Shown piece after piece: positions 1 through 64,000 of a stretch of 64,000 nucleotides of DNA. The stretch is taken from assembly GCF_003597675.1 (NCBI RefSeq), contig NZ_CP030827.1:496001-560000 (forward strand), given 5' to 3'. The position numbers and the translations under genes are program-made. Below the pieces are notes generated by a model. It was not told where the DNA came from and did not search any database. It was given only the letters and a program-made list of their open reading frames with translations. The DNA is from Neorhizobium sp. NCHU2750. Its GTDB lineage: Bacteria; Pseudomonadota; Alphaproteobacteria; Rhizobiales; Rhizobiaceae. The first letter of the stretch is position 1, and each line of letters opens with the position of its first letter.

Positions 1-29
1 CATTCGGGCTTCAGAACGGTTTTGCTCAT
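1..29 (-). CDS. 5' end of a glycine-riboswitch-controlled gene (cut by window edge)
   Basis: Only the first nine codons are inside the window (ATG at 27-29, reading MSKTVLKPE). It is called because the ATG lies about a dozen bases downstream of a glycine riboswitch in the same orientation. Such riboswitches usually control glycine cleavage, glycine transport or related amino-acid genes. The nine residues are too few to name the product. Confidence 0.55.
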
Positions 30-40
30 CGCTTAATGCT

Positions 41-125
41 ACCCTTGTTTTACCTGAGAGCCGTTTCCGGTTGCCCGTATTCGGTATCTCTGCGGGACTT
101 TTGTCCTCTGATGGGCTCACAATAG
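41..125 (-). promoter_or_regulatory. Glycine riboswitch, apparently a single aptamer
   Basis: Read on the minus strand the segment has the conserved blocks of the glycine aptamer in order: CAGAG near 120, an AGAGA stem strand near 105-109, a CCGAA...GGGCAA block, and CTCTCAGGTAAAACAAGG near 45-60. The last block matches the family signature CTCTCAGGcAAAAGGAC. It ends about 12 bases before the ATG at 29, so control of translation initiation is plausible. I see only one aptamer, whereas many glycine riboswitches are tandem. Between 126 and 364 I see nothing further. Confidence 0.8.
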
Positions 126-364
126 GCGGCGGCCTTGCGAGAACTGCTTAAAAATCGCGGTTAAGGAAAGTTTGCCTCGGTTGATGGTTACCGAATGCCG
201 CAACCATCGCGGTTTCCGAAGGGTGAACGCCGGACCTCGTTCCGATGCGGAACAGGTTCGCGACGCCTAGCGCGCAATCACGCGGGCGGCCTGTGGATAA
301 CGGCATTATGGGATTTGGTGCGCCCGATGCGTCAGGCTGATGTCGGGCCGGGCGCAGAACGGCG

Positions 365-745
365 TCAGCCGTCTTCCTTCTGGCCGAGCGGCTGGAAGGC
401 GGGCTCGATATGGCCGGAAAGCCATTCGAGATCGTCATGGGCGGCCTTCAGCATGGCCTCTTCCATCCGCCGGTAGCGCGACAGCAGTTCCTTGCCGAAT
501 TCGGTCAGTTCCGCCCCGCCGCCGCTCTTGCCCCCGTGCCGCGTGGCAATCGAGGGCTCGGTAAACATCCGGTTGATCTCGTCGGCCAAGAGCCATGCCC
601 GCCGGTAGGACATGCCGAAGGAAGCACCCGCCGAGCGGATCGATCCATGCTCGGCGATCTTTTCGAGAAGCTGGGCCTTGCCCGGTCCGAGCCGGGCACC
701 GATGTCGAAATCGATACGAAATGTCGTGCGGCGGATGCGGCTCAT
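365..745 (-). CDS. ModE-type winged-helix transcriptional regulator
   Basis: This 126-residue protein is a single N-terminal ModE/LysR-type winged helix-turn-helix. The segment KIAEHGSIRSAGASFGMSYR (about residues 29-48) is the family's characteristic helix-turn-helix. It stops after about 115 residues and has none of the TOBE/Mop molybdate-binding domains of full ModE, so the signal it senses cannot be inferred. It is the last gene of a leftward operon, starting 15 bases after the FAD-linked oxidase stop. Short ModE-like proteins often regulate molybdoenzymes or molybdate uptake, but no such gene is present here. Confidence 0.8.
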   Translation of the reverse strand: MSRIRRTTFRIDFDIGARLGPGKAQLLEKIAEHGSIRSAGASFGMSYRRAWLLADEINRMFTEPSIATRHGGKSGGGAELTEFGKELLSRYRRMEEAMLKAAHDDLEWLSGHIEPAFQPLGQKEDG

Positions 746-760
746 CTTGGCCCTTGCCCC

Positions 761-2227
761 TCAGATCGTGCTGGGCATGGTGACGACCTTGCCGGGGTTC
801 ATGATGCCGGCCGGGTCGAAGGCCTTCTTGATCCGGTGCATCAGTTCCATCTCGATCGGCGGCCGGATACGGGCAAGCTCGTCCCGCTTCAACTGGCCGA
901 TACCATGTTCCGCAGAGATCGAGCCGCCGGCCGCAAGCACGATGCCGTGGACGATCGCGTTGATCTCCCGCCAGCGATCGATGAAGGCCTGCTTGTCGCC
1001 CGCCATGTCGGCCGAGATCGGCTGGGAAATGTTGTAGTGGATATTGCCGTCGCCCATATGGCCGAAGGCGCAGATACGCGCACCCGGAATGGCGGCAAGC
1101 ACCGCCTTTTCCGCCTCCGCCATGAAGTGAGGTATCTTCGATACCGGCACGGAAACGTCGTGCTTGATCGAGCCGCCTTCCGGCTTCTGCGCGCCCGACA
1201 TGCTCTCGCGCATCGTCCACAGTGCCGTCTGCTGGGTAACCGATGCGGCAATCACCGCATCGCGCACGAGACCTGCCTCAAAACCCTGTTCGAGCAACGC
1301 ATGCACCATGACCTCCGCGGTCTGGGCCGAGTCCGAAGTGGAGATATCGATCAGCACATACCACGGATGCGGTTCCGACAGGGGATCGCGCACCCCGGCG
1401 ATATGGCGCGAGGTGAACTCGATGCCGAGCCGCGGCATCAGTTCGAAACCGGTCAGCGCCGAGCCGCACAGCGTCGAGGCGCGGTCGAACAGTTTCAACG
1501 CATCTTCCGGCGAGGCGACGCCGGCAAGCGCCACCTGATGGCCGACCGGACGGGGAAAGAGCTTCAGAACCGCACCGGTAATCACCCCGAGCGTACCCTC
1601 CGCGCCGATGAACAGGTCGCGCAGGTCATAGCCGGTATTGTCCTTCTTCAGCCGTCTCAGCCCATCCCAGATCTCGCCGGTCGGCAAAACCACTTCCAGC
1701 CCGAGGCAGAGCTGGCGCATATTGCCATAGGCAAGCACCGCCGTGCCGCCGGCATTGGTGGAAAGGTTGCCGCCGATCCTGCACGAGCCTTCCGAGCCGA
1801 GCGATAGCGGAAACAGCCGGTTCACCTCTTCGGCCGCCTTCTGCACATCGGCAAGGATGGCGCCGCCATCGGCAACGAGAACGTTGGCGACCGGGTCGAC
1901 ATCGCGGATGCGGTTCATCCGGGCAAGCGACAGGATCACGTCCGCGCGGCCCGTGCGTGGCGTCTGCCCGCCGACAAGGCCGGTATTGCCGGTCTGCGGC
2001 ACGATCGCCGTGCCGGTCTCGCTCGCAAGCTTGAGGATCTCGGAGACTTCCTGCGTCGAGCCCGGCTTGAGGAGGAGGGGCGTCGATCCTTTGTAGAGAC
2101 CGCGGTCCTCGATCAGATGCGGAGCAAGATCGGCGGCCTCCGTCACCACATTCGCATCGCCCACGATTGTCGCAAAGCGGGTTATCAGGCCGGGAGCCAT
2201 GGCGGTATCGTTGGTTGCATTATCCAT
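761..2227 (-). CDS. FAD-linked oxidase, D-2-hydroxyacid dehydrogenase type (GlcD/DLD family)
   Basis: The 488-residue protein has the VAO-type flavoprotein layout: a FAD-binding domain in the N-terminal half with QTGNTGLVGG, and a FAD-oxidase C-terminal domain ending with SAEHGIGQLKRDEL. Members oxidise D-lactate, D-2-hydroxyglutarate or glycolate and pass electrons to a cytochrome, quinone or flavoprotein; the substrate here is not decided by sequence alone. I chose the ATG at 2225-2227 because a GAGGAGGAGA ribosome-binding site precedes it. It overlaps the 3' end of the threonylcarbamoyl-AMP synthase gene by eight bases, indicating translational coupling. A longer upstream reading exists but would run through that gene. 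Confidence 0.9.
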   Translation of the reverse strand: MDNATNDTAMAPGLITRFATIVGDANVVTEAADLAPHLIEDRGLYKGSTPLLLKPGSTQEVSEILKLASETGTAIVPQTGNTGLVGGQTPRTGRADVILSLARMNRIRDVDPVANVLVADGGAILADVQKAAEEVNRLFPLSLGSEGSCRIGGNLSTNAGGTAVLAYGNMRQLCLGLEVVLPTGEIWDGLRRLKKDNTGYDLRDLFIGAEGTLGVITGAVLKLFPRPVGHQVALAGVASPEDALKLFDRASTLCGSALTGFELMPRLGIEFTSRHIAGVRDPLSEPHPWYVLIDISTSDSAQTAEVMVHALLEQGFEAGLVRDAVIAASVTQQTALWTMRESMSGAQKPEGGSIKHDVSVPVSKIPHFMAEAEKAVLAAIPGARICAFGHMGDGNIHYNISQPISADMAGDKQAFIDRWREINAIVHGIVLAAGGSISAEHGIGQLKRDELARIRPPIEMELMHRIKKAFDPAGIMNPGKVVTMPSTI

Positions 2228-3233
2228 TGTCCGTCTCCTCCTCATGGGACCCGTCTCTTGGCGCGGCGGCGCGTGCGAGCCTGTCGTTGATTGCCTCGCC
2301 GAGCCCCTCGTCGGGTATGGCACTGACGGCGATATGCGCAGCGCCGCTGGCATCGGCACGCTTCAGATAGTCGAAAAGGTTTGCTGCGGCCTCCGCAAGG
2401 TCGCCCGAAGACGAAAGGTCGAGAACGATTGCAGCATGCTCCATGCCCGTGATCGTCGCCCCGGCAAAGCGGATCAGAGCTTCTCCGGGTTCGATCGCAG
2501 TGGCATCCAGACGGACGGCCGCACCCGGCGCGTAATGCGAGGCAAGCATGCCCGGCGCCTCGATGATTGCCGCCGGCCCGGCACGCCTGGTGATGCCGCG
2601 ACCGGCGGCCCTGGCGATCTCTTCCGCCGCAAGCCCGCCCGGCCGCAGAAGCAGGATCGTTCCGGTCTCCGGGTCGACGCGTACGATGGTCGATTCCACA
2701 CCCACTTTCGACGCGCCGCCATCAAGGATGAGCGGGATCTTGCTCCCCAGATCGTCCATCACGTGACGTGCGCTGGTCGGGCTGACCTTGCCGGACGTGT
2801 TGGCGCTCGGGGCAGCGAGAGGCCGGTCGAAGGCGCGGATCAGCTCGTTGGCAAACCCTGCCGGGCAGCGCAGTCCGACCGTGTCGAGCCCGGCCGTCGC
2901 CAGCGAATGGATGATGCTGTCCGGCTTCAGCGGCAGGATGATCGTCAGCGGCCCCGGCCAGAAGGCTTCGGCGAGCTGCCGCGATACGGGATCGAACACG
3001 GCATAGCGCTCCGCCATGGCGATATCGCAGACATGGCTGATCAGCGGGTTGAAGCGCGGCCGCCCCTTGGTCTCGTAGATCCGCGAAATGGCATCCGCCC
3101 GTGTCGCGTCGGCGGCAAGCCCGTAGACAGTCTCGGTCGGGATGGCGACGGCAAGACCTTCGCCAAGCACGCGCACGCCCTCGCGGATCGCGCGCTGCGG
3201 CTCAACACCCGTCTCTATGATTTCGGCTTTCAT
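2220..3233 (-). CDS. tsaC: L-threonylcarbamoyladenylate synthase (Sua5/TsaC family)
   Basis: It makes threonylcarbamoyl-AMP from threonine, bicarbonate and ATP for the universal t6A37 tRNA modification. The 337-residue length marks the longer Sua5 type: a YrdC domain (about 1-205) with TETVYGLAADAT, KGRPRFNPLISH and SANTSG, followed by a C-terminal Sua5 domain containing the linker motif HYAPGA. It is the second gene of the operon, starting 32 bases after the unknown protein at 3265-3873. It ends inside the start of the FAD-linked oxidase gene. Confidence 0.93.
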   Translation of the reverse strand: MKAEIIETGVEPQRAIREGVRVLGEGLAVAIPTETVYGLAADATRADAISRIYETKGRPRFNPLISHVCDIAMAERYAVFDPVSRQLAEAFWPGPLTIILPLKPDSIIHSLATAGLDTVGLRCPAGFANELIRAFDRPLAAPSANTSGKVSPTSARHVMDDLGSKIPLILDGGASKVGVESTIVRVDPETGTILLLRPGGLAAEEIARAAGRGITRRAGPAAIIEAPGMLASHYAPGAAVRLDATAIEPGEALIRFAGATITGMEHAAIVLDLSSSGDLAEAAANLFDYLKRADASGAAHIAVSAIPDEGLGEAINDRLARAAAPRDGSHEEETDNG

Positions 3234-3264
3234 CCTGCCGTCAATACAGCGGAGCGCGCCCGCT

Positions 3265-3873
3265 TCAAAGCCTTTTGATCATTTCGCGGATCGTCGCGTC
3301 GGGCGCGCCGAGCATCAGCACGTTGCGCATCGCCTCATGCGGGTCGTTGGTCTGGAACAACAGCCCGTTCTTGCGCCAGCTGCGGTCGATCTTGGCCTGT
3401 TCGCCGGCCTCGCCCTCGACAGCGACGGCGAAATACATCCGCGCGTTCTGCGGACTGATGCGGGCAAAAAAGGCTTCGTCCTCGCCGATCTCCGAGGAGA
3501 AATTGGCGATGTAGAACGACCATGTGACCATGGAATCGCGCGAGAAGAAGGTGCGCGCCGCCGTTACATGGCAATAGCCGAGATGCGGGCTGCCATCGAG
3601 CGTGCGGTGGAAGATGATCTTCGGAAGAAAGATCGAGCGGTGAAAGCTGTTGAGCCGACGGTGCGTCGTCTCGCCTGCTGCCTCGAGCTTCTTGCCGGTC
3701 TTTTCGGCAACTTCCTCATAGGTCAGATAGCGGCGTTCGCTTGGAACCCACATCGGCCGGATGCGGGAAATGCGGCCCGTCCGCAGAAACTCCGAATGGG
3801 AAGTCGCGGTATTCGGCGCGGTGACGAAAGGCCTCTGTCTGTTGACCTCGTAATACCGGATCGGTGCTGGCAT
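3265..3873 (-). CDS. Conserved hypothetical protein
   Basis: I do not recognise this 202-residue soluble protein. It has no signal peptide or membrane segment and is rich in aromatic residues (for example MVTWSFYIANFSSEIGEDEA). It has no cysteine cluster or nucleotide-binding motif that I can see. Codon use matches its neighbours, and it heads the operon with tsaC, the FAD-linked oxidase and the ModE-type regulator, so it is very probably real. Confidence 0.75.
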   Translation of the reverse strand: MPAPIRYYEVNRQRPFVTAPNTATSHSEFLRTGRISRIRPMWVPSERRYLTYEEVAEKTGKKLEAAGETTHRRLNSFHRSIFLPKIIFHRTLDGSPHLGYCHVTAARTFFSRDSMVTWSFYIANFSSEIGEDEAFFARISPQNARMYFAVAVEGEAGEQAKIDRSWRKNGLLFQTNDPHEAMRNVLMLGAPDATIREMIKRL

Positions 3874-4082
3874 CTTGGCGGCTCTTCCGATTGGATTTTG
3901 ACGAATACTATTAGCGACACCTTAACAGTCTGTTTCTGACCGTGCCGGCATGCCACGGCCCGCCCCGGACAATCCTGGGGAACGCTTTCTGCCAAAGCCT
4001 GTTCCGTCGTCGCCAATGCAGTTGCCGATGTCGCAATGTCGTCTATGCGACAGGCCGGCGTCACGCTTAAATATGACAAAGC

Positions 4083-4300
4083 TCAAGGTGCCGCCTTGCT
4101 AGGGAAGGTGGAGAATTGGGAAGCCGGCGGGTCGACGAGATCTATCCGGCGCTGCCCCCGCAACGGTGGTGGAGTTGAAGGCATGGCGTGAGGGAAACCC
4201 TTAAAGCCACTGGGACAGAGCCGAACGGCCGACCGGGAAGGTGCCATGCAATCCCTCTTGAAGGGAAACTCCTCAGCCCGGAAACCAGCCTGAGCCATGA
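4083..4300 (+). promoter_or_regulatory. Cobalamin (B12) riboswitch
   Basis: The plus strand carries the hallmark blocks of the adenosylcobalamin riboswitch in order and at usual spacing. These are an AGGGAAGGTGGAGAATTGGG 5' block (about 4099-4118), the B12-box GCTGCCCCCGCAAC (about 4151-4164), GCCACTGGGA (about 4206), CCGGGAAGG (about 4234), and the closing CAGCCCGGAAACCAGCC (about 4275). The next gene on this strand is the Rieske oxygenase, 106 bases downstream. B12 binding normally represses expression. The 4301-4405 leader holds a small CGACCGGTCG palindrome but no obvious terminator. From 3874 to 4082 I see no gene and no clear promoter. Confidence 0.92.
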
Positions 4301-4405
4301 TTGACGACCGGTCGCGGAGGGCGCACGGGACAGGAATTGGTTGCGTTTCAAAAATGCCGCCGGCTTGTCCATGCCCTGAAGCTTGCTTGAATTGCGAGGA
4401 AGCAT

Positions 4406-5650
4406 ATGGACATTCATAGTCAGGTTCTGCGACAGCTGAAGAACCGCCGCGAGGGTTTCAGCCTCGAACAGCCCTTCTACATCGACCCCGACTACTACAA
4501 GCTCGATCTGGAAATGATCTGGTATCGCGACTGGCTGTTCGTCGGCCACGATTGCGAGATCGACAAGGCGGGCAAGTATGTCACCCTGCAGATCGGTGAC
4601 TATCCGGTCCTCGTCATCCGCACCCGCGAAGGCGATATCCGCGCCTATCACAACACCTGTCGCCATCGCGGCCACCGCGTCTGCACCAAGGATGCCGGTT
4701 CCGCCACCCGTCTCGTCTGTCCCTATCACCAATGGACCTACCAGCATGACGGATCGCTGATGTCGGCCCGCCACATGGGCGAGAATTTCGACAAGAAGCA
4801 GTATGGCCTGAAACCCGTCCATTGCCAGGTCGTGGGCGGCTACATCTTCGTTTGCCTTGCCCAGGAAGCCCCTGATTTCGCCCCGGTGCGGGCCACGATC
4901 GAGCCCTACATGGCGCCGCATCGCCTGATGGAGACGAAGGTCGCCGCCAAGAACACCATCATCGAGAAGGGCAACTGGAAGCTCGTCTGGGAAAACAACC
5001 GCGAGTGCTATCACTGCGCCGGCAATCACCCGGAACTCTGCCGCACCTATCCGGAAGCCCCGACCGCGACCGGTGTCCAGGGTGCCGGCGATGACCCCTT
5101 CATCTCCGAGCACTGGAGTCGCTGCGAACAGGCAGGCCTGCCGAGCACGTTCAACATGTCGCCGGACGGCCAGTTCCGCGTCGCCCGCATGCCGCTCGTC
5201 GAGGATGCCGAGAGCTACACGATGGACGGCCGACCCGCGGTCAAGCGCTCGCTCTCCGACGATGTGAAGATCTCGCATATCGGCACGATGCTGCTCTTCC
5301 ATTACCCAACCACCTGGAACCACATGCTGGTCGACCACGCGATCTCCTTCCGCGTCATCCCGATCGGCCCGGAAGAGACTGCGGTCACCACCACCTGGCT
5401 GGTTCACAAGGATGCCGTCGAAGGTGTCGACTACGATGTCGAGCAGCTCACCCATGTCTGGAACATGACCAACGACCAGGACCGCGCGATCGTCGAGGAA
5501 AATGCCTTCGGCATCCGTTCGCCGGCCTATGAGCCTGGTCCCTATTCCGAGGCGCATGAAGGCGGCGTCATGCAGTTCGTCGAATGGTATTCGAACTTCA
5601 TGATCGATCGCCTGCAGGGCAAGGACAGCACGCTTTACGCGGTGGCGTGA
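4406..5650 (+). CDS. Rieske non-haem iron oxygenase, glycine-betaine monooxygenase type
   Basis: The 414-residue alpha-subunit-type oxygenase has the Rieske [2Fe-2S] ligands C85-x-H87 and C105-x2-H108 in an N-terminal domain. It is followed by a catalytic domain whose ENNRECYHCAGNHPEL stretch supplies the mononuclear iron histidines (H203, H208). Overall it resembles GbcA, which N-demethylates glycine betaine to dimethylglycine, and related stachydrine or carnitine enzymes. These normally need a ferredoxin-type reductase (GbcB), but no reductase gene lies next to it. It sits alone behind a cobalamin riboswitch, so expression is probably highest when B12 is scarce. Substrate is inferred, not proven. 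Confidence 0.88.
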   Translation: MDIHSQVLRQLKNRREGFSLEQPFYIDPDYYKLDLEMIWYRDWLFVGHDCEIDKAGKYVTLQIGDYPVLVIRTREGDIRAYHNTCRHRGHRVCTKDAGSATRLVCPYHQWTYQHDGSLMSARHMGENFDKKQYGLKPVHCQVVGGYIFVCLAQEAPDFAPVRATIEPYMAPHRLMETKVAAKNTIIEKGNWKLVWENNRECYHCAGNHPELCRTYPEAPTATGVQGAGDDPFISEHWSRCEQAGLPSTFNMSPDGQFRVARMPLVEDAESYTMDGRPAVKRSLSDDVKISHIGTMLLFHYPTTWNHMLVDHAISFRVIPIGPEETAVTTTWLVHKDAVEGVDYDVEQLTHVWNMTNDQDRAIVEENAFGIRSPAYEPGPYSEAHEGGVMQFVEWYSNFMIDRLQGKDSTLYAVA

Positions 5651-5734
5651 CGACAAAAGAGACTCGTGTGTGGAACAAAATGGGGATGCTTCCCGTTGCA
5701 GATCGTTAGATTTGCAGAGTGAGGAAACATTCCC

Positions 5735-6172
5735 ATGACCGCATTGCGCATGCGTCTCGCGACGGCTTTTACGGCTGTTGCCGTTCTTGCCACCAGTTTC
5801 GTTCCGGTTTTCGCCGCCCCGATGCGGCTTGACCTGGCTTCTCCGCCGGCGACGTCCGACGTGACCAAGGTTCAGTACCATGGCCATCACGGGCCGCCGC
5901 GGCACTATCGCGGTCACGATCGCCGCGGCTATTACAACGGCCATCGCGGTTACAGCTACCATCGTCCGGGCTACCGTTATCACAATGGTTACTGGTTCCC
6001 GCTGGCAGCCTTCGGTGCCGGTGCGATCATCGGCGGCGCCATTGCCAGCCAGCCGCGCGCCCATAGCAGCAACCACTATCAGTGGTGCGCCAGCCGCTAT
6101 CGCACCTATCGCGCCTCCGATAACACCTATGTTTCAAGCCCGGGTGTACGCCGCACCTGCGTTTCTCCGTGA
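5735..6172 (+). CDS. BA14K-family exported protein, copy 1
   Basis: The 145-residue protein has a signal peptide ([20 protein letters not shown]..., cleavage near VFAAP), a His/Tyr/Gly/Arg-rich middle, and a hydrophobic Gly-zipper-like segment [15 protein letters not shown]. It ends in the BA14K signature of paired aromatic and cysteine residues ([16 protein letters not shown]...RRTCVSP). BA14K proteins are lectin-like, immunoreactive surface or periplasmic proteins of Rhizobiales with unclear function. A GAGGAAACATTCCC leader precedes the ATG and a hairpin terminator follows. The next gene is a close paralogue. Confidence 0.85.
5999..6046 (+). repeat. 48-bp near-identical repeat shared by the two BA14K genes, copy 1
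   Basis: This segment encodes [16 protein letters not shown]. It differs from 6618-6665 at only three of 48 bases, while flanking coding sequence is much more diverged. Confidence 0.85.
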
Positions 6173-6199
6173 AGGTAACGCCGGTTTGATTGAGAGATG

Positions 6200-6228
6200 G
6201 CCCGCTCGCCCTGTCGAGCGGGCTTTCT
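6200..6228 (+). terminator. Rho-independent terminator after BA14K copy 1
   Basis: GCCCGCTCG at 6200-6208 pairs perfectly with CGAGCGGGC at 6215-6223 across a six-base loop and is followed by TTTCTCGTT. It lies 27 bases after the stop of the first BA14K gene, so the two paralogues are probably transcribed separately. Confidence 0.75.
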
Positions 6229-6353
6229 CGTTCCCATGTTAATGAGCGGTTCAGGATGAAAATCCTAGCGTGCTGGGGTAACGGATCACTATCTTCAGGG
6301 TTGGATGTGCAACAGATGTGCACCACCCGCCAACAGAGGAATGGAGAGACAAA

Positions 6354-6833
6354 ATGACTCTGTTCAGGAAACTGGCCGTCGCTGCGGTGTCGGCGTTGGT
6401 GCTTGCCGGTTCGATCGGATCGGCCGAGGCACTGCCGCTGCCTGCCGCACCGTCCGCACCCTTGGCTTCCGACGTCACCAACGTCCAGTATTATCGTCAT
6501 GGTCCGCCGCGCGGCGGCTATTATGGCGGCGGCCCGCGCCGCGGCTGGTATGGCGGTTATCGGGGCTATCCCGGCTATCGCCATGGTTATCGCCGCTATA
6601 GCGATGGCTACTGGTATCCGCTGGCAGCTTTCGGTGCCGGTGCGATCATCGGGGGAGCCATTGCCGCGCCGCGTTACGTCGAGCCGGCCCCGGCACCCAT
6701 CTATCACGGTGCCGGCCTCAATCCGCGTCACTACGAATGGTGCTCGTCCCGCTATCGGTCCTACGATTCCTATTCGAACACGTTCCAGCCGTTTAACGGC
6801 CCGCGCCAGACCTGCTATTCTCCCTATTTCTGA
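6354..6833 (+). CDS. BA14K-family exported protein, copy 2
   Basis: This 159-residue paralogue has the same layout: signal peptide ([20 protein letters not shown]), the motif SDVTNVQYY, a Gly/Tyr/Arg-rich repetitive segment ([19 protein letters not shown]), the [15 protein letters not shown] core and a BA14K terminus with [19 protein letters not shown] and CYSPYF. I chose the ATG at 6354 because GGAGAGA precedes it and it places the signal peptide at the N-terminus; the upstream in-frame ATG at 6318 would bury it. A strong terminator follows. Confidence 0.87.
6618..6665 (+). repeat. 48-bp near-identical repeat shared by the two BA14K genes, copy 2
   Basis: Partner of the segment at 5999-6046 (three differences in 48 bases), coding for the same hydrophobic Gly/Ala core. 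Confidence 0.85.
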
Positions 6834-6854
6834 GATGAGCGCCTGATCATGGAT

Positions 6855-6890
6855 AAAGGCCCATCCGGCAGTCCCGGATGGGCCTTTTTT
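6855..6890 (+). terminator. Rho-independent terminator after BA14K copy 2
   Basis: AAAGGCCCATCCGG pairs with CCGGATGGGCCTTTT across a short CAGTC loop, and a run of six T follows. It is symmetrical enough to serve also as terminator for the convergent CorA-family gene. Confidence 0.9.
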
Positions 6891-6912
6891 GTATGCGTCC
6901 GGGCAAGCCGGG

Positions 6913-7917
6913 TCAGAAGATCCCGGTGCGTTTCAGCAGCCACCATGCGGCGATCACCGACAGCCCCATGATCCCGACCGCAAATGCCGTGCCATGCTCC
7001 AGATGGGCGAACGGCAGGCCTTCCGTGTTCATCCCGAAAAAGCCGGTGACCAGTGATGGCGGGAGCAGGAAGGCAGTCATGATCGACAGGATATAGAGGT
7101 GCCGGTTGGTTTCCGACGACTGTTTGGAATCGATTTCTTCATGCAGCAGCCGGGCCCGTTCCTGCAGCGCATAGACATCGTGATCCACCGCCTCCAGCCG
7201 GCCGATCAGCCGCGTCGCCGCATCGTCGAAACCGGGCGGCATGTCTTCCTCGTCGGCGGCATTGGCCCGCCGCATGAGCGTCAGCACGGTCCTGAGGTGC
7301 CGATGCAGACGAACCACCGTACGGCGCACCGGGGCCAATCGTCGGCGCTCGTCGCGCGTGGCGTTTTCGTAGACGAAGTCCTCGATCAGGTTCAGCTCTT
7401 CCGTCAGCTCCATGACGAGCGCGATCAGTGTCCGCTGGAATTCGGCCACCAGCGTTTCGAACACGTCGATCGGCTTGCGGAAGCGGGTGGCATTCTTGTC
7501 CATCGACGCCTTCAGCCGGTCGACGGAACGCAGTGGCTGCAGCCGCGTGGTGATGATGATCCGCTCCAGGACGAGAAAATGCAGCCAGCCAATATCATGC
7601 GTGTCGCTGTCGAACTCCTTCTGGAAATCGATCAGCGTGCCATAGACGAGCTGCTCGTCGAGAATGATCGCCGCATGGGTATCACGCGTTGTCAGTGCCG
7701 CGAGCGCCGGGGCGGTCATCTCGGGCAGTGCCTCGAGAAACGCCGGAACCCGGCTGTCGGCAAGGTTGAGATGCAGCCAGGTAAACCCATCCGCGACCAG
7801 AAGGTCGTCGATCGTCGCCTCCAGCGGCAACTGTGTGCAACAGCGTGTCGCGGTTTCGAAACGATAGGCCCAGACGAGGCCGGGAATGGCAGGCGTCAGC
7901 AGCGCGGTTGCATCCAT
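6913..7917 (-). CDS. CorA/ZntB-family divalent metal transporter
   Basis: The 334-residue protein has a long charged cytoplasmic N-terminal region with helical coiled segments. Two C-terminal transmembrane helices follow (about 271-292 and 307-328), with the family's pore signature GMN in GFFGMNTEGLP between them. CorA proteins import Mg2+ or Co2+; ZntB members move Zn2+ with protons. The N-terminal style (short WLHLNL motif) and GMN followed by TEGLP look more like ZntB, but ion choice cannot be fixed from sequence. It is a single-gene unit convergent with the BA14K genes. Confidence 0.88.
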   Translation of the reverse strand: MDATALLTPAIPGLVWAYRFETATRCCTQLPLEATIDDLLVADGFTWLHLNLADSRVPAFLEALPEMTAPALAALTTRDTHAAIILDEQLVYGTLIDFQKEFDSDTHDIGWLHFLVLERIIITTRLQPLRSVDRLKASMDKNATRFRKPIDVFETLVAEFQRTLIALVMELTEELNLIEDFVYENATRDERRRLAPVRRTVVRLHRHLRTVLTLMRRANAADEEDMPPGFDDAATRLIGRLEAVDHDVYALQERARLLHEEIDSKQSSETNRHLYILSIMTAFLLPPSLVTGFFGMNTEGLPFAHLEHGTAFAVGIMGLSVIAAWWLLKRTGIF

Positions 7918-8060
7918 CGAGGGGCGTACTCCAGGGGTCTGGAAGACTTTCTACGCCAAAGCGACGAAAGAATCTTTAGCGCGGCTGCAACAGGGGCGCC
8001 GATCATTTCGCTTTCCCCTCATGCGCGACTGCTTCATGATGAAACAACCTTCCGATTGAC

Positions 8061-8087
8061 AACCTATGTGACGTTTACGTAAAGGTT
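8061..8087 (+). promoter_or_regulatory. Candidate MerR-type (LiuR-like) operator ahead of the acyl-CoA dehydrogenase
   Basis: The sequence GACGTTTACGTAAAG at 8070-8084 contains the perfect palindrome TTTACGTAAA and an ACGT-TTACGT repeat. It lies 50-65 bases upstream of the acyl-CoA dehydrogenase start. LiuR/MerR-family regulators of branched-chain amino-acid and fatty-acid degradation in proteobacteria recognise sites built of TTTACGT and ACGTAAA. The outer AACCT/AGGTT arms (8061-8065, 8083-8087) extend the symmetry. The assignment is by resemblance; the regulator gene is not in the window. Confidence 0.45.
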
Positions 8088-8135
8088 ATTGGACGTCTGG
8101 AACGGCATGGCTGCAATTCTGATGAGGAGGATCAT

Positions 8136-9917
8136 ATGTACAGCGCCCCGGTGGAGGAGATTGCCTTCACATTGAACCATGTCGCCGGGCTGGCTCCGGC
8201 GCTGGAGGAAGGCCGCTTCGGCGACCTGAGCGGCGATCTGGTGGCAGCCATCCTGGAGGAGGCGGGCCGGTTTGCCTCGATCGAGATCGCGCCGCTCGGC
8301 GAGAAGGGAGATCGCGAGGGCGCAAGGATCGAGGATGGCGAGGTGACCACGCCGAAGGGCTGGCCGGATCTCTATCGCCGCTGGCGCGAGGGCGGCTGGA
8401 ACGGCCTGACCGCGCCGGAAGCCTATGGCGGCCAGAACCTGCCGCATATGCTCAATGTCGCGGCGCTGGAAATGTGGAACTCGGCCTCCATGGCGTTTGC
8501 CCTTGCCCCCACCCTGACCATGGGCGCGGTCGAGGCACTTTCGGTCCATGGATCCGATGCGCTGAAGGACACCTTTCTGGAAAAGATGGTGTCGGGCGAA
8601 TGGACCGGCACGATGAACCTCACCGAACCCCAGGCAGGCTCCGATCTCGCGGCACTCAAGACCCGTGCCGAGCGCCGCGACGATGGCACCTACCGCATTT
8701 TCGGCCAGAAGATCTTCATCACCTGGGGCGAGCATGATGCGGCCGACAACATCATCCATCTCGTGCTGGCCCGTCTTCCCGATGCACCGGCCGGCACGCG
8801 CGGCATCTCGCTGTTCCTCGTGCCGAAATTCCTCGTCGAAAAGGATGGTTCGCTCGGCGAGCGCAACGACGTTCTCTGCCATTCGATCGAGCACAAGCTC
8901 GGCATCCACGGTTCACCCACTTGCACGATGATCTTCGGCGACGGCCGCTATGGCGAGCAATGGGGTGCGATCGGCTATCTCGTCGGCGAGGAGAATCGCG
9001 GCCTCGCCTGCATGTTCACGATGATGAACAATGCCCGCCTTGCGGTCGGCATCCAGGGCGTGGCGATCGCCGAGGCCGCCACCCAGAAGGCAATCGCCTA
9101 TGCGAAGGAACGCACCCAGGGCAAGGCGCCGGGATGGCCGAAGGACACGATGAGCCCGATCATCGAGCATCCGGATGTCGTCCAGATGCTCCTGACCATG
9201 AAGGCGCTGACCAGCGGCGCGCGGGCGCTCTGCTATGCCTGCGCCCACGCGACCGACATGGCCCATCATCACGAGGGCGACGCCGCCCGCCACTGGAGCG
9301 AGAGGGCAGCGCTTCTGACCCCGATCGCCAAGTCGTTTTCGACCGATATCGGCGTCGATGTCGCCTCGCTCGGCATTCAGGTCCATGGCGGCATGGGCTT
9401 CATCGAGGAGACCGGTGCCGCCCGCTACCTGCGTGATGCCCGCATTGCGCCGATCTACGAAGGCACCAACGGTATCCAGGCGATCGATCTCGTCACCCGC
9501 AAGCTGCCGCTTTCGGGCGGCGAACAGGTGAGGGGCCTGCTTGCCGAATTGAAGGACGTGGCCGACGAGGTTTCGGCCCGCAACGACGATGCCTTCGGAG
9601 AAACAGGCGGCCGGCTGCGCGCGGCGATCGCGGCCCTGGAGACCGCCACCAACTGGTTGCTTCAGGCACAGTCGAATGGCCATGCGACCGATGCCTTGGC
9701 GGGCGCCACACCCTATCAGCGGCTGTTCGGACTGGTTCTGACCGGTGTCTATCTGGCAAAGGGCGGTCTTGCTGCGGCAGATAACGGCAACGGTGACGCA
9801 CGCATCAGCCTCTGCCGCTTCATGGCCGAAAATCTGCTTGCCGAGACATCCGCGCTCAAGGATCGTGTCATCGCCGGCTCCGCCAGCCTTGCTGCCGCCC
9901 GCATCGTTCTCGATTGA
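8136..9917 (+). CDS. Acyl-CoA dehydrogenase (DmdC/AcdA-like long form)
   Basis: The 593-residue FAD enzyme oxidises an acyl-CoA to the trans-2-enoyl-CoA. It has the N-terminal alpha domain, a beta domain with MNLTEPQAGSDL and KIFITWGEH, and a C-terminal helical domain with the catalytic-glutamate motif YEGTNGIQAIDLV. An extra C-terminal acyl-CoA-dehydrogenase domain brings it to about 590 residues, the length of DmdC-type and related enzymes. The enoyl-CoA isomerase follows 10 bases later, so the two form a beta-oxidation unit. The chain substrate is not known. Confidence 0.92.
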   Translation: MYSAPVEEIAFTLNHVAGLAPALEEGRFGDLSGDLVAAILEEAGRFASIEIAPLGEKGDREGARIEDGEVTTPKGWPDLYRRWREGGWNGLTAPEAYGGQNLPHMLNVAALEMWNSASMAFALAPTLTMGAVEALSVHGSDALKDTFLEKMVSGEWTGTMNLTEPQAGSDLAALKTRAERRDDGTYRIFGQKIFITWGEHDAADNIIHLVLARLPDAPAGTRGISLFLVPKFLVEKDGSLGERNDVLCHSIEHKLGIHGSPTCTMIFGDGRYGEQWGAIGYLVGEENRGLACMFTMMNNARLAVGIQGVAIAEAATQKAIAYAKERTQGKAPGWPKDTMSPIIEHPDVVQMLLTMKALTSGARALCYACAHATDMAHHHEGDAARHWSERAALLTPIAKSFSTDIGVDVASLGIQVHGGMGFIEETGAARYLRDARIAPIYEGTNGIQAIDLVTRKLPLSGGEQVRGLLAELKDVADEVSARNDDAFGETGGRLRAAIAALETATNWLLQAQSNGHATDALAGATPYQRLFGLVLTGVYLAKGGLAAADNGNGDARISLCRFMAENLLAETSALKDRVIAGSASLAAARIVLD

Positions 9918-9927
9918 GGAAGTTATA

Positions 9928-10683
9928 TTGACCGAGCACATCATCGTCAGCCGCACCGATGCCTATCCCGGCGTCATGACCATTCGCTTCAACCGGCCCG
10001 ACAAGAAGAATGCCATCACCGCCGCCATGTATCAGGCCATGACGGCAGCGCTTAAAGAGGCAAACGGCGATCCCGAGGTGAAGGCGGTGGTTTTTCTCGG
10101 CACCGACGGCTGCTTTTCCGCCGGCAACGACATGGGTGATTTTCTAAGCTACGCCCTCTCCGGTTCGCGGGAACCGCCTGCCGCGGCCGTCTTCATCAAG
10201 GCGCTGGCGCTGGCCGAAAAGCCGCTCGTGTCGGGCGTCGACGGACTGGCGATCGGCATCGGCACGACGCTCAATCTCCATTGCGACCTGACGGTAGCGT
10301 CGGGCCGCAGCCTGTTCCGTACCCCTTTCGTCGATCTGGGCCTCGTGCCCGAGGCAGCCTCCAGCCTCATCGCGCCGAAGATCATGGGCCACCAGCGCGC
10401 CTTTGCCCTTCTCGCGATGGGAGACGGGTTTACCGCTGAGGCGGCCATGCAGGCTGGCCTGATCTGGAAGGTCGTCGGCCCGAGCGAGGTGGAGATGGAA
10501 GCGCTGGCGCTCGCCGCCGAAATTGCCAAGAAGCCGCCTCAAGCGCTGAGGATCGCCCGCGATCTGGTTCGCGGCCCGCGCGACGAGGTGATCGCCCGCA
10601 TGGACGAGGAACTGGCGCATTTTGCCGAGCGATTGAAAAGCGATGAGGCCCGCGCCGCCTTCGAGGCCTTCATGCAGCGGTAA
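9928..10683 (+). CDS. Crotonase-family protein, probably a delta3-delta2-enoyl-CoA isomerase
   Basis: The 251-residue protein has the crotonase fold: oxyanion-hole segments SAGNDMGDF (64-72) and GLAIGIGTTLNL (107-118). Both glutamates of a hydratase are missing. The Glu144 position is Thr114 and the Glu164 position is Phe134. It instead has TPFVDLGLVPEAASS with Glu142 where ECI2/Eci1-type enoyl-CoA isomerases keep their single catalytic acid. It would shift cis/trans-3 double bonds to trans-2 for beta-oxidation. I chose the TTG start at 9928, preceded by GAGGAAG and ten bases after the dehydrogenase stop; upstream ATGs lie inside that gene. Confidence 0.85.
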   Translation: MTEHIIVSRTDAYPGVMTIRFNRPDKKNAITAAMYQAMTAALKEANGDPEVKAVVFLGTDGCFSAGNDMGDFLSYALSGSREPPAAAVFIKALALAEKPLVSGVDGLAIGIGTTLNLHCDLTVASGRSLFRTPFVDLGLVPEAASSLIAPKIMGHQRAFALLAMGDGFTAEAAMQAGLIWKVVGPSEVEMEALALAAEIAKKPPQALRIARDLVRGPRDEVIARMDEELAHFAERLKSDEARAAFEAFMQR

Positions 10684-10705
10684 CGGACATTCGAGGAGAG
10701 ACGTA

Positions 10706-10766
10706 AGCCTGCCGATGTGGACCCGAAGGTCGACACCGGCAGGCTCGTCTGCTCGGGCGGGCAGAC
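10706..10766. terminator. Two adjacent hairpins between convergent genes, probable bidirectional terminator
   Basis: Bases 10706-10723 pair with 10728-10745 in an 18-base stem with two mismatches and a CGAA tetraloop. A second hairpin follows (GTCTGC 10747-10752 with GCAGAC 10761-10766). They fill the gap between the rightward isomerase gene and the leftward peroxidase gene. There is no long T run on either side. Confidence 0.6.
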
Positions 10767-10776
10767 TACTTGTTAT

Positions 10777-12384
10777 TTATGGCTGCGGTTCCAGCACCTG
10801 TTCCAGCGCCTTTCCGACCGGATCGATATCGCCGACGAAGCGGATGAGATCGGCCATGGTGAAATGGCCGGGCTGCGCGCCGGGCAGTTCCGGCTTCCAG
10901 TCGGATTGCTGCCACAGGAAGGATTCGTGGTCGCCATGCACCATGCCGAGGAAGGTTTCGGCGACGATGATCGATGCCATCGGTCCCAGCCGCTCACCCT
11001 TGTGGAAATGCTCGGCCTCCTTCAGCACATAATACCAGAGCGGCGTTTCCTCGTGCAGGCCGTGTTTCTTGGCCGCCTTGCCGTCCGGGCCGGTCGCCAC
11101 CTGTGACGGTTTGAGCGGCGTCAGCCCCATTGCTCGACAGACCGCCTGTCCCGAGGGAAGACCGATCTGCACGCCGCGCCTGAGATTGCGGAAGGCAAGG
11201 TTGAATTCCCGCACCTGCTGTGGCGGCGCATTCGGCGTCAGGCCGGGCAGCGTGTGCAGGGCGGGCGTGATCATCGGATCGAGGCGGCGGCTGAGGTTCA
11301 GTGCAAAATTGCCGCCGGCCGGCGTGCCGAGATCGAAGAACCGCCGCCAGTCGATGACCCAGTTGGAGGGCAGGGCGGTCTGCAGCGCCGGCGGCGGACC
11401 ATTCGGCGGCGGCGGTGCGAGTTCGCCGACGATCGATCCGGACTTGCCGGTGAAGAAGAACAACAGGCCGAGTGTGCCGTTGGCGATCGAATCCTCTGTC
11501 GGGTTGAACACCTGGTTATGGCTATAGGTCTGCCGCACCATCGAATGGCCGAGCCGGTAACAGGCGGCGGCAAATTCGGCAGGCATATAGGGCCGCTGCT
11601 TGAAACGGTAGAAGCGCCGCCCCTCCTGCTTGATCCTCTGGATCAGGCCCGGCTCCGTCAGCCGCTCGACGAAATCGAACAACACGATCCACTGGTAATG
11701 CCAGGTGACGATCCGCCGGGCTTCGCTGAAGCGCTCGCCGTCGCTGAGATTGGGCTGCTCGACGGCCAACTTGTCGAACACCTTGTTGTGGAACTTCAGC
11801 ATCAGCAGGTGCATCTGCCCGACCAGCAGGTTCTCGTCGTTGCGCTCGTCGAAGATCAGCGCGTGACCGACCTGATTGCGCGGCAGGTCGTTGGGCAGGC
11901 TCGGAATGGCCCGGCCGTTCTGGTCGCCGGATTCCCCCGTATGCCCGATCAGCATCTTGCCGATGATCCGCGGCTGGCCCGGATCGCGCTGGTAGAGATA
12001 GGGATGGATGCCCGGCCCGTCGCCATAGACGGAATCGAGATCGAGTGCCGGCGTGCGGAAATTGGTCGTCGCCTTCGGATCGGCCTTCTGCTGATCGAGC
12101 GGTGTGGTGTCGAGCGTGATGTCGTGGTCGACAAACTGGCCGAGATAGGTATAGCCGGCCGGTATGTTCCGGTTGTCGCCGGCGGGATCGGGATTGCTCT
12201 TGGCGTCGAGCTTGTCGAGCATCGCCGCCGCCAGTTCCGCCAGCGCATCGTCGCTGGCAGAAAGCGGCAGCAGGTTCGGAAACATCACCCCGAACTTGCC
12301 GGGATCTCCGATACCGTCGAAGGAATGCAGCGTCTCCGGCTTCATGCCGCGCACGCCATGCCCATGCATCGCAATGTCTGTCAT
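10777..12384 (-). CDS. Animal-type haem peroxidase
   Basis: The 535-residue protein belongs to the bacterial branch of the peroxidase-cyclooxygenase (animal haem peroxidase) superfamily. The distal-histidine motif GQFVDHDITLD lies near residue 80 and the proximal-histidine segment YRLGHSMVRQTYSHN near residue 275. LPNDLPRNQVGHALIFDERNDEN is a further family-conserved stretch. Such enzymes oxidise halides, phenolics or lipids with peroxide; the natural substrate here is unknown. I see no signal peptide from the chosen ATG (12382-12384, preceded by GGAGGGGAAATC). It is a single-gene unit. Confidence 0.88.
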   Translation of the reverse strand: MTDIAMHGHGVRGMKPETLHSFDGIGDPGKFGVMFPNLLPLSASDDALAELAAAMLDKLDAKSNPDPAGDNRNIPAGYTYLGQFVDHDITLDTTPLDQQKADPKATTNFRTPALDLDSVYGDGPGIHPYLYQRDPGQPRIIGKMLIGHTGESGDQNGRAIPSLPNDLPRNQVGHALIFDERNDENLLVGQMHLLMLKFHNKVFDKLAVEQPNLSDGERFSEARRIVTWHYQWIVLFDFVERLTEPGLIQRIKQEGRRFYRFKQRPYMPAEFAAACYRLGHSMVRQTYSHNQVFNPTEDSIANGTLGLLFFFTGKSGSIVGELAPPPPNGPPPALQTALPSNWVIDWRRFFDLGTPAGGNFALNLSRRLDPMITPALHTLPGLTPNAPPQQVREFNLAFRNLRRGVQIGLPSGQAVCRAMGLTPLKPSQVATGPDGKAAKKHGLHEETPLWYYVLKEAEHFHKGERLGPMASIIVAETFLGMVHGDHESFLWQQSDWKPELPGAQPGHFTMADLIRFVGDIDPVGKALEQVLEPQP

Positions 12385-12572
12385 GATTTCCCCTCCATCG
12401 CAGTGAAGCAACTCCTTTGCTTCCATAGGCTGCGAGGCGGCGGAATTTACGCTCGTTCTAATATATGTAAATCGAAGCGGCCACCCATTGTGACCATATC
12501 GATACCGGACCATATATCGCTGCGGCAGCCGTGCTGCGATATGCCCCGATCCGGGGCGCAGGCTGTCCCGTA

Positions 12573-13817
12573 TCAGCGCGAAAGCAGCGCCACCGCCTCC
12601 ACATGCGGCGACCACAAAAACTGGTCGATCGGCGTCACCGACGTGATGCGGTAACCGGCATCGACGAGGATTTTGAGATCCCGCGCCAGTGTCGCGGGGT
12701 TGCAGCTGACGGCAACGATCGTCTTGATGCCGGAGCGGGCAAGCTCCTTCACCTGCACTTCGGCGCCGGCCCGCGGCGGGTCGAACACGGCAGCGTCAAA
12801 GACCTTCAGCTCCTGTGCCGTCACCGGCCGGCGGAACAGGTCGCGCTTCTCCACCGTCACGGGTTTGAGGCCCTGTGTATTGCGGGCGGCAAGATCGAGC
12901 GCCTTGATCGGCTTGTCCTCGCCTTCCACCGCATGCACCTTGGCCTTGCGGGCGATCCTGAGCGAAAACGTACCCGAGCCGGCAAACAGGTCGACCACCC
13001 GCTTCGACTTGCCGATATGGCCGATGACCAGTTCTGCCATCGCATCTTCCGCCGGCTTGGTCGCCTGGGTAAAGGCGCCGGGCGGCGGTGAAACGGAAAC
13101 GCCGCCGAAATCGATCACCGGCTTGACCGGCTCCAGCACGATCTCGCCATTGACGGAAACGCGGGCAATGCCCTTCAGGGACAACACCGCCTCGGTGACC
13201 GAGCGGCGCTGCCTGTCGTCGAGCTTCTTCAACCCCTCGGCGGCCAGATCAAGCCCCGAAAGCGTCTCAAGCACGGTCAGGCGGAATGTCTCCGATCCTT
13301 GCGCAAGCGCTGCGGCCACGGCGCGGATCGCGGCAAGCCTCGCCATGATGCCCGGCGAGGCGATGGGACATTCCTCGATAGACACGATGTGATTGGTCTC
13401 GGCGCGATTGAAGCCGAGCAGCAGTTCCTTCTCGGTCTTGCGCACCGAAAATACCGTACGCCGCCGTTCACCGGGATGGCAGGCGATCGTCTCGCCCACC
13501 TCGGGCGTCAGCCCGCGCGATTTCAGCGCGTCGACGACGAGCCCACGCTTGAAGGCGAGATAGGCCGGTGCCGCCAGATGCTGCAGCGAACAGCCGCCAC
13601 AATTGTCCCGGTCGGGATTGAAATGCCGACAGATCGGCTCGATCCGGTCCGGCGAGGGATTGGAGGTCGACATGACCGTGCCATGGTCGCCGTTGCGGGC
13701 GATCGCCAGCGTTTCGCCGGGCAGCGCATAGGGCACATAGACCGGCCCGTCCTCGCCCTCGGCAATGCCATGGCCCTGGGCGCCCAGCCGCTCGATCGTG
13801 ATGGTGACCGTGCTCAT
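12573..13817 (-). CDS. rlmD: 23S rRNA (uracil-5-)-methyltransferase, RlmD/RumA type
   Basis: The 414-residue protein starts with a TRAM RNA-binding domain (1-55). It then has the [4Fe-4S] cysteines C63, C73, C76 and C150, and a C-terminal Rossmann methyltransferase domain with DLFAGSGTFSL, the DPPRAG motif and the nucleophile in VSCNPATLARDL. It methylates C5 of uridine in 23S rRNA; which uridine cannot be told apart from family resemblance. Its start overlaps the tlyA stop by four bases (ATGA), so the two are translationally coupled RNA-methylation genes. Confidence 0.9.
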   Translation of the reverse strand: MSTVTITIERLGAQGHGIAEGEDGPVYVPYALPGETLAIARNGDHGTVMSTSNPSPDRIEPICRHFNPDRDNCGGCSLQHLAAPAYLAFKRGLVVDALKSRGLTPEVGETIACHPGERRRTVFSVRKTEKELLLGFNRAETNHIVSIEECPIASPGIMARLAAIRAVAAALAQGSETFRLTVLETLSGLDLAAEGLKKLDDRQRRSVTEAVLSLKGIARVSVNGEIVLEPVKPVIDFGGVSVSPPPGAFTQATKPAEDAMAELVIGHIGKSKRVVDLFAGSGTFSLRIARKAKVHAVEGEDKPIKALDLAARNTQGLKPVTVEKRDLFRRPVTAQELKVFDAAVFDPPRAGAEVQVKELARSGIKTIVAVSCNPATLARDLKILVDAGYRITSVTPIDQFLWSPHVEAVALLSR

Positions 13818-14566
13818 GATGGCTTCCTTCCGCCAAGCAGGAATTCGACATTGCCGTCACCGCCGGCAATCGGCGAGGGGATCAGGCCGAGGCTTTCCCA
13901 CCCCATCTCCTCCACAAGCCAGCGCTCCAGTTCGGCTGCCACGTCCGGCGCCGTCTCCGGCTGCTTCAGCATCCCGCCCTTGCCGACATTCTCGCGGCCC
14001 GCTTCGAATTGCGGCTTGACCAGGAGCACGCAATGGCTGCCCGGTTCGGCAAGCTCCAGCGCCGGCGGCAGCGCCAGTTTCAGCGAGATGAACGAGACGT
14101 CGGAAACGATGAACTCGACCGGTTCGTCGTCGATGTCGTCTGCCGTCATCTCGCGGGCATTCAGCCCCTCGATATTGGTGACGCGCTCGTCTGAGAGCAA
14201 CCGCTCATGCATCTGGTCATGGCCGACATCGACGGCGATCACGTGCTCTGCGCCGCGTTCCAGCAGGACCTGGGTGAAACCACCGGTCGATGCGCCGACA
14301 TCGAGACAGGTGAGCCCTTCCGGATCGAGGTCGAAATGGTCGAGCGCTGCAATCAGTTTCAACGCTGCGCGCGACACATAGGTGCTCGCCGGATCGTCGA
14401 CGACGATCTCGGCCTCCGACGACACGGTCTGCGCCGGCTTGGTAACGATCTTGCCGTCGACCTTCACGGTACCGCGAGCAATCGCATCGCGCGCCCGCGA
14501 GCGGCTGTCGAAAAGGTTGAGCGTGACCAGCAACTGGTCGAGACGGACGGATGATGAATTGGACAT
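13814..14566 (-). CDS. tlyA: TlyA-family rRNA 2'-O-methyltransferase (haemolysin A type)
   Basis: An N-terminal S4 RNA-binding domain (VRLDQLLVTLNLFDSRSRAR) is followed by an FtsJ/RrmJ-type methyltransferase domain with LDVGASTGGFTQVLL, the SAM site, and KPQFEAGRE. Family members methylate cytidine ribose in 16S and/or 23S rRNA and were once named haemolysins. I chose the ATG at 14564-14566 (250 residues); an in-frame TTG four codons upstream is possible. Neither start has a strong Shine-Dalgarno. It precedes rlmD with a four-base overlap. In related genomes dxs usually lies directly upstream; here a GGDEF gene on the other strand separates them. Confidence 0.88.
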   Translation of the reverse strand: MSNSSSVRLDQLLVTLNLFDSRSRARDAIARGTVKVDGKIVTKPAQTVSSEAEIVVDDPASTYVSRAALKLIAALDHFDLDPEGLTCLDVGASTGGFTQVLLERGAEHVIAVDVGHDQMHERLLSDERVTNIEGLNAREMTADDIDDEPVEFIVSDVSFISLKLALPPALELAEPGSHCVLLVKPQFEAGRENVGKGGMLKQPETAPDVAAELERWLVEEMGWESLGLIPSPIAGGDGNVEFLLGGRKPS

Positions 14567-14802
14567 GGCGGCAGTCAATGCCTGCGGAACGCTTGCAATG
14601 CAAGCGTTTCATGTAGCTCCAGTCCCTCATGCGCGCACTCGGGGTGTCCACTGTCCTTGGTCATGCCGCAGGGTCAGGTCTGGGCGCCGTCACGGCTTTT
14701 GTAAATATTTGCAAACGTACGAAGAAACTAAAACGAAACGTTTCTGCGGCATGTTCCAGTGACATGAATGCCGATATGAGATCGGCATGTAGGGATGGGT
14801 GT

Positions 14803-15819
14803 ATGTCCGATAGTTTGCCATGTCATCGCACGGCGCCCGACGCCACGACGCAAGCTGATGCAGCTCTTTCCCTTCCATCGACCTCCGAACGCTTCAACCG
14901 GCTGCAGGAACTCTTCGACAAGTCGTTCAAGGCGGCACGCGTGGGGATCTGGGAATGCACCCTGCCGGACGAAAAGCTGACCTGGACGGATACTGTCTAC
15001 GAACTCTTCGGCCTGCAGCCGCAAATGCCTCTCGTCAGAGAGGCGACCGTGGCGCTCTATACACCGGAATCGCGCCGGAAGCTGACGGAGATCCGCAGCG
15101 CCACCATCCGGAGCGGCGAAGGCTTCACGCTGGACGCTGAAATCATTACCGCCAAGGGCGATCTTCGCTGGATCCGGATCACCGCAATCGTCGAACGCGA
15201 TAATGGCGTGCCGGTCCGTCTGTTCGGAATGAAGCAGGATATCACCGCCGAAAAGACCCTGTTCGATCAACTGCGCCGTATGGCGGAAACGGATTCGGTG
15301 ACGGGCCTCGCATCGCGGACGAAATTCGAGATGGCGCTGGACGAACTGGTGGGGGCAGGTCCGTCGCCGCAGAAGGCGCTGTTGCTCATCGACCTCGACA
15401 ACTTCAAGACCGTCAACGACACGCTCGGCCATCAGGCAGGCGACGAGTGCCTGAGGAGTGCCGGCGAGCGGCTTTCGCAGGCGCTGCCGCATGCCAGCCT
15501 GATCGGCCGTCTTGGCGGCGACGAATTCGCCATCATCCATGAATGCGCCTCGCCGCAGGCCTTGCATGACATTGGCCAGCGCGTCGTCGACAGACTGGAA
15601 TGGTGGGTCTCTTCACCGGAGAACAGGATCAAGGTGAGCGCCTCGATCGGCGCCACGATGATCGTACCCGGCCGGCAGGCAAAGGACATCTTCGCCGAAG
15701 CGGACAAGGCTCTCTATGCGGCGAAGGCATGCGGCAAGAACAGCTTCAGGCTGCCGCCCGTTCCGGATCCACAGGTCGCAGATCCGCTGGCCGGCGATCC
15801 GATAGCATGCGTGGCCTGA
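14803..15819 (+). CDS. PAS-GGDEF diguanylate cyclase
   Basis: From the chosen ATG (preceded by AGGGATGGG) the protein has 338 residues. A PAS-fold domain (about 45-170) ends in IRITAIVERDNG...FGMKQDIT, and a GGDEF domain follows with DLDNFKTVNDTLGHQAGDE and an intact RLGGDEFAII active site. No RxxD inhibitory site lies at the usual distance before GGDEF, so classic product feedback is unlikely. There is no membrane segment. An in-frame ATG at 14764 would add 13 residues. It would make cyclic di-GMP in response to a PAS-bound signal that cannot be inferred. It lies between tlyA and dxs, on the opposite strand. Confidence 0.87.
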   Translation: MSDSLPCHRTAPDATTQADAALSLPSTSERFNRLQELFDKSFKAARVGIWECTLPDEKLTWTDTVYELFGLQPQMPLVREATVALYTPESRRKLTEIRSATIRSGEGFTLDAEIITAKGDLRWIRITAIVERDNGVPVRLFGMKQDITAEKTLFDQLRRMAETDSVTGLASRTKFEMALDELVGAGPSPQKALLLIDLDNFKTVNDTLGHQAGDECLRSAGERLSQALPHASLIGRLGGDEFAIIHECASPQALHDIGQRVVDRLEWWVSSPENRIKVSASIGATMIVPGRQAKDIFAEADKALYAAKACGKNSFRLPPVPDPQVADPLAGDPIACVA

Positions 15820-15848
15820 CCTGACCTGCCAGGAGGGAACAGGTTCCC

Positions 15849-17768
15849 TTAACCCGCAGCACCCACGCCCACGGCCGTCTTTCCGAGCGCGCCGAACACG
15901 GTCTTGACGATACCGGCGCGGTCGAGACCGGCCTTGGCATACATGACGTCAGGGCCTGCCTGTTCCATCCAGATATCCGGCAATACCATAGAGCGCACCT
16001 TCAGCCCGTGGTCGAGCAGGCCTTCATGGCTGAGGAACTGCAGCACATGGCTGCCGAAGCCGCCGACCGCACCCTCTTCGATGGTGATCAGCACCTCGTG
16101 GTGGCGGGCAAGCTGGCGGATCAGGTCATGGTCGAGCGGCTTGGCGAAGCGCGCATCGGCAACGGTGGTCGAAAGCCCGGCAGCATCGAGATCTTCGGCC
16201 GCAAGCAGACATTCCTTCAGTCGCGTGCCGAAGGAAAGCAGCGCCACCTTGGCACCCTGCCTGACGATCCGGCCCTTGCCGATCTCAAGGATCTCGCCGC
16301 GTTCCGGCAGCTCGACGCCCACACCTTCGCCGCGCGGATAGCGGAACGAGATCGGGCCGTCGTCATAGGCGACGGCGGTCCGCACCATATGCTTCAACTC
16401 CGCCTCGTCGGCGGCAGCCATCACCACCATGTTCGGCAGCGTGGCAAGGAATGTGGTGTCGAACGAACCGGCATGTGTCGGCCCGTCGGCACCGACGAAA
16501 CCGGCGCGGTCGATCGGGAAGCGGACCGGAAGGCCCTGGATCGCCACGTCATGCACGACCTGGTCGTAACCACGCTGCAGGAAGGTGGAATAGATGGCGC
16601 AGAACGGCTTGAAGCCTTCCGCGGCAAGACCGGCTGCAAAGGTTACCGCATGCTGTTCGGCAATGCCGACATCGAACGTGCGTGCCGGATAGACGCTCTG
16701 CAGCTTGCCGAGGCCGGTGCCGTCGGGCATGGCGGCGGTGATGCCGACGATCTTCTCGTCGAAGCCGGCTTCCTGCACCAGCGCGTCGCCGAACACGTTC
16801 GTATAGGAGGGTGCGTTCGGCTTGGCCTTGGCCTGCGCTCCGGTGATGACGTCGAACTTGTTGACCCCGTGATACTTGTCGGCTGCCGCTTCCGCCGGCG
16901 GATAGCCCTTGCCCTTCTGGGTGACGACATGGATCAGCACCGGACCATGGGCATTGTCGCGCACATTGCGCAGCACCGGCAGGAGATGCTCGAACGAATG
17001 GCCGTCGATCGGCCCGATATGATAGAAGCCGAGTTCCTCGAACATCGTGCCGCCGGTCACGTAACCGCGCGCATGGCCAACCGCGCGGGTGATCGCCCGG
17101 TCGATCGAGCGGCCGAGATAACCCGTCAGCTTCTTGCCCATCTCGCGCACGCCCATATAGGCCCGGCCCGAGGCGAGACGCGCCAGATAGGCGCTCATGG
17201 CGCCGGTCGGCGGTGCGATCGACATGTCGTTGTCGTTCAGGATGACGATCAGCCGCGCATCGAGAGCCCCAGCATTGTTAAGTGCTTCGAACGCCATGCC
17301 GGCCGACATCGAGCCGTCGCCGATCACCGAGATGACATTGCGCTTCTTGCCGGCCAGCTCCGCGCCGACCGCCATGCCGAGACCGGCGGAAATCGAGGTC
17401 GAGGAATGCGCAGCACCAAAGGGATCATATTCGCTTTCCGCCCGGCGGGTGAAGCCGGACAGCCCATCCTCCTGGCGCAGCGTGCGGATGCGGTCGCGCC
17501 GGCCGGTCAGGATCTTGTGCGGGTAACATTGATGACCGACATCGAAGATCAGCCGGTCGTCGGGCGTGTTGAAAACCTTGTGGATGGCGATCGTCAGCTC
17601 GACCACGCCAAGCCCGGCACCCAGATGTCCGCCCGTCTTCGACACGGCATCGATCATCTCGTCGCGCACTTCGCGGGCAAGCTTGGGCAGGTCGCGGTCA
17701 TCGACCTTTCGAAGATCTGCGGGAAGCTTGACGGTGTCGAGCAGCGGCGTCACGGGCAGGGAAGTCAC
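15849..17768 (-). CDS. dxs: 1-deoxy-D-xylulose-5-phosphate synthase
   Basis: This thiamine-diphosphate enzyme condenses pyruvate and glyceraldehyde-3-phosphate in the first step of the MEP isoprenoid pathway. At 639 residues it is full length. [15 protein letters not shown], the thiamine-binding [18 protein letters not shown], a central pyrimidine-binding domain with [16 protein letters not shown], and a transketolase C-terminal domain appear in order. The start is GTG at 17766-17768. Another MEP-pathway gene, ispH, occurs at 59116. It lies about 120 bases downstream of the 19-kb cluster but has a separate leader. Confidence 0.96.
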
Positions 17769-17891
17769 GGAGGCTGGCTTTCTCTTCTTGTTTTCTGAAG
17801 GCTGGGTCTTCAGCCTGAGGACGCTTCGTCTCGAAAGATGAGCAGTAAACCGACTTTTTCAAGTTTTCTAAGGCAAGGTTTCTAATCGATT

Positions 17892-18827
17892 TTAGCTGGC
17901 GGGCAAGGGGGAAGGCAAAGGAACGAACTCCTCTTCGTCGCCCGGAACGATGTCGAATCGCCCCGTCCGCCATTCTTCCTTGGCCTTTTCGATCCGCTCC
18001 TTGGAGGACGAAACGAAGTTCCACCAGATATAGCGCTTCGAATTCAGGGCAGCGCCGCCGAACAGCATGACATGGCAGCCGAGTGGTCCGGCTTGCAGAG
18101 TTATCTCGTCTCCCGTGCGAAAAACGAGAAGCTGGTCAGGCGCAAACCGGTCACCCGACACCTCGAGCTCGCCGGCAAGGATATAGAGTGCCTGTTCCTC
18201 ATGGCTGGCGGAAAAGGGAAAGCGCTTTCCCGGCTCTAGCCGAAGATCGACATAGAGCGTGTCGGTAAAGGTTGGCACGGGGGATACGAGCCCGCCGAAC
18301 GAACCGATCACCACCCGGCCATGGGCACCTTCCCATTCGATCTCGGGCATTTGTTCCTTGCCCGTATGGGCAAAGCTCGGATCGATCTCCTCCTTCTCGT
18401 CCGGCAAGGCCAGCCAGGTCTGCAGTCCGGACATCGACAGGGGATGGCCCCTCAGGTTTTCCGGCGTCCGCTCCGAATGGGTAATGCCGCGCCCGGCCGT
18501 CATCAGGTTGATGTCGCCCGGCTTGATCACCAGTTCGGTGCCGAGACTGTCGCGATGCTTGATCTCGCCGTCGAACAGGTAGGTGACGGTGGAAAGCCCG
18601 ATATGCGGATGCGGCTTCACGTCCAACGCCTCGTCGGGCCTGAGAATCGCAGGGCCCATCCGGTCGAAGAAGATGAACGGTCCGACCAGCCGCCGCTTGC
18701 GGCTGGGCAGCGCGCGTCGCACGGAAAATCCGCCGATATCGGAGGAGCGCGGAATGATCAGGTTCTCGATTGCATCACAGGCAAACGCATCGCCGGGTGC
18801 GGGATCGGTTCCGGGAAAAAACGACAT
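17892..18827 (-). CDS. Pirin-family cupin protein
   Basis: The 311-residue bicupin carries the pirin metal-site motifs: KPHPHIGLSTVTYLFDGEI with two histidines, and GRGITHSE with a histidine and glutamate, all in the N-terminal cupin. The C-terminal pirin domain (ALYILAGELEVSGDRF) follows. Bacterial pirins bind Fe and have been reported as quercetinases or as regulators of pyruvate metabolism; the role here is unknown. I chose the ATG at 18825-18827 (MSFFPGTDP), as the longer reading has an unlikely basic leader that overlaps the hepT-like gene. Confidence 0.87.
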   Translation of the reverse strand: MSFFPGTDPAPGDAFACDAIENLIIPRSSDIGGFSVRRALPSRKRRLVGPFIFFDRMGPAILRPDEALDVKPHPHIGLSTVTYLFDGEIKHRDSLGTELVIKPGDINLMTAGRGITHSERTPENLRGHPLSMSGLQTWLALPDEKEEIDPSFAHTGKEQMPEIEWEGAHGRVVIGSFGGLVSPVPTFTDTLYVDLRLEPGKRFPFSASHEEQALYILAGELEVSGDRFAPDQLLVFRTGDEITLQAGPLGCHVMLFGGAALNSKRYIWWNFVSSSKERIEKAKEEWRTGRFDIVPGDEEEFVPLPSPLPAS

Positions 18828-18837
18828 GGGGCCTCGC

Positions 18838-19200
18838 TTAAAGCGTTTCCTGATCTTCTGGATATCTGGCGAGAAAGGTTTCGAGTTCAACGATGAGGGG
18901 AGGGAGGCGGTCGGTGATCGTTTTCCAGATGGTCTCATCCAGAATATCTGCGTAATCGTGCCTCAGCATGTTGCCGAGACCCCGCATGGCGGGCCAGTTA
19001 TGAGTGGGGAATAGCTCCTGCGCAATTGGACCAAGCTTCACGCTGGCTTCCGAAACACGCGCAAAGCAGCGTTCGCACGTATCTCGCGTGATCTGGCTAT
19101 CCAGATATGCCGCGAGATCCATCTCATGAGTGTATTCGAGAATGGCCTGGCCGTTCTCGACGATGTCACGAAGTCTGGTCAGAGGGCGCTTAGTAGGCAA
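18838..19200 (-). CDS. HepT-like HEPN toxin (DUF86)
   Basis: The 120-residue all-helical protein belongs to the DUF86/HepT family of HEPN RNases, toxins paired with MntA antitoxins. The C-terminal motif is RGLGNMLRHDYADI: H81, D82 and Y83 fit HxY, but the arginine expected five residues before the histidine is glycine (G76), with arginines at 73 and 80. The start is inferred as TTG at 19198-19200, giving the typical length and an 11-base overlap with the upstream mntA gene. In studied pairs MntA adenylylates the tyrosine of the HxY motif, and Y83 is present. Confidence 0.82.
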   Translation of the reverse strand: MPTKRPLTRLRDIVENGQAILEYTHEMDLAAYLDSQITRDTCERCFARVSEASVKLGPIAQELFPTHNWPAMRGLGNMLRHDYADILDETIWKTITDRLPPLIVELETFLARYPEDQETL

Positions 19201-19501
19201 TGGCGCGATCTCGCTCAACGTTTCGGCGAAAGCGCTCCTTGCGCATTGGCTCCGGAACGATGTCCACACTGCTCGCGCCTGTTATGTGGCTGATCAGGCT
19301 GCGAAGATCTTCGACCGTCGTAACATAGTCCCAGCCCGATTGGATGACCGGATCGGAAAACTTCACCAGCACGTCGAGGTCTGAGTCATCTGTCGCCTCG
19401 CCACGCGCCACCGAGCCAAAGATCGACACCTGCTCCGCGCCCGCGGCGCGCAGTTCGCTCTCATGCTCTCTCAGCCTGGCGATGACCTGATCCTTGTCCA
19501 T
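19190..19501 (-). CDS. MntA-like nucleotidyltransferase antitoxin
   Basis: The 103-residue protein is a minimal nucleotidyltransferase with the active-site signature GSVARGEATDDSDLDVLV (29-46), including G29-S30 and D41/D43. This fold adenylylates partner HEPN toxins. I chose the ATG at 19499-19501 (MDKDQVIARL); a reading starting at 19555 adds 18 residues without a good ribosome-binding site. It overlaps the hepT-like gene and lies between pirin and xseB genes, in core chromosome rather than an obvious island. Confidence 0.85.
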   Translation of the reverse strand: MDKDQVIARLREHESELRAAGAEQVSIFGSVARGEATDDSDLDVLVKFSDPVIQSGWDYVTTVEDLRSLISHITGASSVDIVPEPMRKERFRRNVERDRAIAY

Positions 19502-19585
19502 GTCGATAATATAGGAAGGAACAGTGTGACAGTCGAGTGAAACTCGCGACAACAATCCAGGGTTTAGTCTGCCGCGGGACGATGA

Positions 19586-19861
19586 TTACTCCCCGTCGAG
19601 CGGTTCCACGCCCTGCACCTTGCCGGCGCGGTCGAGGCGTATCTTTTCGATCCGGTTTTCGGCGGCGTTGAGCAGCTTCTCGCAATGCTTCTTCAGGGCT
19701 TCGCCGCGCTCGTAGATGGCAATGCTTTCGTCCAGCGCCACGTCGCCGCGTTCCAGCCGCGCCACGATGCTTTCGAGTTCCGCCACGGCCTTCTCGAAGG
19801 AATAACCGCTCACATCGGCCACGGACTGGTTCGTCGCGGTGGTTTCGGTCATGTCCTTCAT
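19586..19861 (-). CDS. xseB: Exodeoxyribonuclease VII small subunit
   Basis: The 91-residue protein has the XseB coiled hairpin: [21 protein letters not shown], followed by [22 protein letters not shown]. It assembles with XseA to degrade single-stranded DNA; xseA is not in the window. The ATG at 19859-19861 overlaps the stop of the deacetylase-like gene in an ATGA arrangement, which supports this start over the ATG three codons downstream. Confidence 0.94.
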
Positions 19862-20790
19862 CCTCTCATCAGTCTTGCGATATGCATGCCGGCGGATTCT
19901 GCCAGCCCTTCCAGATCATAGCCGCCCTCGAGCAGGCTGACGACCCGGTCGCTTCCGTATTTCCCAGCAATTTCCATCAGCCGCCCCGTCGCCCAGTCGA
20001 AATCGTCGCCGACAAGGTTGATCTGCGCTAGCGGATCGCGGTGATGCGCGTCGAAACCCGCCGAGATGATGATCAGGTCCGGCCGGAAGTCGTGAAGCCG
20101 CGGCAGCACGCGATCCTTGAACGCATCGCGAAAATGGTCGCTGCCGTCATTGGGCGAAAGCGGCGCGTTGACGACGGTGTTCTTTGCTCCCGTTTCGTTC
20201 TTGGCGCCGGTACCCGGATACAGCGGCATCTGATGGGTGGAACAGAACAGGACCGAAGCATCGTCCCAGAATATGTCCTGCGTGCCGTTGCCGTGATGCA
20301 CGTCCCAATCGACGATCGCGACACGCTCGACGCCATGTACCTGCTGCGCGTGGCGCGCGGCGATCGCGGCATTGTTGAACAGGCAGAACCCCATCGCCCT
20401 GGATTTTTCCGCATGGTGGCCGGGTGGGCGTGCGGCGACGAAGGCATTGTCCGCCTTGCCGGTCATCACATCGTCGACGGCGGCCATCGCCCCGCCGATC
20501 GCCGTCAGCGCCACCTGCAGGCTTTTTTGCCCGACATAGGTGTCGGCCTCGATCTGCCGGATCGTGTCTTCCTCGGGGATCTCGCGCATCACCTTGCGCA
20601 GGTGTTCTTCCGGATGCACCAGAAGCACGGCATCCTCGTTGGCCTGCGGCGCCTCTTTGCGGGCGAGATCTGCAAAATTCGGATGTTCCAGCGCGATCGC
20701 CAGCGAGCGCAGCCGGTCGGGCCGCTCCGGATGGCCTTCCGGTGCCGGATGGTCGAGGAAGATCTGGTGTTCGTAAAGGCGGGTGGTCAT
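19858..20790 (-). CDS. Histone-deacetylase-family (class II-type) deacetylase
   Basis: The 310-residue protein has the arginase/deacetylase fold with the catalytic chain [16 protein letters not shown], the zinc site [16 protein letters not shown], and [12 protein letters not shown]. Bacterial members are acetylpolyamine or protein deacetylases (AphA/HdaH type). The ATG at 20788-20790 follows a GGGGACC site; the longer reading is not needed. It forms a coupled pair with xseB. Confidence 0.92.
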
Positions 20791-20924
20791 CAAACGGTCC
20801 CCGGCGGTCTTGCTGCCCACGACATGGCGCATCCGCGGCATTTTTTCAAGCGATTGCCCTTGCCCTCGGGCCTGTTTGGCCGGAAAGAATAGCAGCTCGA
20901 AAAACGACTGTTCAGAGGCTTTAA

Positions 20925-21323
20925 GTGGTCAGGGATACGATCAAGGCGTCGGATTTTCGCGTTGCATTCCGCGACGTCGACATGAACGGCCAGATGTTTC
21001 GCTCGGTCTATATCGACCGTGCCGAGGAGGCCGTTGCCGCCTTCTGGCGCCGCCGCAAGGGACGTGACGAGGATCCGATCTTCATCACCGGCAAGGTTGC
21101 CGGCACGTTTCACCTGCCGCTCAAGATCGGCGATATCGTCCACACCCATGTCGGCGTCAGCAAGATCGGCGGCAAGTCGGCGGGCTTTCTGGTCCGCATG
21201 ACCCGCGGGGACGAACAGGTGGCCGAGGTCGAGATCGTCTGGGTGGCGACCGACAGGGAAACGGGCACATCCGTCGCCCTGCCGGAAGAACTTCGCGACT
21301 GGCTCTATTCGTTCCTCGACTGA
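20925..21323 (+). CDS. Hotdog-fold acyl-CoA thioesterase (4-hydroxybenzoyl-CoA thioesterase type)
   Basis: The 132-residue protein starts at GTG 20925, preceded by AGAGG. It has the hotdog-thioesterase pattern FRDVDMNGQMFRSVYIDRAEEA, resembling the DxDxxGHxxxxxY motif with asparagine-glycine-glutamine in place of the histidine region. Length fits the YbgC/FadM group. The substrate acyl chain is unknown. It is a single gene between divergent and convergent neighbours. Confidence 0.78.
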   Translation: MVRDTIKASDFRVAFRDVDMNGQMFRSVYIDRAEEAVAAFWRRRKGRDEDPIFITGKVAGTFHLPLKIGDIVHTHVGVSKIGGKSAGFLVRMTRGDEQVAEVEIVWVATDRETGTSVALPEELRDWLYSFLD

Positions 21324-21326
21324 GAT

Positions 21327-21890
21327 TTAAGCCCGTTGCGGCAACAGCGGATAGCCGACCATGACGGCGCGGCCGGCAAGGGCTGCGATCAGCGACTTCA
21401 GCACGTCGCCGGGAATGAAGGCCAGCGATCCGAGGAAGGCCTTGCTGAAGCCGATGCCGGAGACCACCGCCAGATAGACGATGCCGCAGGCATAAAGCAC
21501 GAGAACTCCGCCGAACAGCGCGGCAACGAAGAAGTTGACCGTCTGGACGAAGCCGGGCTGCCCGCGGCTGACCAGCAGTTGCGACAGGTAGCCGGTGGCC
21601 AGCGCCGCCAGCACCCAGCCGATCAGGTAGCCGGTGGTCGGTGCCATGAACACGGCAAGTCCGCCGCGTCCGCCAGAAAGTACCGGCAGGCCGATTGCGG
21701 CCAGAACGAGTACCAAGAGCACGGCAACCGCGCCGCGTCTTGCCCCGAGCACGACACCGGCCAGCATGACGCCGAGCGACTGGGCGGTGATCGGTACCGG
21801 GATGAAGCCCAGCATGATCGGCGGAACAAGCCCGAGGGCCACGATGATGGCGGCGAAGAGTGCGGCAAGCACGAGGTCGCGGGTGGCCAT
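21327..21890 (-). CDS. bioY: Biotin transporter substrate-binding (S) component BioY
   Basis: The 187-residue integral membrane protein has about six hydrophobic segments and BioY-typical stretches (GFIPVPITAQSLGVMLAG, MAPTTGYLIGW). BioY binds biotin in the membrane and, with BioM and BioN, forms the energy-coupling-factor biotin importer. It is the third gene of a leftward bioM-bioN-bioY operon, 28 bases after bioN. Confidence 0.93.
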   Translation of the reverse strand: MATRDLVLAALFAAIIVALGLVPPIMLGFIPVPITAQSLGVMLAGVVLGARRGAVAVLLVLVLAAIGLPVLSGGRGGLAVFMAPTTGYLIGWVLAALATGYLSQLLVSRGQPGFVQTVNFFVAALFGGVLVLYACGIVYLAVVSGIGFSKAFLGSLAFIPGDVLKSLIAALAGRAVMVGYPLLPQRA

Positions 21891-21918
21891 GTTTTTGATT
21901 CCCTATTCTGATCGTTTG

Positions 21919-22527
21919 TTAGTTTTGGCGGCGGATGCCGCGAGCGTCAATGGCCGAGGCGATCTCGTCCGCATGGCGCAAGGTGTTGATAATCAAAGGA
22001 ACGATGATCGACAAGGGCCTGGGCTTCAACCCACGGGCGTGATGCGCGTCGCGGATGGCCTCGTATCGGCCGACGATCTCCGGCACGAAACGGATGACGA
22101 GGCCAATCGACAGCCCCACATCCGCAGCCCTGACGAGCCCCAGCCGTTCCAGCGGCATGGCGGCCCTGGTGAACACCGCGATGAACTCGCCGGTTGTGGT
22201 CGTCGCCGTGACGAGACTGGCAAAAAGCGCGAGCCCGGACAGCCGGAACAATGCCTCGAACCCTTCTGCAAGGCTGCCGAAGGCCGCCGTAAACAGGGCA
22301 ACGACAAGAACGATCAGCGCATAGCTGCGCATCCGGCGCCAGATCTCGGCCATCGAGATACGCAGCAACGCATGGCCGACAAGGCCGATCGCCGCCGCAA
22401 CGCCGAGCACGAGCGGCATGTGGAGGGTGAACAGGCAAAGGCTGATCACAGCCAATCCCAGGAGCTTCACCCATGCCGGCAACCGGTGGAGAAGGCTGTC
22501 GCCCTCGACATGCAGCGAGCGCATCAT
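21919..22527 (-). CDS. bioN: Biotin ECF transporter transmembrane (T) component BioN
   Basis: The 202-residue protein has about five membrane segments and the T-component coupling helices with the Ala-Arg-Gly signature, seen as HHARGLKPRP and SAIDARGIR near the C-terminus. It links BioY to the ATPase. Its ATG overlaps the bioM stop by four bases. Confidence 0.92.
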   Translation of the reverse strand: MMRSLHVEGDSLLHRLPAWVKLLGLAVISLCLFTLHMPLVLGVAAAIGLVGHALLRISMAEIWRRMRSYALIVLVVALFTAAFGSLAEGFEALFRLSGLALFASLVTATTTTGEFIAVFTRAAMPLERLGLVRAADVGLSIGLVIRFVPEIVGRYEAIRDAHHARGLKPRPLSIIVPLIINTLRHADEIASAIDARGIRRQN

Positions 22528-23210
22528 GCCGGCGCCTCGTGCCGGGCCCGGTAGAGCGAGATCACCTCCGCCGGTGTGCCGTCTGCCACGATCCGCCCGG
22601 CATCGAACATCAGCACCCGGTCGAACCCGGAAATCAGCTCAAGGTCATGGGTGATGACGATCACATCCTCGGGCAGCGAACGGATCGTCTGCGCCACGAG
22701 ATTGCGGTTCCTGATGTCGAGCTGGTTGGTCGGCTCGTCCATGACGAGGATCTTCGGCTCCGTGACGAGAACCGAGGAAAGCGCGGAGAGCTGCAGTTCG
22801 CCGCCGGAAAGTTCGTGCGCCCTGCGATCGCGAAGATGTCGGATGCCGAGCCGGTCGAGCACCGCGTCCACCGCTGCCGCCACCTCTGCCTTCGAGAGTT
22901 TGCGCGATCTGAGCCCGAGCGCGATGTCTTCCGACAGGATCGGCAGGATGATCTGGTTCTGCGGGTTCTGGAAGATGAAGCCGGACTGTCCGCGCGCCGC
23001 ATCCTCGGCCGTCACCGTATCGAAGCCGTTGACCGTCACCTTGCCGTTCGTCGGCTTGACGAGGCCGTTGATCATCCGCGCGAACGTGGTCTTGCCGGAC
23101 CCGTTGAGCCCGATGATGCCGATGCGCCGCTCGCTGAGGGTCACCGTCAACGGATGAATGACGGTGCGCCCTTCGAAGCGAACCTCGACGTTGTCATAAC
23201 GAATGTCCAA
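22524..23210 (-). CDS. bioM: Biotin ECF transporter ATPase BioM
   Basis: The 228-residue ABC ATPase has Walker A GLNGSGKTT, the Q-loop FQNPQNQ, signature LSGGELQL, and Walker B ILVMDEPTNQLD. It powers the BioMNY importer. I chose the TTG start at 23208-23210, preceded by GGGGACCC, because the family begins right at this DIRYDNVEVRF segment. An ATG at 23285 would add 25 residues rich in phenylalanine and arginine. Confidence 0.9.
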   Translation of the reverse strand: MDIRYDNVEVRFEGRTVIHPLTVTLSERRIGIIGLNGSGKTTFARMINGLVKPTNGKVTVNGFDTVTAEDAARGQSGFIFQNPQNQIILPILSEDIALGLRSRKLSKAEVAAAVDAVLDRLGIRHLRDRRAHELSGGELQLSALSSVLVTEPKILVMDEPTNQLDIRNRNLVAQTIRSLPEDVIVITHDLELISGFDRVLMFDAGRIVADGTPAEVISLYRARHEAPA

Positions 23211-23319
23211 ACCGGGTCCCCGCAATTCGACTGGCTCTATAGACCGAAATCGAGGATGAGGAAATTCGGAACAAAAAAAGAACATTGCAAAGACCTCAGG
23301 AAGGCCATAGTCTCCCTCA

Positions 23320-24513
23320 ATGGCTATTCTGATCGACAATGAACAGGCGCGGCGCATTTTCCTCGAACGGCAGCAGCTTTCGGCCCCGCCCGGCCGGGCG
23401 CTCGCCAAGGCCGGCCTTTTGCAGTTGATCGATGATCTGGGCTTCGTCCAGGTGGATAGTATCGCGACCGTCGAGCGCGCCCATCACATGATCCTGTTCT
23501 CCCGCAATCAGACTTACAGGCGCGAACACCTGACGACTCTGCTGGAAAAGGACGGCGAGCTTTTCGAGCACTGGACGCATGATGCCTCGATCATCCCGGC
23601 ACGGCTTTTCCGCTACTGGAAACATCGCTTTCGCCGGCGCGAGCCTTTGCTTGCCGAGCGCTGGCGCAAATGGCATGGCGAAGGCTTCGATTCCGCCTTC
23701 GACGAGACCTTTCGCCATATCGCCGAAAACGGTGCCATCATGTCCCGTGACATGAAGGTGGAAGATCACAAGTCAGGCGGCTGGTGGAACTGGCATCCCA
23801 ACAAGACGGCGCTCGAATATTACTGGCACACCGGCAAGCTTTCGATCGCCGGCCGGGTGAATTTCCAGAAGATCTACGACCTGACCGAACGCGTCATTGC
23901 TACCCACCATCATGAGCCGGAGGTCAGTCATGACGAATTCGTCGATTGGGCCTGCCGCAGTGCCATGACGAAGCTCGGCTTTGCCACATCCGGCGAGCTT
24001 GCGGCCTTCTGGGATATCGTCACGCCGGAAGAGGCGAAGGCCTGGGTGGCCGGCCATCGCGACGAACTGAGCGAGATCGTCATCGAAACTGCCGATGGCA
24101 GTCGTCCGCGCGCCTCCTTCGCTTTTATCGGCTTTCCCGACCATCTTGGCGATATTCCCGATCCGCCGGCCCGCATCCGCGTGCTGAGCCCTTTCGATCC
24201 GCTGCTGAGAAACCGCGACCGTGCCGAACGCCTGTTCAACTTCTTCTATCGCATCGAGGTCTTCGTGCCCGAGCCGAAACGGCAATACGGCTATTACGTC
24301 TTCCCGCTTCTCGAAGGCGACCGCATGATCGGCCGCATCGACATGAAGGCGGATCGCAAGGCGGGCATCCTCGACGTCAAGCGGCTCTGGCTGGAAAAAG
24401 GCGTGCGCCCCTCCGCCGGGCGACTGGAAAAGCTCGACGCGGAATTGCAGCGGGTGGGCAGGTTCGCAGGCGTGGAAAAGGTGGTCTATCAGCAGGGCTG
24501 GCGGGGGGAGTAA
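23320..24513 (+). CDS. YcaQ/AlkX-like winged-helix DNA glycosylase
   Basis: The 397-residue protein belongs to the HTH_42 family whose members (AlkZ/AlkX) excise alkylated bases and unhook interstrand crosslinks. The region QVDSIATVERAHHMILFSR (about 44-62) carries the QxD-type catalytic motif of this family, followed by repeated winged-helix domains. It is transcribed divergently from bioM. No partner gene suggests a specific damage source. Confidence 0.85.
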   Translation: MAILIDNEQARRIFLERQQLSAPPGRALAKAGLLQLIDDLGFVQVDSIATVERAHHMILFSRNQTYRREHLTTLLEKDGELFEHWTHDASIIPARLFRYWKHRFRRREPLLAERWRKWHGEGFDSAFDETFRHIAENGAIMSRDMKVEDHKSGGWWNWHPNKTALEYYWHTGKLSIAGRVNFQKIYDLTERVIATHHHEPEVSHDEFVDWACRSAMTKLGFATSGELAAFWDIVTPEEAKAWVAGHRDELSEIVIETADGSRPRASFAFIGFPDHLGDIPDPPARIRVLSPFDPLLRNRDRAERLFNFFYRIEVFVPEPKRQYGYYVFPLLEGDRMIGRIDMKADRKAGILDVKRLWLEKGVRPSAGRLEKLDAELQRVGRFAGVEKVVYQQGWRGE

Positions 24514-24547
24514 ACATGGAATTTCCTGATGTCAAATCATGTTTGCA

Positions 24548-24590
24548 TTGACATTTTCACTTGGAATATGTACGGATATCCGTACGCTTG
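24548..24590 (+). promoter_or_regulatory. Promoter and palindromic operator of the YefM-YoeB operon
   Basis: TTGACA at 24548-24553 is a perfect -35 element. GTACGGATATCCGTAC at 24570-24585 is a perfect 16-base palindrome placed where the -10 would be, 25 bases before the antitoxin ATG. This is the expected arrangement for autorepression by a YefM/Phd antitoxin or its toxin complex. Confidence 0.7.
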
Positions 24591-24609
24591 ATTTATCCGA
24601 GGCAACGGA

Positions 24610-24861
24610 ATGGCACATGTTCGTTTGACGGAGTTCCGCCAGAATATAGCAACCCACTATGAGGCAGTTCTCACATCCCGTGCTCCTTTGCTCGTCACTC
24701 GGCAGGGATCTGAAGGTCTGGTTGTGTTGGCGGAACGAGAATATGAGAGCATGCAGGAAACATTGCATCTGCTCTCGACCCCAGCAAATGCCAGCCGCCT
24801 GCGCGAAAGCCTCGAGCAGCTTGCCAGTGGGGACGTGATCGAGAGTGATCCGACGCTCTGA
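24610..24861 (+). CDS. yefM: YefM/Phd-family antitoxin
   Basis: The 83-residue protein has the Phd/YefM N-terminal DNA-binding region (LTEFRQNIATHYEAVLTSRAP) and LLVTRQGSEGLVVLAEREYESMQ, ending in a charged tail that would clamp the toxin. The toxin gene begins one base after its stop. Confidence 0.9.
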   Translation: MAHVRLTEFRQNIATHYEAVLTSRAPLLVTRQGSEGLVVLAEREYESMQETLHLLSTPANASRLRESLEQLASGDVIESDPTL

Positions 24862-24862
24862 C

Positions 24863-25138
24863 ATGAAGCTCGTTTGGACGCCCAATTCCTGGGAGGAATA
24901 CGAGTTTTGGCAGAAAACCGACATGCAGATGGTCGAAAAAATCAACGACCTGATCAGGAATGCCAAGAGAACACCGTTTCAAGGGCTCGGCAAGCCTGAG
25001 CCACTTAAGGGTGACCTGGCCGGTTTTTGGTCTAGGCGCATCTCAGGCGAACATCGATTTGTCTACCGCGTTGCGGGCTCGGCGAACGCTCAACAGATAG
25101 AAATCATCCAGTGCCGCTTCCATTACCGAAAATGGTAG
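24863..25138 (+). CDS. yoeB: YoeB/Txe-family mRNA endonuclease toxin
   Basis: The 91-residue RelE-fold toxin has all expected catalytic positions: E46 in GKPEPLKG, R65 in GEHRFVYRV, and H87-Y88 in CRFHYRKW. YoeB cleaves mRNA in the ribosomal A site. The ATG at 24863 lies one base after the antitoxin stop. Nothing suggests inactivation. Confidence 0.92.
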   Translation: MKLVWTPNSWEEYEFWQKTDMQMVEKINDLIRNAKRTPFQGLGKPEPLKGDLAGFWSRRISGEHRFVYRVAGSANAQQIEIIQCRFHYRKW

Positions 25139-27346
25139 CTACCTTCGCCACACCAGGAACACGGTAGACAGCGCCGGCAGGTCGAGCGTCACCGAGAACG
25201 GCTTCCCATGTGCCGGAACCCGCTCACCCCAGGCTTCCGCCTGCCCGAAATTCGATCCGCCATAGACCGCCGCGTCGGTGTTCAGCACCACCTGCCAACG
25301 GCCTTCCTCCGGCACGCCGACCCGGTAGCCGTGGCGCGGCACCGGCGTCATGTTCGACATGACCAGCACATGCGTTGATCGGTCCTGCGACGAACGCAGC
25401 ATGCCATAGACCGAGTTTTCCGCATCGTCCGCCACCGCCCATTGAAAGCCTTCCGGGTGAAGGTCGCCGAACTGCAGCGCCGGCTCGGCCGCGTAAAGCC
25501 GGTTCAGATCGCGGATCAGCAACTGGACGCCGGCATGTTCCGGCCGGTCGAGCAGATCCCAGACCACCGATCCGTCATGGTTCCACTCGCCCTCCTGTGC
25601 GATCTCCTGTCCCATGAACAGGAGCTTCTTGCCGGGATGCCCCCACATGAAACCGTAATAGGCCCTGAGATTGGCGAGCTTCTGCCAGCTGTCGCCCGGC
25701 ATCTTGCCGAGCATCGAGCCTTTGCCATGCACCACCTCGTCATGGGAGATCGGCAGCATGAAGCGCTCCGAATAGGCATAGATCATCCCGAAGGTCATGC
25801 CGCCATGGTGATATTTGCGATAGACCGGATCATCGGAAATGTAATGCAGCGTGTCATGCATCCATCCCATGTTCCATTTGAAATCGAAGCCGAGCCCGCC
25901 GTCTTCCGGCCGCTTCGTCACCCCCGGCCATGCGGTGGATTCTTCCGCCACGGTGAAGGCATGCGGGCAGCGGTCATGGATGATGCTGTTCAGGTGCTTG
26001 AAGAACTCGACGGATTCGAAATTCTCCCGCCCGCCATACTGGTTGGGGATCCATTCGCCTTCGTTGCGGCTGTAGTCGCGATAAAGCATCGAGGCCACCG
26101 CATCGACGCGCAGTGCATCCACATGGAAATGCTCGAGCCATTCCAGTGCCGAGGCGATGATGAAGCCCTTCACCTCGTTGCGGCCGAGATTGTATATCAG
26201 CGTGTTCCAGTCCTTGTGGAACCCCTCGCGCGGGTCTTCATGCTCGTAGAGCGCCGTGCCGTCGAAACGGGCAAGCCCCCACACATCGGTCGGGAAATGC
26301 GCCGGCACCCAGTCGAGGATGACGCCGATACCGACCTGGTGGCAGCGGTCGACGAAATAGGCGAAATCCTCCGGCGTGCCGTAGCGCCCGGTGGGCGCAA
26401 ACAGGCCGAGCGGCTGGTAACCCCAGGAACCGCCGAACGGATGCTCCATGATCGGCAGCATTTCGATATGGGTGAAGCCGAGCGATTGCGCATAGGGGAT
26501 CAGCCTCTGGCTGAGTTCCACCCAGTCGAGCGACCGGTTGCTCTCCTCGGAAATGCGCACCCAGGAGCCGAGATGCACCTCATAGACTGACATCGCGCCA
26601 TCACGGCTGCGGTCCTGCGCCTGCTTCTCCATCCAGTCGCCGTCATGCCAGCGAAATGGCTTTGACGATGCGACGATCGAGGCGGTAGACGGTGCGGCCT
26701 CCGAAGACCGCGCCACCGGGTCGGCGCGCTGCGGCAGAAGGTTTCCGTGGCTGTCGAGCAGCTCGAACTTGTAGCGCTCGCCATGGGTGAGGCGGGGAAT
26801 GAACAATTCCCAGATGCCCGCCTGAGGGCGAAGCCGCATCGGGTTGCGCCGCCCGTCCCAGGCATTGAAGTCGCCGACGACGGACACGCGCCTGGCATTT
26901 GGCGCCCAGACGGAAAACCGCACGCCCTCCACCCCGTCCACCTCCATCGGGATCGCGCCGAGCGTGCGGCCGAGCTCGTAATGGGTGCCCTGGCCGATCA
27001 GGTGCAGGTCGAGTTCGCCGAGAAGCGGGCCGAAGCTATAGGGATCTTCCGTCTCCTGCACCGCATCCGGCCATTCGATCCGCAGGCGATAGGGAGAAGG
27101 ACTGCCGACGAGGCCGGCGAAGATGCCCGCCTCATGGATCGGCTCCAGCTCCGCCATCACGCGGCCGGTCTCGCTTTCGATCACCGAGACGGACAATGCA
27201 CCCGGCAGAAGCGCGCGCACCACGGTGAGGTCGCCATATTGGTGTCGCCCGAGAATGGAGAACGGGTCGCCATGCCGTCCTTCGGCCAGCGCCTGCAGCC
27301 CTTCCTGCACCATTCCTGTCATCAGCTCTGCGCGTTCATATCTCAT
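25139..27346 (-). CDS. glgB: 1,4-alpha-glucan branching enzyme
   Basis: The 735-residue GH13 enzyme adds alpha-1,6 branches to linear glucans. A CBM48 region (about 110-220) precedes the barrel, where [12 protein letters not shown] holds the nucleophile, [13 protein letters not shown] the acid/base and [15 protein letters not shown] the third carboxylate. It ends three bases before YoeB's stop on the other strand. Its ATG overlaps the stop of the treS fusion gene (ATGA), so it is the third gene of a glgE-treS-glgB operon. Confidence 0.96.
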
Positions 27347-30300
27347 CGGTCAGTCTCCAGGAGTCGGGAGGCGATCGCCGAAAAACCGGCAAGCGGAAGC
27401 GGCAGCCAATGCGGGCGGCTGCGCACCTCATAGGCCACTTCGTAAGCCGCCTTTTCGAGCAGGAAGAGATCGAGCACCCGGTCGCGGTTCTCGTTCGACT
27501 GCATCAGCGGATCGGACTTTTCGACGGCGGTAAAGTAGGCGCCAAGGAAGGCGGCTTCCGCCAGTTCGGTAAAGCGCGTCGTCAACTGGCGATGGCGAAT
27601 ATCGTCCACCTCGCTCACCACTTCGCGGTCCATGTCGGCAGCGGCTGCCAGATAGCTCAGCGACCTGAGCAGCCCGGCAACATCGCGCAGCGGATTGGTC
27701 TTTGCCCGCCGCTCGCCAAGCGTCTTGGTCGGCTCGCCCTCGAAGTCGATGATATAGGCGTCGCTTTCCGCAACCAGGATCTGGCCGAGATGGAAATCGC
27801 CGTGATGGCGCGTCTTCAACGTACCACCGGTCGCCTCGGTCAGCCGGCTGGCAAGCGCCATCAGCTCGTCGCGGCGGGTAATCAGCGATCTGGCGATCTC
27901 CGCCATCTCGCCCTCCAGCCCCGGCAGCGTGCCTTCGAGAATGGTGAGGCTCTGGCCGATCTGGTCGGCGACCGCCCGACGTGCGGCTGCGACATCCTCC
28001 TTCGTGCCCCATTCGGGGCTGAAGGCCTCGTCATCGGTATTTTCGGCGAGCGCAACATGCAATTCGCCGAGCCGCGTTCCGATCGTTGCGGCAAAGTCGA
28101 CGAGTGGCTTGAAATGCTCGTCGGCATCACCGTTTTCGAGGCCGGTGACGACGATCTCGTCGATCGAGCGACGCAGGTGACCCAGCATCCAGTTCCAGGC
28201 GTCACCCTGGTTGCGGATCGCCTTCTGCACGATGATCAGCGTGTGCCGCGTGCCATCCGGCCCGGTACGCGCAACCTCGCCGAGAAGCTGCGCCGTGTTG
28301 CGGTATCCGACCTTGGTAAGGTGCCGCGTCATCTCCACTTCCGGGTGGATGCCGGGGAAGATGTGGCGGATCAGCTTGACCATGGCGAGGTCGCCGACGA
28401 TCAGCGAACTGTTCGACTGCTCGGCCGAAAGCCAGTGCACCGGCAGGTCGTCGGTGATGTCGAGCTTGTCGAGATGGTCGGTGCCGATGAATTCCAGGGC
28501 ACCCGTCCGTCCGGTAATCACCGCCCGCTCCGACAGGCCGCGCAGGATGGCATGGGCAAAGCTCTCATGCGCGAACCCGTCGGTGAGGAAGCCGACGCGC
28601 CGACCTTGCCTTAGCCGCGCCATGGCAAGCTGCTGGGCAAGCGCCGTCGGAAAACTGTCGTCCCAGGAAACGGCAAGCGGCAGCAGGTAGCTGTCCATGC
28701 GCCCGGCAATATCCGCCTCCAGTTCCCCAAGCAGGATGTTGTTGGCAAAGGGCAGCGGCGTTGCCGAGACGAGCGAGGCATGGTTCAGGATCTGCCCCTT
28801 GGAGCCGAACCAGCGCCTCATGGTCAGATAACCGGGCAGCACCTCGCTCGACATCGTCTCGGCGAGCTTCGGCTGGTCGATCAGCTCCTGCAGGTCGCGG
28901 CGCACCACCATGGTCACCATGTCCTGCACCTGTTCCGGCGGTGCCTTGCGCCAGCTCGGGCCATCGGATTCCTGCGACAGCTGGAACCAGAAGAATCCGT
29001 AGGGCGGCAGCGTCAGGAGATAGGTCAATTGACCGACCGGCGGGAAGGGCGACATGCCGGTGAGCTCGATCGGCACCGATCCCTCGAACTGCGAAAGATC
29101 GAGCTCCACCGCCTGCGGCAGGCGCGAGAGATTGGCGACGCAAAGGATCGTCTCCCCGTCATGCTCGCGCAGATAGGCCATGATCTTGCGGTTGCCGGGG
29201 GTGAGAAATCTAAGCGAGCCACGACCGAAAGCCGGGTGCCGGTTGCGCAGCGCCAGCATCCGCCGGGTCCAGTTCAACAGCGAATGCGCATCCGCCCCCT
29301 GCGCCTCGACATTGACGGCCTCATAACCGTAGAGCGGGTCCATCACCGGCGGCAGCACGAGGCGGGCCGGGTCGCCCTTGGAAAACCCGCCATTGCGGTC
29401 CGGCGACCATTGCATCGGCGTGCGCACCCCGTCGCGGTCGCCGAGATAGATATTGTCGCCCATGCCGATCTCGTCGCCGTAATAGATCACCGGCGTGCCG
29501 GGCATGGAAAGGAGCAGCGCGTTCATCAGCTCGATCCGCCGCCGGTCGCGCTCCATCAGGGGCGCAAGACGTCTGCGGATACCGAGATTGATGCGGGCGC
29601 GACGGTCTGCGGCATAGGTGTTCCACAGATAGTCGCGTTCCTCGTCGGTCACCATTTCCAGCGTCAGCTCGTCATGGTTTCGAAGGAAGATCGCCCATTG
29701 GCAGTTTTCCGGGATTTCAGGCGTCTGGCGCATGATGTCGGTGATCGGGAACCGGTCTTCCTTGGCGATCGCCATATACATGCGCGGCATCAGCGGGAAA
29801 TGGAACGCCATGTTGCATTCGTCGCCATCGCCGAAATATTCGCGCGTATCCTCCGGCCACTGGTTGGCCTCGGCAAGCAGCATCTTGCCGGGATGGCTTT
29901 CGTCCAGCGCCGCACGGATGCGCTTCAGGATATCGTGCGTCTCGGCAAGGTTCTCGTTATTCGTGCCCTCCCGCTCGATGAGATAGGGAATGGCGTCGAG
30001 CCGGAACCCGTCTATCCCGGTATCGGCCCAGTAGCGCATCACCTCGAGTAGCTCGTCCAGCACCGCCGGGTTGTCGAAATTGAGATCCGGCTGGTGCGAA
30101 TAGAAGCGGTGCCAGTAATAGGCGCCGGCCACCGGATCCCAGGTCCAGTTCGACTTTTCCGTATCGAGGAAGATGATCCGGGTTTCGGGAAACTTCTGGT
30201 CGGTGTCGGACCAGACATAGAAATCCCGCTCGGGCGAACCCGCCGGTGCCTGCCGCGCCCGCTGGAACCACGGATGCTGGTCGGACGTGTGGTTGATGAC

Positions 30301-30654
30301 AAGCTCGATGATCACCCGGATCCCGCGTTCATGGGCGGCATCGACGAAGGCGCGAAAATCCTCCATCGTGCCGTAGTCGGGGCTCACATTGCCGTAGTCC
30401 GCAATGTCATAGCCGTCGTCGCGCCGTGGCGAGGGGAAGAACGGCAGGAGCCAGATCGCATTGGCGCCGAGCGAGGCGATGTGGTCGAGCTTTTCCGTCA
30501 GCCCCCTGAAGTCGCCGATGCCGTCGCCGTTCGAATCGTGAAACGACTTCACATGCAGCTGGTAGATGATCGCATCCTTGTACCAGAGCGGATCGTTCGC
30601 CTCCGCCTGCGGCTGCTCGATCACCTCGGACAAGCTGTTGGTCATGAAATCCAC
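27343..30654 (-). CDS. treS: Trehalose synthase fused to maltokinase (TreS-Pep2)
   Basis: The fusion protein interconverts trehalose and maltose and phosphorylates maltose to maltose-1-phosphate, the GlgE substrate. The TreS half (about 20-560) has [17 protein letters not shown] with the nucleophile, [11 protein letters not shown] with the acid/base, and [11 protein letters not shown]. The maltokinase half (about 640-1095) has the kinase motifs [13 protein letters not shown] and [14 protein letters not shown] chose the GTG at 30652-30654 (1103 residues) because GGGAGGA lies eight bases upstream; an ATG three codons further in is the alternative. Confidence 0.93.
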
Positions 30655-30668
30655 GGCGCATTCCTCCC

Positions 30669-33600
30669 TTATCTGACGCGCCATATGGCGAACGGCAGTC
30701 CTGCCTGCGGATCGAGCCGCAGGCGCTGGATCTTTCCTGTCCAGGTGAACCGGTTGCCGGCGATCAGGTCTTCCAGTTGAAGTGAAGCGTGGTCGGAGAG
30801 GTTCCACGACCAGAGCGGAATTTCGACATCCGCCTCATGTGCATTGTATGGATCGAGATTGACGGCGATCAGCAGCACGTTTTCGCGTCCGGCACTCGCC
30901 TTCTCGAAGAACATGATGTTGTCGTTCCACGCGGTCAGAAGCTGCAGGCCGAGATGCGAATGCAGTGCCGGGTTCTCGCGGCGGATGCGGTTCAAAAACG
31001 CGATCTCGCCCTTGATATTGCCGGGCCGGTCGTAATCCCAGGCGCGGATCTCGTATTTCTCCGAATCCGCATATTCCTTGCGCTTCAAATCCGGCCGGCC
31101 TTCGCACAGCTCGAAACCGTTATAGACGCCCCAGAGGCCGGACAGCGTTGCGGCGAGAGCGGCGCGGATCAGATAGGCCGGACGCGGCGCGTTCTGCAGA
31201 AAGTCCGGGTTGATGTCGTGGGTGTTGACGAAGAAATGCGGCCGGAAGAACTCCTTCGGCTCTTCGGTGGTGATCTCGCGCATATATTGCTCGAGCTCCC
31301 ACTTGGCATTGCGCCAGGTGAAATAGGTATAGGACTGCGAGAAGCCGACCTTGGCGAGCCGGTACATCACCTTCGGCTTGGTGAAGGCTTCCGACAGGAA
31401 CACCACGTCGGGATGGCGCGAACGGATATCGGCAATCAGCCATTCCCAGAAGGGAAACGGCTTGGTGTGCGGATTGTCTACGCGGAACAGCCTGACCCCG
31501 TGATCGACCCACTTCTGCACCACGTCGCGCAGCTCGGTCCAAAGCGACGGCACGGCCTCGCAGGCGTAGAAATCGACATTGACGATGTCTTCGTATTTCT
31601 TCGGCGGGTTTTCCGCATAACGGATCGTCCCGTCCGGCCGCCACTCGAACCAGCCCGGGTGCGATTTGAGCCACGGGTGATCCGGCGAGGCCTGGATGGC
31701 GAGATCGAGCGCGATCTCCAGCCCGTGATCGGCCGCGGCATCCACCAGCCGGCGAAAGTCGTCGAACGTGCCGAGCTGCGGATGAATATCGGCATGTCCG
31801 CCTTCCGTCGATCCGATCGCATAGGGGCTGCCGGGATCGTCCGGACCGGGCGTCAGCGTGTTGTTCTTGCCCTTGCGGTTGGTCTTGCCGATCGGGTGGA
31901 TCGGCGGGAAATAGAGGACGTCGAAACCCATCTCGCGAATGGCCGGTAGCCTTGCGATCACATCGTCGAACGTGCCGTGGCGGTTCTGGTCGCCGCTCTG
32001 CGACCGCGGAAAGATCTGGTACCAGCTGGCAAAACTCGCCGCCGTCCGCTCTGCATCCACGGGAATGATCTGCGAGCGCACCCGATGCGGCCGCCGATCG
32101 GCCCTGGCCATCAGCGTCGCCGTTTCCGGCAGAAGTAGGGTCTGGGTCCGCTGCCTGTCCTCTTCGGAGGTCAGCCGGTCGAACAGGTTTTGCAGCTTGG
32201 GCTTCAGCTCGCCGCTCGCATGATCCAGCGCGTCTAGCACCAGATTGATGCCCTCCTGGATCTCGAGCCTCAGGTCGAGCCCTGCCTCATGCTTCTTGGT
32301 GAACTCGTAGCGAAAAATCTGGAACGGGTTCCGCCATCCCTCGACGGCAAATTCGTGCCGCCCCATCCGCTTCAGCACGAACTCCGCCTGCCAGCGGTCG
32401 TTGGTGACGAGTTGCATCGGCGCTTCCTGCCAGTCCTCGTCATCGGCGCAGCGATAGATGAGCGCGGCGGAGAGCGGATCGTGACCGTCGCCGAAAATAT
32501 CGGCCTCGACCTTCAACACGTCGCCGACGACGCGCTTCACCACGAAACGCCCGTTGTCGACTGAGGGCGTGATCTTCTCGATCGCCAGCCGCGGCGTAGC
32601 TGCGGCCTCGCCTGCAGCCGGCACCGGCACGGCATCGACGATCGGTTCCGACACATAGCCTTCGAAGATGCGGATCTCGCCAGGCTTGAGCCTCAGTTTC
32701 GCATCGAAGACCGCGCTTTCGTCCTCCGGTGCGATCAGCGGCAGGAAAGGGGAGGCAGCCACGCGCAGCAGATTGAAGGGCGCCGGAGCCGTCTTGCGCA
32801 GATCGCGGTTGAGAAGCACGACGCGCATCTTTTCTGACGCACGGCTATCCTCCTCGTCGGTCTGGAACAGCCCGACGACAGGCCCCTGGCTCGCCGAAAC
32901 CAGCTTCAGCGGGCGGCGGGCAAACCCTGCGGCGCTCTTGTTGGTCTGGGCGGTGATCTCGCGGATATCCGCCGAGAGATCGTAGGAACTCTGGTCTTTG
33001 AGCCCGCGCAATCCCGAGCCGTCGCCATAAAGCGGATCGAGCGGCAGCGATATGCCATATTCAAACCCCATCGGGATCATCAGTCCGCTCGTAAAGGTCG
33101 AGGCGAGCTTGAGCGAACGGATCGCCTTGCGCTTGAGGATCTCGCAGCCATCCGTGCCATGCGCGATGCGCCTGCCGAACGGCGCCTCGGGAAAGGCGAT
33201 CTGATAACCGAGATCGCGCTGGATCTGGTATTCGTCCATGATCCAGCGCTCCTCCATGTCCCACCAGGCAAGAGAGGAGAAACTGCCGTCCATGCCGGTC
33301 CCGGCAAGCGCCCTGCGCGCGGCAAACGGGCTGCCCGGTGTCCAGGCGACGAATATCGTATCCGGCTTGGCGCGCCTTGTATGGGCAATCATGTCATGCC
33401 AGACCTCCGATGCGACACGGCCGATGCCGAGGCAGCGGAAGCCGGCGACACCAGCGCCCGCAAATGCTTCAAGCCGGCCGCGCCAGCTGTCGATCTGCCG
33501 CGTCTCGGCGAGGAAATCGATCCTGCGGCCCCCATTTTGCTGCGGCTTCAGCCTCGGATCGGCGGCAATGGCGGTTTCGTGGGCGTCATCGACGGCAACC

Positions 33601-33923
33601 TGATCGATGACGAGGTCGAGCATGAATTTCAGCTCATGCCTGCCGGCTGCCGCAACCAGCGCCGCAATCGCCTCGACCGGATCGCGGCCGAGGCCAAGCG
33701 CGGGATCGAGGCGATCGAAATCCGCCGCCGTGAACACGCTCGTACCCTTGCCCCGATGAAACAGCGGCCCCGAGAGCACGGTATCGAAGCCGAGGTCGCG
33801 GGCATGGCCGAACATCTCCTCCCATGCAGTGATGCCGGCAAGCGCGAGCGGATGCACGTAATAGATCTGCGGTGGCAGGTCTGTCAGCGGAATTCGGGAT
33901 ACAAATTGCGGGCGCGTGTTCAT
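30669..33923 (-). CDS. glgE: Alpha-1,4-glucan:maltose-1-phosphate maltosyltransferase with an extra N-terminal GH13-like domain
   Basis: GlgE extends alpha-glucan from maltose-1-phosphate. The C-terminal 650 residues are a standard GlgE: the N-terminal beta domain (about 445-550), then the barrel with RLFRVDNPHTKPFPFWEW (nucleophile D816), FLSEAFTKP (acid E845) and VNTHDINPDFL (D903). At 1084 residues the protein is about 400 longer than stand-alone GlgE. Residues 1-430 look like a second GH13 barrel, but FRCLGIG (162-168) and FVAWTPGS (191-198) replace the nucleophile and acid positions, so it is probably catalytically dead. First gene of the operon; start at ATG 33921-33923. Confidence 0.92.
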   Translation of the reverse strand: MNTRPQFVSRIPLTDLPPQIYYVHPLALAGITAWEEMFGHARDLGFDTVLSGPLFHRGKGTSVFTAADFDRLDPALGLGRDPVEAIAALVAAAGRHELKFMLDLVIDQVAVDDAHETAIAADPRLKPQQNGGRRIDFLAETRQIDSWRGRLEAFAGAGVAGFRCLGIGRVASEVWHDMIAHTRRAKPDTIFVAWTPGSPFAARRALAGTGMDGSFSSLAWWDMEERWIMDEYQIQRDLGYQIAFPEAPFGRRIAHGTDGCEILKRKAIRSLKLASTFTSGLMIPMGFEYGISLPLDPLYGDGSGLRGLKDQSSYDLSADIREITAQTNKSAAGFARRPLKLVSASQGPVVGLFQTDEEDSRASEKMRVVLLNRDLRKTAPAPFNLLRVAASPFLPLIAPEDESAVFDAKLRLKPGEIRIFEGYVSEPIVDAVPVPAAGEAAATPRLAIEKITPSVDNGRFVVKRVVGDVLKVEADIFGDGHDPLSAALIYRCADDEDWQEAPMQLVTNDRWQAEFVLKRMGRHEFAVEGWRNPFQIFRYEFTKKHEAGLDLRLEIQEGINLVLDALDHASGELKPKLQNLFDRLTSEEDRQRTQTLLLPETATLMARADRRPHRVRSQIIPVDAERTAASFASWYQIFPRSQSGDQNRHGTFDDVIARLPAIREMGFDVLYFPPIHPIGKTNRKGKNNTLTPGPDDPGSPYAIGSTEGGHADIHPQLGTFDDFRRLVDAAADHGLEIALDLAIQASPDHPWLKSHPGWFEWRPDGTIRYAENPPKKYEDIVNVDFYACEAVPSLWTELRDVVQKWVDHGVRLFRVDNPHTKPFPFWEWLIADIRSRHPDVVFLSEAFTKPKVMYRLAKVGFSQSYTYFTWRNAKWELEQYMREITTEEPKEFFRPHFFVNTHDINPDFLQNAPRPAYLIRAALAATLSGLWGVYNGFELCEGRPDLKRKEYADSEKYEIRAWDYDRPGNIKGEIAFLNRIRRENPALHSHLGLQLLTAWNDNIMFFEKASAGRENVLLIAVNLDPYNAHEADVEIPLWSWNLSDHASLQLEDLIAGNRFTWTGKIQRLRLDPQAGLPFAIWRVR

Positions 33924-34252
33924 CGGTCCTGCCTGCCTTTGAGGTTTGGGGCACTCGATCGGAGCCACGAAGTCCCTCGACTAACTGCGATCCGGCATGG
34001 CTGGTTCCGATAAAATTGTCTTGATCGGCCGCGCTTTGCGCTCACTGCTGCCGGATATCGAGCCGAACATGTTGAAGCGAAAGAGCAATCAAGGGTTGCT
34101 TTGATCCGGCCCTTCCAGCGCATTTTCGTCTCTGCCGCCGCAAAGCGTCCTTTCGCCACGCAGGTTTGTCCGATGCGGATAATCTTCCCGCTTCGCAAAA
34201 CGCCGCCGATCCGGTTAAGTCATCCCGGTCGATTTCCAGAGGAGGAATGAGC
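33924..34252. other. Divergent intergenic region between glgE and the oxidoreductase gene
   Basis: This 329-base region must hold the promoters of both divergent units. I see no open reading frame with convincing coding character and no recognisable riboswitch. GAAGCGAAAGAGCAATCAAGGG around 34075-34095 is somewhat less GC-rich. AGAGGAGG just before 34253 is the oxidoreductase ribosome-binding site. Confidence 0.5.
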
Positions 34253-35251
34253 ATGGCGAAATTGCAGGTGGCGATGATCGGTCTCGGCATGGCGGCGGGC
34301 CACCACGCCCGCGCATTGCTCGATCTTGCCGATCAGGTCGAATGCGTCGCGGCCTATAGCCAGACCGAGGCACGCCGCCAGGCCTTTGCCGCGCAATACC
34401 CGATCCCGGTCGTCGACAGTCTGGAGGCGATCTTCGCCAATCCGGCAATCGATGCGGTGCTGATCCTGACGCCGCCCTCCAGCCATCTGGAACTGGTCGA
34501 GCGTGCGGTGGCGGCCGGCAAGCATATCCTTCTCGAAAAGCCGCTCGACATCAGCCTCGAGCGCGCCGAGGCGATCGTCAACCTTGCCGAAGAGGCCGGC
34601 GTGAAGCTCGGTGTTGTGCTGCAGAACCGCTTCCGGCCCGCAGCGCTGGCACTCGACCTTCTCGTCCTGACCGGCCGCCTCGGATCGCTGGTCGAGGCAT
34701 CCGCCGCCATCCGCAACTGGCGGCCGCAGAGCTATTACGATGTCGAGGGCAGGGGAACGCGCGCAAGGGACGGCGGCGGGGTGCTGCTCACCCAGGGCAT
34801 TCACACGATCGACCTGCTGCTGAGCTATGCCGGCACGCCGAAGGACGTCGCCTCCTTCGTCCGCACCACGCCGATCCACAGGATGGAGACCGAGGATCTG
34901 GTCACCGCCGCATTCTCCTATGAAAGCGGCGCGATCGGCACGCTCAACGCGACGACCGCGGCCTATCCGGGCCTGCCGGATCGCATCGAACTGATCGGCA
35001 CGCAAGGCACGGCCGTGCTTTCCGGCGATACGCTGGATGCTTCCTTCATCGATGGCACGGTGGCGCAGGTGGGCGGCGAGACGAGCATCGGCAGCGGCGC
35101 CGACCCGATGGCCTTCGGTCACGACATGCATCGCGCCCTGATCGGCAATTTTCTCGCCTCAGTCAGGGGTGAGGACACTTTGCGCGTCACCGGCGGCGAT
35201 GCCTTGCGCGCCCAGCGCTTCATCGAGCAGATCTTGATTGCAAGCCGCTGA
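34253..35251 (+). CDS. Gfo/Idh/MocA-family NAD(P)-dependent oxidoreductase
   Basis: The 332-residue protein has the N-terminal Rossmann fold (VAMIGLGMAAGHHARAL) and the family's HILLEKPLDISLERAE motif with the conserved Glu-Lys-Pro. A C-terminal alpha/beta domain contains GGGVLLTQGIHTIDLLL, whose histidine is typical of the active site. Family members act on sugars, inositols or amino-sugar derivatives; the substrate is unknown. I chose the ATG at 34253, seven bases after AGGAGG. Confidence 0.88.
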   Translation: MAKLQVAMIGLGMAAGHHARALLDLADQVECVAAYSQTEARRQAFAAQYPIPVVDSLEAIFANPAIDAVLILTPPSSHLELVERAVAAGKHILLEKPLDISLERAEAIVNLAEEAGVKLGVVLQNRFRPAALALDLLVLTGRLGSLVEASAAIRNWRPQSYYDVEGRGTRARDGGGVLLTQGIHTIDLLLSYAGTPKDVASFVRTTPIHRMETEDLVTAAFSYESGAIGTLNATTAAYPGLPDRIELIGTQGTAVLSGDTLDASFIDGTVAQVGGETSIGSGADPMAFGHDMHRALIGNFLASVRGEDTLRVTGGDALRAQRFIEQILIASR

Positions 35252-35257
35252 ACCGGC

Positions 35258-35578
35258 TTACAAACCGGCCGCCTTGCGCAACTCCTCGGCCATGCGGCTT
35301 CGCCAGTCCTTGCCCGAGGCCTTGAACCTGTCGAGCACGTCGGGATCGAGCCGCAGCGTCACCGCAACCTTCGGTGCCTCGATCTTCGGCCGGCCGCGCG
35401 CGGCAATCGCCTTCTCCATCTCTGCTGCCATTTCCGGGAAGACCTCGCGGAACGGGCGCATGCTTGCCAGTTTCGCGTCCGTCAAAGGCGGATTGTCCTG
35501 ATCCTCTTCGGCAGCCTGATGGATTCGCGCCTCTTCTTCGTCGGTAATATCGGGGAAACGGGATTCAGTCTTCGGCAT
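35258..35578 (-). CDS. brnA: BrnA-family antitoxin
   Basis: The 106-residue protein ends in the BrnA/DUF4415 ribbon-helix-helix region KVAVTLRLDPDVLDRFKASG followed by WRSRMAEELRKA, the DNA-binding part. The first 70 residues are acidic and would bind toxin. Its start overlaps the end of brnT by 14 bases in the toxin-first order typical of this system. Confidence 0.9.
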   Translation of the reverse strand: MPKTESRFPDITDEEEARIHQAAEEDQDNPPLTDAKLASMRPFREVFPEMAAEMEKAIAARGRPKIEAPKVAVTLRLDPDVLDRFKASGKDWRSRMAEELRKAAGL

Positions 35579-35840
35579 AGCGTTTCCTTTCTTTCCGGCT
35601 GGCGCGCCGTGCGCTGATGATCGAAATGGCCTCGCGACCCATCATCGAAAAGACGACCGTCGTCAGATCACCGCCCATCGGTCCGATCGCCGTATATCGC
35701 GGTCGTCCATCCGCAGCCGAATAACTGGGTTCGATCAATGCTTCCAAAAAGTCGAAGTCCGAAGCCACCACGGCAAAATCCAGGCCGTGCAGCCGGATGT
35801 TCCTCTGACGCTTTATCTCATCCCAGACAAACTTGACCAT
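35565..35840 (-). CDS. brnT: BrnT-family ribonuclease toxin
   Basis: The 91-residue RelE-fold toxin shows the BrnT signature VWDEIKRQRNIRLHGLDFA at its N-terminus and the C-terminal segment ISIISARRASRKERKRY. BrnT cleaves RNA and is held in check by BrnA, which also represses the operon. TTCGT-AC-ACGAA at 35843-35854 is an inverted repeat directly upstream of the ATG and may be the operator. Confidence 0.92.
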   Translation of the reverse strand: MVKFVWDEIKRQRNIRLHGLDFAVVASDFDFLEALIEPSYSAADGRPRYTAIGPMGGDLTTVVFSMMGREAISIISARRASRKERKRYAED

Positions 35841-35885
35841 TATTCGTACACGAAAAATCGCCGCCCGACAACGAGCGACGATCCG
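35841..35885 (-). promoter_or_regulatory. Possible brnTA promoter with overlapping inverted repeat
   Basis: On the minus strand TTGTCG, a 17-base spacer and TACGAAT lie just ahead of the brnT ATG. The last element overlaps the inverted repeat TTCGT..ACGAA (35843-35854). If this is the promoter, the transcript would have little or no leader. No Shine-Dalgarno is visible. Confidence 0.4.
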
Positions 35886-35923
35886 ATGAAACGAAGATGG
35901 TTACAATCCCGCGATTGTAGGGG

Positions 35924-37024
35924 TCAGCAGATGACCGTTTCGGCGATCCGGATGCCGAAGCCTTCAAGCCCGACATAGTGGCGTTCGCTGCGGGTCAGGA
36001 GCTTGATCGAGGTGACGCCGAGATCTTTGAGGATCTGCGCGCCGAGCCCGATTTCCAGCCATTCGCTTTCGCGTGCCTGGGCTTCCGCATGAGCTTCCTG
36101 GCCCTGGCGCACCTTGCGGCCGGTATCCGTCTGGCCAACGCCGACCGAGCCCTCGCGCAGATAGATGATGACGCCGCGGCCTTCCTTCTCGATGACCTTC
36201 ATGTAGCGCTCGACGGAGCGCTCGGCACCGAACACGTCCTGTGCGACGTTTTCCAGATGCAGGCGGACCGGAATATCGACGCCATCGCGGATATCGCCGA
36301 AGATCACGGCGACATGCTGCATCGGGTCCCAGGGCAGCGAATAGGCGACAGCCTTGGCCTTGCCGTTCGCCGTGGCGACGTCGAAGGACGAAATCACCTC
36401 GATCAGCGTTTCCTTGCGCTGACGATAGGCGATCAGGTCGGCAACCGATACCTGTTTCAGGCCATGCTTGGCGGCAAACTCGGTAACCTGCTGGCCGCGC
36501 GTGACCGTACCGTCGTCATTGACGAGTTCGCAGATCACCCCGATCGGCGGCAGGTTGGCAAGCTTGCAGAGATCGACAGCGGCTTCCGTATGGCCGGAGC
36601 GCATCAGCACGCCGCCCTCGCGCGCGATCAGCGGGAAGATATGGCCTGGACGGACGAAGTCGGCCGGGCCGACATTCGGATTGGCGAGATTGCGAACCGT
36701 CAGCGTCCGGTCCTCGGCCGAAATGCCGGTCGTCGTGCCATGCTTGAAATCGACAGTCACGGTAAAGGCCGTCGTGTGGGCGCTGTCGTTCTCGGCCACC
36801 ATGGCATTGAGGTTCAGCCGCTTGGCCTCGCCGCGCGGCATCGGTGCGCAGACGATACCCGACGTGTGGCGCACGATGAAGGCCATCTTGTCGGGCGTGC
36901 AATGGACTGCGGCGACGATCAGGTCGCCCTCGTTCTCGCGGTCGTCATCATCGGTGACGACGACGATTTCGCCGGCTTCGAAGGCGCGGATGGCGTCGAC
37001 GACGCGTTTCTGATCGTATGCCAT
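35924..37024 (-). CDS. ribB: 3,4-dihydroxy-2-butanone-4-phosphate synthase with degenerate GTP cyclohydrolase II domain
   Basis: The N-terminal domain (about 1-205) makes the four-carbon riboflavin precursor from ribulose-5-phosphate and has TDDDDRENEGDLIVAA, the HTSGIVCAPM loop and RSGHTEAAVDL. The C-terminal half aligns with GTP cyclohydrolase II, but the zinc cysteines are gone: the segment reads RLHLENVAQDVFGAERSVER where active enzymes have C...GDVFGSxRCDC. It therefore cannot be a working cyclohydrolase and matches the RibBX type. It lies 10 bases downstream of aroC and is probably cotranscribed. Confidence 0.93.
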   Translation of the reverse strand: MAYDQKRVVDAIRAFEAGEIVVVTDDDDRENEGDLIVAAVHCTPDKMAFIVRHTSGIVCAPMPRGEAKRLNLNAMVAENDSAHTTAFTVTVDFKHGTTTGISAEDRTLTVRNLANPNVGPADFVRPGHIFPLIAREGGVLMRSGHTEAAVDLCKLANLPPIGVICELVNDDGTVTRGQQVTEFAAKHGLKQVSVADLIAYRQRKETLIEVISSFDVATANGKAKAVAYSLPWDPMQHVAVIFGDIRDGVDIPVRLHLENVAQDVFGAERSVERYMKVIEKEGRGVIIYLREGSVGVGQTDTGRKVRQGQEAHAEAQARESEWLEIGLGAQILKDLGVTSIKLLTRSERHYVGLEGFGIRIAETVIC

Positions 37025-37034
37025 GAAAGTATTC

Positions 37035-38147
37035 CTAGAGGTTCATATCGGCCGTCTGACGCCCGGTCTGGGCACGGTCTCGGAGGTAATGATCGGCGAT
37101 CGCGCATGCGACCATGGCTTCACCAATGGGGACTGCACGAATGCCCACGCACGGGTCGTGGCGGCCCTTGGTGCGGACATCGACATTGTGGCCGTCGGCA
37201 TCGATCGACCGCCGCTCGGTCAGGATCGAGGAGGTCGGCTTGATGGCGAAACGTGCAATGATCGCTTCGCCGGTGGAAATCCCGCCAAGGATGCCGCCGG
37301 CATGGTTGGACAGGAAGATCGGCTTTCCGTCATTGCCCATCCGCATCTCGTCGGCATTTTCCTCGCCGGTCAGTTCCGCCGAGGCAAAACCTTCGCCGAT
37401 CTCGACGCCCTTGACCGCATTGATCGACATCAGCAGCGAGGCGATATCCTGGTCGAGCTTGCCATAGATCGGTGCGCCAAGACCGGCGGGAACGCCTTCG
37501 GCAATGACTTCGACGACCGCGCCGATCGAGGACCCGGCCTTGCGGATGCCGTCGAGATACTCTTCCCAGACGGGAACCATAGCCGCATCCGGGCAGAAAA
37601 ACGGGTTCTGGTCGACCTGCGCCCAGTCCCAGTTGCTGCGGTTGATCTTGTGCTTGCCGATCTGCACCAGCGCGCCGCGAACCTTGACGCCGGGAACGAC
37701 GAGCCGGGCGATTCCGCCTGCCGCAACGCGCGCCGCCGTCTCGCGGGCCGAGGACCGTCCGCCGCCGCGATAGTCGCGGATCCCGTATTTGACGTCATAG
37801 GTATAGTCGGCATGTCCGGGGCGGTAGCTGCGGGCAATCTCGCCGTAATCCTTGGAGCGCTGGTCGGTATTCTCGATCAGCATCGAAATCGGCGTGCCGG
37901 TCGAGATCATCGTCTCGCCGTCCTCGTCGAACATCACGCCGGAAAGCACCTTGACGATATCGTCCTCGCGCCGCTGGGTGACGAAGCGAGACTGGCCGGG
38001 CTTGCGCTTGTCCATCCAGGCCTGAAGTTGCGCCAGTGTGAAGCGAAGGCCGGGAGGGCAGCCGTCGACGACGCAGCCGAGTGCAGGCCCATGGCTCTCG
38101 CCCCAGGTCGTAACGCGGAAAAGGTGACCGAACGTGTTGTGGGACAT
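37035..38147 (-). CDS. aroC: Chorismate synthase
   Basis: The 370-residue FMN-dependent enzyme converts EPSP to chorismate, the last common step of aromatic synthesis. The family signatures [44 protein letters not shown], and [17 protein letters not shown] are all present. I chose the ATG at 38145-38147 ([10 protein letters not shown]), the usual N-terminus. Confidence 0.97.
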
Positions 38148-38369
38148 CAATGCTGCCTGACTGCTGGTTCGCCGCAATCCCTGGAAATGGCGACGCACGG
38201 ATTTTGAGTGTCGCAGCGTCTTCGTGCACCATAGGTGGAATATGGCATCGCAGGCGTTGGGAACACCGTTTTTATGAGGGCTTTCATAGGCAAAAGGCCG
38301 CCTTCGGACAAGCTTTTCTTGCGCCCTTGCGGTACGGCGGCAGTGAACAGTCCGGTCAGTCGAACGCGA

Positions 38370-41300
38370 TCATGCTGCCGGCTGCTTCCAGCCCTTGCGG
38401 GCGGCCTCCGCCAGCTGCTCGAAGGGCAGCGGCCGGGCGAAGGCATAACCCTGCAAAACGTCGCAGCCCAGCTCGCGCAGCAGGCGCGCATGGTCGAAGG
38501 TCTCGACCCCTTCTGCCACCGTCTCGACGCCGAGCGAGCGGGCGATATCGACGATCGATCGCACCAACGCCCGCTCCTGGGGAGCCCCAAGGATAGGCTG
38601 CACGAGCTGCTTGTCGATCTTCAGTCGCTTCGGCCGCAGTTTGAGCAGGCTGACGATCGACGTGTGCCCGGTGCCGAAATCGTCGATTTCAACGTCGATG
38701 CCGAGTTCCTTGATCTTTTCCAGATTGTCGACGACGCTGGTGTCGCTGTCGTCGAGAAATATCGATTCCACCAGTTCGAAGGCGATCTCGCCGGGAGATA
38801 TCTGCAGGCCGCGCAGCATCTCGATCAGGTTCGTGTCGTGCAGTCGCTTGGCCGAGACATTGACCGAGACGCGGGGAATGACGATGCCCTGCGCCGTCCA
38901 GCGCATCTTGTCCTTCAGCGCCGTCTCCAGCACGATCTGGTCCAGTGTCGCCGAAACGTTGATATCGTCGGCGATCTTGAGGAAATGGTCGGGTGTCAGG
39001 ATGCCACGGCGCGGATGGTTCCAGCGGATCAGCGCCTCGACGCCGGTCAGGATATTGGTTTCGGCGCAGACCTGCGGCTGGTACCAGGCGACGAATTCGT
39101 GGTTGTCGATGGCGCTCAGAAGCTCGTCGGCCGTGCGCTTGTGGTCGATGATCTCGGCATGCAGGTTCTGGGTGAAGAACTCGCTGCGATTTCGTCCCAG
39201 CCCCTTGGCCCGGTAGAGGGCGAGGTCGGCATTGACGAGAATGCGGCGCGCATCGACATGGAAGCCATTGGCCTCCGCAATGCCGATGGAAACGCCGCAG
39301 CGACAGGAGAAGCCCTCGAAGTCGACCGGCAGACGGAAGTCGGAAATGATCCGTTCGGCAAGCCTGGCAAGCTCCGCCTGGCTTGAGCGGCCATGGACGA
39401 GAATGACGAACTCGTCGCCGCCGATGCGGGCCACCAGGTCGCCGTCCTCGACATTCTGCGTCAGGATGCGTGAGGCGTGCACGAGCATCGCATCGCCCGC
39501 GGCATGCCCCAGCGTGTCGTTGATCTGCTTGAAGCGATCGAGATCGAGATGCAGCAGCGCGAATTTCTGCCGCCCGCCCGCCCGGCTCAGCGCATCGAGT
39601 TCGAGGTCGAGCTTGCGACGGTTGGCAAGCAGGGTCAGCGGGTCGTGCAGCGCGTTGTGCTCGATCCGGCTCTTGGCAAGTTCCAGCTCGCTGTTCTTGG
39701 CATCCGCTTCGGTCTTTGCCTTTTGCAGTTCGACCGTCAGGATGGCATCCTTGGTGACGTCGAAGGCCAGGCCGATCAGCTTCTTCGAGCCGTCTTTGCT
39801 GATATGCAACTGTCCGACGGAGCGAATGTAGCGGGTCGAACCGTCCGGCTGCGGCACGCGCACCACCAGCGCCTCGCGCGTGTTTCCGCCAAGATAGGTT
39901 CTCGACGCATTGATCGCGATCGGCCGGTCTTCGGGTAGGATCAGGTTGAGCCAGCGCTCCTGGGTCATGATGCCGTTGGTGAACGGTACTCCGTAGAGCT
40001 GGCACATGCGGGCATCCCAGGTTTCCACTCCGAGTGCCGGCGAATATTCCCAGATGCCGCAGCCATAGGAGGCGAGCGCGAGATCCAGTCGGCTGGACAA
40101 TTCTTCGAGTTCCCGCTCGCGGTTGGACAACTCGTCCAGCGCCAGTTCAAGCTCCGCATTCTTGACGTCGGCATCCGTCTTGGCGTCGCGCAGGGTCTGC
40201 GCCATCAGCATGTCCGCGGTCGCATCCCAGACGATGCCGGTCATGCGCTGGCTGCCGTCGATATTCTCGTAGCGCGCGCCGGCCGATCTTAGGTGGCGGA
40301 CGGTGCCGTCGGACAAGGCAACCCGATATGTCTCGCTGCAGGGCTCGTAGAGCTGCGCCCAGCGCAGCAGGTGTGCTTCCGCCTTTGCCCGGTCCTCGGG
40401 CATCACGAGACCCAGCAGGTCCTTGAGTTTCTGCATCTCCTGGCGGGAACTGGCCCCATGCAGCGCCCTTGCGCGCCGGTCGAGAAACAGCTGCACACCA
40501 TCGCCGGCCACTTCCCATATGCCGATATTGGAAGCATCCATGGCAAGATTGAAGCGCTGGGACAGGTCGACGAGGTTTGCCTCGCGCATCTTGAGTTCGG
40601 CGATATTGCGATTGCGCTCCGACAGGAGCCCTGTCGCAACCAGGATCGGCCCGATCACGCCAAGAGCGCCGAGCGCCAGCAGAAGTCGAAAATTGCGCTG
40701 ATTGGAGGGTGTCACCTCCCAGCCATTTTTCGGCGCCATCGCCAGCTCCCAGCGGGATCCGGCTACATCGATCGTCTTCGTCAGCGCCGATTTTCCATCG
40801 ACGCCATCGTCGCCGAGAAAGGGCAGATATTCCGGCCTGGAGGCATCCCTGAGCGAAAAATTCGTCCAGCTCAGATCGGTCAGGTTCTCTTTCGGCCGGT
40901 CGCCGTCGAGCATCATTCCTGCGGCCCGCAGCAGGGCGGTCTTGTCGATGATCACGGCAAGCGCGTCACGGGTCGTGAGTGAACCGCCGTCTTCCGGCTT
41001 CATCGGAACGATGAGAGTGATGTGATTCTCCTGCGAGCCCGTCAGCAGGAACGGCTCGCTCATCCGCGCCGCCTTGCCGAGATCGGTGCGCAGGTGCTCG
41101 ATGTTGAACGGACTTGGTTCGCCGGGTTTCAGCAGCCCCGTCGGGGTCTGGATCTGCGAGATCTGAAGCCCCGGCGCGATGGCAACGGCAGAAAAATGCC
41201 CATGGCTCTCGAATATCAGGCCGATCAGCTGGCGCAGGTGATCCGGCGAAATATTCGTTTCGTGGAACAGCTCGTGAGCCAGGATCTCGGTATCCTTGAT

Positions 41301-41519
41301 GTCGCCTTTCAGATGCCACGCCAGCCTGTGCGACATGGAGGATGCGGTGTTTTCCACATTTTCCCGCAGTGCAGCCCGGCTCGCATCCGTATTGCGGCGG
41401 TCGAGATTGAAGGCGATTGCAACGATGCAAAGAGAGATTGAAAGGGCTATCAGCAGTGAGATCGGGTTGGGTGCAATGATACTCTGCCAGCTTAGGCGGT
41501 GCGGCGGCCTGAATTTCAC
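38370..41519 (-). CDS. Membrane-anchored PAS-GGDEF-EAL cyclic-di-GMP protein
   Basis: The 1049-residue protein has an N-terminal membrane helix (about 19-37), a periplasmic sensor region to about 280, and a second helix (about 283-305). Two PAS-like domains follow, each ending in a phrase such as GLAFDVTKDA, and then GGDEF (RIGGDEFVIL) and EAL (GVEALIRWNHP, EIDDFGTGHTS, ETVAEGVET) domains. Both active-site motifs look intact, so it could make or degrade cyclic di-GMP; no RxxD inhibitory site is seen. The start is GTG at 41517-41519 with a weak ribosome-binding site. Confidence 0.9.
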   Translation of the reverse strand: MKFRPPHRLSWQSIIAPNPISLLIALSISLCIVAIAFNLDRRNTDASRAALRENVENTASSMSHRLAWHLKGDIKDTEILAHELFHETNISPDHLRQLIGLIFESHGHFSAVAIAPGLQISQIQTPTGLLKPGEPSPFNIEHLRTDLGKAARMSEPFLLTGSQENHITLIVPMKPEDGGSLTTRDALAVIIDKTALLRAAGMMLDGDRPKENLTDLSWTNFSLRDASRPEYLPFLGDDGVDGKSALTKTIDVAGSRWELAMAPKNGWEVTPSNQRNFRLLLALGALGVIGPILVATGLLSERNRNIAELKMREANLVDLSQRFNLAMDASNIGIWEVAGDGVQLFLDRRARALHGASSRQEMQKLKDLLGLVMPEDRAKAEAHLLRWAQLYEPCSETYRVALSDGTVRHLRSAGARYENIDGSQRMTGIVWDATADMLMAQTLRDAKTDADVKNAELELALDELSNRERELEELSSRLDLALASYGCGIWEYSPALGVETWDARMCQLYGVPFTNGIMTQERWLNLILPEDRPIAINASRTYLGGNTREALVVRVPQPDGSTRYIRSVGQLHISKDGSKKLIGLAFDVTKDAILTVELQKAKTEADAKNSELELAKSRIEHNALHDPLTLLANRRKLDLELDALSRAGGRQKFALLHLDLDRFKQINDTLGHAAGDAMLVHASRILTQNVEDGDLVARIGGDEFVILVHGRSSQAELARLAERIISDFRLPVDFEGFSCRCGVSIGIAEANGFHVDARRILVNADLALYRAKGLGRNRSEFFTQNLHAEIIDHKRTADELLSAIDNHEFVAWYQPQVCAETNILTGVEALIRWNHPRRGILTPDHFLKIADDINVSATLDQIVLETALKDKMRWTAQGIVIPRVSVNVSAKRLHDTNLIEMLRGLQISPGEIAFELVESIFLDDSDTSVVDNLEKIKELGIDVEIDDFGTGHTSIVSLLKLRPKRLKIDKQLVQPILGAPQERALVRSIVDIARSLGVETVAEGVETFDHARLLRELGCDVLQGYAFARPLPFEQLAEAARKGWKQPAA

Positions 41520-41816
41520 TGTGTTGATGCCCGTCGTTAACTATCTTGAACGTCGAAATATTATGATTGTGTCGAGTTAATTTATCATTTCGCGAATTTC
41601 CGGACGTGGCCGCGCGGAAATCCATTGTTTAATACTATGTAAATCATGGCCTGTGCTGCATCGGAACAGGAAATTAAGGTATTGTATGAACATCCGTTAA
41701 TAATAAAGCCCTGATTTGAGCGTAAAATGCCACGATCGCGGGCAATTTTTGCCACATTCGCGGGGCCATATTTGCATCGAAACGAAACACACCGGACCTC
41801 GGCAAAGGCCTCTACA

Positions 41817-42074
41817 ATGCGCATGATCATCGCCACCCTGCTCGCAACCGCCAGCATCTTCTCCCCGCTCAACAGCTGGGCGCAGAGTGCCGACGTGGAA
41901 GCGACGATCAAGGCCGTTGACACCAAGGCGCTCTGCCTGACGCTCGACGACGGCAAGACCTACAAGGTTTCCGAGGAATTCAACTTCGAAGGCTTGAAGG
42001 CCGGCGTCAAGGTTCTGGTGTTCTACACCATGGTCGACGGAAGCCGCCTGGTCGACGATATCGAGATCGTCTGA
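41817..42074 (+). CDS. Small exported protein, DUF1344 type
   Basis: The 85-residue protein has a signal peptide (MRMIIATLLATASIFSP, cleavage after SWAQS) and a mature part of about 60 residues, ADVEATIKAVDTKALCLTLD...VDDIEIV. This resembles the small DUF1344 beta-barrel-like periplasmic proteins of Rhizobiales. Function is unknown. Upstream, 41520-41816 is an AT-richer promoter region shared with the divergent GGDEF-EAL gene. Confidence 0.78.
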   Translation: MRMIIATLLATASIFSPLNSWAQSADVEATIKAVDTKALCLTLDDGKTYKVSEEFNFEGLKAGVKVLVFYTMVDGSRLVDDIEIV

Positions 42075-42130
42075 CGCATGTCCCGGCTATTGGGATGGCC
42101 GGTGCTGTTTGCGCGAACGCGACGGCCCGT

Positions 42131-42718
42131 TCAGATCCAGCCTATAGTCCCGGCCTCTGTATCGATGCGTACGATCCGGTCCTGATGGATCGGCATGGTG
42201 GAGGCTTCTTCCTCATCGACATTGCCGACGATGCGGAAAAGCGAGCGCACCACCCCGCCATGGCTGACGGCGACCGTCGGTTCCTTCACGGAAGAAAGCC
42301 ATGCGCCGATCCGCCATGAGAGAATTTCATAGCTTTCTGCCTCCGCACCGGGCGGAATGAAGCTCCATTTGTTTTTGGAGCGCTCGCGCAACCGTTCGGG
42401 CTCGACCTTCTTGATCTCGGCCGTCGTATAGCCTTCCCAGTCGCCGAAGGAGAGCTCCTTCAGGCGGTCCTCGGTGCGGTATTCTTCAGGGGGAAGTCCC
42501 ATCGCCGCGCGCACCCGTTCCATCGTCTCGCGGGTGCGCCCGAGCGGGCTTGCAACGAAATCGAACCCCTCTGCGGGGCCGAGGAGGGCGCCGAGCGCCT
42601 CTCCGTTGCTGGTTGCCTGGCCGCGGCCGATCGCATTGATCGGAATATCGCGCTGGCCCTGCAGCCGGCCTTCTGCATTCCAGTCCGTCTGGCCGTGGCG
42701 GATCACATAGATGAGCAC
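42131..42718 (-). CDS. Histidine-phosphatase-family protein (phosphoglycerate-mutase-like)
   Basis: The 195-residue protein has the catalytic RHGQTDWN motif at residues 7-14 and the second histidine in VSHGGVVRSL. Such enzymes dephosphorylate small phosphoesters; whether this is a phosphatase or a mutase cannot be told. The start is GTG at 42716-42718 after AGGAAGG. It follows fabI by 15 bases in the same direction. Confidence 0.88.
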   Translation of the reverse strand: MLIYVIRHGQTDWNAEGRLQGQRDIPINAIGRGQATSNGEALGALLGPAEGFDFVASPLGRTRETMERVRAAMGLPPEEYRTEDRLKELSFGDWEGYTTAEIKKVEPERLRERSKNKWSFIPPGAEAESYEILSWRIGAWLSSVKEPTVAVSHGGVVRSLFRIVGNVDEEEASTMPIHQDRIVRIDTEAGTIGWI

Positions 42719-42733
42719 GGCAAGCCTTCCTGC

Positions 42734-43552
42734 TTAGTCCTTGATGACGGAAATGTCGGGAGCGTCGACGGCCTTCATGCCGATCGTGTGATACCCGCTA
42801 TCGGCGTGATGCACTTCGCCGGTCACCGAGCGCGACAGGTCGGACAGCATGTAAAGGCCGACATCACCAACCTCTTCGATGGTCACGGTACGACGCAGCG
42901 GCGCGTTATACTCGTTCCACTTGAGGATATAGCGGAAGTCGCCGATGCCGGACGCGGCAAGCGTCTTGATCGGGCCGGCCGAAATCGCGTTGACGCGGAT
43001 GTTCTTCGGGCCGAGGTCGACGGCGAGATATTTGACGCTCGCTTCGAGTGCTGCCTTGGCAACGCCCATGACGTTGTAGTTCGGCATCACCTTTTCCGCA
43101 CCGTAATAGGTCAGCGTGAGCATCGAACCGCCATCGGTCATCAGCTTTTCGGCGCGACGGGCAACCGAAGTGAAGGAGAAGACCGAGATCTGCATCGTCT
43201 TGGCGAAGTTTTCAGCCGAGGTGTCGACGTAACGGCCGGTCAGCTCGTCCTTGTCGGAAAAGCCGATGGCGTGAACGATGAAGTCGATCTTGCCCCAGTG
43301 CTTTTCGATGTTTTCGAAAACCTCGTCGATGGTTGATTCGTCGCTGACGTCGCAGTGACCGGCCATGAAGGCGCCGAGTTCGGCAGCCAGCGGCTCTACC
43401 CGCTTCTTCAGGGCGTCGCCCTGGTAGGTGAAGGCCACTTCACCGCCATTGTCGACGATGGCCTTGGCAATGCCCCATGCGATAGAGCGATTGTTCGCGA
43501 CGCCCATGATAAGCCCGCGCTTGCCTGCCATAAGGCCGGATGCCTGAACCAT
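42734..43552 (-). CDS. fabI: Enoyl-[acyl-carrier-protein] reductase (NADH)
   Basis: The 272-residue short-chain-dehydrogenase-fold enzyme reduces enoyl-ACP in fatty-acid elongation. GLIMGVANNRSIAWGIAKA is the NADH-binding start, AIGFSDKDELTGRYVDTS is family-typical, and YNVMGVAKA gives the Tyr-x6-Lys catalytic pair. A second fabI copy often exists in rhizobia, so essentiality is not implied. The phosphatase gene follows closely. Confidence 0.95.
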   Translation of the reverse strand: MVQASGLMAGKRGLIMGVANNRSIAWGIAKAIVDNGGEVAFTYQGDALKKRVEPLAAELGAFMAGHCDVSDESTIDEVFENIEKHWGKIDFIVHAIGFSDKDELTGRYVDTSAENFAKTMQISVFSFTSVARRAEKLMTDGGSMLTLTYYGAEKVMPNYNVMGVAKAALEASVKYLAVDLGPKNIRVNAISAGPIKTLAASGIGDFRYILKWNEYNAPLRRTVTIEEVGDVGLYMLSDLSRSVTGEVHHADSGYHTIGMKAVDAPDISVIKD

Positions 43553-43668
43553 TGTGTAATCCCTGACACGAAAAAATGAATGCTGCCTATGGCATAGGCC
43601 GCATCAGGGTTCAAGCTTCCGACAGATCATCAACTGTTAAGACCGCGTAACAAAGGGTGCGCGGCTGG

Positions 43669-43682
43669 GGATGACGTCATCC
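43669..43682. promoter_or_regulatory. 14-base perfect palindrome upstream of fabI
   Basis: GGATGACGTCATCC is self-complementary and sits about 120 bases before the fabI start, between it and the end of the dnaJ-like gene. It could be an operator or part of a transcript hairpin (flanking GCTGG and CCAGC can pair with a small bulge). No regulator can be named. Confidence 0.35.
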
Positions 43683-43714
43683 AGCCGTCATCTTTGCTTG
43701 GCCCAAACAGTCGA

Positions 43715-44884
43715 CTACAAGTAGAGCCCGTCGCGCATCAGCCGCATCAGGTCGGTCACCTTGGCGTCCGGCGTATCCACCAGCACGATCCGCAGTTCCA
43801 CCACCAGATCGCCGCGGCCGCCGGCATTGTCATGGAGGCCGAGCCCCTCGATCCTCACGGTCTTGTCGGAACCGGACCAACTGGGGATTTCGACCGTGCG
43901 GGGACCGGTCGGGGTCTCGACCCTGGCCTCGCCGCCGAGAACGGCGTCCTGGAGAGAGATCGGCAATATGGTGTGAATGTCGAACCCATGTACCGTGAAA
44001 CGGTCGTCCTGGGCGGCCTTGAGCGTCACCACCAGGTCGCCCTGCTTCAGGCTCGCAAACTTGGTTCCCTGACTGGCAAGCCGGATCTGCTGCCCGTCTG
44101 ATGCGCCCCGTTCGAGCGGCACGCGTACCTCGCGATCATCCGGAAGCTTCACCGTGACCGGCCTCAGGGCCAGGAATTCGGCAATGGTGATCCTTGCCTC
44201 GACCAGGAGATCAGGCGCCTTTTCCGGAACCGGTGCGGTTCCGCGCCAGCGCTTGACCAGGTTGCTGATCAGGTCGACCGCCATCATCGGCAGTGGCGAG
44301 CGGGCTTCCGCCGGGGCCTCGTCCTTGGGCGCAGCCTCGCCGCCCTTCTGCTCTGATGCAGCGTCCGGCTGATCCTTGGCATGGTCCTTGGCGCGCTCGC
44401 GCGCTTCCGGGCTGCCGCCGAAAATCCGCTCTATCGTGGCTTCCGGGCTCTCGCCCGGCTTCTTGCCGGCTTGCGGGCCCGCCTGGCCGCTTCCCGTCTG
44501 ACTGCTTCCCGTCTTGGCAGCGCCGCCCTTGGCCGCCTGGGCCTGCGGCTGCGCCTGGGTCTTGGCCGCCAGCGCGGCCTGTGCCTTCGCCAGTTCCTCC
44601 ATCACCTTTTCAGCCCTGGCCTTGGCCGCCTTGGCGCGCTCGGCATCCTCGCGCTGCTGCATGATCGTCTGGTGCATGTCGGCCGCACGGTCGTAGCGCT
44701 TGCGGCGCTCGGGATCCTTTAGCAGCTCATAGGCCTGCCCCACCTCGGCGAACCGGTCGGTCGCGTTCGGGTCGTCCCGGTTCTGGTCGGGATGGATCGT
44801 CTTGGCCTTGGTTCGCCAGGCCGCCTTTATTTCGTCCGCGTCGGCGTTCCGTTTGACGCCGAGAATGGAATAGGGATCGCGCAT
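43715..44884 (-). CDS. DnaJ-family co-chaperone without zinc finger (CbpA/DnaJ type II-like)
   Basis: The 389-residue protein has an N-terminal J domain (about 1-66) with the essential HPD in KTIHPDQNRDD. A low-complexity linker rich in Ala, Gln, Lys and Gly (about 70-215) follows, then a DnaJ C-terminal substrate-binding domain (about 235-385). The CxxCxGxG zinc repeats of classic DnaJ are absent. It would stimulate a DnaK partner. The ATG at 44882-44884 (MRDPYSILGVKRN) is the usual J-domain start. Confidence 0.9.
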   Translation of the reverse strand: MRDPYSILGVKRNADADEIKAAWRTKAKTIHPDQNRDDPNATDRFAEVGQAYELLKDPERRKRYDRAADMHQTIMQQREDAERAKAAKARAEKVMEELAKAQAALAAKTQAQPQAQAAKGGAAKTGSSQTGSGQAGPQAGKKPGESPEATIERIFGGSPEARERAKDHAKDQPDAASEQKGGEAAPKDEAPAEARSPLPMMAVDLISNLVKRWRGTAPVPEKAPDLLVEARITIAEFLALRPVTVKLPDDREVRVPLERGASDGQQIRLASQGTKFASLKQGDLVVTLKAAQDDRFTVHGFDIHTILPISLQDAVLGGEARVETPTGPRTVEIPSWSGSDKTVRIEGLGLHDNAGGRGDLVVELRIVLVDTPDAKVTDLMRLMRDGLYL

Positions 44885-45201
44885 TGTGAGACCACCGGTT
44901 ACGCTTCTTGCGGTGGGTACGGCAAAATCGCGCCCCCCCGATACTCGACACAATCACGGGCAACGCAGCGCCATCATGCGCCGCTCGCTGCTCCGATTTT
45001 TCTCGGATAGGGAGAGTAGGGGTGCAGTCCTGAATCAGTGGTTACAATCGGCCTGGGCGCCGAAGGCATAGTAAAGAGAGGGTAAATACGGTGTTTGCTT
45101 CGGGCACACATTGACGTGACCGCTGACGCCGTGGCGCTGACATGGCAATCCTGCCGGCCGATCAGGCAGGCGGGGTCAGGTGGGCCGGTGAAACGTTTGG
45201 G
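44885..45201. other. Intergenic region upstream of the dnaJ-like gene
   Basis: No convincing gene is present in this 317-base gap between two leftward genes. It must hold the dnaJ promoter. CCTGCC at 45150-45155 can pair with GGCAGG at 45165-45170, a possible weak terminator for the lipoprotein gene. Confidence 0.45.
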
Positions 45202-45633
45202 TCAGCCTTGCTTGTCGAAGGCAGTGAGCATCCAGTCGCCGCTGCCTGTCATGCAGGCCTGGCCGGCGAAGACCGCGATTCCCTCGTAGGAATGACGTGT
45301 GGTCCTGAAGGCGCGGCAGGTATGGCCCTGATCATTGTCTTCGCGGATCACGGAGACGACGCCGGCGCTGCCGGTGGCGGTATTGGCCCAGGGAAGGGGG
45401 GTATCGCCCATCTTGTTGAGATCGGCCGATGTCACGGCGTTGCGCACCGTCGCCTCGTCGGAAATGCTGGTGTCGGACTGCTGCTTGACCGGAATGGTGC
45501 CGGTGGAAATCGAGCGGTCCACCTTGTCGGTGCTGCCGAACATGTCGAGGCTGCTCGTGCATCCGCCGAGCGACAGCGCGAAAGTGGCGAGGCAAATTGC
45601 AGCGCCGCTCTTGCGGCACCAGCCCTTTGTCAT
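45202..45633 (-). CDS. RT0821/Lpp0805-type surface lipoprotein
   Basis: The 143-residue protein has a lipoprotein signal peptide ending in the lipobox LSLGGCTSS (lipidated Cys about residue 25). The C-terminal domain TATGSAGVVSVIREDNDQGHTCRAFRTTR...GQACMTGSGDWML resembles the RT0821/Lpp0805 surface-protein family of alphaproteobacteria. Function is unknown. The ATG at 45631-45633 is preferred over a GTG nine codons upstream. It is divergent from pdxH. Confidence 0.82.
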   Translation of the reverse strand: MTKGWCRKSGAAICLATFALSLGGCTSSLDMFGSTDKVDRSISTGTIPVKQQSDTSISDEATVRNAVTSADLNKMGDTPLPWANTATGSAGVVSVIREDNDQGHTCRAFRTTRHSYEGIAVFAGQACMTGSGDWMLTAFDKQG

Positions 45634-45725
45634 GTCGGTCCACTTTGATATCACTGTCACCCTAATGTCCTGTCCGGTGAATAGTCTCGGGCATGTTCGA
45701 GCAGATTGGGAGCATTTAAGTCAAT

Positions 45726-46346
45726 ATGTCTTCAAGTGAGTTAACAACAGGTGACTTCACCGAAGAATCCGAGCCCTTCGCCCTCTTCGCCCGGTGGTTG
45801 AAGGATGCCGAAGCCTCCGAGCCTAACGATCCGAACGCCGTTGCGGTTGCAACGGTCGATGAACATGGTCTTCCCAATGTGCGGATGGTCCTGCTGAAGG
45901 GGTTCGACGAGCACGGTTTCGTCTTCTACACGAATTTCGAAAGCCAGAAAGGCCAGGAAATTCTCGGGCAGAAGAAGGCGGCCATGGTGTTTCACTGGAA
46001 ATCGCTGCGTCGCCAGGTGCGCCTGCGCGGCCCGGTCGAAGTGGTCAGCGATGCCGAAGCCGATGCATACTACGCCTCGCGCCCGCGCGGCAGCCGCATC
46101 GGCGCCTGGGCGTCGAAACAGTCCCGCCCGCTCGAAGGCCGTTTCGCGCTTGAGAAGTCCGTGGCCGAATATACGGCGCGCTATGCCATCGGCGAAATTC
46201 CCCGCCCGCCGCACTGGTCCGGCTTCCGCATTCGCCCGACATCGATCGAATTCTGGCACGACCGCCAGTTCCGCCTGCACGACCGCATCGAGTTCCGCCG
46301 CGAGGATCCGGCAGGTTCATGGCAGAAGGTGCGCATGTATCCGTAA
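45726..46346 (+). CDS. pdxH: Pyridoxamine 5'-phosphate oxidase
   Basis: The 206-residue FMN enzyme oxidises pyridoxine or pyridoxamine 5'-phosphate to pyridoxal 5'-phosphate. [49 protein letters not shown] and the C-terminal WQKVRMYP are family-typical. It is a single gene divergent from the lipoprotein. Confidence 0.96.
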
Positions 46347-46366
46347 GCCGTTTCTGCTGAAAAAGC

Positions 46367-47419
46367 CTATCGTTTCAGTGCGAACGGAAGCCCCGAGGCA
46401 AGGGCCGCGACATAGCGGCTCTTCTGGTAATACCCGTTAAGCGAGACGCGCGGCAGGGCGGTCAGCCGGGACAGATCGGCCGCGGTCAGCATTCCCGGTT
46501 GTGTCGTCAGCCCGATCACAAAACCGAGATCGGTCGCCGTTTTGAACTCCCGCGGGCCGATCGCGTCACGGCTGCCATAGGGATAGGCGATTGCGGTCGG
46601 TCGTTTGCCGGTGAGATTCGCCAGCCATTCGGCCGAGCGGCGCATCTCGTCTTCCGCCTCCTCGGCACTCAGCCGGCAGAGTTTCCTGTGGGTAACGGTA
46701 TGCGCCCCGAGGGTCACCAGCGGATGTTCGCCAAACCGCTTGAGCTCTTCCGGCCCCATGATCAGTTCGGTGGTCATCGACAGCGGATCGATGCCGTAAC
46801 CCTTGGCGAATTCGCAGAGCGTTTGCGTGGCCTGCGCCTCGTTGTTGCGCCAGACATAGCTCGAAAACCGGAAGAACGTATCGAGCTGCTGCACCGGATT
46901 GCGCAGTTCCAGCACTTCCATGCCTCGGCCGAAATCGAAGCGGACCTGCTTTTCCTGTCGCAGAAGCCGGCCGATGATTTCCCACCAGAGCGGCTGGCTA
47001 TGTTCCGAAAGCCCCTGTGCGATGAACACGGTGAAGGGCACGCCGTGCTTTTCGAAGACGGGCAGCGCGTGGTCGGCATTGTTCCGGTAGCCGTCATCGA
47101 GCGTGAAGGCGGCGAAGGGCCGCTCCGTCGGTCTGGCGAGCCGCTCGGGCACATCCGACAGCGCCACGAAATCGTAGCCGAGCGATTTCAATTCGCGGAT
47201 CGCGGTATCGAGGAATTCCGGGGTCACTTCCAGATGCCGGTTCGGCCCGATGATCGAGGCCGATTCCGGCCGTACGTGATGCATGGTGAAGATGACGCCG
47301 GCCCCGCGCGCGGTCTTCATAAACCCTGCGCGGGTCGCGATGGCGGACGCCTCCAGCCCGGCGCCGATCAGCCAGCGCTTCAGGTTGCGACGCCAGATCG
47401 CTTTCGCTCGTTCCTTCAT
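46367..47419 (-). CDS. Polysaccharide deacetylase (NodB-homology) family protein
   Basis: The 350-residue protein has the NodB-type metal site: FTLDDGYRNN supplies the aspartates and GAHTVTHRKL the two histidines, with AIAYPYGSRD as a further motif. N-terminal basic residues precede RWLIGAGLEASAIA, a possible anchor, so it may act at the membrane. The ATG at 47417-47419 is chosen; a GTG five codons upstream is possible. Substrate is unknown. Confidence 0.86.
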   Translation of the reverse strand: MKERAKAIWRRNLKRWLIGAGLEASAIATRAGFMKTARGAGVIFTMHHVRPESASIIGPNRHLEVTPEFLDTAIRELKSLGYDFVALSDVPERLARPTERPFAAFTLDDGYRNNADHALPVFEKHGVPFTVFIAQGLSEHSQPLWWEIIGRLLRQEKQVRFDFGRGMEVLELRNPVQQLDTFFRFSSYVWRNNEAQATQTLCEFAKGYGIDPLSMTTELIMGPEELKRFGEHPLVTLGAHTVTHRKLCRLSAEEAEDEMRRSAEWLANLTGKRPTAIAYPYGSRDAIGPREFKTATDLGFVIGLTTQPGMLTAADLSRLTALPRVSLNGYYQKSRYVAALASGLPFALKR

Positions 47420-47508
47420 TGTTTCGATAGTCACCCCTGCCTGTCGATACCCAAGGGTAACGCGGGCCGGGTTAAGCCTTGTTGAACATCACGCCGATCA
47501 GGGGTTGT

Positions 47509-48300
47509 TCACGGCCGCAGGCCATCGAGCAGCGGCATGCCGACGATGGCGGCGGCCCCGATCAAAGTGAAGCAGATCCGCCGGAATGTCGTCTCGCTGG
47601 CAAGCCCGAACATGTGCGAGCCGAGCGTCAGGCCGATGCCATAAGCCGGTCCGGCGATGATCGCGATCAGCAGCACTTCGAGCGTCAGGATGCCGGTGAC
47701 GATGTAGGATGTCGCCGAAAGCACCGTGCCGAGCGCGAAATAGAGAACGAGATTGGCGCGCACCGTGCCGCGCTCGATCGCGCCACCCAGCCAGTAGGCG
47801 ACGATCGGCGGCCCCGACATCTGGGCCGCCCCGCCGAACAGGCCCGCAAGCGCGCCGACGCAGACGGTCAGCCATGTCTTCGGCCGGCCGTGATAGCGCC
47901 ATCCGGACATCAGGAAGAGGAGCAGGCAAAGCACGACAAGCGAAATGATCCACCGCAGCGTGATCGACGGCAGAAGCGAAAGCACCGCCGTTCCCGCCGG
48001 CACGCCGACGACGGCGCCTGCCAGCATGGTGAAAACCTCGCGCCGGTTCGCCCTGCGCCATCCTTCCGGCACCATGCCGAGCGTCATCACCCCGTCGATG
48101 ACGAGAAGCAGCGCCGAGGCGATGGCAGGGCTCGTCACCGCACTGGCGAGCGGCACGAAGATCAACGCGCCGCCGAAGCCGGAAAATCCACGTGCAAGCC
48201 CGGCGATCACTGCTGCGCAGAACACGAAGACGAGTTCGCCGATCGAGTGGCCTGGAAGCCAGGTGGCGAGAAAGGCGGAGATCGGATCGGGGGATGTCAT
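47509..48300 (-). CDS. TauE/SafE-family membrane permease
   Basis: The 263-residue protein has about eight hydrophobic segments with the TauE/SafE pattern GLARGFSGFGGALIFVPLA in the first repeat and GLFGGAAQMSGPPIVAYWL in the second. Family members export sulfite or organosulfonates or move other small anions; the substrate here is unknown. Confidence 0.87.
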   Translation of the reverse strand: MTSPDPISAFLATWLPGHSIGELVFVFCAAVIAGLARGFSGFGGALIFVPLASAVTSPAIASALLLVIDGVMTLGMVPEGWRRANRREVFTMLAGAVVGVPAGTAVLSLLPSITLRWIISLVVLCLLLFLMSGWRYHGRPKTWLTVCVGALAGLFGGAAQMSGPPIVAYWLGGAIERGTVRANLVLYFALGTVLSATSYIVTGILTLEVLLIAIIAGPAYGIGLTLGSHMFGLASETTFRRICFTLIGAAAIVGMPLLDGLRP

Positions 48301-48404
48301 GGGACTGCAGTCTGCGGGGTGAGGGGCGGTGCCGCAGGTGGCAATCTTTTGGTGTGGGAGTCAAGCGGCGTCGCGGGTCTCAGCAGGGATAACGTATGCG
48401 AATA

Positions 48405-48580
48405 AGACCCCTCCCAACCATGCCGGGGTTGAGCCACGGGTCTCAACCCGTCCTTCGGACCCCCACAAGGGGGAGGGCTTAACCCAGCCGCTCCGCCGAG
48501 GCCTGACTGAGGCCGGCGGGTGCCACGGGTCTTCTCCCCCCTTGTGGGGGAGATGGCCGGCAGGCCAGAGGGGGACTTTG
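48405..48580. repeat. RIME-like rhizobial intergenic palindromic repeat
   Basis: CCCCCACAAGGGGGAG (from 48460) and its near-complement CTCCCCCCTTGTGGGGG (from 48534) frame a GC-rich intergenic mosaic. ATGGCCGGCAGGCCAGAGGG follows. This is the typical look of RIME elements scattered in Rhizobiaceae genomes. The 48301-48646 gap contains no other recognisable feature. Confidence 0.75.
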
Positions 48581-48646
48581 GTCGCCGGAGTTGTTGTCGG
48601 TACATTTCGACCTGTCGCTGAAGAGTGAAAACCTTCGATCAGCCTC

Positions 48647-49135
48647 TCAAACCGCCCGTCTATAGAATTTCGTATCCACCGCCATCCGCGGAAAGCTTTC
48701 CGGCAGGTCGTCGGCCGGGATCTCGCTAAACCCGTTCTTTTCATAGAACCGGTGGGCGGCGAGAAATTTGGCGGTCGTGCCGAGCAGGATCGTCTTCAGT
48801 CCCGCATCGGCCGCATGAACAAACAGCGCGTCGAGCAGCCGGGCGGCGACGCCGAATTCCCTGCCACGCACCTCTGCCGCAACGAACATCTTGCGCAGTG
48901 CCGCCTCGTCATGGCCGATATCCTTCAGCGAAATCGTGCCGACGATCGCGCCGTCCTTTTCCGCCACCCAGAACCCACCCCTGGCGCTCTGGTAGAAGTC
49001 GGGGATCGACGCGAGATCCGGTTGGTCGGCAGCCGTGATCGCGACGCCGAACTCCTCCTGCTGGATCGGCAGGATGACGCCGAAAATGCCCTCTTCGTCG
49101 CCGGGCACGAACGAGCGGATGACGATGTCGCTCAT
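48647..49135 (-). CDS. GNAT-family N-acetyltransferase
   Basis: The 162-residue protein shows the GNAT fold: IRSFVPGDEEGIFGVILPIQ at the start, the acetyl-CoA loop region KMFVAAEVRGREFGVAARLL, and a C-terminal FYEKNGFSEI. The acceptor is unknown. The ATG at 49133-49135 lies six bases downstream of the tldD stop, so the two are likely cotranscribed. Confidence 0.86.
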   Translation of the reverse strand: MSDIVIRSFVPGDEEGIFGVILPIQQEEFGVAITAADQPDLASIPDFYQSARGGFWVAEKDGAIVGTISLKDIGHDEAALRKMFVAAEVRGREFGVAARLLDALFVHAADAGLKTILLGTTAKFLAAHRFYEKNGFSEIPADDLPESFPRMAVDTKFYRRAV

Positions 49136-49140
49136 CTGAC

Positions 49141-50556
49141 TTACGCCTTCGTGCCGCCGACGGTGACCTGGTCCATCCTCAGATGCGGCTGGCCGACGCC
49201 GACAGGCACCCACTGGCCCGCCTTGCCGCAATTGCCGATGCCGGTATCGAGCTTCATGTCATTGCCGACCATCGACACGCGCTTCATCGCATCCGGCCCG
49301 TTGCCGATCAGCATGGCGCCCTTGATTGCCGGGCCGACTTTGCCGTTCTCGATCAGATAGGCCTCGGTGCAGCCGAACACGAACTTGCCCGAGGTGATAT
49401 CCACCTGGCCGCCGCCGAAAGAGACGGCATAGATGCCCTTCTTCACCGAAGAGATGATCTCTTCCGGCGTCTTCGTCCCGCCGAGCATGTAGGTATTGGT
49501 CATCCGCGGCATCGGCACCGACGAATAGCCCTGGCGGCGGCCGTTGCCGGTCGGCTTCATGCCCATCAGCCGGGCATTCTGCCGGTCCTGCATGTAGCCG
49601 ACGAGACGGCCGTTCTCGATCAACACGTTATAGGCCGAAGGCGTGCCCTCGTCGTCGACGGTGATCGAACCGCGGCGGTTGTCGATCGTCCCGTCATCGA
49701 CGACGGTGACGCCGGGAGCAGCGACCATTTCGCCGAGAAGGCCGGCAAAGGCCGAGGTTTTCTTGCGGTTGAAATCGCCTTCCAGCCCATGGCCGACCGC
49801 TTCATGCAGCATCACGCCCGGCCAGCCGGAGGAGAGCACCACATCCATCGTACCCGCCGGCGCCTCGATCGCCTCGAGATTGACCAGCGCCTGGCGCAGC
49901 GCCTCGTCGGCGCCCGTCTTCCAGTTGCCGTCGGCGATGAAATCACCGAAGCCGATCCGCCCGCCGGTGCCGAATGTGCCGCTTTCCTGCCGGTCGCCTT
50001 CGCCGACGATGACGGAAATGTTGAGCCGCGTCATCGGGCGGATGTCCTGCACCCGGTGGCCGTCGGCGCGCAGGATGTCGACCACCTGCCAGCTTGCGGC
50101 GATCGACACCGTCACCTGCCGTACTTTCGGGTCCTTGTCGCGCAGATAGGCGTCCACCTCGGCAAGCAGCTTGGCCTTGGCCTCGAAGCTCGGTTGGCCG
50201 ATCGGGTTCTCGTCGCCGTAATATTTCTTGTTGGTCCCCTGAGGGGCGGCCGCATAGGAGCCGGAATAGCCGGCGGTCACCGCACGTACGGCATCGGAGG
50301 CGCGCTGCAATGCGGCGGCGCTGAGGTCGCCCGCATGCGCATATCCGACCGCTTCGCCCGCAACCGCGCGCAGGCCAAAACCCTGGTCGGTATTGAACGA
50401 GCCGCCCTTCAGGCGTCCGTTGTCGAAGGTCAGCGATTCCGCCTGCGCATGCTCGACATAGAGTTCCCCGTCATCGGCGCCGGCAAGCGCTTGCGCCACG
50501 ATGGCGCGCAGCTTTTCCTCGTCGCTGTCGAACAGGCTCAAGAGATCGGTGTTCAT
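49141..50556 (-). CDS. tldD: TldD-family metalloprotease
   Basis: The 471-residue protein carries the metal-binding HEAVGHGLEGD motif (H251, H255) typical of TldD, which works with TldE to digest peptides such as modified precursors and antitoxins. No tldE gene is in the window. The ATG at 50554-50556 gives MNTDLLSLFD; the longer reading has an unlikely leader. Confidence 0.93.
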   Translation of the reverse strand: MNTDLLSLFDSDEEKLRAIVAQALAGADDGELYVEHAQAESLTFDNGRLKGGSFNTDQGFGLRAVAGEAVGYAHAGDLSAAALQRASDAVRAVTAGYSGSYAAAPQGTNKKYYGDENPIGQPSFEAKAKLLAEVDAYLRDKDPKVRQVTVSIAASWQVVDILRADGHRVQDIRPMTRLNISVIVGEGDRQESGTFGTGGRIGFGDFIADGNWKTGADEALRQALVNLEAIEAPAGTMDVVLSSGWPGVMLHEAVGHGLEGDFNRKKTSAFAGLLGEMVAAPGVTVVDDGTIDNRRGSITVDDEGTPSAYNVLIENGRLVGYMQDRQNARLMGMKPTGNGRRQGYSSVPMPRMTNTYMLGGTKTPEEIISSVKKGIYAVSFGGGQVDITSGKFVFGCTEAYLIENGKVGPAIKGAMLIGNGPDAMKRVSMVGNDMKLDTGIGNCGKAGQWVPVGVGQPHLRMDQVTVGGTKA

Positions 50557-50669
50557 GAAAAGGCTCCTTGCCCACAGGCGGATGAAGGGCGGCCGTTTGC
50601 CCAAGCCTGGATATGTTGAAAACCGATGTAGGTCCGCAGCCGGGTCGGCGCAAGCCTGTCTTGTGTCGG

Positions 50670-51215
50670 TTATGCCCGTGGCGGCGTCGGCGCGGGGCCG
50701 AGGATCGGGTCGTGCATGTTCTCCTGCTTCGGCCGCGCCCGCAGATAGGCCTTGACCGGTTCCGGCATGGTTGCGCTGGGCAGCGTGGAAAATTCATTGT
50801 CCTCGGTGAAGATCATGAAGGCGCTCGGGCGCTCCCACACCTCGGTCACGTCGCTCCAGGCAATCTTCGCGCCGCCGAGCTCGGAGACGATGTCGATGCC
50901 GCCCGCATCGATGGTCATGTCGGCCTTCGGATCTGCCAGGCTCTTGTAACGGTTGAACGTGCCGTTCCAGCGGTTGCGCCAGACGACGGCCACGAAGATG
51001 AACGGGATCACGCCGAGAATGAGCGCGACGCCCGCCATCAGGGCGCTCTCGCCGGTCGCGAAGAGAACGATGGCAAACACCACCATCAGCCCGGAGATGA
51101 TCCACATCATCTTCTGGTCGACCACGGTGCGACGCCAGACGAAGGTCTTTATCGCATCCCGAACCATGTCGTCGTTATAGCGGGCGGTGAAGTGGTGGCG
51201 GCCCTTGAGGTCCAT
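50670..51215 (-). CDS. YcxB-like membrane protein
   Basis: The 181-residue protein has two membrane helices (about 36-56 and 60-80) and a C-terminal soluble domain with ADMTIDAGGIDIVSELGGAK and the YcxB-like phrase IAWSDVTEVWERPSAFMIFT. Function is unknown. It is a separate unit between tldD and the IalB-like gene. Confidence 0.75.
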   Translation of the reverse strand: MDLKGRHHFTARYNDDMVRDAIKTFVWRRTVVDQKMMWIISGLMVVFAIVLFATGESALMAGVALILGVIPFIFVAVVWRNRWNGTFNRYKSLADPKADMTIDAGGIDIVSELGGAKIAWSDVTEVWERPSAFMIFTEDNEFSTLPSATMPEPVKAYLRARPKQENMHDPILGPAPTPPRA

Positions 51216-51247
51216 TATCCTGTCGTCTTTCTGATGCGCGGCGTTGA

Positions 51248-51877
51248 TCAGGGAAGCGCGTCGTAGCCTTCGCCGAAGCCGTTGAGTTCGACCGGAATGC
51301 CGACCCTGTCCTGATCGGAGGATTCACGCAGCGCGAACACGGCATTCTTGCCGGCCCTCAGAATGCGCATCAACTCGTCGTCGATATCCACTTCCACATA
51401 GCAGCCCTCGGAGAAGCAGCGGGTGAAATAGGCACGTCCGATATTGTTGTTGTCGACGTAAAGCTCCATGCCGTCCTTCAGAAGCACGCCGAGCGGCGCC
51501 AGGATGCGCAGGATGCGCGCCTTGCGGTCGGCCGTCTTCAGGACGACGACGGAAAGACCGACTTCCGGCCGGTCCTCGGCAATCACGTTCTGCATCAGCG
51601 CGCATTGCTCGGCATTGGCACCGGCAGGCTTGTCGCAGATCACCGACCAGGCGCCGTGGGTCTCCTTGATATTGCCGGGCTGCTGGGCCGAAGGCGACGG
51701 GCCGGGTTCGGCGCCGGGCGTCGGGGCGGGCGCCTGCAGTGCCGGTCCTTTCGGGGCAGCACCCGTCGCTGGCGCCTTCGGGGCAGCCTGCGGCACAGGC
51801 TGGGCCAAGGCCGGGGATACCGCGCCAAGCGCGAGGAAGGCGATCAGGCTTGCGCCGATGAGGGAGGGACGACCCAT
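51248..51877 (-). CDS. Invasion-associated locus B (IalB)-type exported protein
   Basis: The 209-residue protein has a signal peptide (cleavage after ALA-QPV) and a Pro/Ala-rich linker (about 27-70). An IalB domain follows with HGAWSVICDKPAGANAEQCA and FTRCFSEGCYVEVDID, whose cysteine pairs suggest a periplasmic, disulfide-bonded fold. Members are widespread in Rhizobiales; function outside Bartonella is unclear. Confidence 0.85.
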   Translation of the reverse strand: MGRPSLIGASLIAFLALGAVSPALAQPVPQAAPKAPATGAAPKGPALQAPAPTPGAEPGPSPSAQQPGNIKETHGAWSVICDKPAGANAEQCALMQNVIAEDRPEVGLSVVVLKTADRKARILRILAPLGVLLKDGMELYVDNNNIGRAYFTRCFSEGCYVEVDIDDELMRILRAGKNAVFALRESSDQDRVGIPVELNGFGEGYDALP

Positions 51878-52263
51878 GGAGACCTCTGGTAAGAATCACT
51901 GGCGGCTATTGTTGTCGCCCGCCGGGCGAATGGAAAGCCTTGCCGACTTTTTGAGCGGAGTACGGCGAAAGTAGGACCCTGTTCAAGTCACAAGACGGGG
52001 TAGGACCTTAAAATCTGGTGGAATTTGCCCGGCGAAAAGGCTTATCCTCAGGTTTGAGGACGACTCTCTGGAGGGGGAGGACGTTCTTGGGAGGAAAAGG
52101 GTGCGCAACCGCAAGTCGGCACGCCTGTTTGATGCGCAAAATGCCGCAGGGGCATTTGTCGCAAGGCGTTGCGGATATAAGCAAACTGTGGTTGAACCCA
52201 ACATACAGCTTGGAGAATGCGTAAGATTTGATCTGGATCACACGCATGGGGAGAAAGTTGGTG
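51878..52263. other. Long leader and promoter region ahead of coxB
   Basis: This 386-base gap has no convincing gene. It contains the FNR/FixK-like box described separately and a small CCTCAGGTTTGAGG hairpin near 52034. It must also carry the divergent promoter of the IalB-like gene. Confidence 0.5.
52228..52241 (+). promoter_or_regulatory. FNR/FixK-type box upstream of coxB
   Basis: TTGATCTGGATCAC matches the anaerobox TTGAT-N4-ATCAA at nine of ten conserved positions. Its centre lies about 29 bases before the coxB ATG. Such a position could mediate oxygen-dependent repression or activation of the aa3 oxidase. The promoter itself was not located. Confidence 0.6.
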
Positions 52264-53202
52264 ATGAACAGGGCTTATGCAGTGATGATGTCTATCATCT
52301 GTCGGCTCGCGGCCCCGCTTGCGGGGCTGGTGGGCGTTTCGGTCGCAGCGTCGGCAGCTTGGGCCGACCAGCCGCATGCCTGGCAGCTTGACCTTCAGGC
52401 GCCGGCAACCGAGATCATGCACCAGATCCGCTGGTTCGAGCACTACACGCTCTGGTTTATCGTTCCCGTCACGCTTTTCGTGCTGGCGCTGTTGATCGTC
52501 GTGGCGGTGAAATTCCGCGCGGCGCGCAATCCGAACCCGTCGCGGGTGAGCCACAATGCGATCATCGAGGTGGTCTGGACCTTGGCGCCGGTGCTGATCC
52601 TGTTTCTGCTCGCCATCCCGTCCTTCAATCTCCTGAACGCTCAGCTCGAGATCCCCAAGACCGACATGACGGTCAAGGCCACCGCCACCCAATGGCAGTG
52701 GAACTATGAATATGAGGGCTCGGGCAAGGGGGACAACGCGCAGCCGGTCGCCTTCGACAGCTATCTGTTGAAGGATCAGGACCGCGCCGCCGCCGGCAAG
52801 GAAGACAGGGCGGTCTATCCCCGCCTTCTCGCCGTCGACAACGAGATGGTCATCCCGGTCGGCAAGACCGTACGCCTTCTCGTGACCTCGGCTCCGACCG
52901 ACGTGATCCATGCCTTCGCCATGCCCGCCTTCGGCGTCAAGATCGACGCCGTGCCGGGCCGGCTCAATGAAACCTGGTTCCGCGCCGAGCGCGAGGGCCT
53001 TTATTACGGACAGTGTTCCGAGCTCTGTGGCAAGGACCACGCCTTCATGCCGATCGCCATCCGGGTCGTCCCGCAAGAAAAATACGATGCTTGGCTCACC
53101 GCCGCGGCCAATGACCTGCCGGGTGCCTACAAGGCGCTTCTCGCCTCCACCGACAGCAACATCGCCGACGACCTGCGTGTCGCGGCAAACGACGTCAAGT
53201 AA
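52264..53202 (+). CDS. coxB: Cytochrome c oxidase (aa3) subunit II
   Basis: The 312-residue subunit receives electrons from cytochrome c. After a signal peptide (cleavage near ASAAWA) come two membrane helices and a cupredoxin domain with the CuA site YGQCSELCGKDHAFMPI. QWQWNYEYEG is the aromatic electron-entry patch. The ATG at 52264 has GGAGA upstream; an in-frame ATG at 52246 would lengthen it by six residues. First gene of the oxidase operon. Confidence 0.96.
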   Translation: MNRAYAVMMSIICRLAAPLAGLVGVSVAASAAWADQPHAWQLDLQAPATEIMHQIRWFEHYTLWFIVPVTLFVLALLIVVAVKFRAARNPNPSRVSHNAIIEVVWTLAPVLILFLLAIPSFNLLNAQLEIPKTDMTVKATATQWQWNYEYEGSGKGDNAQPVAFDSYLLKDQDRAAAGKEDRAVYPRLLAVDNEMVIPVGKTVRLLVTSAPTDVIHAFAMPAFGVKIDAVPGRLNETWFRAEREGLYYGQCSELCGKDHAFMPIAIRVVPQEKYDAWLTAAANDLPGAYKALLASTDSNIADDLRVAANDVK

Positions 53203-54924
<1,722 letters not shown>

Positions 54925-54979
54925 GAATTTGGCCGAGTGTCTGGGAGGAGCCCGGCATGTCGTCAGGATTTAAGTTGAA

Positions 54980-55936
54980 ATGACCGTCATCGACTCGACC
55001 AGCGTGCTTGGCAACGAGGAAGGAAAACTCCTCTCCGAGGCGGATGCGCGCGACTATTTTGCGCTCTTAAAGCCGCGGGTCATGTCGCTGGTGGTCTTCA
55101 CCGCGCTGGTCGGCCTGATTCTGGCACCGGGCCATATCAATCCGGCGCTGGCGATCATCTCGATCCTCTGTATCGCAGTCGGCGCCGGCGCATCCGGCGC
55201 GCTCAATATGTGGTACGACGCCGATATCGATGCGGTGATGACCCGCACCGCCAAGCGTCCCATCCCTGCCGGCCGGGTGGAGCCGCGCGAGGCGCTCGCC
55301 TTCGGCGTGACGCTGTCTGCCTTCTCGGTCGTTATCCTCGGCCTTGCGGTCAACTGGTTCGCCGCCGGCCTGCTCGCCTTCACCATCTTCTTCTATGCCG
55401 TCATCTACACGATGTGGCTGAAGCGCTCGACGCCGCAGAACATCGTCATCGGCGGTGCCGCCGGCGCTTTCCCGCCCATGCTCGGCTGGGCCTGCGTCAC
55501 CGGCGACGTGTCACTGAACAGCACCATCCTGTTCATGATCACCTTCCTCTGGACCCCGCCTCATTTCTGGGCGCTGGCCCTGTTCAAGATGCGCGATTAC
55601 GGTTCGGTCGGCGTGCCGATGATGCCGAATGTCGTCGGCGAACGCTCCACCAAGCGGCAGATGTTCCTCTATACGCTGCTGATGGCCGCCATCACCGTAG
55701 CGCCGACCTTTACCGGTCTGGCGAGCATCGGCTACGGCATCTTTGCCGCCGTCCTCAATGCCGTCTTCATCTACTATTCCATCCTCGTCCTTCGCATGCC
55801 CGATGGTGACGAGAAGATGGTGCCGGCCAAGAAGATGTTCTTCTATTCGATCTTCTATCTCTTCGCGATCTTCTCGGGCCTGCTGTTCGATCATGTCGCT
55901 GCCGATCTCGCCCACATCGTCGGGGGGCTCATGTGA
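54980..55936 (+). CDS. ctaB: Protoheme IX farnesyltransferase (haem O synthase)
   Basis: The 318-residue membrane enzyme farnesylates haem B to haem O, precursor of haem [23 protein letters not shown] is the prenyltransferase aspartate-rich motif, and [12 protein letters not shown] is family-typical. About nine membrane helices are visible. The coxF start codon overlaps its stop. Confidence 0.96.
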
Positions 55937-56073
55937 TCGACACGATCAAGCTCAGCGAGGCACAGAAGAAGTCGCGGCGAAACCGCAATGTCGCGCTCGG
56001 CCTTGTTCTCGCAGGGCTTTGCGTCCTTTTCTACGTGATCACGCTGGTCAAGGTGGGCGGGTTCTGGAACTAG
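55933..56073 (+). CDS. coxF: Small CoxF-like membrane protein
   Basis: This 46-residue open frame starts at GTG 55933, overlapping the ctaB stop by four bases, and ends at TAG 56073. It reads as a basic N-terminus (QKKSRRNRN) followed by one hydrophobic helix ([19 protein letters not shown]) and GGFWN. This matches the short CoxF-type proteins between ctaB and ctaG in alphaproteobacterial oxidase operons. Its role in assembly is unknown. Confidence 0.85.
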
Positions 56074-56127
56074 GATTTTGCATATAGACTGACAATTTCA
56101 GCCGGATGGAGCTTGGGGAGGAGCGAC

Positions 56128-56754
56128 ATGGCAGGCGAGGTTCGAAGCGGCAATGACGGGCAGGGCGCACCTTCTCCGGTAAGGCGCGTCAGCAATGCCT
56201 CGATCTTCCTTGGCTGTGCGGTCTTCGTCGCCGGCATGGTCGGCGCGGCCTATGCTTCGGTGCCGCTCTACCGTCTCTTCTGTCAGGTCACCGGCTATAA
56301 CGGCACCACCCAGCGCGTCGAGCAATATTCCACCAGAGTGCTGAACCGCACCATTGACGTCACTTTCGACGCCAACATATCGAGCGGGCTGAACTGGGAT
56401 TTCCGCCCGGCCAGATCGGTCGAGCCGAAGATCGGCGAGACGGTGCAGGTGGAATTTACCGCCACCAACCATTCGCCGACCGCGACCACCGGCCAGGCGG
56501 TCTTCAACGTCACGCCCATGGAAGCCGGCGCCTATTTCAACAAGGTGCAATGTTTCTGCTTCACCGAGCAGACGCTGCAGCCGGGCCAGACCGTCTCCAT
56601 GCCCGTCGTCTTCTATGTCGATCCGGAGATCGTCAAGGCGGAAGAGACGAAGAACATCAAGACCATCACGCTCTCCTATTCCTTCTATCCGAGCGAGCCG
56701 GCAAGGCCGGTGGCTGCGGCAAAGGCAGGGCAGGGAGCTGACGGCAAGCTTTGA
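56128..56754 (+). CDS. ctaG: Cytochrome c oxidase copper chaperone CtaG/Cox11
   Basis: The 208-residue protein has one N-terminal membrane helix (about 24-44) and a periplasmic immunoglobulin-like domain with the copper motif [12 protein letters not shown] (CxC), needed for CuB insertion. [11 protein letters not shown] is also typical. The ATG at 56128 follows GGGGAGGAG, better than an ATG five codons upstream. Confidence 0.95.
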
Positions 56755-56814
56755 GAGGCGCGTGCCGGAAGGGTTCCGGGACGTGGAGGAGAGGCATTCA
56801 TCGGGGAGTTCGAC

Positions 56815-57693
56815 ATGGCAGACGCGCATCAGAAGAATCACGACTACCACATCATCGATCCGAGCCCCTGGCCGATCCTGGCGGCGATCGGCGCCTTCGT
56901 CATCACCTTCGGTGGCGTCGGCTACATGCGCTACATCAAGGGCAGCGAGTTCCACATATTCGGCCTCAACCTTGCAACGCCCTGGCTGTTCTTCATTGGT
57001 CTCGCCATCATCGTCTATGTAATGATCGGCTGGTGGACCGATACGGTCAAGGAAGGCCATGCGGGCCACCACACCCGTGTCGTGTCGCTGCATCTGCGCT
57101 ACGGCATGATCATGTTCATCGCCTCGGAAGTGATGTTCTTCGTCGCCTGGTTCTGGGCCTTTTTCGATGCGAGCCTGTACCCCTCGGAAGCCATTCAGGC
57201 CGCCCGCGTTGCAGCAGTCGGCGGGCAATGGCCGCCCAAGGGCATCGAGGTCCTCGATCCCTGGCACCTGCCGCTCTACAATACCGTGATCCTGCTACTG
57301 TCGGGCACATGCGTGACCTGGGCGCACCACGCGCTGCTGCACAACGACCGCAAGGGACTGGTGACCGGCCTGTCGCTGACGGTCGCGTTGGGCGTCCTCT
57401 TCACTTCGGTCCAGGCCTATGAATACGCCCATGCTCCCTTCGAGTTCGCCAACTCGATCTATGGTGCCACCTTCTTCATGGCCACCGGCTTCCATGGCTT
57501 CCATGTGCTGATCGGCACCATCTTCCTCTTGGTCTGTCTGATCCGCGCCATCAATGGCGGCTTCACCCCCGAACGCCATTTCGGCTTCGAGGCCGCCGCC
57601 TGGTACTGGCATTTCGTCGATGTGGTCTGGCTCTTCCTCTTCTTCTCCATCTATATCTGGGGTGGCTGGGGCGCACCGCTGGCGCATATGTGA
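56815..57693 (+). CDS. coxC: Cytochrome c oxidase (aa3) subunit III
   Basis: The 292-residue, seven-helix subunit has [20 protein letters not shown] and [19 protein letters not shown], both conserved in subunit III. It stabilises the complex against suicide inactivation. It follows ctaG by 60 bases; the L,D-transpeptidase gene comes 102 bases later. Confidence 0.96.
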
Positions 57694-57795
57694 TGGTAGA
57701 CACCATGAATACATGGTAGGCGGACGCGCTCACGTGCCTGCCTTTGTCGTTTGTGATCGACCGCTGGGCCGCGGTGAAATGGAGAGTGCCCGCCC

Positions 57796-58281
57796 ATGCG
57801 ATGGATTGCCCTCGCGCTGACGATCTTCTGGTCTGCCGGCCTGGCTTTGGCTCAGCCGGTCGCTACCCGGGTTCTAGTGCTGAAAAGCGAGCGAAGGATG
57901 GAGATTCTGAGCGGCGGTACCATCGTCAAGACCTATCCGATCGCACTCGGTGGCTCGCCGGTAGGGCATAAAGAAAAGGAAGGTGACGGCCGTACTCCAG
58001 AGGGCAACTATGTTCTCGACTGGCGAAATGCCAGAAGCGGCTATCATCTCTCCATGCACGTGTCCTATCCCGGTCCGTCAGATACCGCACGCGCACGCGC
58101 TGCCGGGGAGGATCCGGGTGGCATGATCATGATCCACGGCCAGCGGAACTATTTCGGGTGGCTCGGCTCGCTGACCCAGTGGTTCGATTGGACCGATGGC
58201 TGTATTGCTGTGACCAATCCGGAAATGGATGAGATATGGGCGCTTGTCCCGGATGGGACGCCGATCGAGATCCGGCCATGA
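57796..58281 (+). CDS. L,D-transpeptidase (YkuD/ErfK domain)
   Basis: The 161-residue exported protein (signal peptide ending near LALAQ) has the YkuD catalytic motif: IHGQ, then DWTDGCIAVTN with the nucleophilic cysteine. Such enzymes make 3-3 peptidoglycan crosslinks or anchor outer-membrane proteins. Its ATG lies in the oxidase operon and its stop overlaps the surf1 start (ATGA). In many relatives a DUF983 gene occupies this place; none is seen here. Confidence 0.9.
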   Translation: MRWIALALTIFWSAGLALAQPVATRVLVLKSERRMEILSGGTIVKTYPIALGGSPVGHKEKEGDGRTPEGNYVLDWRNARSGYHLSMHVSYPGPSDTARARAAGEDPGGMIMIHGQRNYFGWLGSLTQWFDWTDGCIAVTNPEMDEIWALVPDGTPIEIRP

Positions 58282-59039
58282 GCGCGTCAATGCAGTCGGC
58301 CCGCGGACGTGGAGCGCGGATTGTGACGGCGCTGCTCGTCCTTGCCGCTCTCGCCATCCTCCTCTCCCTCGGCACCTGGCAGGTGGAGCGTCTGCACTGG
58401 AAGGAAGGTCTGCTGGCCGATATTGCTGAGCGCCGTGCCGCAGCCCCGGTACCGCTATCGGAGATTGAGCGGAAAGCCGCGGCGGGCGACGACATCGAAT
58501 ATCGTCGAGTGACTCTCTCCGGCACCTTCGACCACGCGAAGGAACGGCATTTCTTCGCCACCTTCGAGGGGCAGACCGGGTTTTACGTCTATACGCCGCT
58601 GGCGCTGTCCGATGGACGCGTGGCCTTCGTCAATCGCGGCTTCGTGCCCTACGAGATGAAGGATGCGGCCACCCGACCAGCAGGCGAAGTGACGGGCGAG
58701 CAGACGATCACCGGCTATGCCCGCGCAAGACTGCCCGGCAAGCCTTCCATGCTGGTGCCGGATAACGACCTGAAGAAGAACATCTTCTACTGGAAGGATC
58801 TCGATGCGATGGTGACAAGCGACGGTCTCGATCCGTCCCGTGTCCTGCCCTTCTTCGTCGATGCCGATGCTAGGTTGAAAAATCCCGGTGGCTGGCCAAG
58901 GGGCGGCGTCACCCAGTTCGATCTTCCCAACAATCATCTGCAATATGCCATCACCTGGTATGGGCTGGCCTTGGCACTTGTGGCGGTCGTCTCTGGCATG
59001 TGGTGGCGGGGGCGCAGGCCGGGCACGGCACACGGATAA
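58278..59039 (+). CDS. surf1: SURF1-family oxidase assembly protein
   Basis: The 253-residue protein has the SURF1 layout: two membrane helices near the N- and C-termini (about 12-30 and 228-246) around a periplasmic domain with GTWQVERLHWKEGLL at the start and NNHLQYAITWYGLALAL at the end. It helps insert haem a into subunit I. The start overlaps the L,D-transpeptidase stop, so they are translationally coupled. Confidence 0.93.
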   Translation: MSASMQSARGRGARIVTALLVLAALAILLSLGTWQVERLHWKEGLLADIAERRAAAPVPLSEIERKAAAGDDIEYRRVTLSGTFDHAKERHFFATFEGQTGFYVYTPLALSDGRVAFVNRGFVPYEMKDAATRPAGEVTGEQTITGYARARLPGKPSMLVPDNDLKKNIFYWKDLDAMVTSDGLDPSRVLPFFVDADARLKNPGGWPRGGVTQFDLPNNHLQYAITWYGLALALVAVVSGMWWRGRRPGTAHG

Positions 59040-59115
59040 CGACATTTTCTGTTGGCGCCTTCATGCCCGCTCGCCTATATGAGGCTCAGGACATCTTAAC
59101 GACAGCGGACACGGA

Positions 59116-60156
59116 ATGAATATCCAGGTCACCAAACCGGCTCTCACGATCAGGCTTTGCGGCCCGCGCGGCTTCTGTGCCGGCGTTGACCGGGCGATCC
59201 AGATCGTCGTGCTGGCGTTGAAACAATATGGTGCGCCGGTCTATGTCCGCCACGAGATCGTCCATAACCGCTACGTCGTGGAAGGCCTGGAAGCCAAGGG
59301 CGCCGTCTTCGTCGAGGAGTTGAACGAGATTCCCGCGGAACATCGCGAGCAGCCGGTCGTCTTCTCCGCCCATGGCGTGCCGAAATCGGTGCCGGAAGAT
59401 GCGCAGGCGCGCAACCTCTTCTATCTCGATGCGACCTGCCCGCTGGTCTCCAAGGTCCACAAGCAGGCCATGCGCCACCAGCGCCTCGGCCGCCATGTGG
59501 TGCTGATCGGCCATGCCGGCCATCCGGAAGTCATCGGCACGATGGGACAATTGCCGGAAGGCACGGTATCGCTGGTCGATACGATCGCCGATGCCGAAGC
59601 CTATATGCCGGAAGATCCCGACAATCTCGGCTACGTGACGCAGACGACGCTCTCGGTCGACGATACGGCGGGCGTCATCGCCAAGCTGCAGGAGCGTTTC
59701 CCGAACCTTCAGGCACCGGCCGCCGACAGCATCTGCTACGCCACCACCAATCGCCAGGAAGCGGTCAAGGAAGCGGCCCCCGGCTGCGATCTCTTCATCG
59801 TCGTCGGCGCGCCCAACTCGTCCAATTCCAAGCGCCTTGTCGAAGTGGCGCTGAGGGCTGGCGCCAAGCGCTCGCTTCTGGTGCAGCGCGCTTCCGAACT
59901 GAACTGGGACGAGATCGGCACTATCCGCACACTTGGCCTTTCCGCCGGTGCCTCCGCGCCGGAGGTGATCGTCGACGAGATCATCGAGGCCTTCAAGCAG
60001 CGCTTCGCAGCCGAGATCGAACTGGCGATCACCGCCGAAGAGACGGAAAACTTCCTCGTCAACCGCGAGCTTCGCTCCGTGCCGCTGACCGTCGAGGACA
60101 TGGCCTGGGTCAATGGGCGACGCCCGGTCGGCGTAGCCGACGAAACGATCCAGTGA
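59116..60156 (+). CDS. ispH: 4-hydroxy-3-methylbut-2-enyl diphosphate reductase
   Basis: The 346-residue [4Fe-4S] enzyme makes IPP and DMAPP in the last MEP-pathway step. [25 protein letters not shown] and [13 protein letters not shown] give the iron-sulfur cysteines; [12 protein letters not shown] is the substrate loop. It lies 76 bases after surf1; dxs of the same pathway is at 15849. Confidence 0.97.
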
Positions 60157-60220
60157 ATCGTTTCGAGGGAGGAGCGCCCGGAGCGTAAGCGCAGGGCCGG
60201 CGTCGGTTGCAACACGCGCC

Positions 60221-60237
60221 GAGGCAATAAAGCCTCT
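60221..60237 (+). terminator. Weak hairpin after ispH
   Basis: CGAGGC, then AATAAA, then GCCTCT form a short stem about 65 bases after the ispH stop. There is no T run, so termination here is uncertain. The rest of 60157-60362 shows nothing recognisable. Confidence 0.3.
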
Positions 60238-60362
60238 AGCGAATAAGTGCCGCCGCACATCCATTATGCGGGACATTCTCCTTCCCACAAGATGCCCCAC
60301 AAGGCAGATGGGGTTACACTCCCGCCAGATGATTCTGTCCTTCTCTCGACTGTGAGACCGCC

Positions 60363-61343
60363 TTGGCCGTTTATACCGATATCACCGAAACCGACCTCAA
60401 GCGCTTCCTTGCCGAATATGATGTCGGCGAGCTGACCTCCTACAAGGGGATCGCCGAAGGCGTCGAGAACACCAATTTCCTGCTGCACACGACCAGGGAC
60501 CCGCTGATCCTGACGCTCTATGAGAAGCGGGTGGAAAAGTCGGACCTGCCGTTCTTCCTCGGTCTGATGCAGCATCTTTCCGAACGCGGCCTGTCCTGCC
60601 CGCTGCCTCTGCCGCGCCGCGATGGCGAATTGCTCGGCGAGCTTTCCGGCCGCCCCGCCGCATTGATTTCCTTCCTCGAAGGCATGTGGCTGAGAAAGCC
60701 CGAGGCACGCCATTGCCGCGAAGTGGGCAAGGCGCTCGCCGAAATGCACCTCGCCGGCGAGGGATTTGGCATCCCCCGGCCGAATGCCCTGTCGCTCGAA
60801 GGCTGGAAGCTCCTGTGGAAGAAGTCCGCCGACCGTGCCGACGAGGTCGAGACCGGCCTCGAAGACGAAGTGTCCGCCGATCTGGCCTTCCTCGAAGCCC
60901 ATTGGCCGAAGAACCTGCCGGCCGGCGTCATTCATGCCGATCTCTTCCAGGACAATGTCTTCTTCCTCGGCGACGATCTGTCGGGCCTGATCGACTTCTA
61001 TTTCGCCTGCAACGATCTCTATGCCTATGACGTCGCGATCTGCCTCAATGCCTGGTGCTTCGAGAAGGATGTCTCCTACAATGTCACCAAGGGCTCGGCT
61101 CTGCTGGAAGGTTATTGCTCCGTTCGCCCGTTGACGGATGCCGAGCGTGATGCGCTTCCCGTCCTCTCACGCGGCGCCGCCCTGCGCTTCTTCCTCACCC
61201 GTCTTTATGACTGGCTGACCACGCCGGAAGGTGCGCTTGTGGTCAAGAAGGACCCGCTCGAATACTTGAAGCGGGTGCGTTTCCACCGCCAGATTACGCA
61301 CGCCAGCGAATATGCACCGTCGATCATGGAGGCTGCACCATGA
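60363..61343 (+). CDS. thrB: Homoserine kinase, type II (ThrB)
   Basis: The 326-residue protein has the aminoglycoside-phosphotransferase-like fold used by the rhizobial Thr[17 protein letters not shown] is the ATP-binding start, [16 protein letters not shown] the catalytic loop and [11 protein letters not shown] the metal site. It phosphorylates homoserine in threonine synthesis. The start is TTG at 60363; no ATG lies close by. It overlaps rnhA by four bases (ATGA). Confidence 0.93.
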
Positions 61344-61807
61344 AGCAGGTCGAGATCTTTACCGATGGTGCCTGCTCCGGCAATCCGGGCCCAGGTGGCT
61401 GGGGTGCCATCCTGCGCTACGGCGATACCACCAAGGAGCTCAACGGCGGCGAGGCGGAAACCACCAATAACCGCATGGAGCTGCTCGCGGCCATTACCGC
61501 GCTCAACGCACTGAAGTCCCCCTGCGAAGTCGATCTTCACACAGACAGCAAATACGTCATGGACGGCATTTCGAAATGGATCTTCGGCTGGAAGAAGAAC
61601 GGCTGGAAGACCGCCGACAAGAAGCCGGTCAAGAATGGCGAGCTTTGGCAGCAGCTCGATGCCGCAAACCAGCGCCACAAGGTCAAATGGCACTGGGTCA
61701 AGGGCCATGCCGGCCATCCGGAAAACGAACGGGCCGATGAACTCGCCCGTCTCGGCATGGCGCCGTTCAAGAAGCCCAATCTGGGGCGTTCCCTTCTGGT
61801 AAAATAG
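61340..61807 (+). CDS. rnhA: Ribonuclease HI
   Basis: The 155-residue enzyme degrades the RNA strand of RNA-DNA hybrids. All four carboxylates are visible: D9 in [18 protein letters not shown]47 in [10 protein letters not shown]69 in HTDSKYV and the final D in ENERADELA. It is translationally coupled to thrB. Confidence 0.97.
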
Positions 61808-61835
61808 GCGCGATCAACAGATCGCTGATCGCGCC
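61807..61835. terminator. Bidirectional terminator between rnhA and the next convergent gene
   Basis: GGCGCGATCA pairs with TGATCGCGCC over a nine-base loop (ten perfect base pairs) immediately after the rnhA stop. It lies 16 bases before the end of the convergent gene. Confidence 0.75.
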
Positions 61836-61850
61836 ATATCGTCTGGAGGT

Positions 61851-62825
61851 TTAGTGACGGCGCGGGCCGTGACCGAAACCGCCGCGATGCGGGGCAAAGC
61901 GCGGGCCACCGTGGTGGTGATGGCCGCCGGACATAGCGGCTCCGCCAATCACACCGGCCGCAAGGCCGAGAACGCCAAGCGCAATCGCCGCATCGGCAGC
62001 CGAATTATCGTCATCCACGCGACCGACCAGCTGGTCGTCGCTGCGGCGACGGATCGGCGGCAGCGGCTTCGGCCGGGAGGCGAGCCAGCTCGGATATACG
62101 GTGGCCGAATCGTTGCGCAACCGGGCAAGCTGGTCATAGGAAAGATAGCCGCTCACCGGCGCCGAAATCACCGTCTGCCACTGCGAGATGGCGGTGCGGC
62201 TGCGCGGGCCCATCACGCCGTCCGTGCCTCCGGTATTGAAGCCGAGCGATGTCAGTCGGCCCTGGACTTCGCGTCGCGTGGTCACATCCGAAAGCATCAC
62301 CGCTTCCTCGGCCGGCGTGCCGACGGTGAATTCCGGCTCTTCCGGCGCGGGCGGGGCGCTTTCCTGCTGCGGTGCCTGACCTGCCTGCTGCGTGTCCATC
62401 TTGTCGTCGGCGGTGGAAAGCTTGACGATCCGCGCCTGTGCGATAGAGGCGAACTTGCCGGTCGGATAGGCCGTCAGATAGCCCTGATATTCCTCGACCG
62501 TGTTGCCGGCGGCTGCCGCCTGCCAGACGGCAAATTCCTGCTGCCACGGGTCCTGCGCACCGGCCTGGGGGGCAACGGGGGCAACGGCTGCCGGCGCAAC
62601 CACCACCGGTGCAACGGCAACCGGCGCGACTGCGACCGGGGCGGCTGGTGCGACCTGCGCGGCTGGGGCAGCAGCGACAGGGGCCGATGCTGCCGGAGCA
62701 GCAGGGGCTGCTGCTGGCGGCGTCGCAGCTGCGGGAGCGGCCTCCTGCGCCAGTACCGGCCCGGCTGCGATCGATGCGCTCACGACGCTGGCAATCAGAA
62801 GCCTCGCATAATGTTTGGTTGTCAT
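61851..62825 (-). CDS. Exported Ala/Pro/Val-rich protein with a peptidoglycan-binding-like domain
   Basis: The 324-residue protein has a signal peptide (MTTKHYARLLIASVVSASIA..., cleavage after VLAQ). Residues 27-90 are almost only Ala, Pro and Val (APVAVAPVAVAPVVVAPAAV). A small helical segment follows, then a PG_binding_1-like domain (about 182-240, VQGRLTSLGFNTGGTDGVMG). After a basic linker comes a glycine-rich hydrophobic stretch and a His-rich tail (SGGHHHHGGPRFAPHRGG). Probably periplasmic and cell-wall associated; function is unknown. Confidence 0.8.
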   Translation of the reverse strand: MTTKHYARLLIASVVSASIAAGPVLAQEAAPAAATPPAAAPAAPAASAPVAAAPAAQVAPAAPVAVAPVAVAPVVVAPAAVAPVAPQAGAQDPWQQEFAVWQAAAAGNTVEEYQGYLTAYPTGKFASIAQARIVKLSTADDKMDTQQAGQAPQQESAPPAPEEPEFTVGTPAEEAVMLSDVTTRREVQGRLTSLGFNTGGTDGVMGPRSRTAISQWQTVISAPVSGYLSYDQLARLRNDSATVYPSWLASRPKPLPPIRRRSDDQLVGRVDDDNSAADAAIALGVLGLAAGVIGGAAMSGGHHHHGGPRFAPHRGGFGHGPRRH

Positions 62826-62937
62826 GTCATGGACCTTCTTGTGTGTGCCCGACTGTCTTGATGTGGCCGATGCCGGCGACGTGGGGCGATCTGGATGGGA
62901 CGCGAATGCTGGAAGAGAGAAAGAATGAAGCGCTGGC

Positions 62938-63294
62938 TCAGTCGCCGATGGCGGTATAGTAGCCGTTGAGATTGCGGCCGCAGGCCTTGGCCGGAATGCC
63001 GTTGAGATAGATGCCGCCGTCCGGCGTCGATACCACGAACACTTTCATGTCTGCCTTCATGGTGCCTGCTAGCCCGTTGGGCGTATCCTGCAATGTGCCG
63101 CTGACGGTGCAGGTCTTCTTGGAATAGTCGAGCCGATCGGCAACGATGACGGACACGGTCGTGCGGTTGGTGATCTCCACCGCACATTGGACGGCACCGT
63201 CGCAGCTGCCGCCGTAGTCTCCCGAAAGATCACGGGCCTGCGCGATGGCCGGGGCCATCAGGGCAGTAAGGGCAAGTAATTTTAAATAAGGCAA
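62938..63294 (-). CDS. Small exported protein of unknown function
   Basis: The 118-residue protein begins at TTG 63292-63294 with a signal peptide (MPYLKLLALTALMAPAIAQA). The mature part has four cysteines (GSCDGAVQC, KKTCTVSG, AKACGRN) that could form disulfides. I do not recognise the family. Its start lies upstream of 63295-63586, where I see only an AT-rich stretch and no gene. Confidence 0.7.
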   Translation of the reverse strand: MPYLKLLALTALMAPAIAQARDLSGDYGGSCDGAVQCAVEITNRTTVSVIVADRLDYSKKTCTVSGTLQDTPNGLAGTMKADMKVFVVSTPDGGIYLNGIPAKACGRNLNGYYTAIGD

Positions 63295-63586
63295 TCTCGG
63301 TCTCTTTGGCTATTATGATGACACCGTGATGCCTCAATTCGCCCTAATCCTGCCTTAATTCATTTGGTAAATGCAAGCTAAAATAATCAGCCGGCATGCG
63401 ATTTACTTGCAGAAATACTTTCTAAACTGGACGAATTCGGCGTTATTGGTGCGATATGGGCCGGTTTCGCCTCGGTTTTTGCGTCCACCGAAACAATCGC
63501 ACATCGGCGAGAAATATGGCGGAGGTTGCACTTCGAGCCCCAGTTATTATTGTGCCGCAAGGCAGAAAACCGAGGTTTGAATTTCA

Positions 63587-63895
63587 ATGATCCTTCATTG
63601 CGTCTTCGTCCGTTTCAAATCCGCGCTGCAGGCGGCGGAAAAGCAGGAACTCTACGAGGCCATTGCCGGCCTGAAGACCGTCGTTCCGGGTATTCTCGAT
63701 CTCAAGGCAGGCCCGAATGTGTCGGCTGAAGGTCTGAACGGCGGCTTTCTCGACGGTTTCATCGTCACGTTTGAAAGCCCGGAGGCACGCGATGCCTATA
63801 TCGCCGCGCCCGGCCATATCGCCGTCGCCGAACGCATCGTCGCGGCGGCCGAAGGTGGCCTGTCAGGCCTGATCGTCTACGATCTCGCGGCCTGA
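63587..63895 (+). CDS. Dabb-family (stress-responsive alpha/beta-barrel) protein
   Basis: The 102-residue protein fits the Dabb dimeric alpha+beta barrel: MILHCVFVRFKSALQAAEKQ at the start, LKTVVPGILDLKAGPNVSAEG in the middle, and ARDAYIAAPGHIAVAERIV near the end. These are small stress-associated or catabolic proteins; no reaction can be assigned. Confidence 0.88.
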   Translation: MILHCVFVRFKSALQAAEKQELYEAIAGLKTVVPGILDLKAGPNVSAEGLNGGFLDGFIVTFESPEARDAYIAAPGHIAVAERIVAAAEGGLSGLIVYDLAA

Positions 63896-63903
63896 CATGT
63901 CGT

Positions 63904-63934
63904 CCCCACTCCCGTGACATGCAGGGGAGTGGGG
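63904..63934. terminator. Hairpin between convergent genes
   Basis: CCCCACTCCC (63904-63913) pairs perfectly with GGGAGTGGGG (63925-63934). It sits eight bases after the Dabb stop and before the end of the partial leftward gene. Four A follow it on the plus strand, giving a short T tract before the stem on the minus strand, so termination efficiency is uncertain. Confidence 0.6.
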
Positions 63935-63940
63935 AAAAGG

Positions 63941-63974
63941 TTCAAAGCTGTTGAAGCTTCAAAGCTGTTGAAGC
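63941..63974. repeat. 17-base tandem duplication at a gene end
   Basis: TTCAAAGCTGTTGAAGC occurs twice in perfect tandem (63941-63957 and 63958-63974). The right-hand copy encodes the last residues and stop codon of the partial leftward gene; the left-hand copy lies just after the stop. Confidence 0.9.
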
Positions 63975-64000
63975 ATCGCGTCGGCGGCCGAAACGGTGGC
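63959..64000 (-). CDS. 3' end of a gene truncated by the window edge
   Basis: Only the last 13 codons and the TGA are visible, reading ATVSAADAMLQQL. Convergent arrangement with the Dabb gene and the hairpin between them suggest a real gene end. The product cannot be named. Confidence 0.45.
   Translation of the reverse strand, partial: ATVSAADAMLQQL

Follow-up and report, generated by a model that had tools for sequence, protein, structure and literature searches.

The locus examined here raises the question of why a cobalamin (B12) riboswitch should stand directly before the gene of a Rieske oxygenase, and what such an enzyme would do under its control. It lies in a window of 64,000 nucleotides (the whole stretch of DNA analysed) from Neorhizobium sp. 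NCHU2750 and contains four features of interest:

4068-4307, plus strand: cobalamin riboswitch aptamer (RF00174), full-model match of 74.5 bits
4308-4328, plus strand: P13-like hairpin 3' of the aptamer, belonging to the expression platform; the window stem has two unpaired positions
4381-4403, plus strand: predicted hairpin that would hide the ribosome-binding site
4406-5650, plus strand: gene of a Rieske non-haem iron oxygenase, by family matches and motif of group Vb type and related to GbcA and Stc2

The RF00174 match extends from the first to the last model position (E 1.6e-16; gathering score 31.5) and is the sole Rfam match at gathering threshold in the whole 64 kb window. The conserved core GCTGCCCCCGCAAC is found at 4151-4164, together with the GCCACTGG box and the 3' segment AGCCCGGAAACCAGCC, so that membership of RF00174 rests on a score above gathering as well as on the core and the 3' segment. 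The riboswitch ends 98 bases before the oxygenase gene. The earlier note had placed a B12 riboswitch on the plus strand from position 4083, which falls inside the match, and had proposed a search with the Rfam cobalamin models and a comparison of orthologue leaders, both of which bear it out. The occurrence of the element is beyond chance, because it is found at the matching place in 85 of the 120 orthologues sampled, the window copy being one of them, and in 47 of 79 usable loci from named genomes; the aptamer core is kept in 79 of the 85. The sample consisted of 297 genomes drawn evenly from the Rhizobiaceae, and the 120 with an orthologue of at least 63% identity were analysed, leaving out an interrupted copy at 59% identity (G245).

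Four RF00174 copies are present in the window genome. The other three precede the gene of a periplasmic binding protein, bluB and a DUF1636 gene; such neighbours are usual for B12 riboswitches, and it is the copy at the Rieske gene that stands out. A DUF6656 gene is located on the opposite strand upstream (3265-3873, minus strand). The next plus-strand gene after the oxygenase is BA14K-like and starts at 5735, the first of two small Gly/His-rich genes in the interval 5735-6833.

The open reading frame at 4406-5650 encodes a Rieske oxygenase alpha subunit of 414 amino acids (PF00355, 67 bits; PF00848, 118 bits). The residues C85, H87, C105 and H108, which we take to be the Rieske ligands, are invariant in an alignment of 13 sequences and show the Cys-X-His and Cys-X2-His pattern. 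The motif WENNRECYHC, found in 197 of 200 orthologous translations and replaced by WKLTWENNRECYHC in the other three, contains an Asn two residues before the bridging Glu as well as a Cys-X-X-Cys. According to passages in PMC7948474 and PMC10952381, Asn with Cys-X-X-Cys marks group Vb, the glycine betaine and stachydrine demethylases, whereas Tyr or Phe marks group Va. To judge from these marks, the window enzyme is a quaternary-ammonium (group Vb) Rieske oxygenase. A distant Rieske paralogue (31%) on contig C2 of the same genome has Tyr at the group Va position (VENYVECYHC) and adjoins a GcvT/sarcosine-dehydrogenase-like gene.

The top NCBIfam match of the window oxygenase is GbcA (NF058607), but its 506.6 bits are below the curated cut-off of 670, and the protein is therefore not filed as GbcA. 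The description in the earlier note of a GbcA-like Rieske oxygenase as the only gene downstream thus holds for the Rieske class, for GbcA as the closest family model and for a sole gene directly downstream; identity with GbcA was rejected on the missed cut-off and on the lack of a reductase gene beside the window oxygenase. Among solved structures, 3n0q (545 bits) and Stc2 (3vca and 4qup, 528 bits) come closest. Separate Rhizobiaceae copies exist at 53-56% identity, of which eight were fetched as an outgroup; the one tested (L221) scores 805 bits to Stc2, and the window protein, with 528 bits to 3vca, is therefore not the Stc2 orthologue. The riboswitch was found before none of these eight Stc2-like copies, nor before two more distant ones, the only two fetched of those at 42-48% identity.

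Neighbourhood clustering identified a GbcB-like reductase gene directly 3' of the Rieske gene in 112 of the 120 sampled genomes, including 82 of 85 with the riboswitch and 30 of 35 without. The best NCBIfam match of this reductase is GbcB (NF058606), with 365.8 bits under a cut-off of 500. The eight genomes that have no adjacent GbcB-like gene include the window genome, G140, G047, the g30 genomes and G008. A search of the whole window genome for the GbcB-like reductase gave no close relative (best match 30% over part of the protein, E 1.2e-8), and the window oxygenase would therefore need another electron donor. Other genes are also met near the locus in relatives. In G033, G035 and G131 the Rieske gene and metE are at most 1.7 kb apart, and a second RF00174 element directly follows the Rieske locus in G176, where it precedes a BtuB-like receptor gene. 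Second cobalamin riboswitches just 3' of the Rieske gene were seen in the loci L149 (5769-5975, plus strand; before a gene for a BtuB-like TonB receptor) and L152 (1243-1450, minus strand).

A B12-dependent counterpart is encoded elsewhere in the window genome. The MtgBCDE system, described in 2025, carries out cobalamin-dependent demethylation of glycine betaine with methionine synthesis in aerobic bacteria and has been placed in Sinorhizobium meliloti too, according to passages in PMC12478193. In the window genome an mtg cluster (L120) contains MtgC beside an MTTB-family MtgB, a DUF1638 gene, a pterin-binding methyltransferase (MtgD-like) and a RACo-type corrinoid activator. The cluster also holds a regulator with its best match to GbdR (356 of 480 bits). 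MtgC reaches 209.5 of the 370 bits set for the glycine betaine model, and the Mtg assignments are family matches, several of them under curated cut-offs. Two PF06253 genes occur in this genome, one of which adjoins mtgC in the cluster with the GbdR-like regulator, whereas MetH lies apart from the mtg cluster. The B12-dependent partner that an isozyme relationship calls for is thus found in the same genome, as the MtgB, MtgC and MtgD-like cluster. By family resemblance only, the Rieske oxygenase and the Mtg system would perform the same reaction.

The riboswitch tracks MtgC closely across the Rhizobiaceae. The prediction that the element is kept with MtgC and lost without it was set before most leaders had been collected, about a third having already been viewed with a crude motif. 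Element and MtgC occur together in 81 of the 120 genomes and are both lacking in 33; four genomes have the element only and two have MtgC only (Fisher p 1e-22, with kinship ignored). The riboswitch is therefore present in 81 of 83 genomes with MtgC and absent from 33 of 37 without. The 85 positive calls were made by the Rfam model (16), by a weak model trained solely on four riboswitches found before other genes (63) or by the exact 14-base core alone (6). The weak model failed to detect 13 of the 85, among them the window copy, and gave no match in 45 loci that have no element; all 35 element-less leaders were scanned with the Rfam models. The MtgC states were entered into the tally by hand, with the count of 215 checked. 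PF06253 was detected in 218 of the 297 genomes, and on reading the list none of the 37 MtgC-less genomes was among them; at most four candidates were scored per genome, and single-copy genomes were entered by hand.

Shared descent was taken into account on the Rieske gene tree, on which the element needs 10 changes and MtgC nine. Six independent pairs could be formed on well supported branches; element and MtgC changed in concert in an average of 5.7 of them and in opposition in none (median p 0.031), a result that is only just significant and rests on the gene tree. Contrasts are found inside two genera. In g1, G204 lacks both element and MtgC, whereas the window genome (G000), G047 and G140 have both; in g107, G237 has both, whereas G107 and G289 have neither. 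Among named genomes, MtgC was found in all 18 tested that have the element and was missing from 28 of the 32 that do not. The named set contains 80 loci, one of which (L077) has no upstream sequence; the 50 tested were all 32 without the element and 18 of the 47 with it, and at least two genomes are shared with the sample. One named locus (L059), in a record titled Arenimonas sp. MAG, is Rhizobiaceae-like with 79% identity and is probably mis-binned.

Several controls concern the specificity of this link. All 37 MtgC-less genomes carry an RF00174 copy elsewhere and keep a MetH match, which rules out the element as a marker of general B12 use. MetE does not track the element, being present in 15 of 85 genomes with it and in 8 of 35 without (p 0.61), and was likewise ruled out as an explanation. 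In the eight MetE-bearing genomes without the element, an RF00174 match, one of them below the gathering score, stands directly before metE. Since RF00174 is kept at metE in these eight, with MetH present, the element has been lost at the Rieske gene only. MtgC-less genomes with RF00174 before each metE are G119, G170, G189, G222, G230, G276, G284 and G294.

The exceptions follow a pattern of their own. The four genomes with the element only belong to a single genus, g94 (G094, G169, G229 and G283). Their cores read GCTGCGCCCGCAAC, the GCCACTG is missing and the matches score 56-61 bits, which looks like decay. All four also have a MetH that is split or interrupted near model position 315, one of them showing two separate matches, which could reflect either decay or a naturally split MetH. 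In G061, MtgC is accompanied by a damaged aptamer core (68.8 bits), which speaks against the rule. The two genomes with MtgC and no element (G102 and G174, of one genus) have no MetH match, and four named genomes (L044, L048, L057 and L062) also have MtgC and no element. Remnants in which the aptamer core is deleted and the 5' part and P13 hairpin are kept were found in L040 and L067, both without MtgC, and in L044, which has MtgC. A strict recount with mutated cores scored as absent gave 80 and 37 concordant genomes and three discordant ones, and was made after the exceptions were known. Because of the g94 genomes, G061, the G102/G174 genus, the named exceptions and the remnants, the order of events is MtgC loss followed by element loss, with element loss also able to occur alone.

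The leader sequence offers clues to how the switch might act. The hairpin at 4308-4328, which we take to be P13, keeps its pairing through sequence changes: 483 of 536 pair cells are standard in 67 distinct leaders, compared with 27-51% for slid partners, the leaders having been chosen by a loop motif that 79 of the 85 had. In predicted folds, the ribosome site has a mean unpaired probability of 0.20 in the 85 leaders with the element against 0.31 in shuffled sequences, and of 0.50 against 0.43 in the 35 leaders without it, kinship being ignored in both comparisons. An alternative helix between an arm of P13 and the stretch before the ribosome site, which would free that site and complete a two-state switch, was neat in one large leader group (ACCACCAGTTCAGTCC) but overall did not exceed shuffles (mean z -0.47; z < -2 in 5%), and is therefore left out of the claim. 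The ACCACCAGTTCAGTCC stretch is kept in that group (e.g., L142, L149 and L209) about 20 bases 5' of the start codon. The leaders may fit a translational OFF switch like that of other B12 riboswitches, and the folds are suggestive only on this point.

The Rieske oxygenase is probably a riboswitch-controlled B12-independent isozyme, such that cobalamin represses an O2-dependent betaine demethylase in genomes that also encode a cobalamin-dependent one. At high cobalamin, the ligand would bind the leader and the ribosome site of the Rieske gene would stay hidden, and the MtgB/MtgC/MtgD-type system encoded elsewhere in the genome would demethylate betaine, most likely glycine betaine. Under cobalamin scarcity, the leader would open and the Rieske oxygenase would demethylate betaine with O2 and release formaldehyde, presumably together with the GbcB-like reductase encoded next door in most relatives. 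The nrdAB and nrdJ genes are a B12 riboswitch-controlled isozyme pair. We lean towards the broader proposal of a third such pair beside metE/metH and nrdAB/nrdJ, in which betaine methyl groups would pass to folate and methionine via MtgBCD in the presence of cobalamin and be burnt to formaldehyde with O2 via a GbcAB-like enzyme in its absence, the element decaying repeatedly once the B12-dependent partner is lost.

The same switch logic could apply to another substrate, with the Rieske enzyme replacing a different MttB-family methyltransferase that feeds MtgC, e.g., for proline betaine or an N-methyl compound. The window protein is about as near to Stc2 as to the GbcA model, and several PF06253 genes occur in many relatives, as do two in the window genome. 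However, only one PF06253 match is seen in ten element-bearing genomes, the PF06253 gene beside mtgC clusters with a GbdR-like regulator and therefore points to glycine betaine, and the Stc2-like copies exist separately with no element before the eight fetched; a different substrate is accordingly rather unlikely. A more distant reading makes the link with MtgC secondary: the enzyme would step in for a failing B12-dependent MetH by providing methionine precursors or one-carbon units. This is the purpose of B12 riboswitches on metE, a gene close to the Rieske gene in the three genomes named above, and the rule-breakers are odd in methionine synthesis, as the missing MetH matches of G102 and G174 and the interrupted MetH of g94 show. 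This reading is improbable, as MetH matches persist in all 37 MtgC-less genomes although 33 of these have no element and four a mutated one, and MetE does not follow it. The earlier note had suggested a route that needs no B12 for demethylating betaine or a different N-methyl compound when cobalamin is scarce, which the comparison favours, since the counterpart MtgBC is present and tracks the riboswitch; its further suggestion that the route feeds one-carbon or methionine metabolism gained no particular support, given that riboswitch-less genomes keep MetH and MetE does not track the element.

The element and MtgC could also both be ancestral and have been lost together through lineage history or general B12 loss, with no functional link. 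Whole genera share their state, and only about six independent contrasts are well supported, but this is very improbable in view of the other RF00174 copies and MetH retained in every MtgC-less genome and of the contrasts inside g1 and g107. That the oxygenase serves cobalamin synthesis or acts on a tetrapyrrole, as products of other B12 riboswitch-controlled genes do, is hardly credible: bluB is among the genes behind the other RF00174 copies of the window genome and the second element of G176 precedes a receptor gene of BtuB type, whereas the group Vb active-site motif and the GbcB-like reductase beside the oxygenase in most sampled genomes point elsewhere, and such a role gives no reason to track MtgC.

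If the isozyme relationship is true, a betaine-degrading enzyme joins the B12 regulon of rhizobia and their kin, and the presence of two unrelated ways of betaine demethylation in some of these bacteria is explained. The genomes would then also testify to the importance of the Mtg system for bacteria living in soil or in association with plants, and osmolyte turnover at roots would be linked to the supply of B12. Because the element has been lost repeatedly in genomes without MtgC, evolution itself offers a test of the isozyme rule for B12 riboswitches. Among open-licence papers, no link of a B12 riboswitch to a Rieske betaine demethylase was found, and none to MtgBC or to an isozyme reading; the bare pairing of a B12 riboswitch with such a gene is already in databases.

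Four known systems may be compared with the locus. The GbcAB glycine betaine monooxygenase of Pseudomonas and Chromohalobacter is the best NCBIfam match for both the oxygenase and the adjacent reductase of its relatives, but both scores are under the curated cut-offs and the window has no reductase gene. The stachydrine demethylase Stc2 of Sinorhizobium meliloti shares the fold family and the motif, whereas the eight separate family copies without the element are much closer to it, as the score of the tested copy indicates. The S. meliloti gene smc00982 is among those with an Rfam-predicted B12 riboswitch upstream (PMC2245857; the same element is tabled in PMC2573895), and SMc00982 is a likely dioxygenase (PMC2848018); it is likened to the window gene by these published descriptions, and the relevant passages of those papers give no function or Mtg link for it. 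In the metE/metH system, the B12 riboswitch stands before the gene of the B12-independent enzyme, and the B12-dependent one is encoded in the same genome, according to passages in PMC3766115 and PMC2211319. With RF00174 before the oxygenase gene, the window genome shows the same arrangement, but a Rieske oxygenase takes the place of MetE, and the Mtg betaine methyltransferase system that of MetH.
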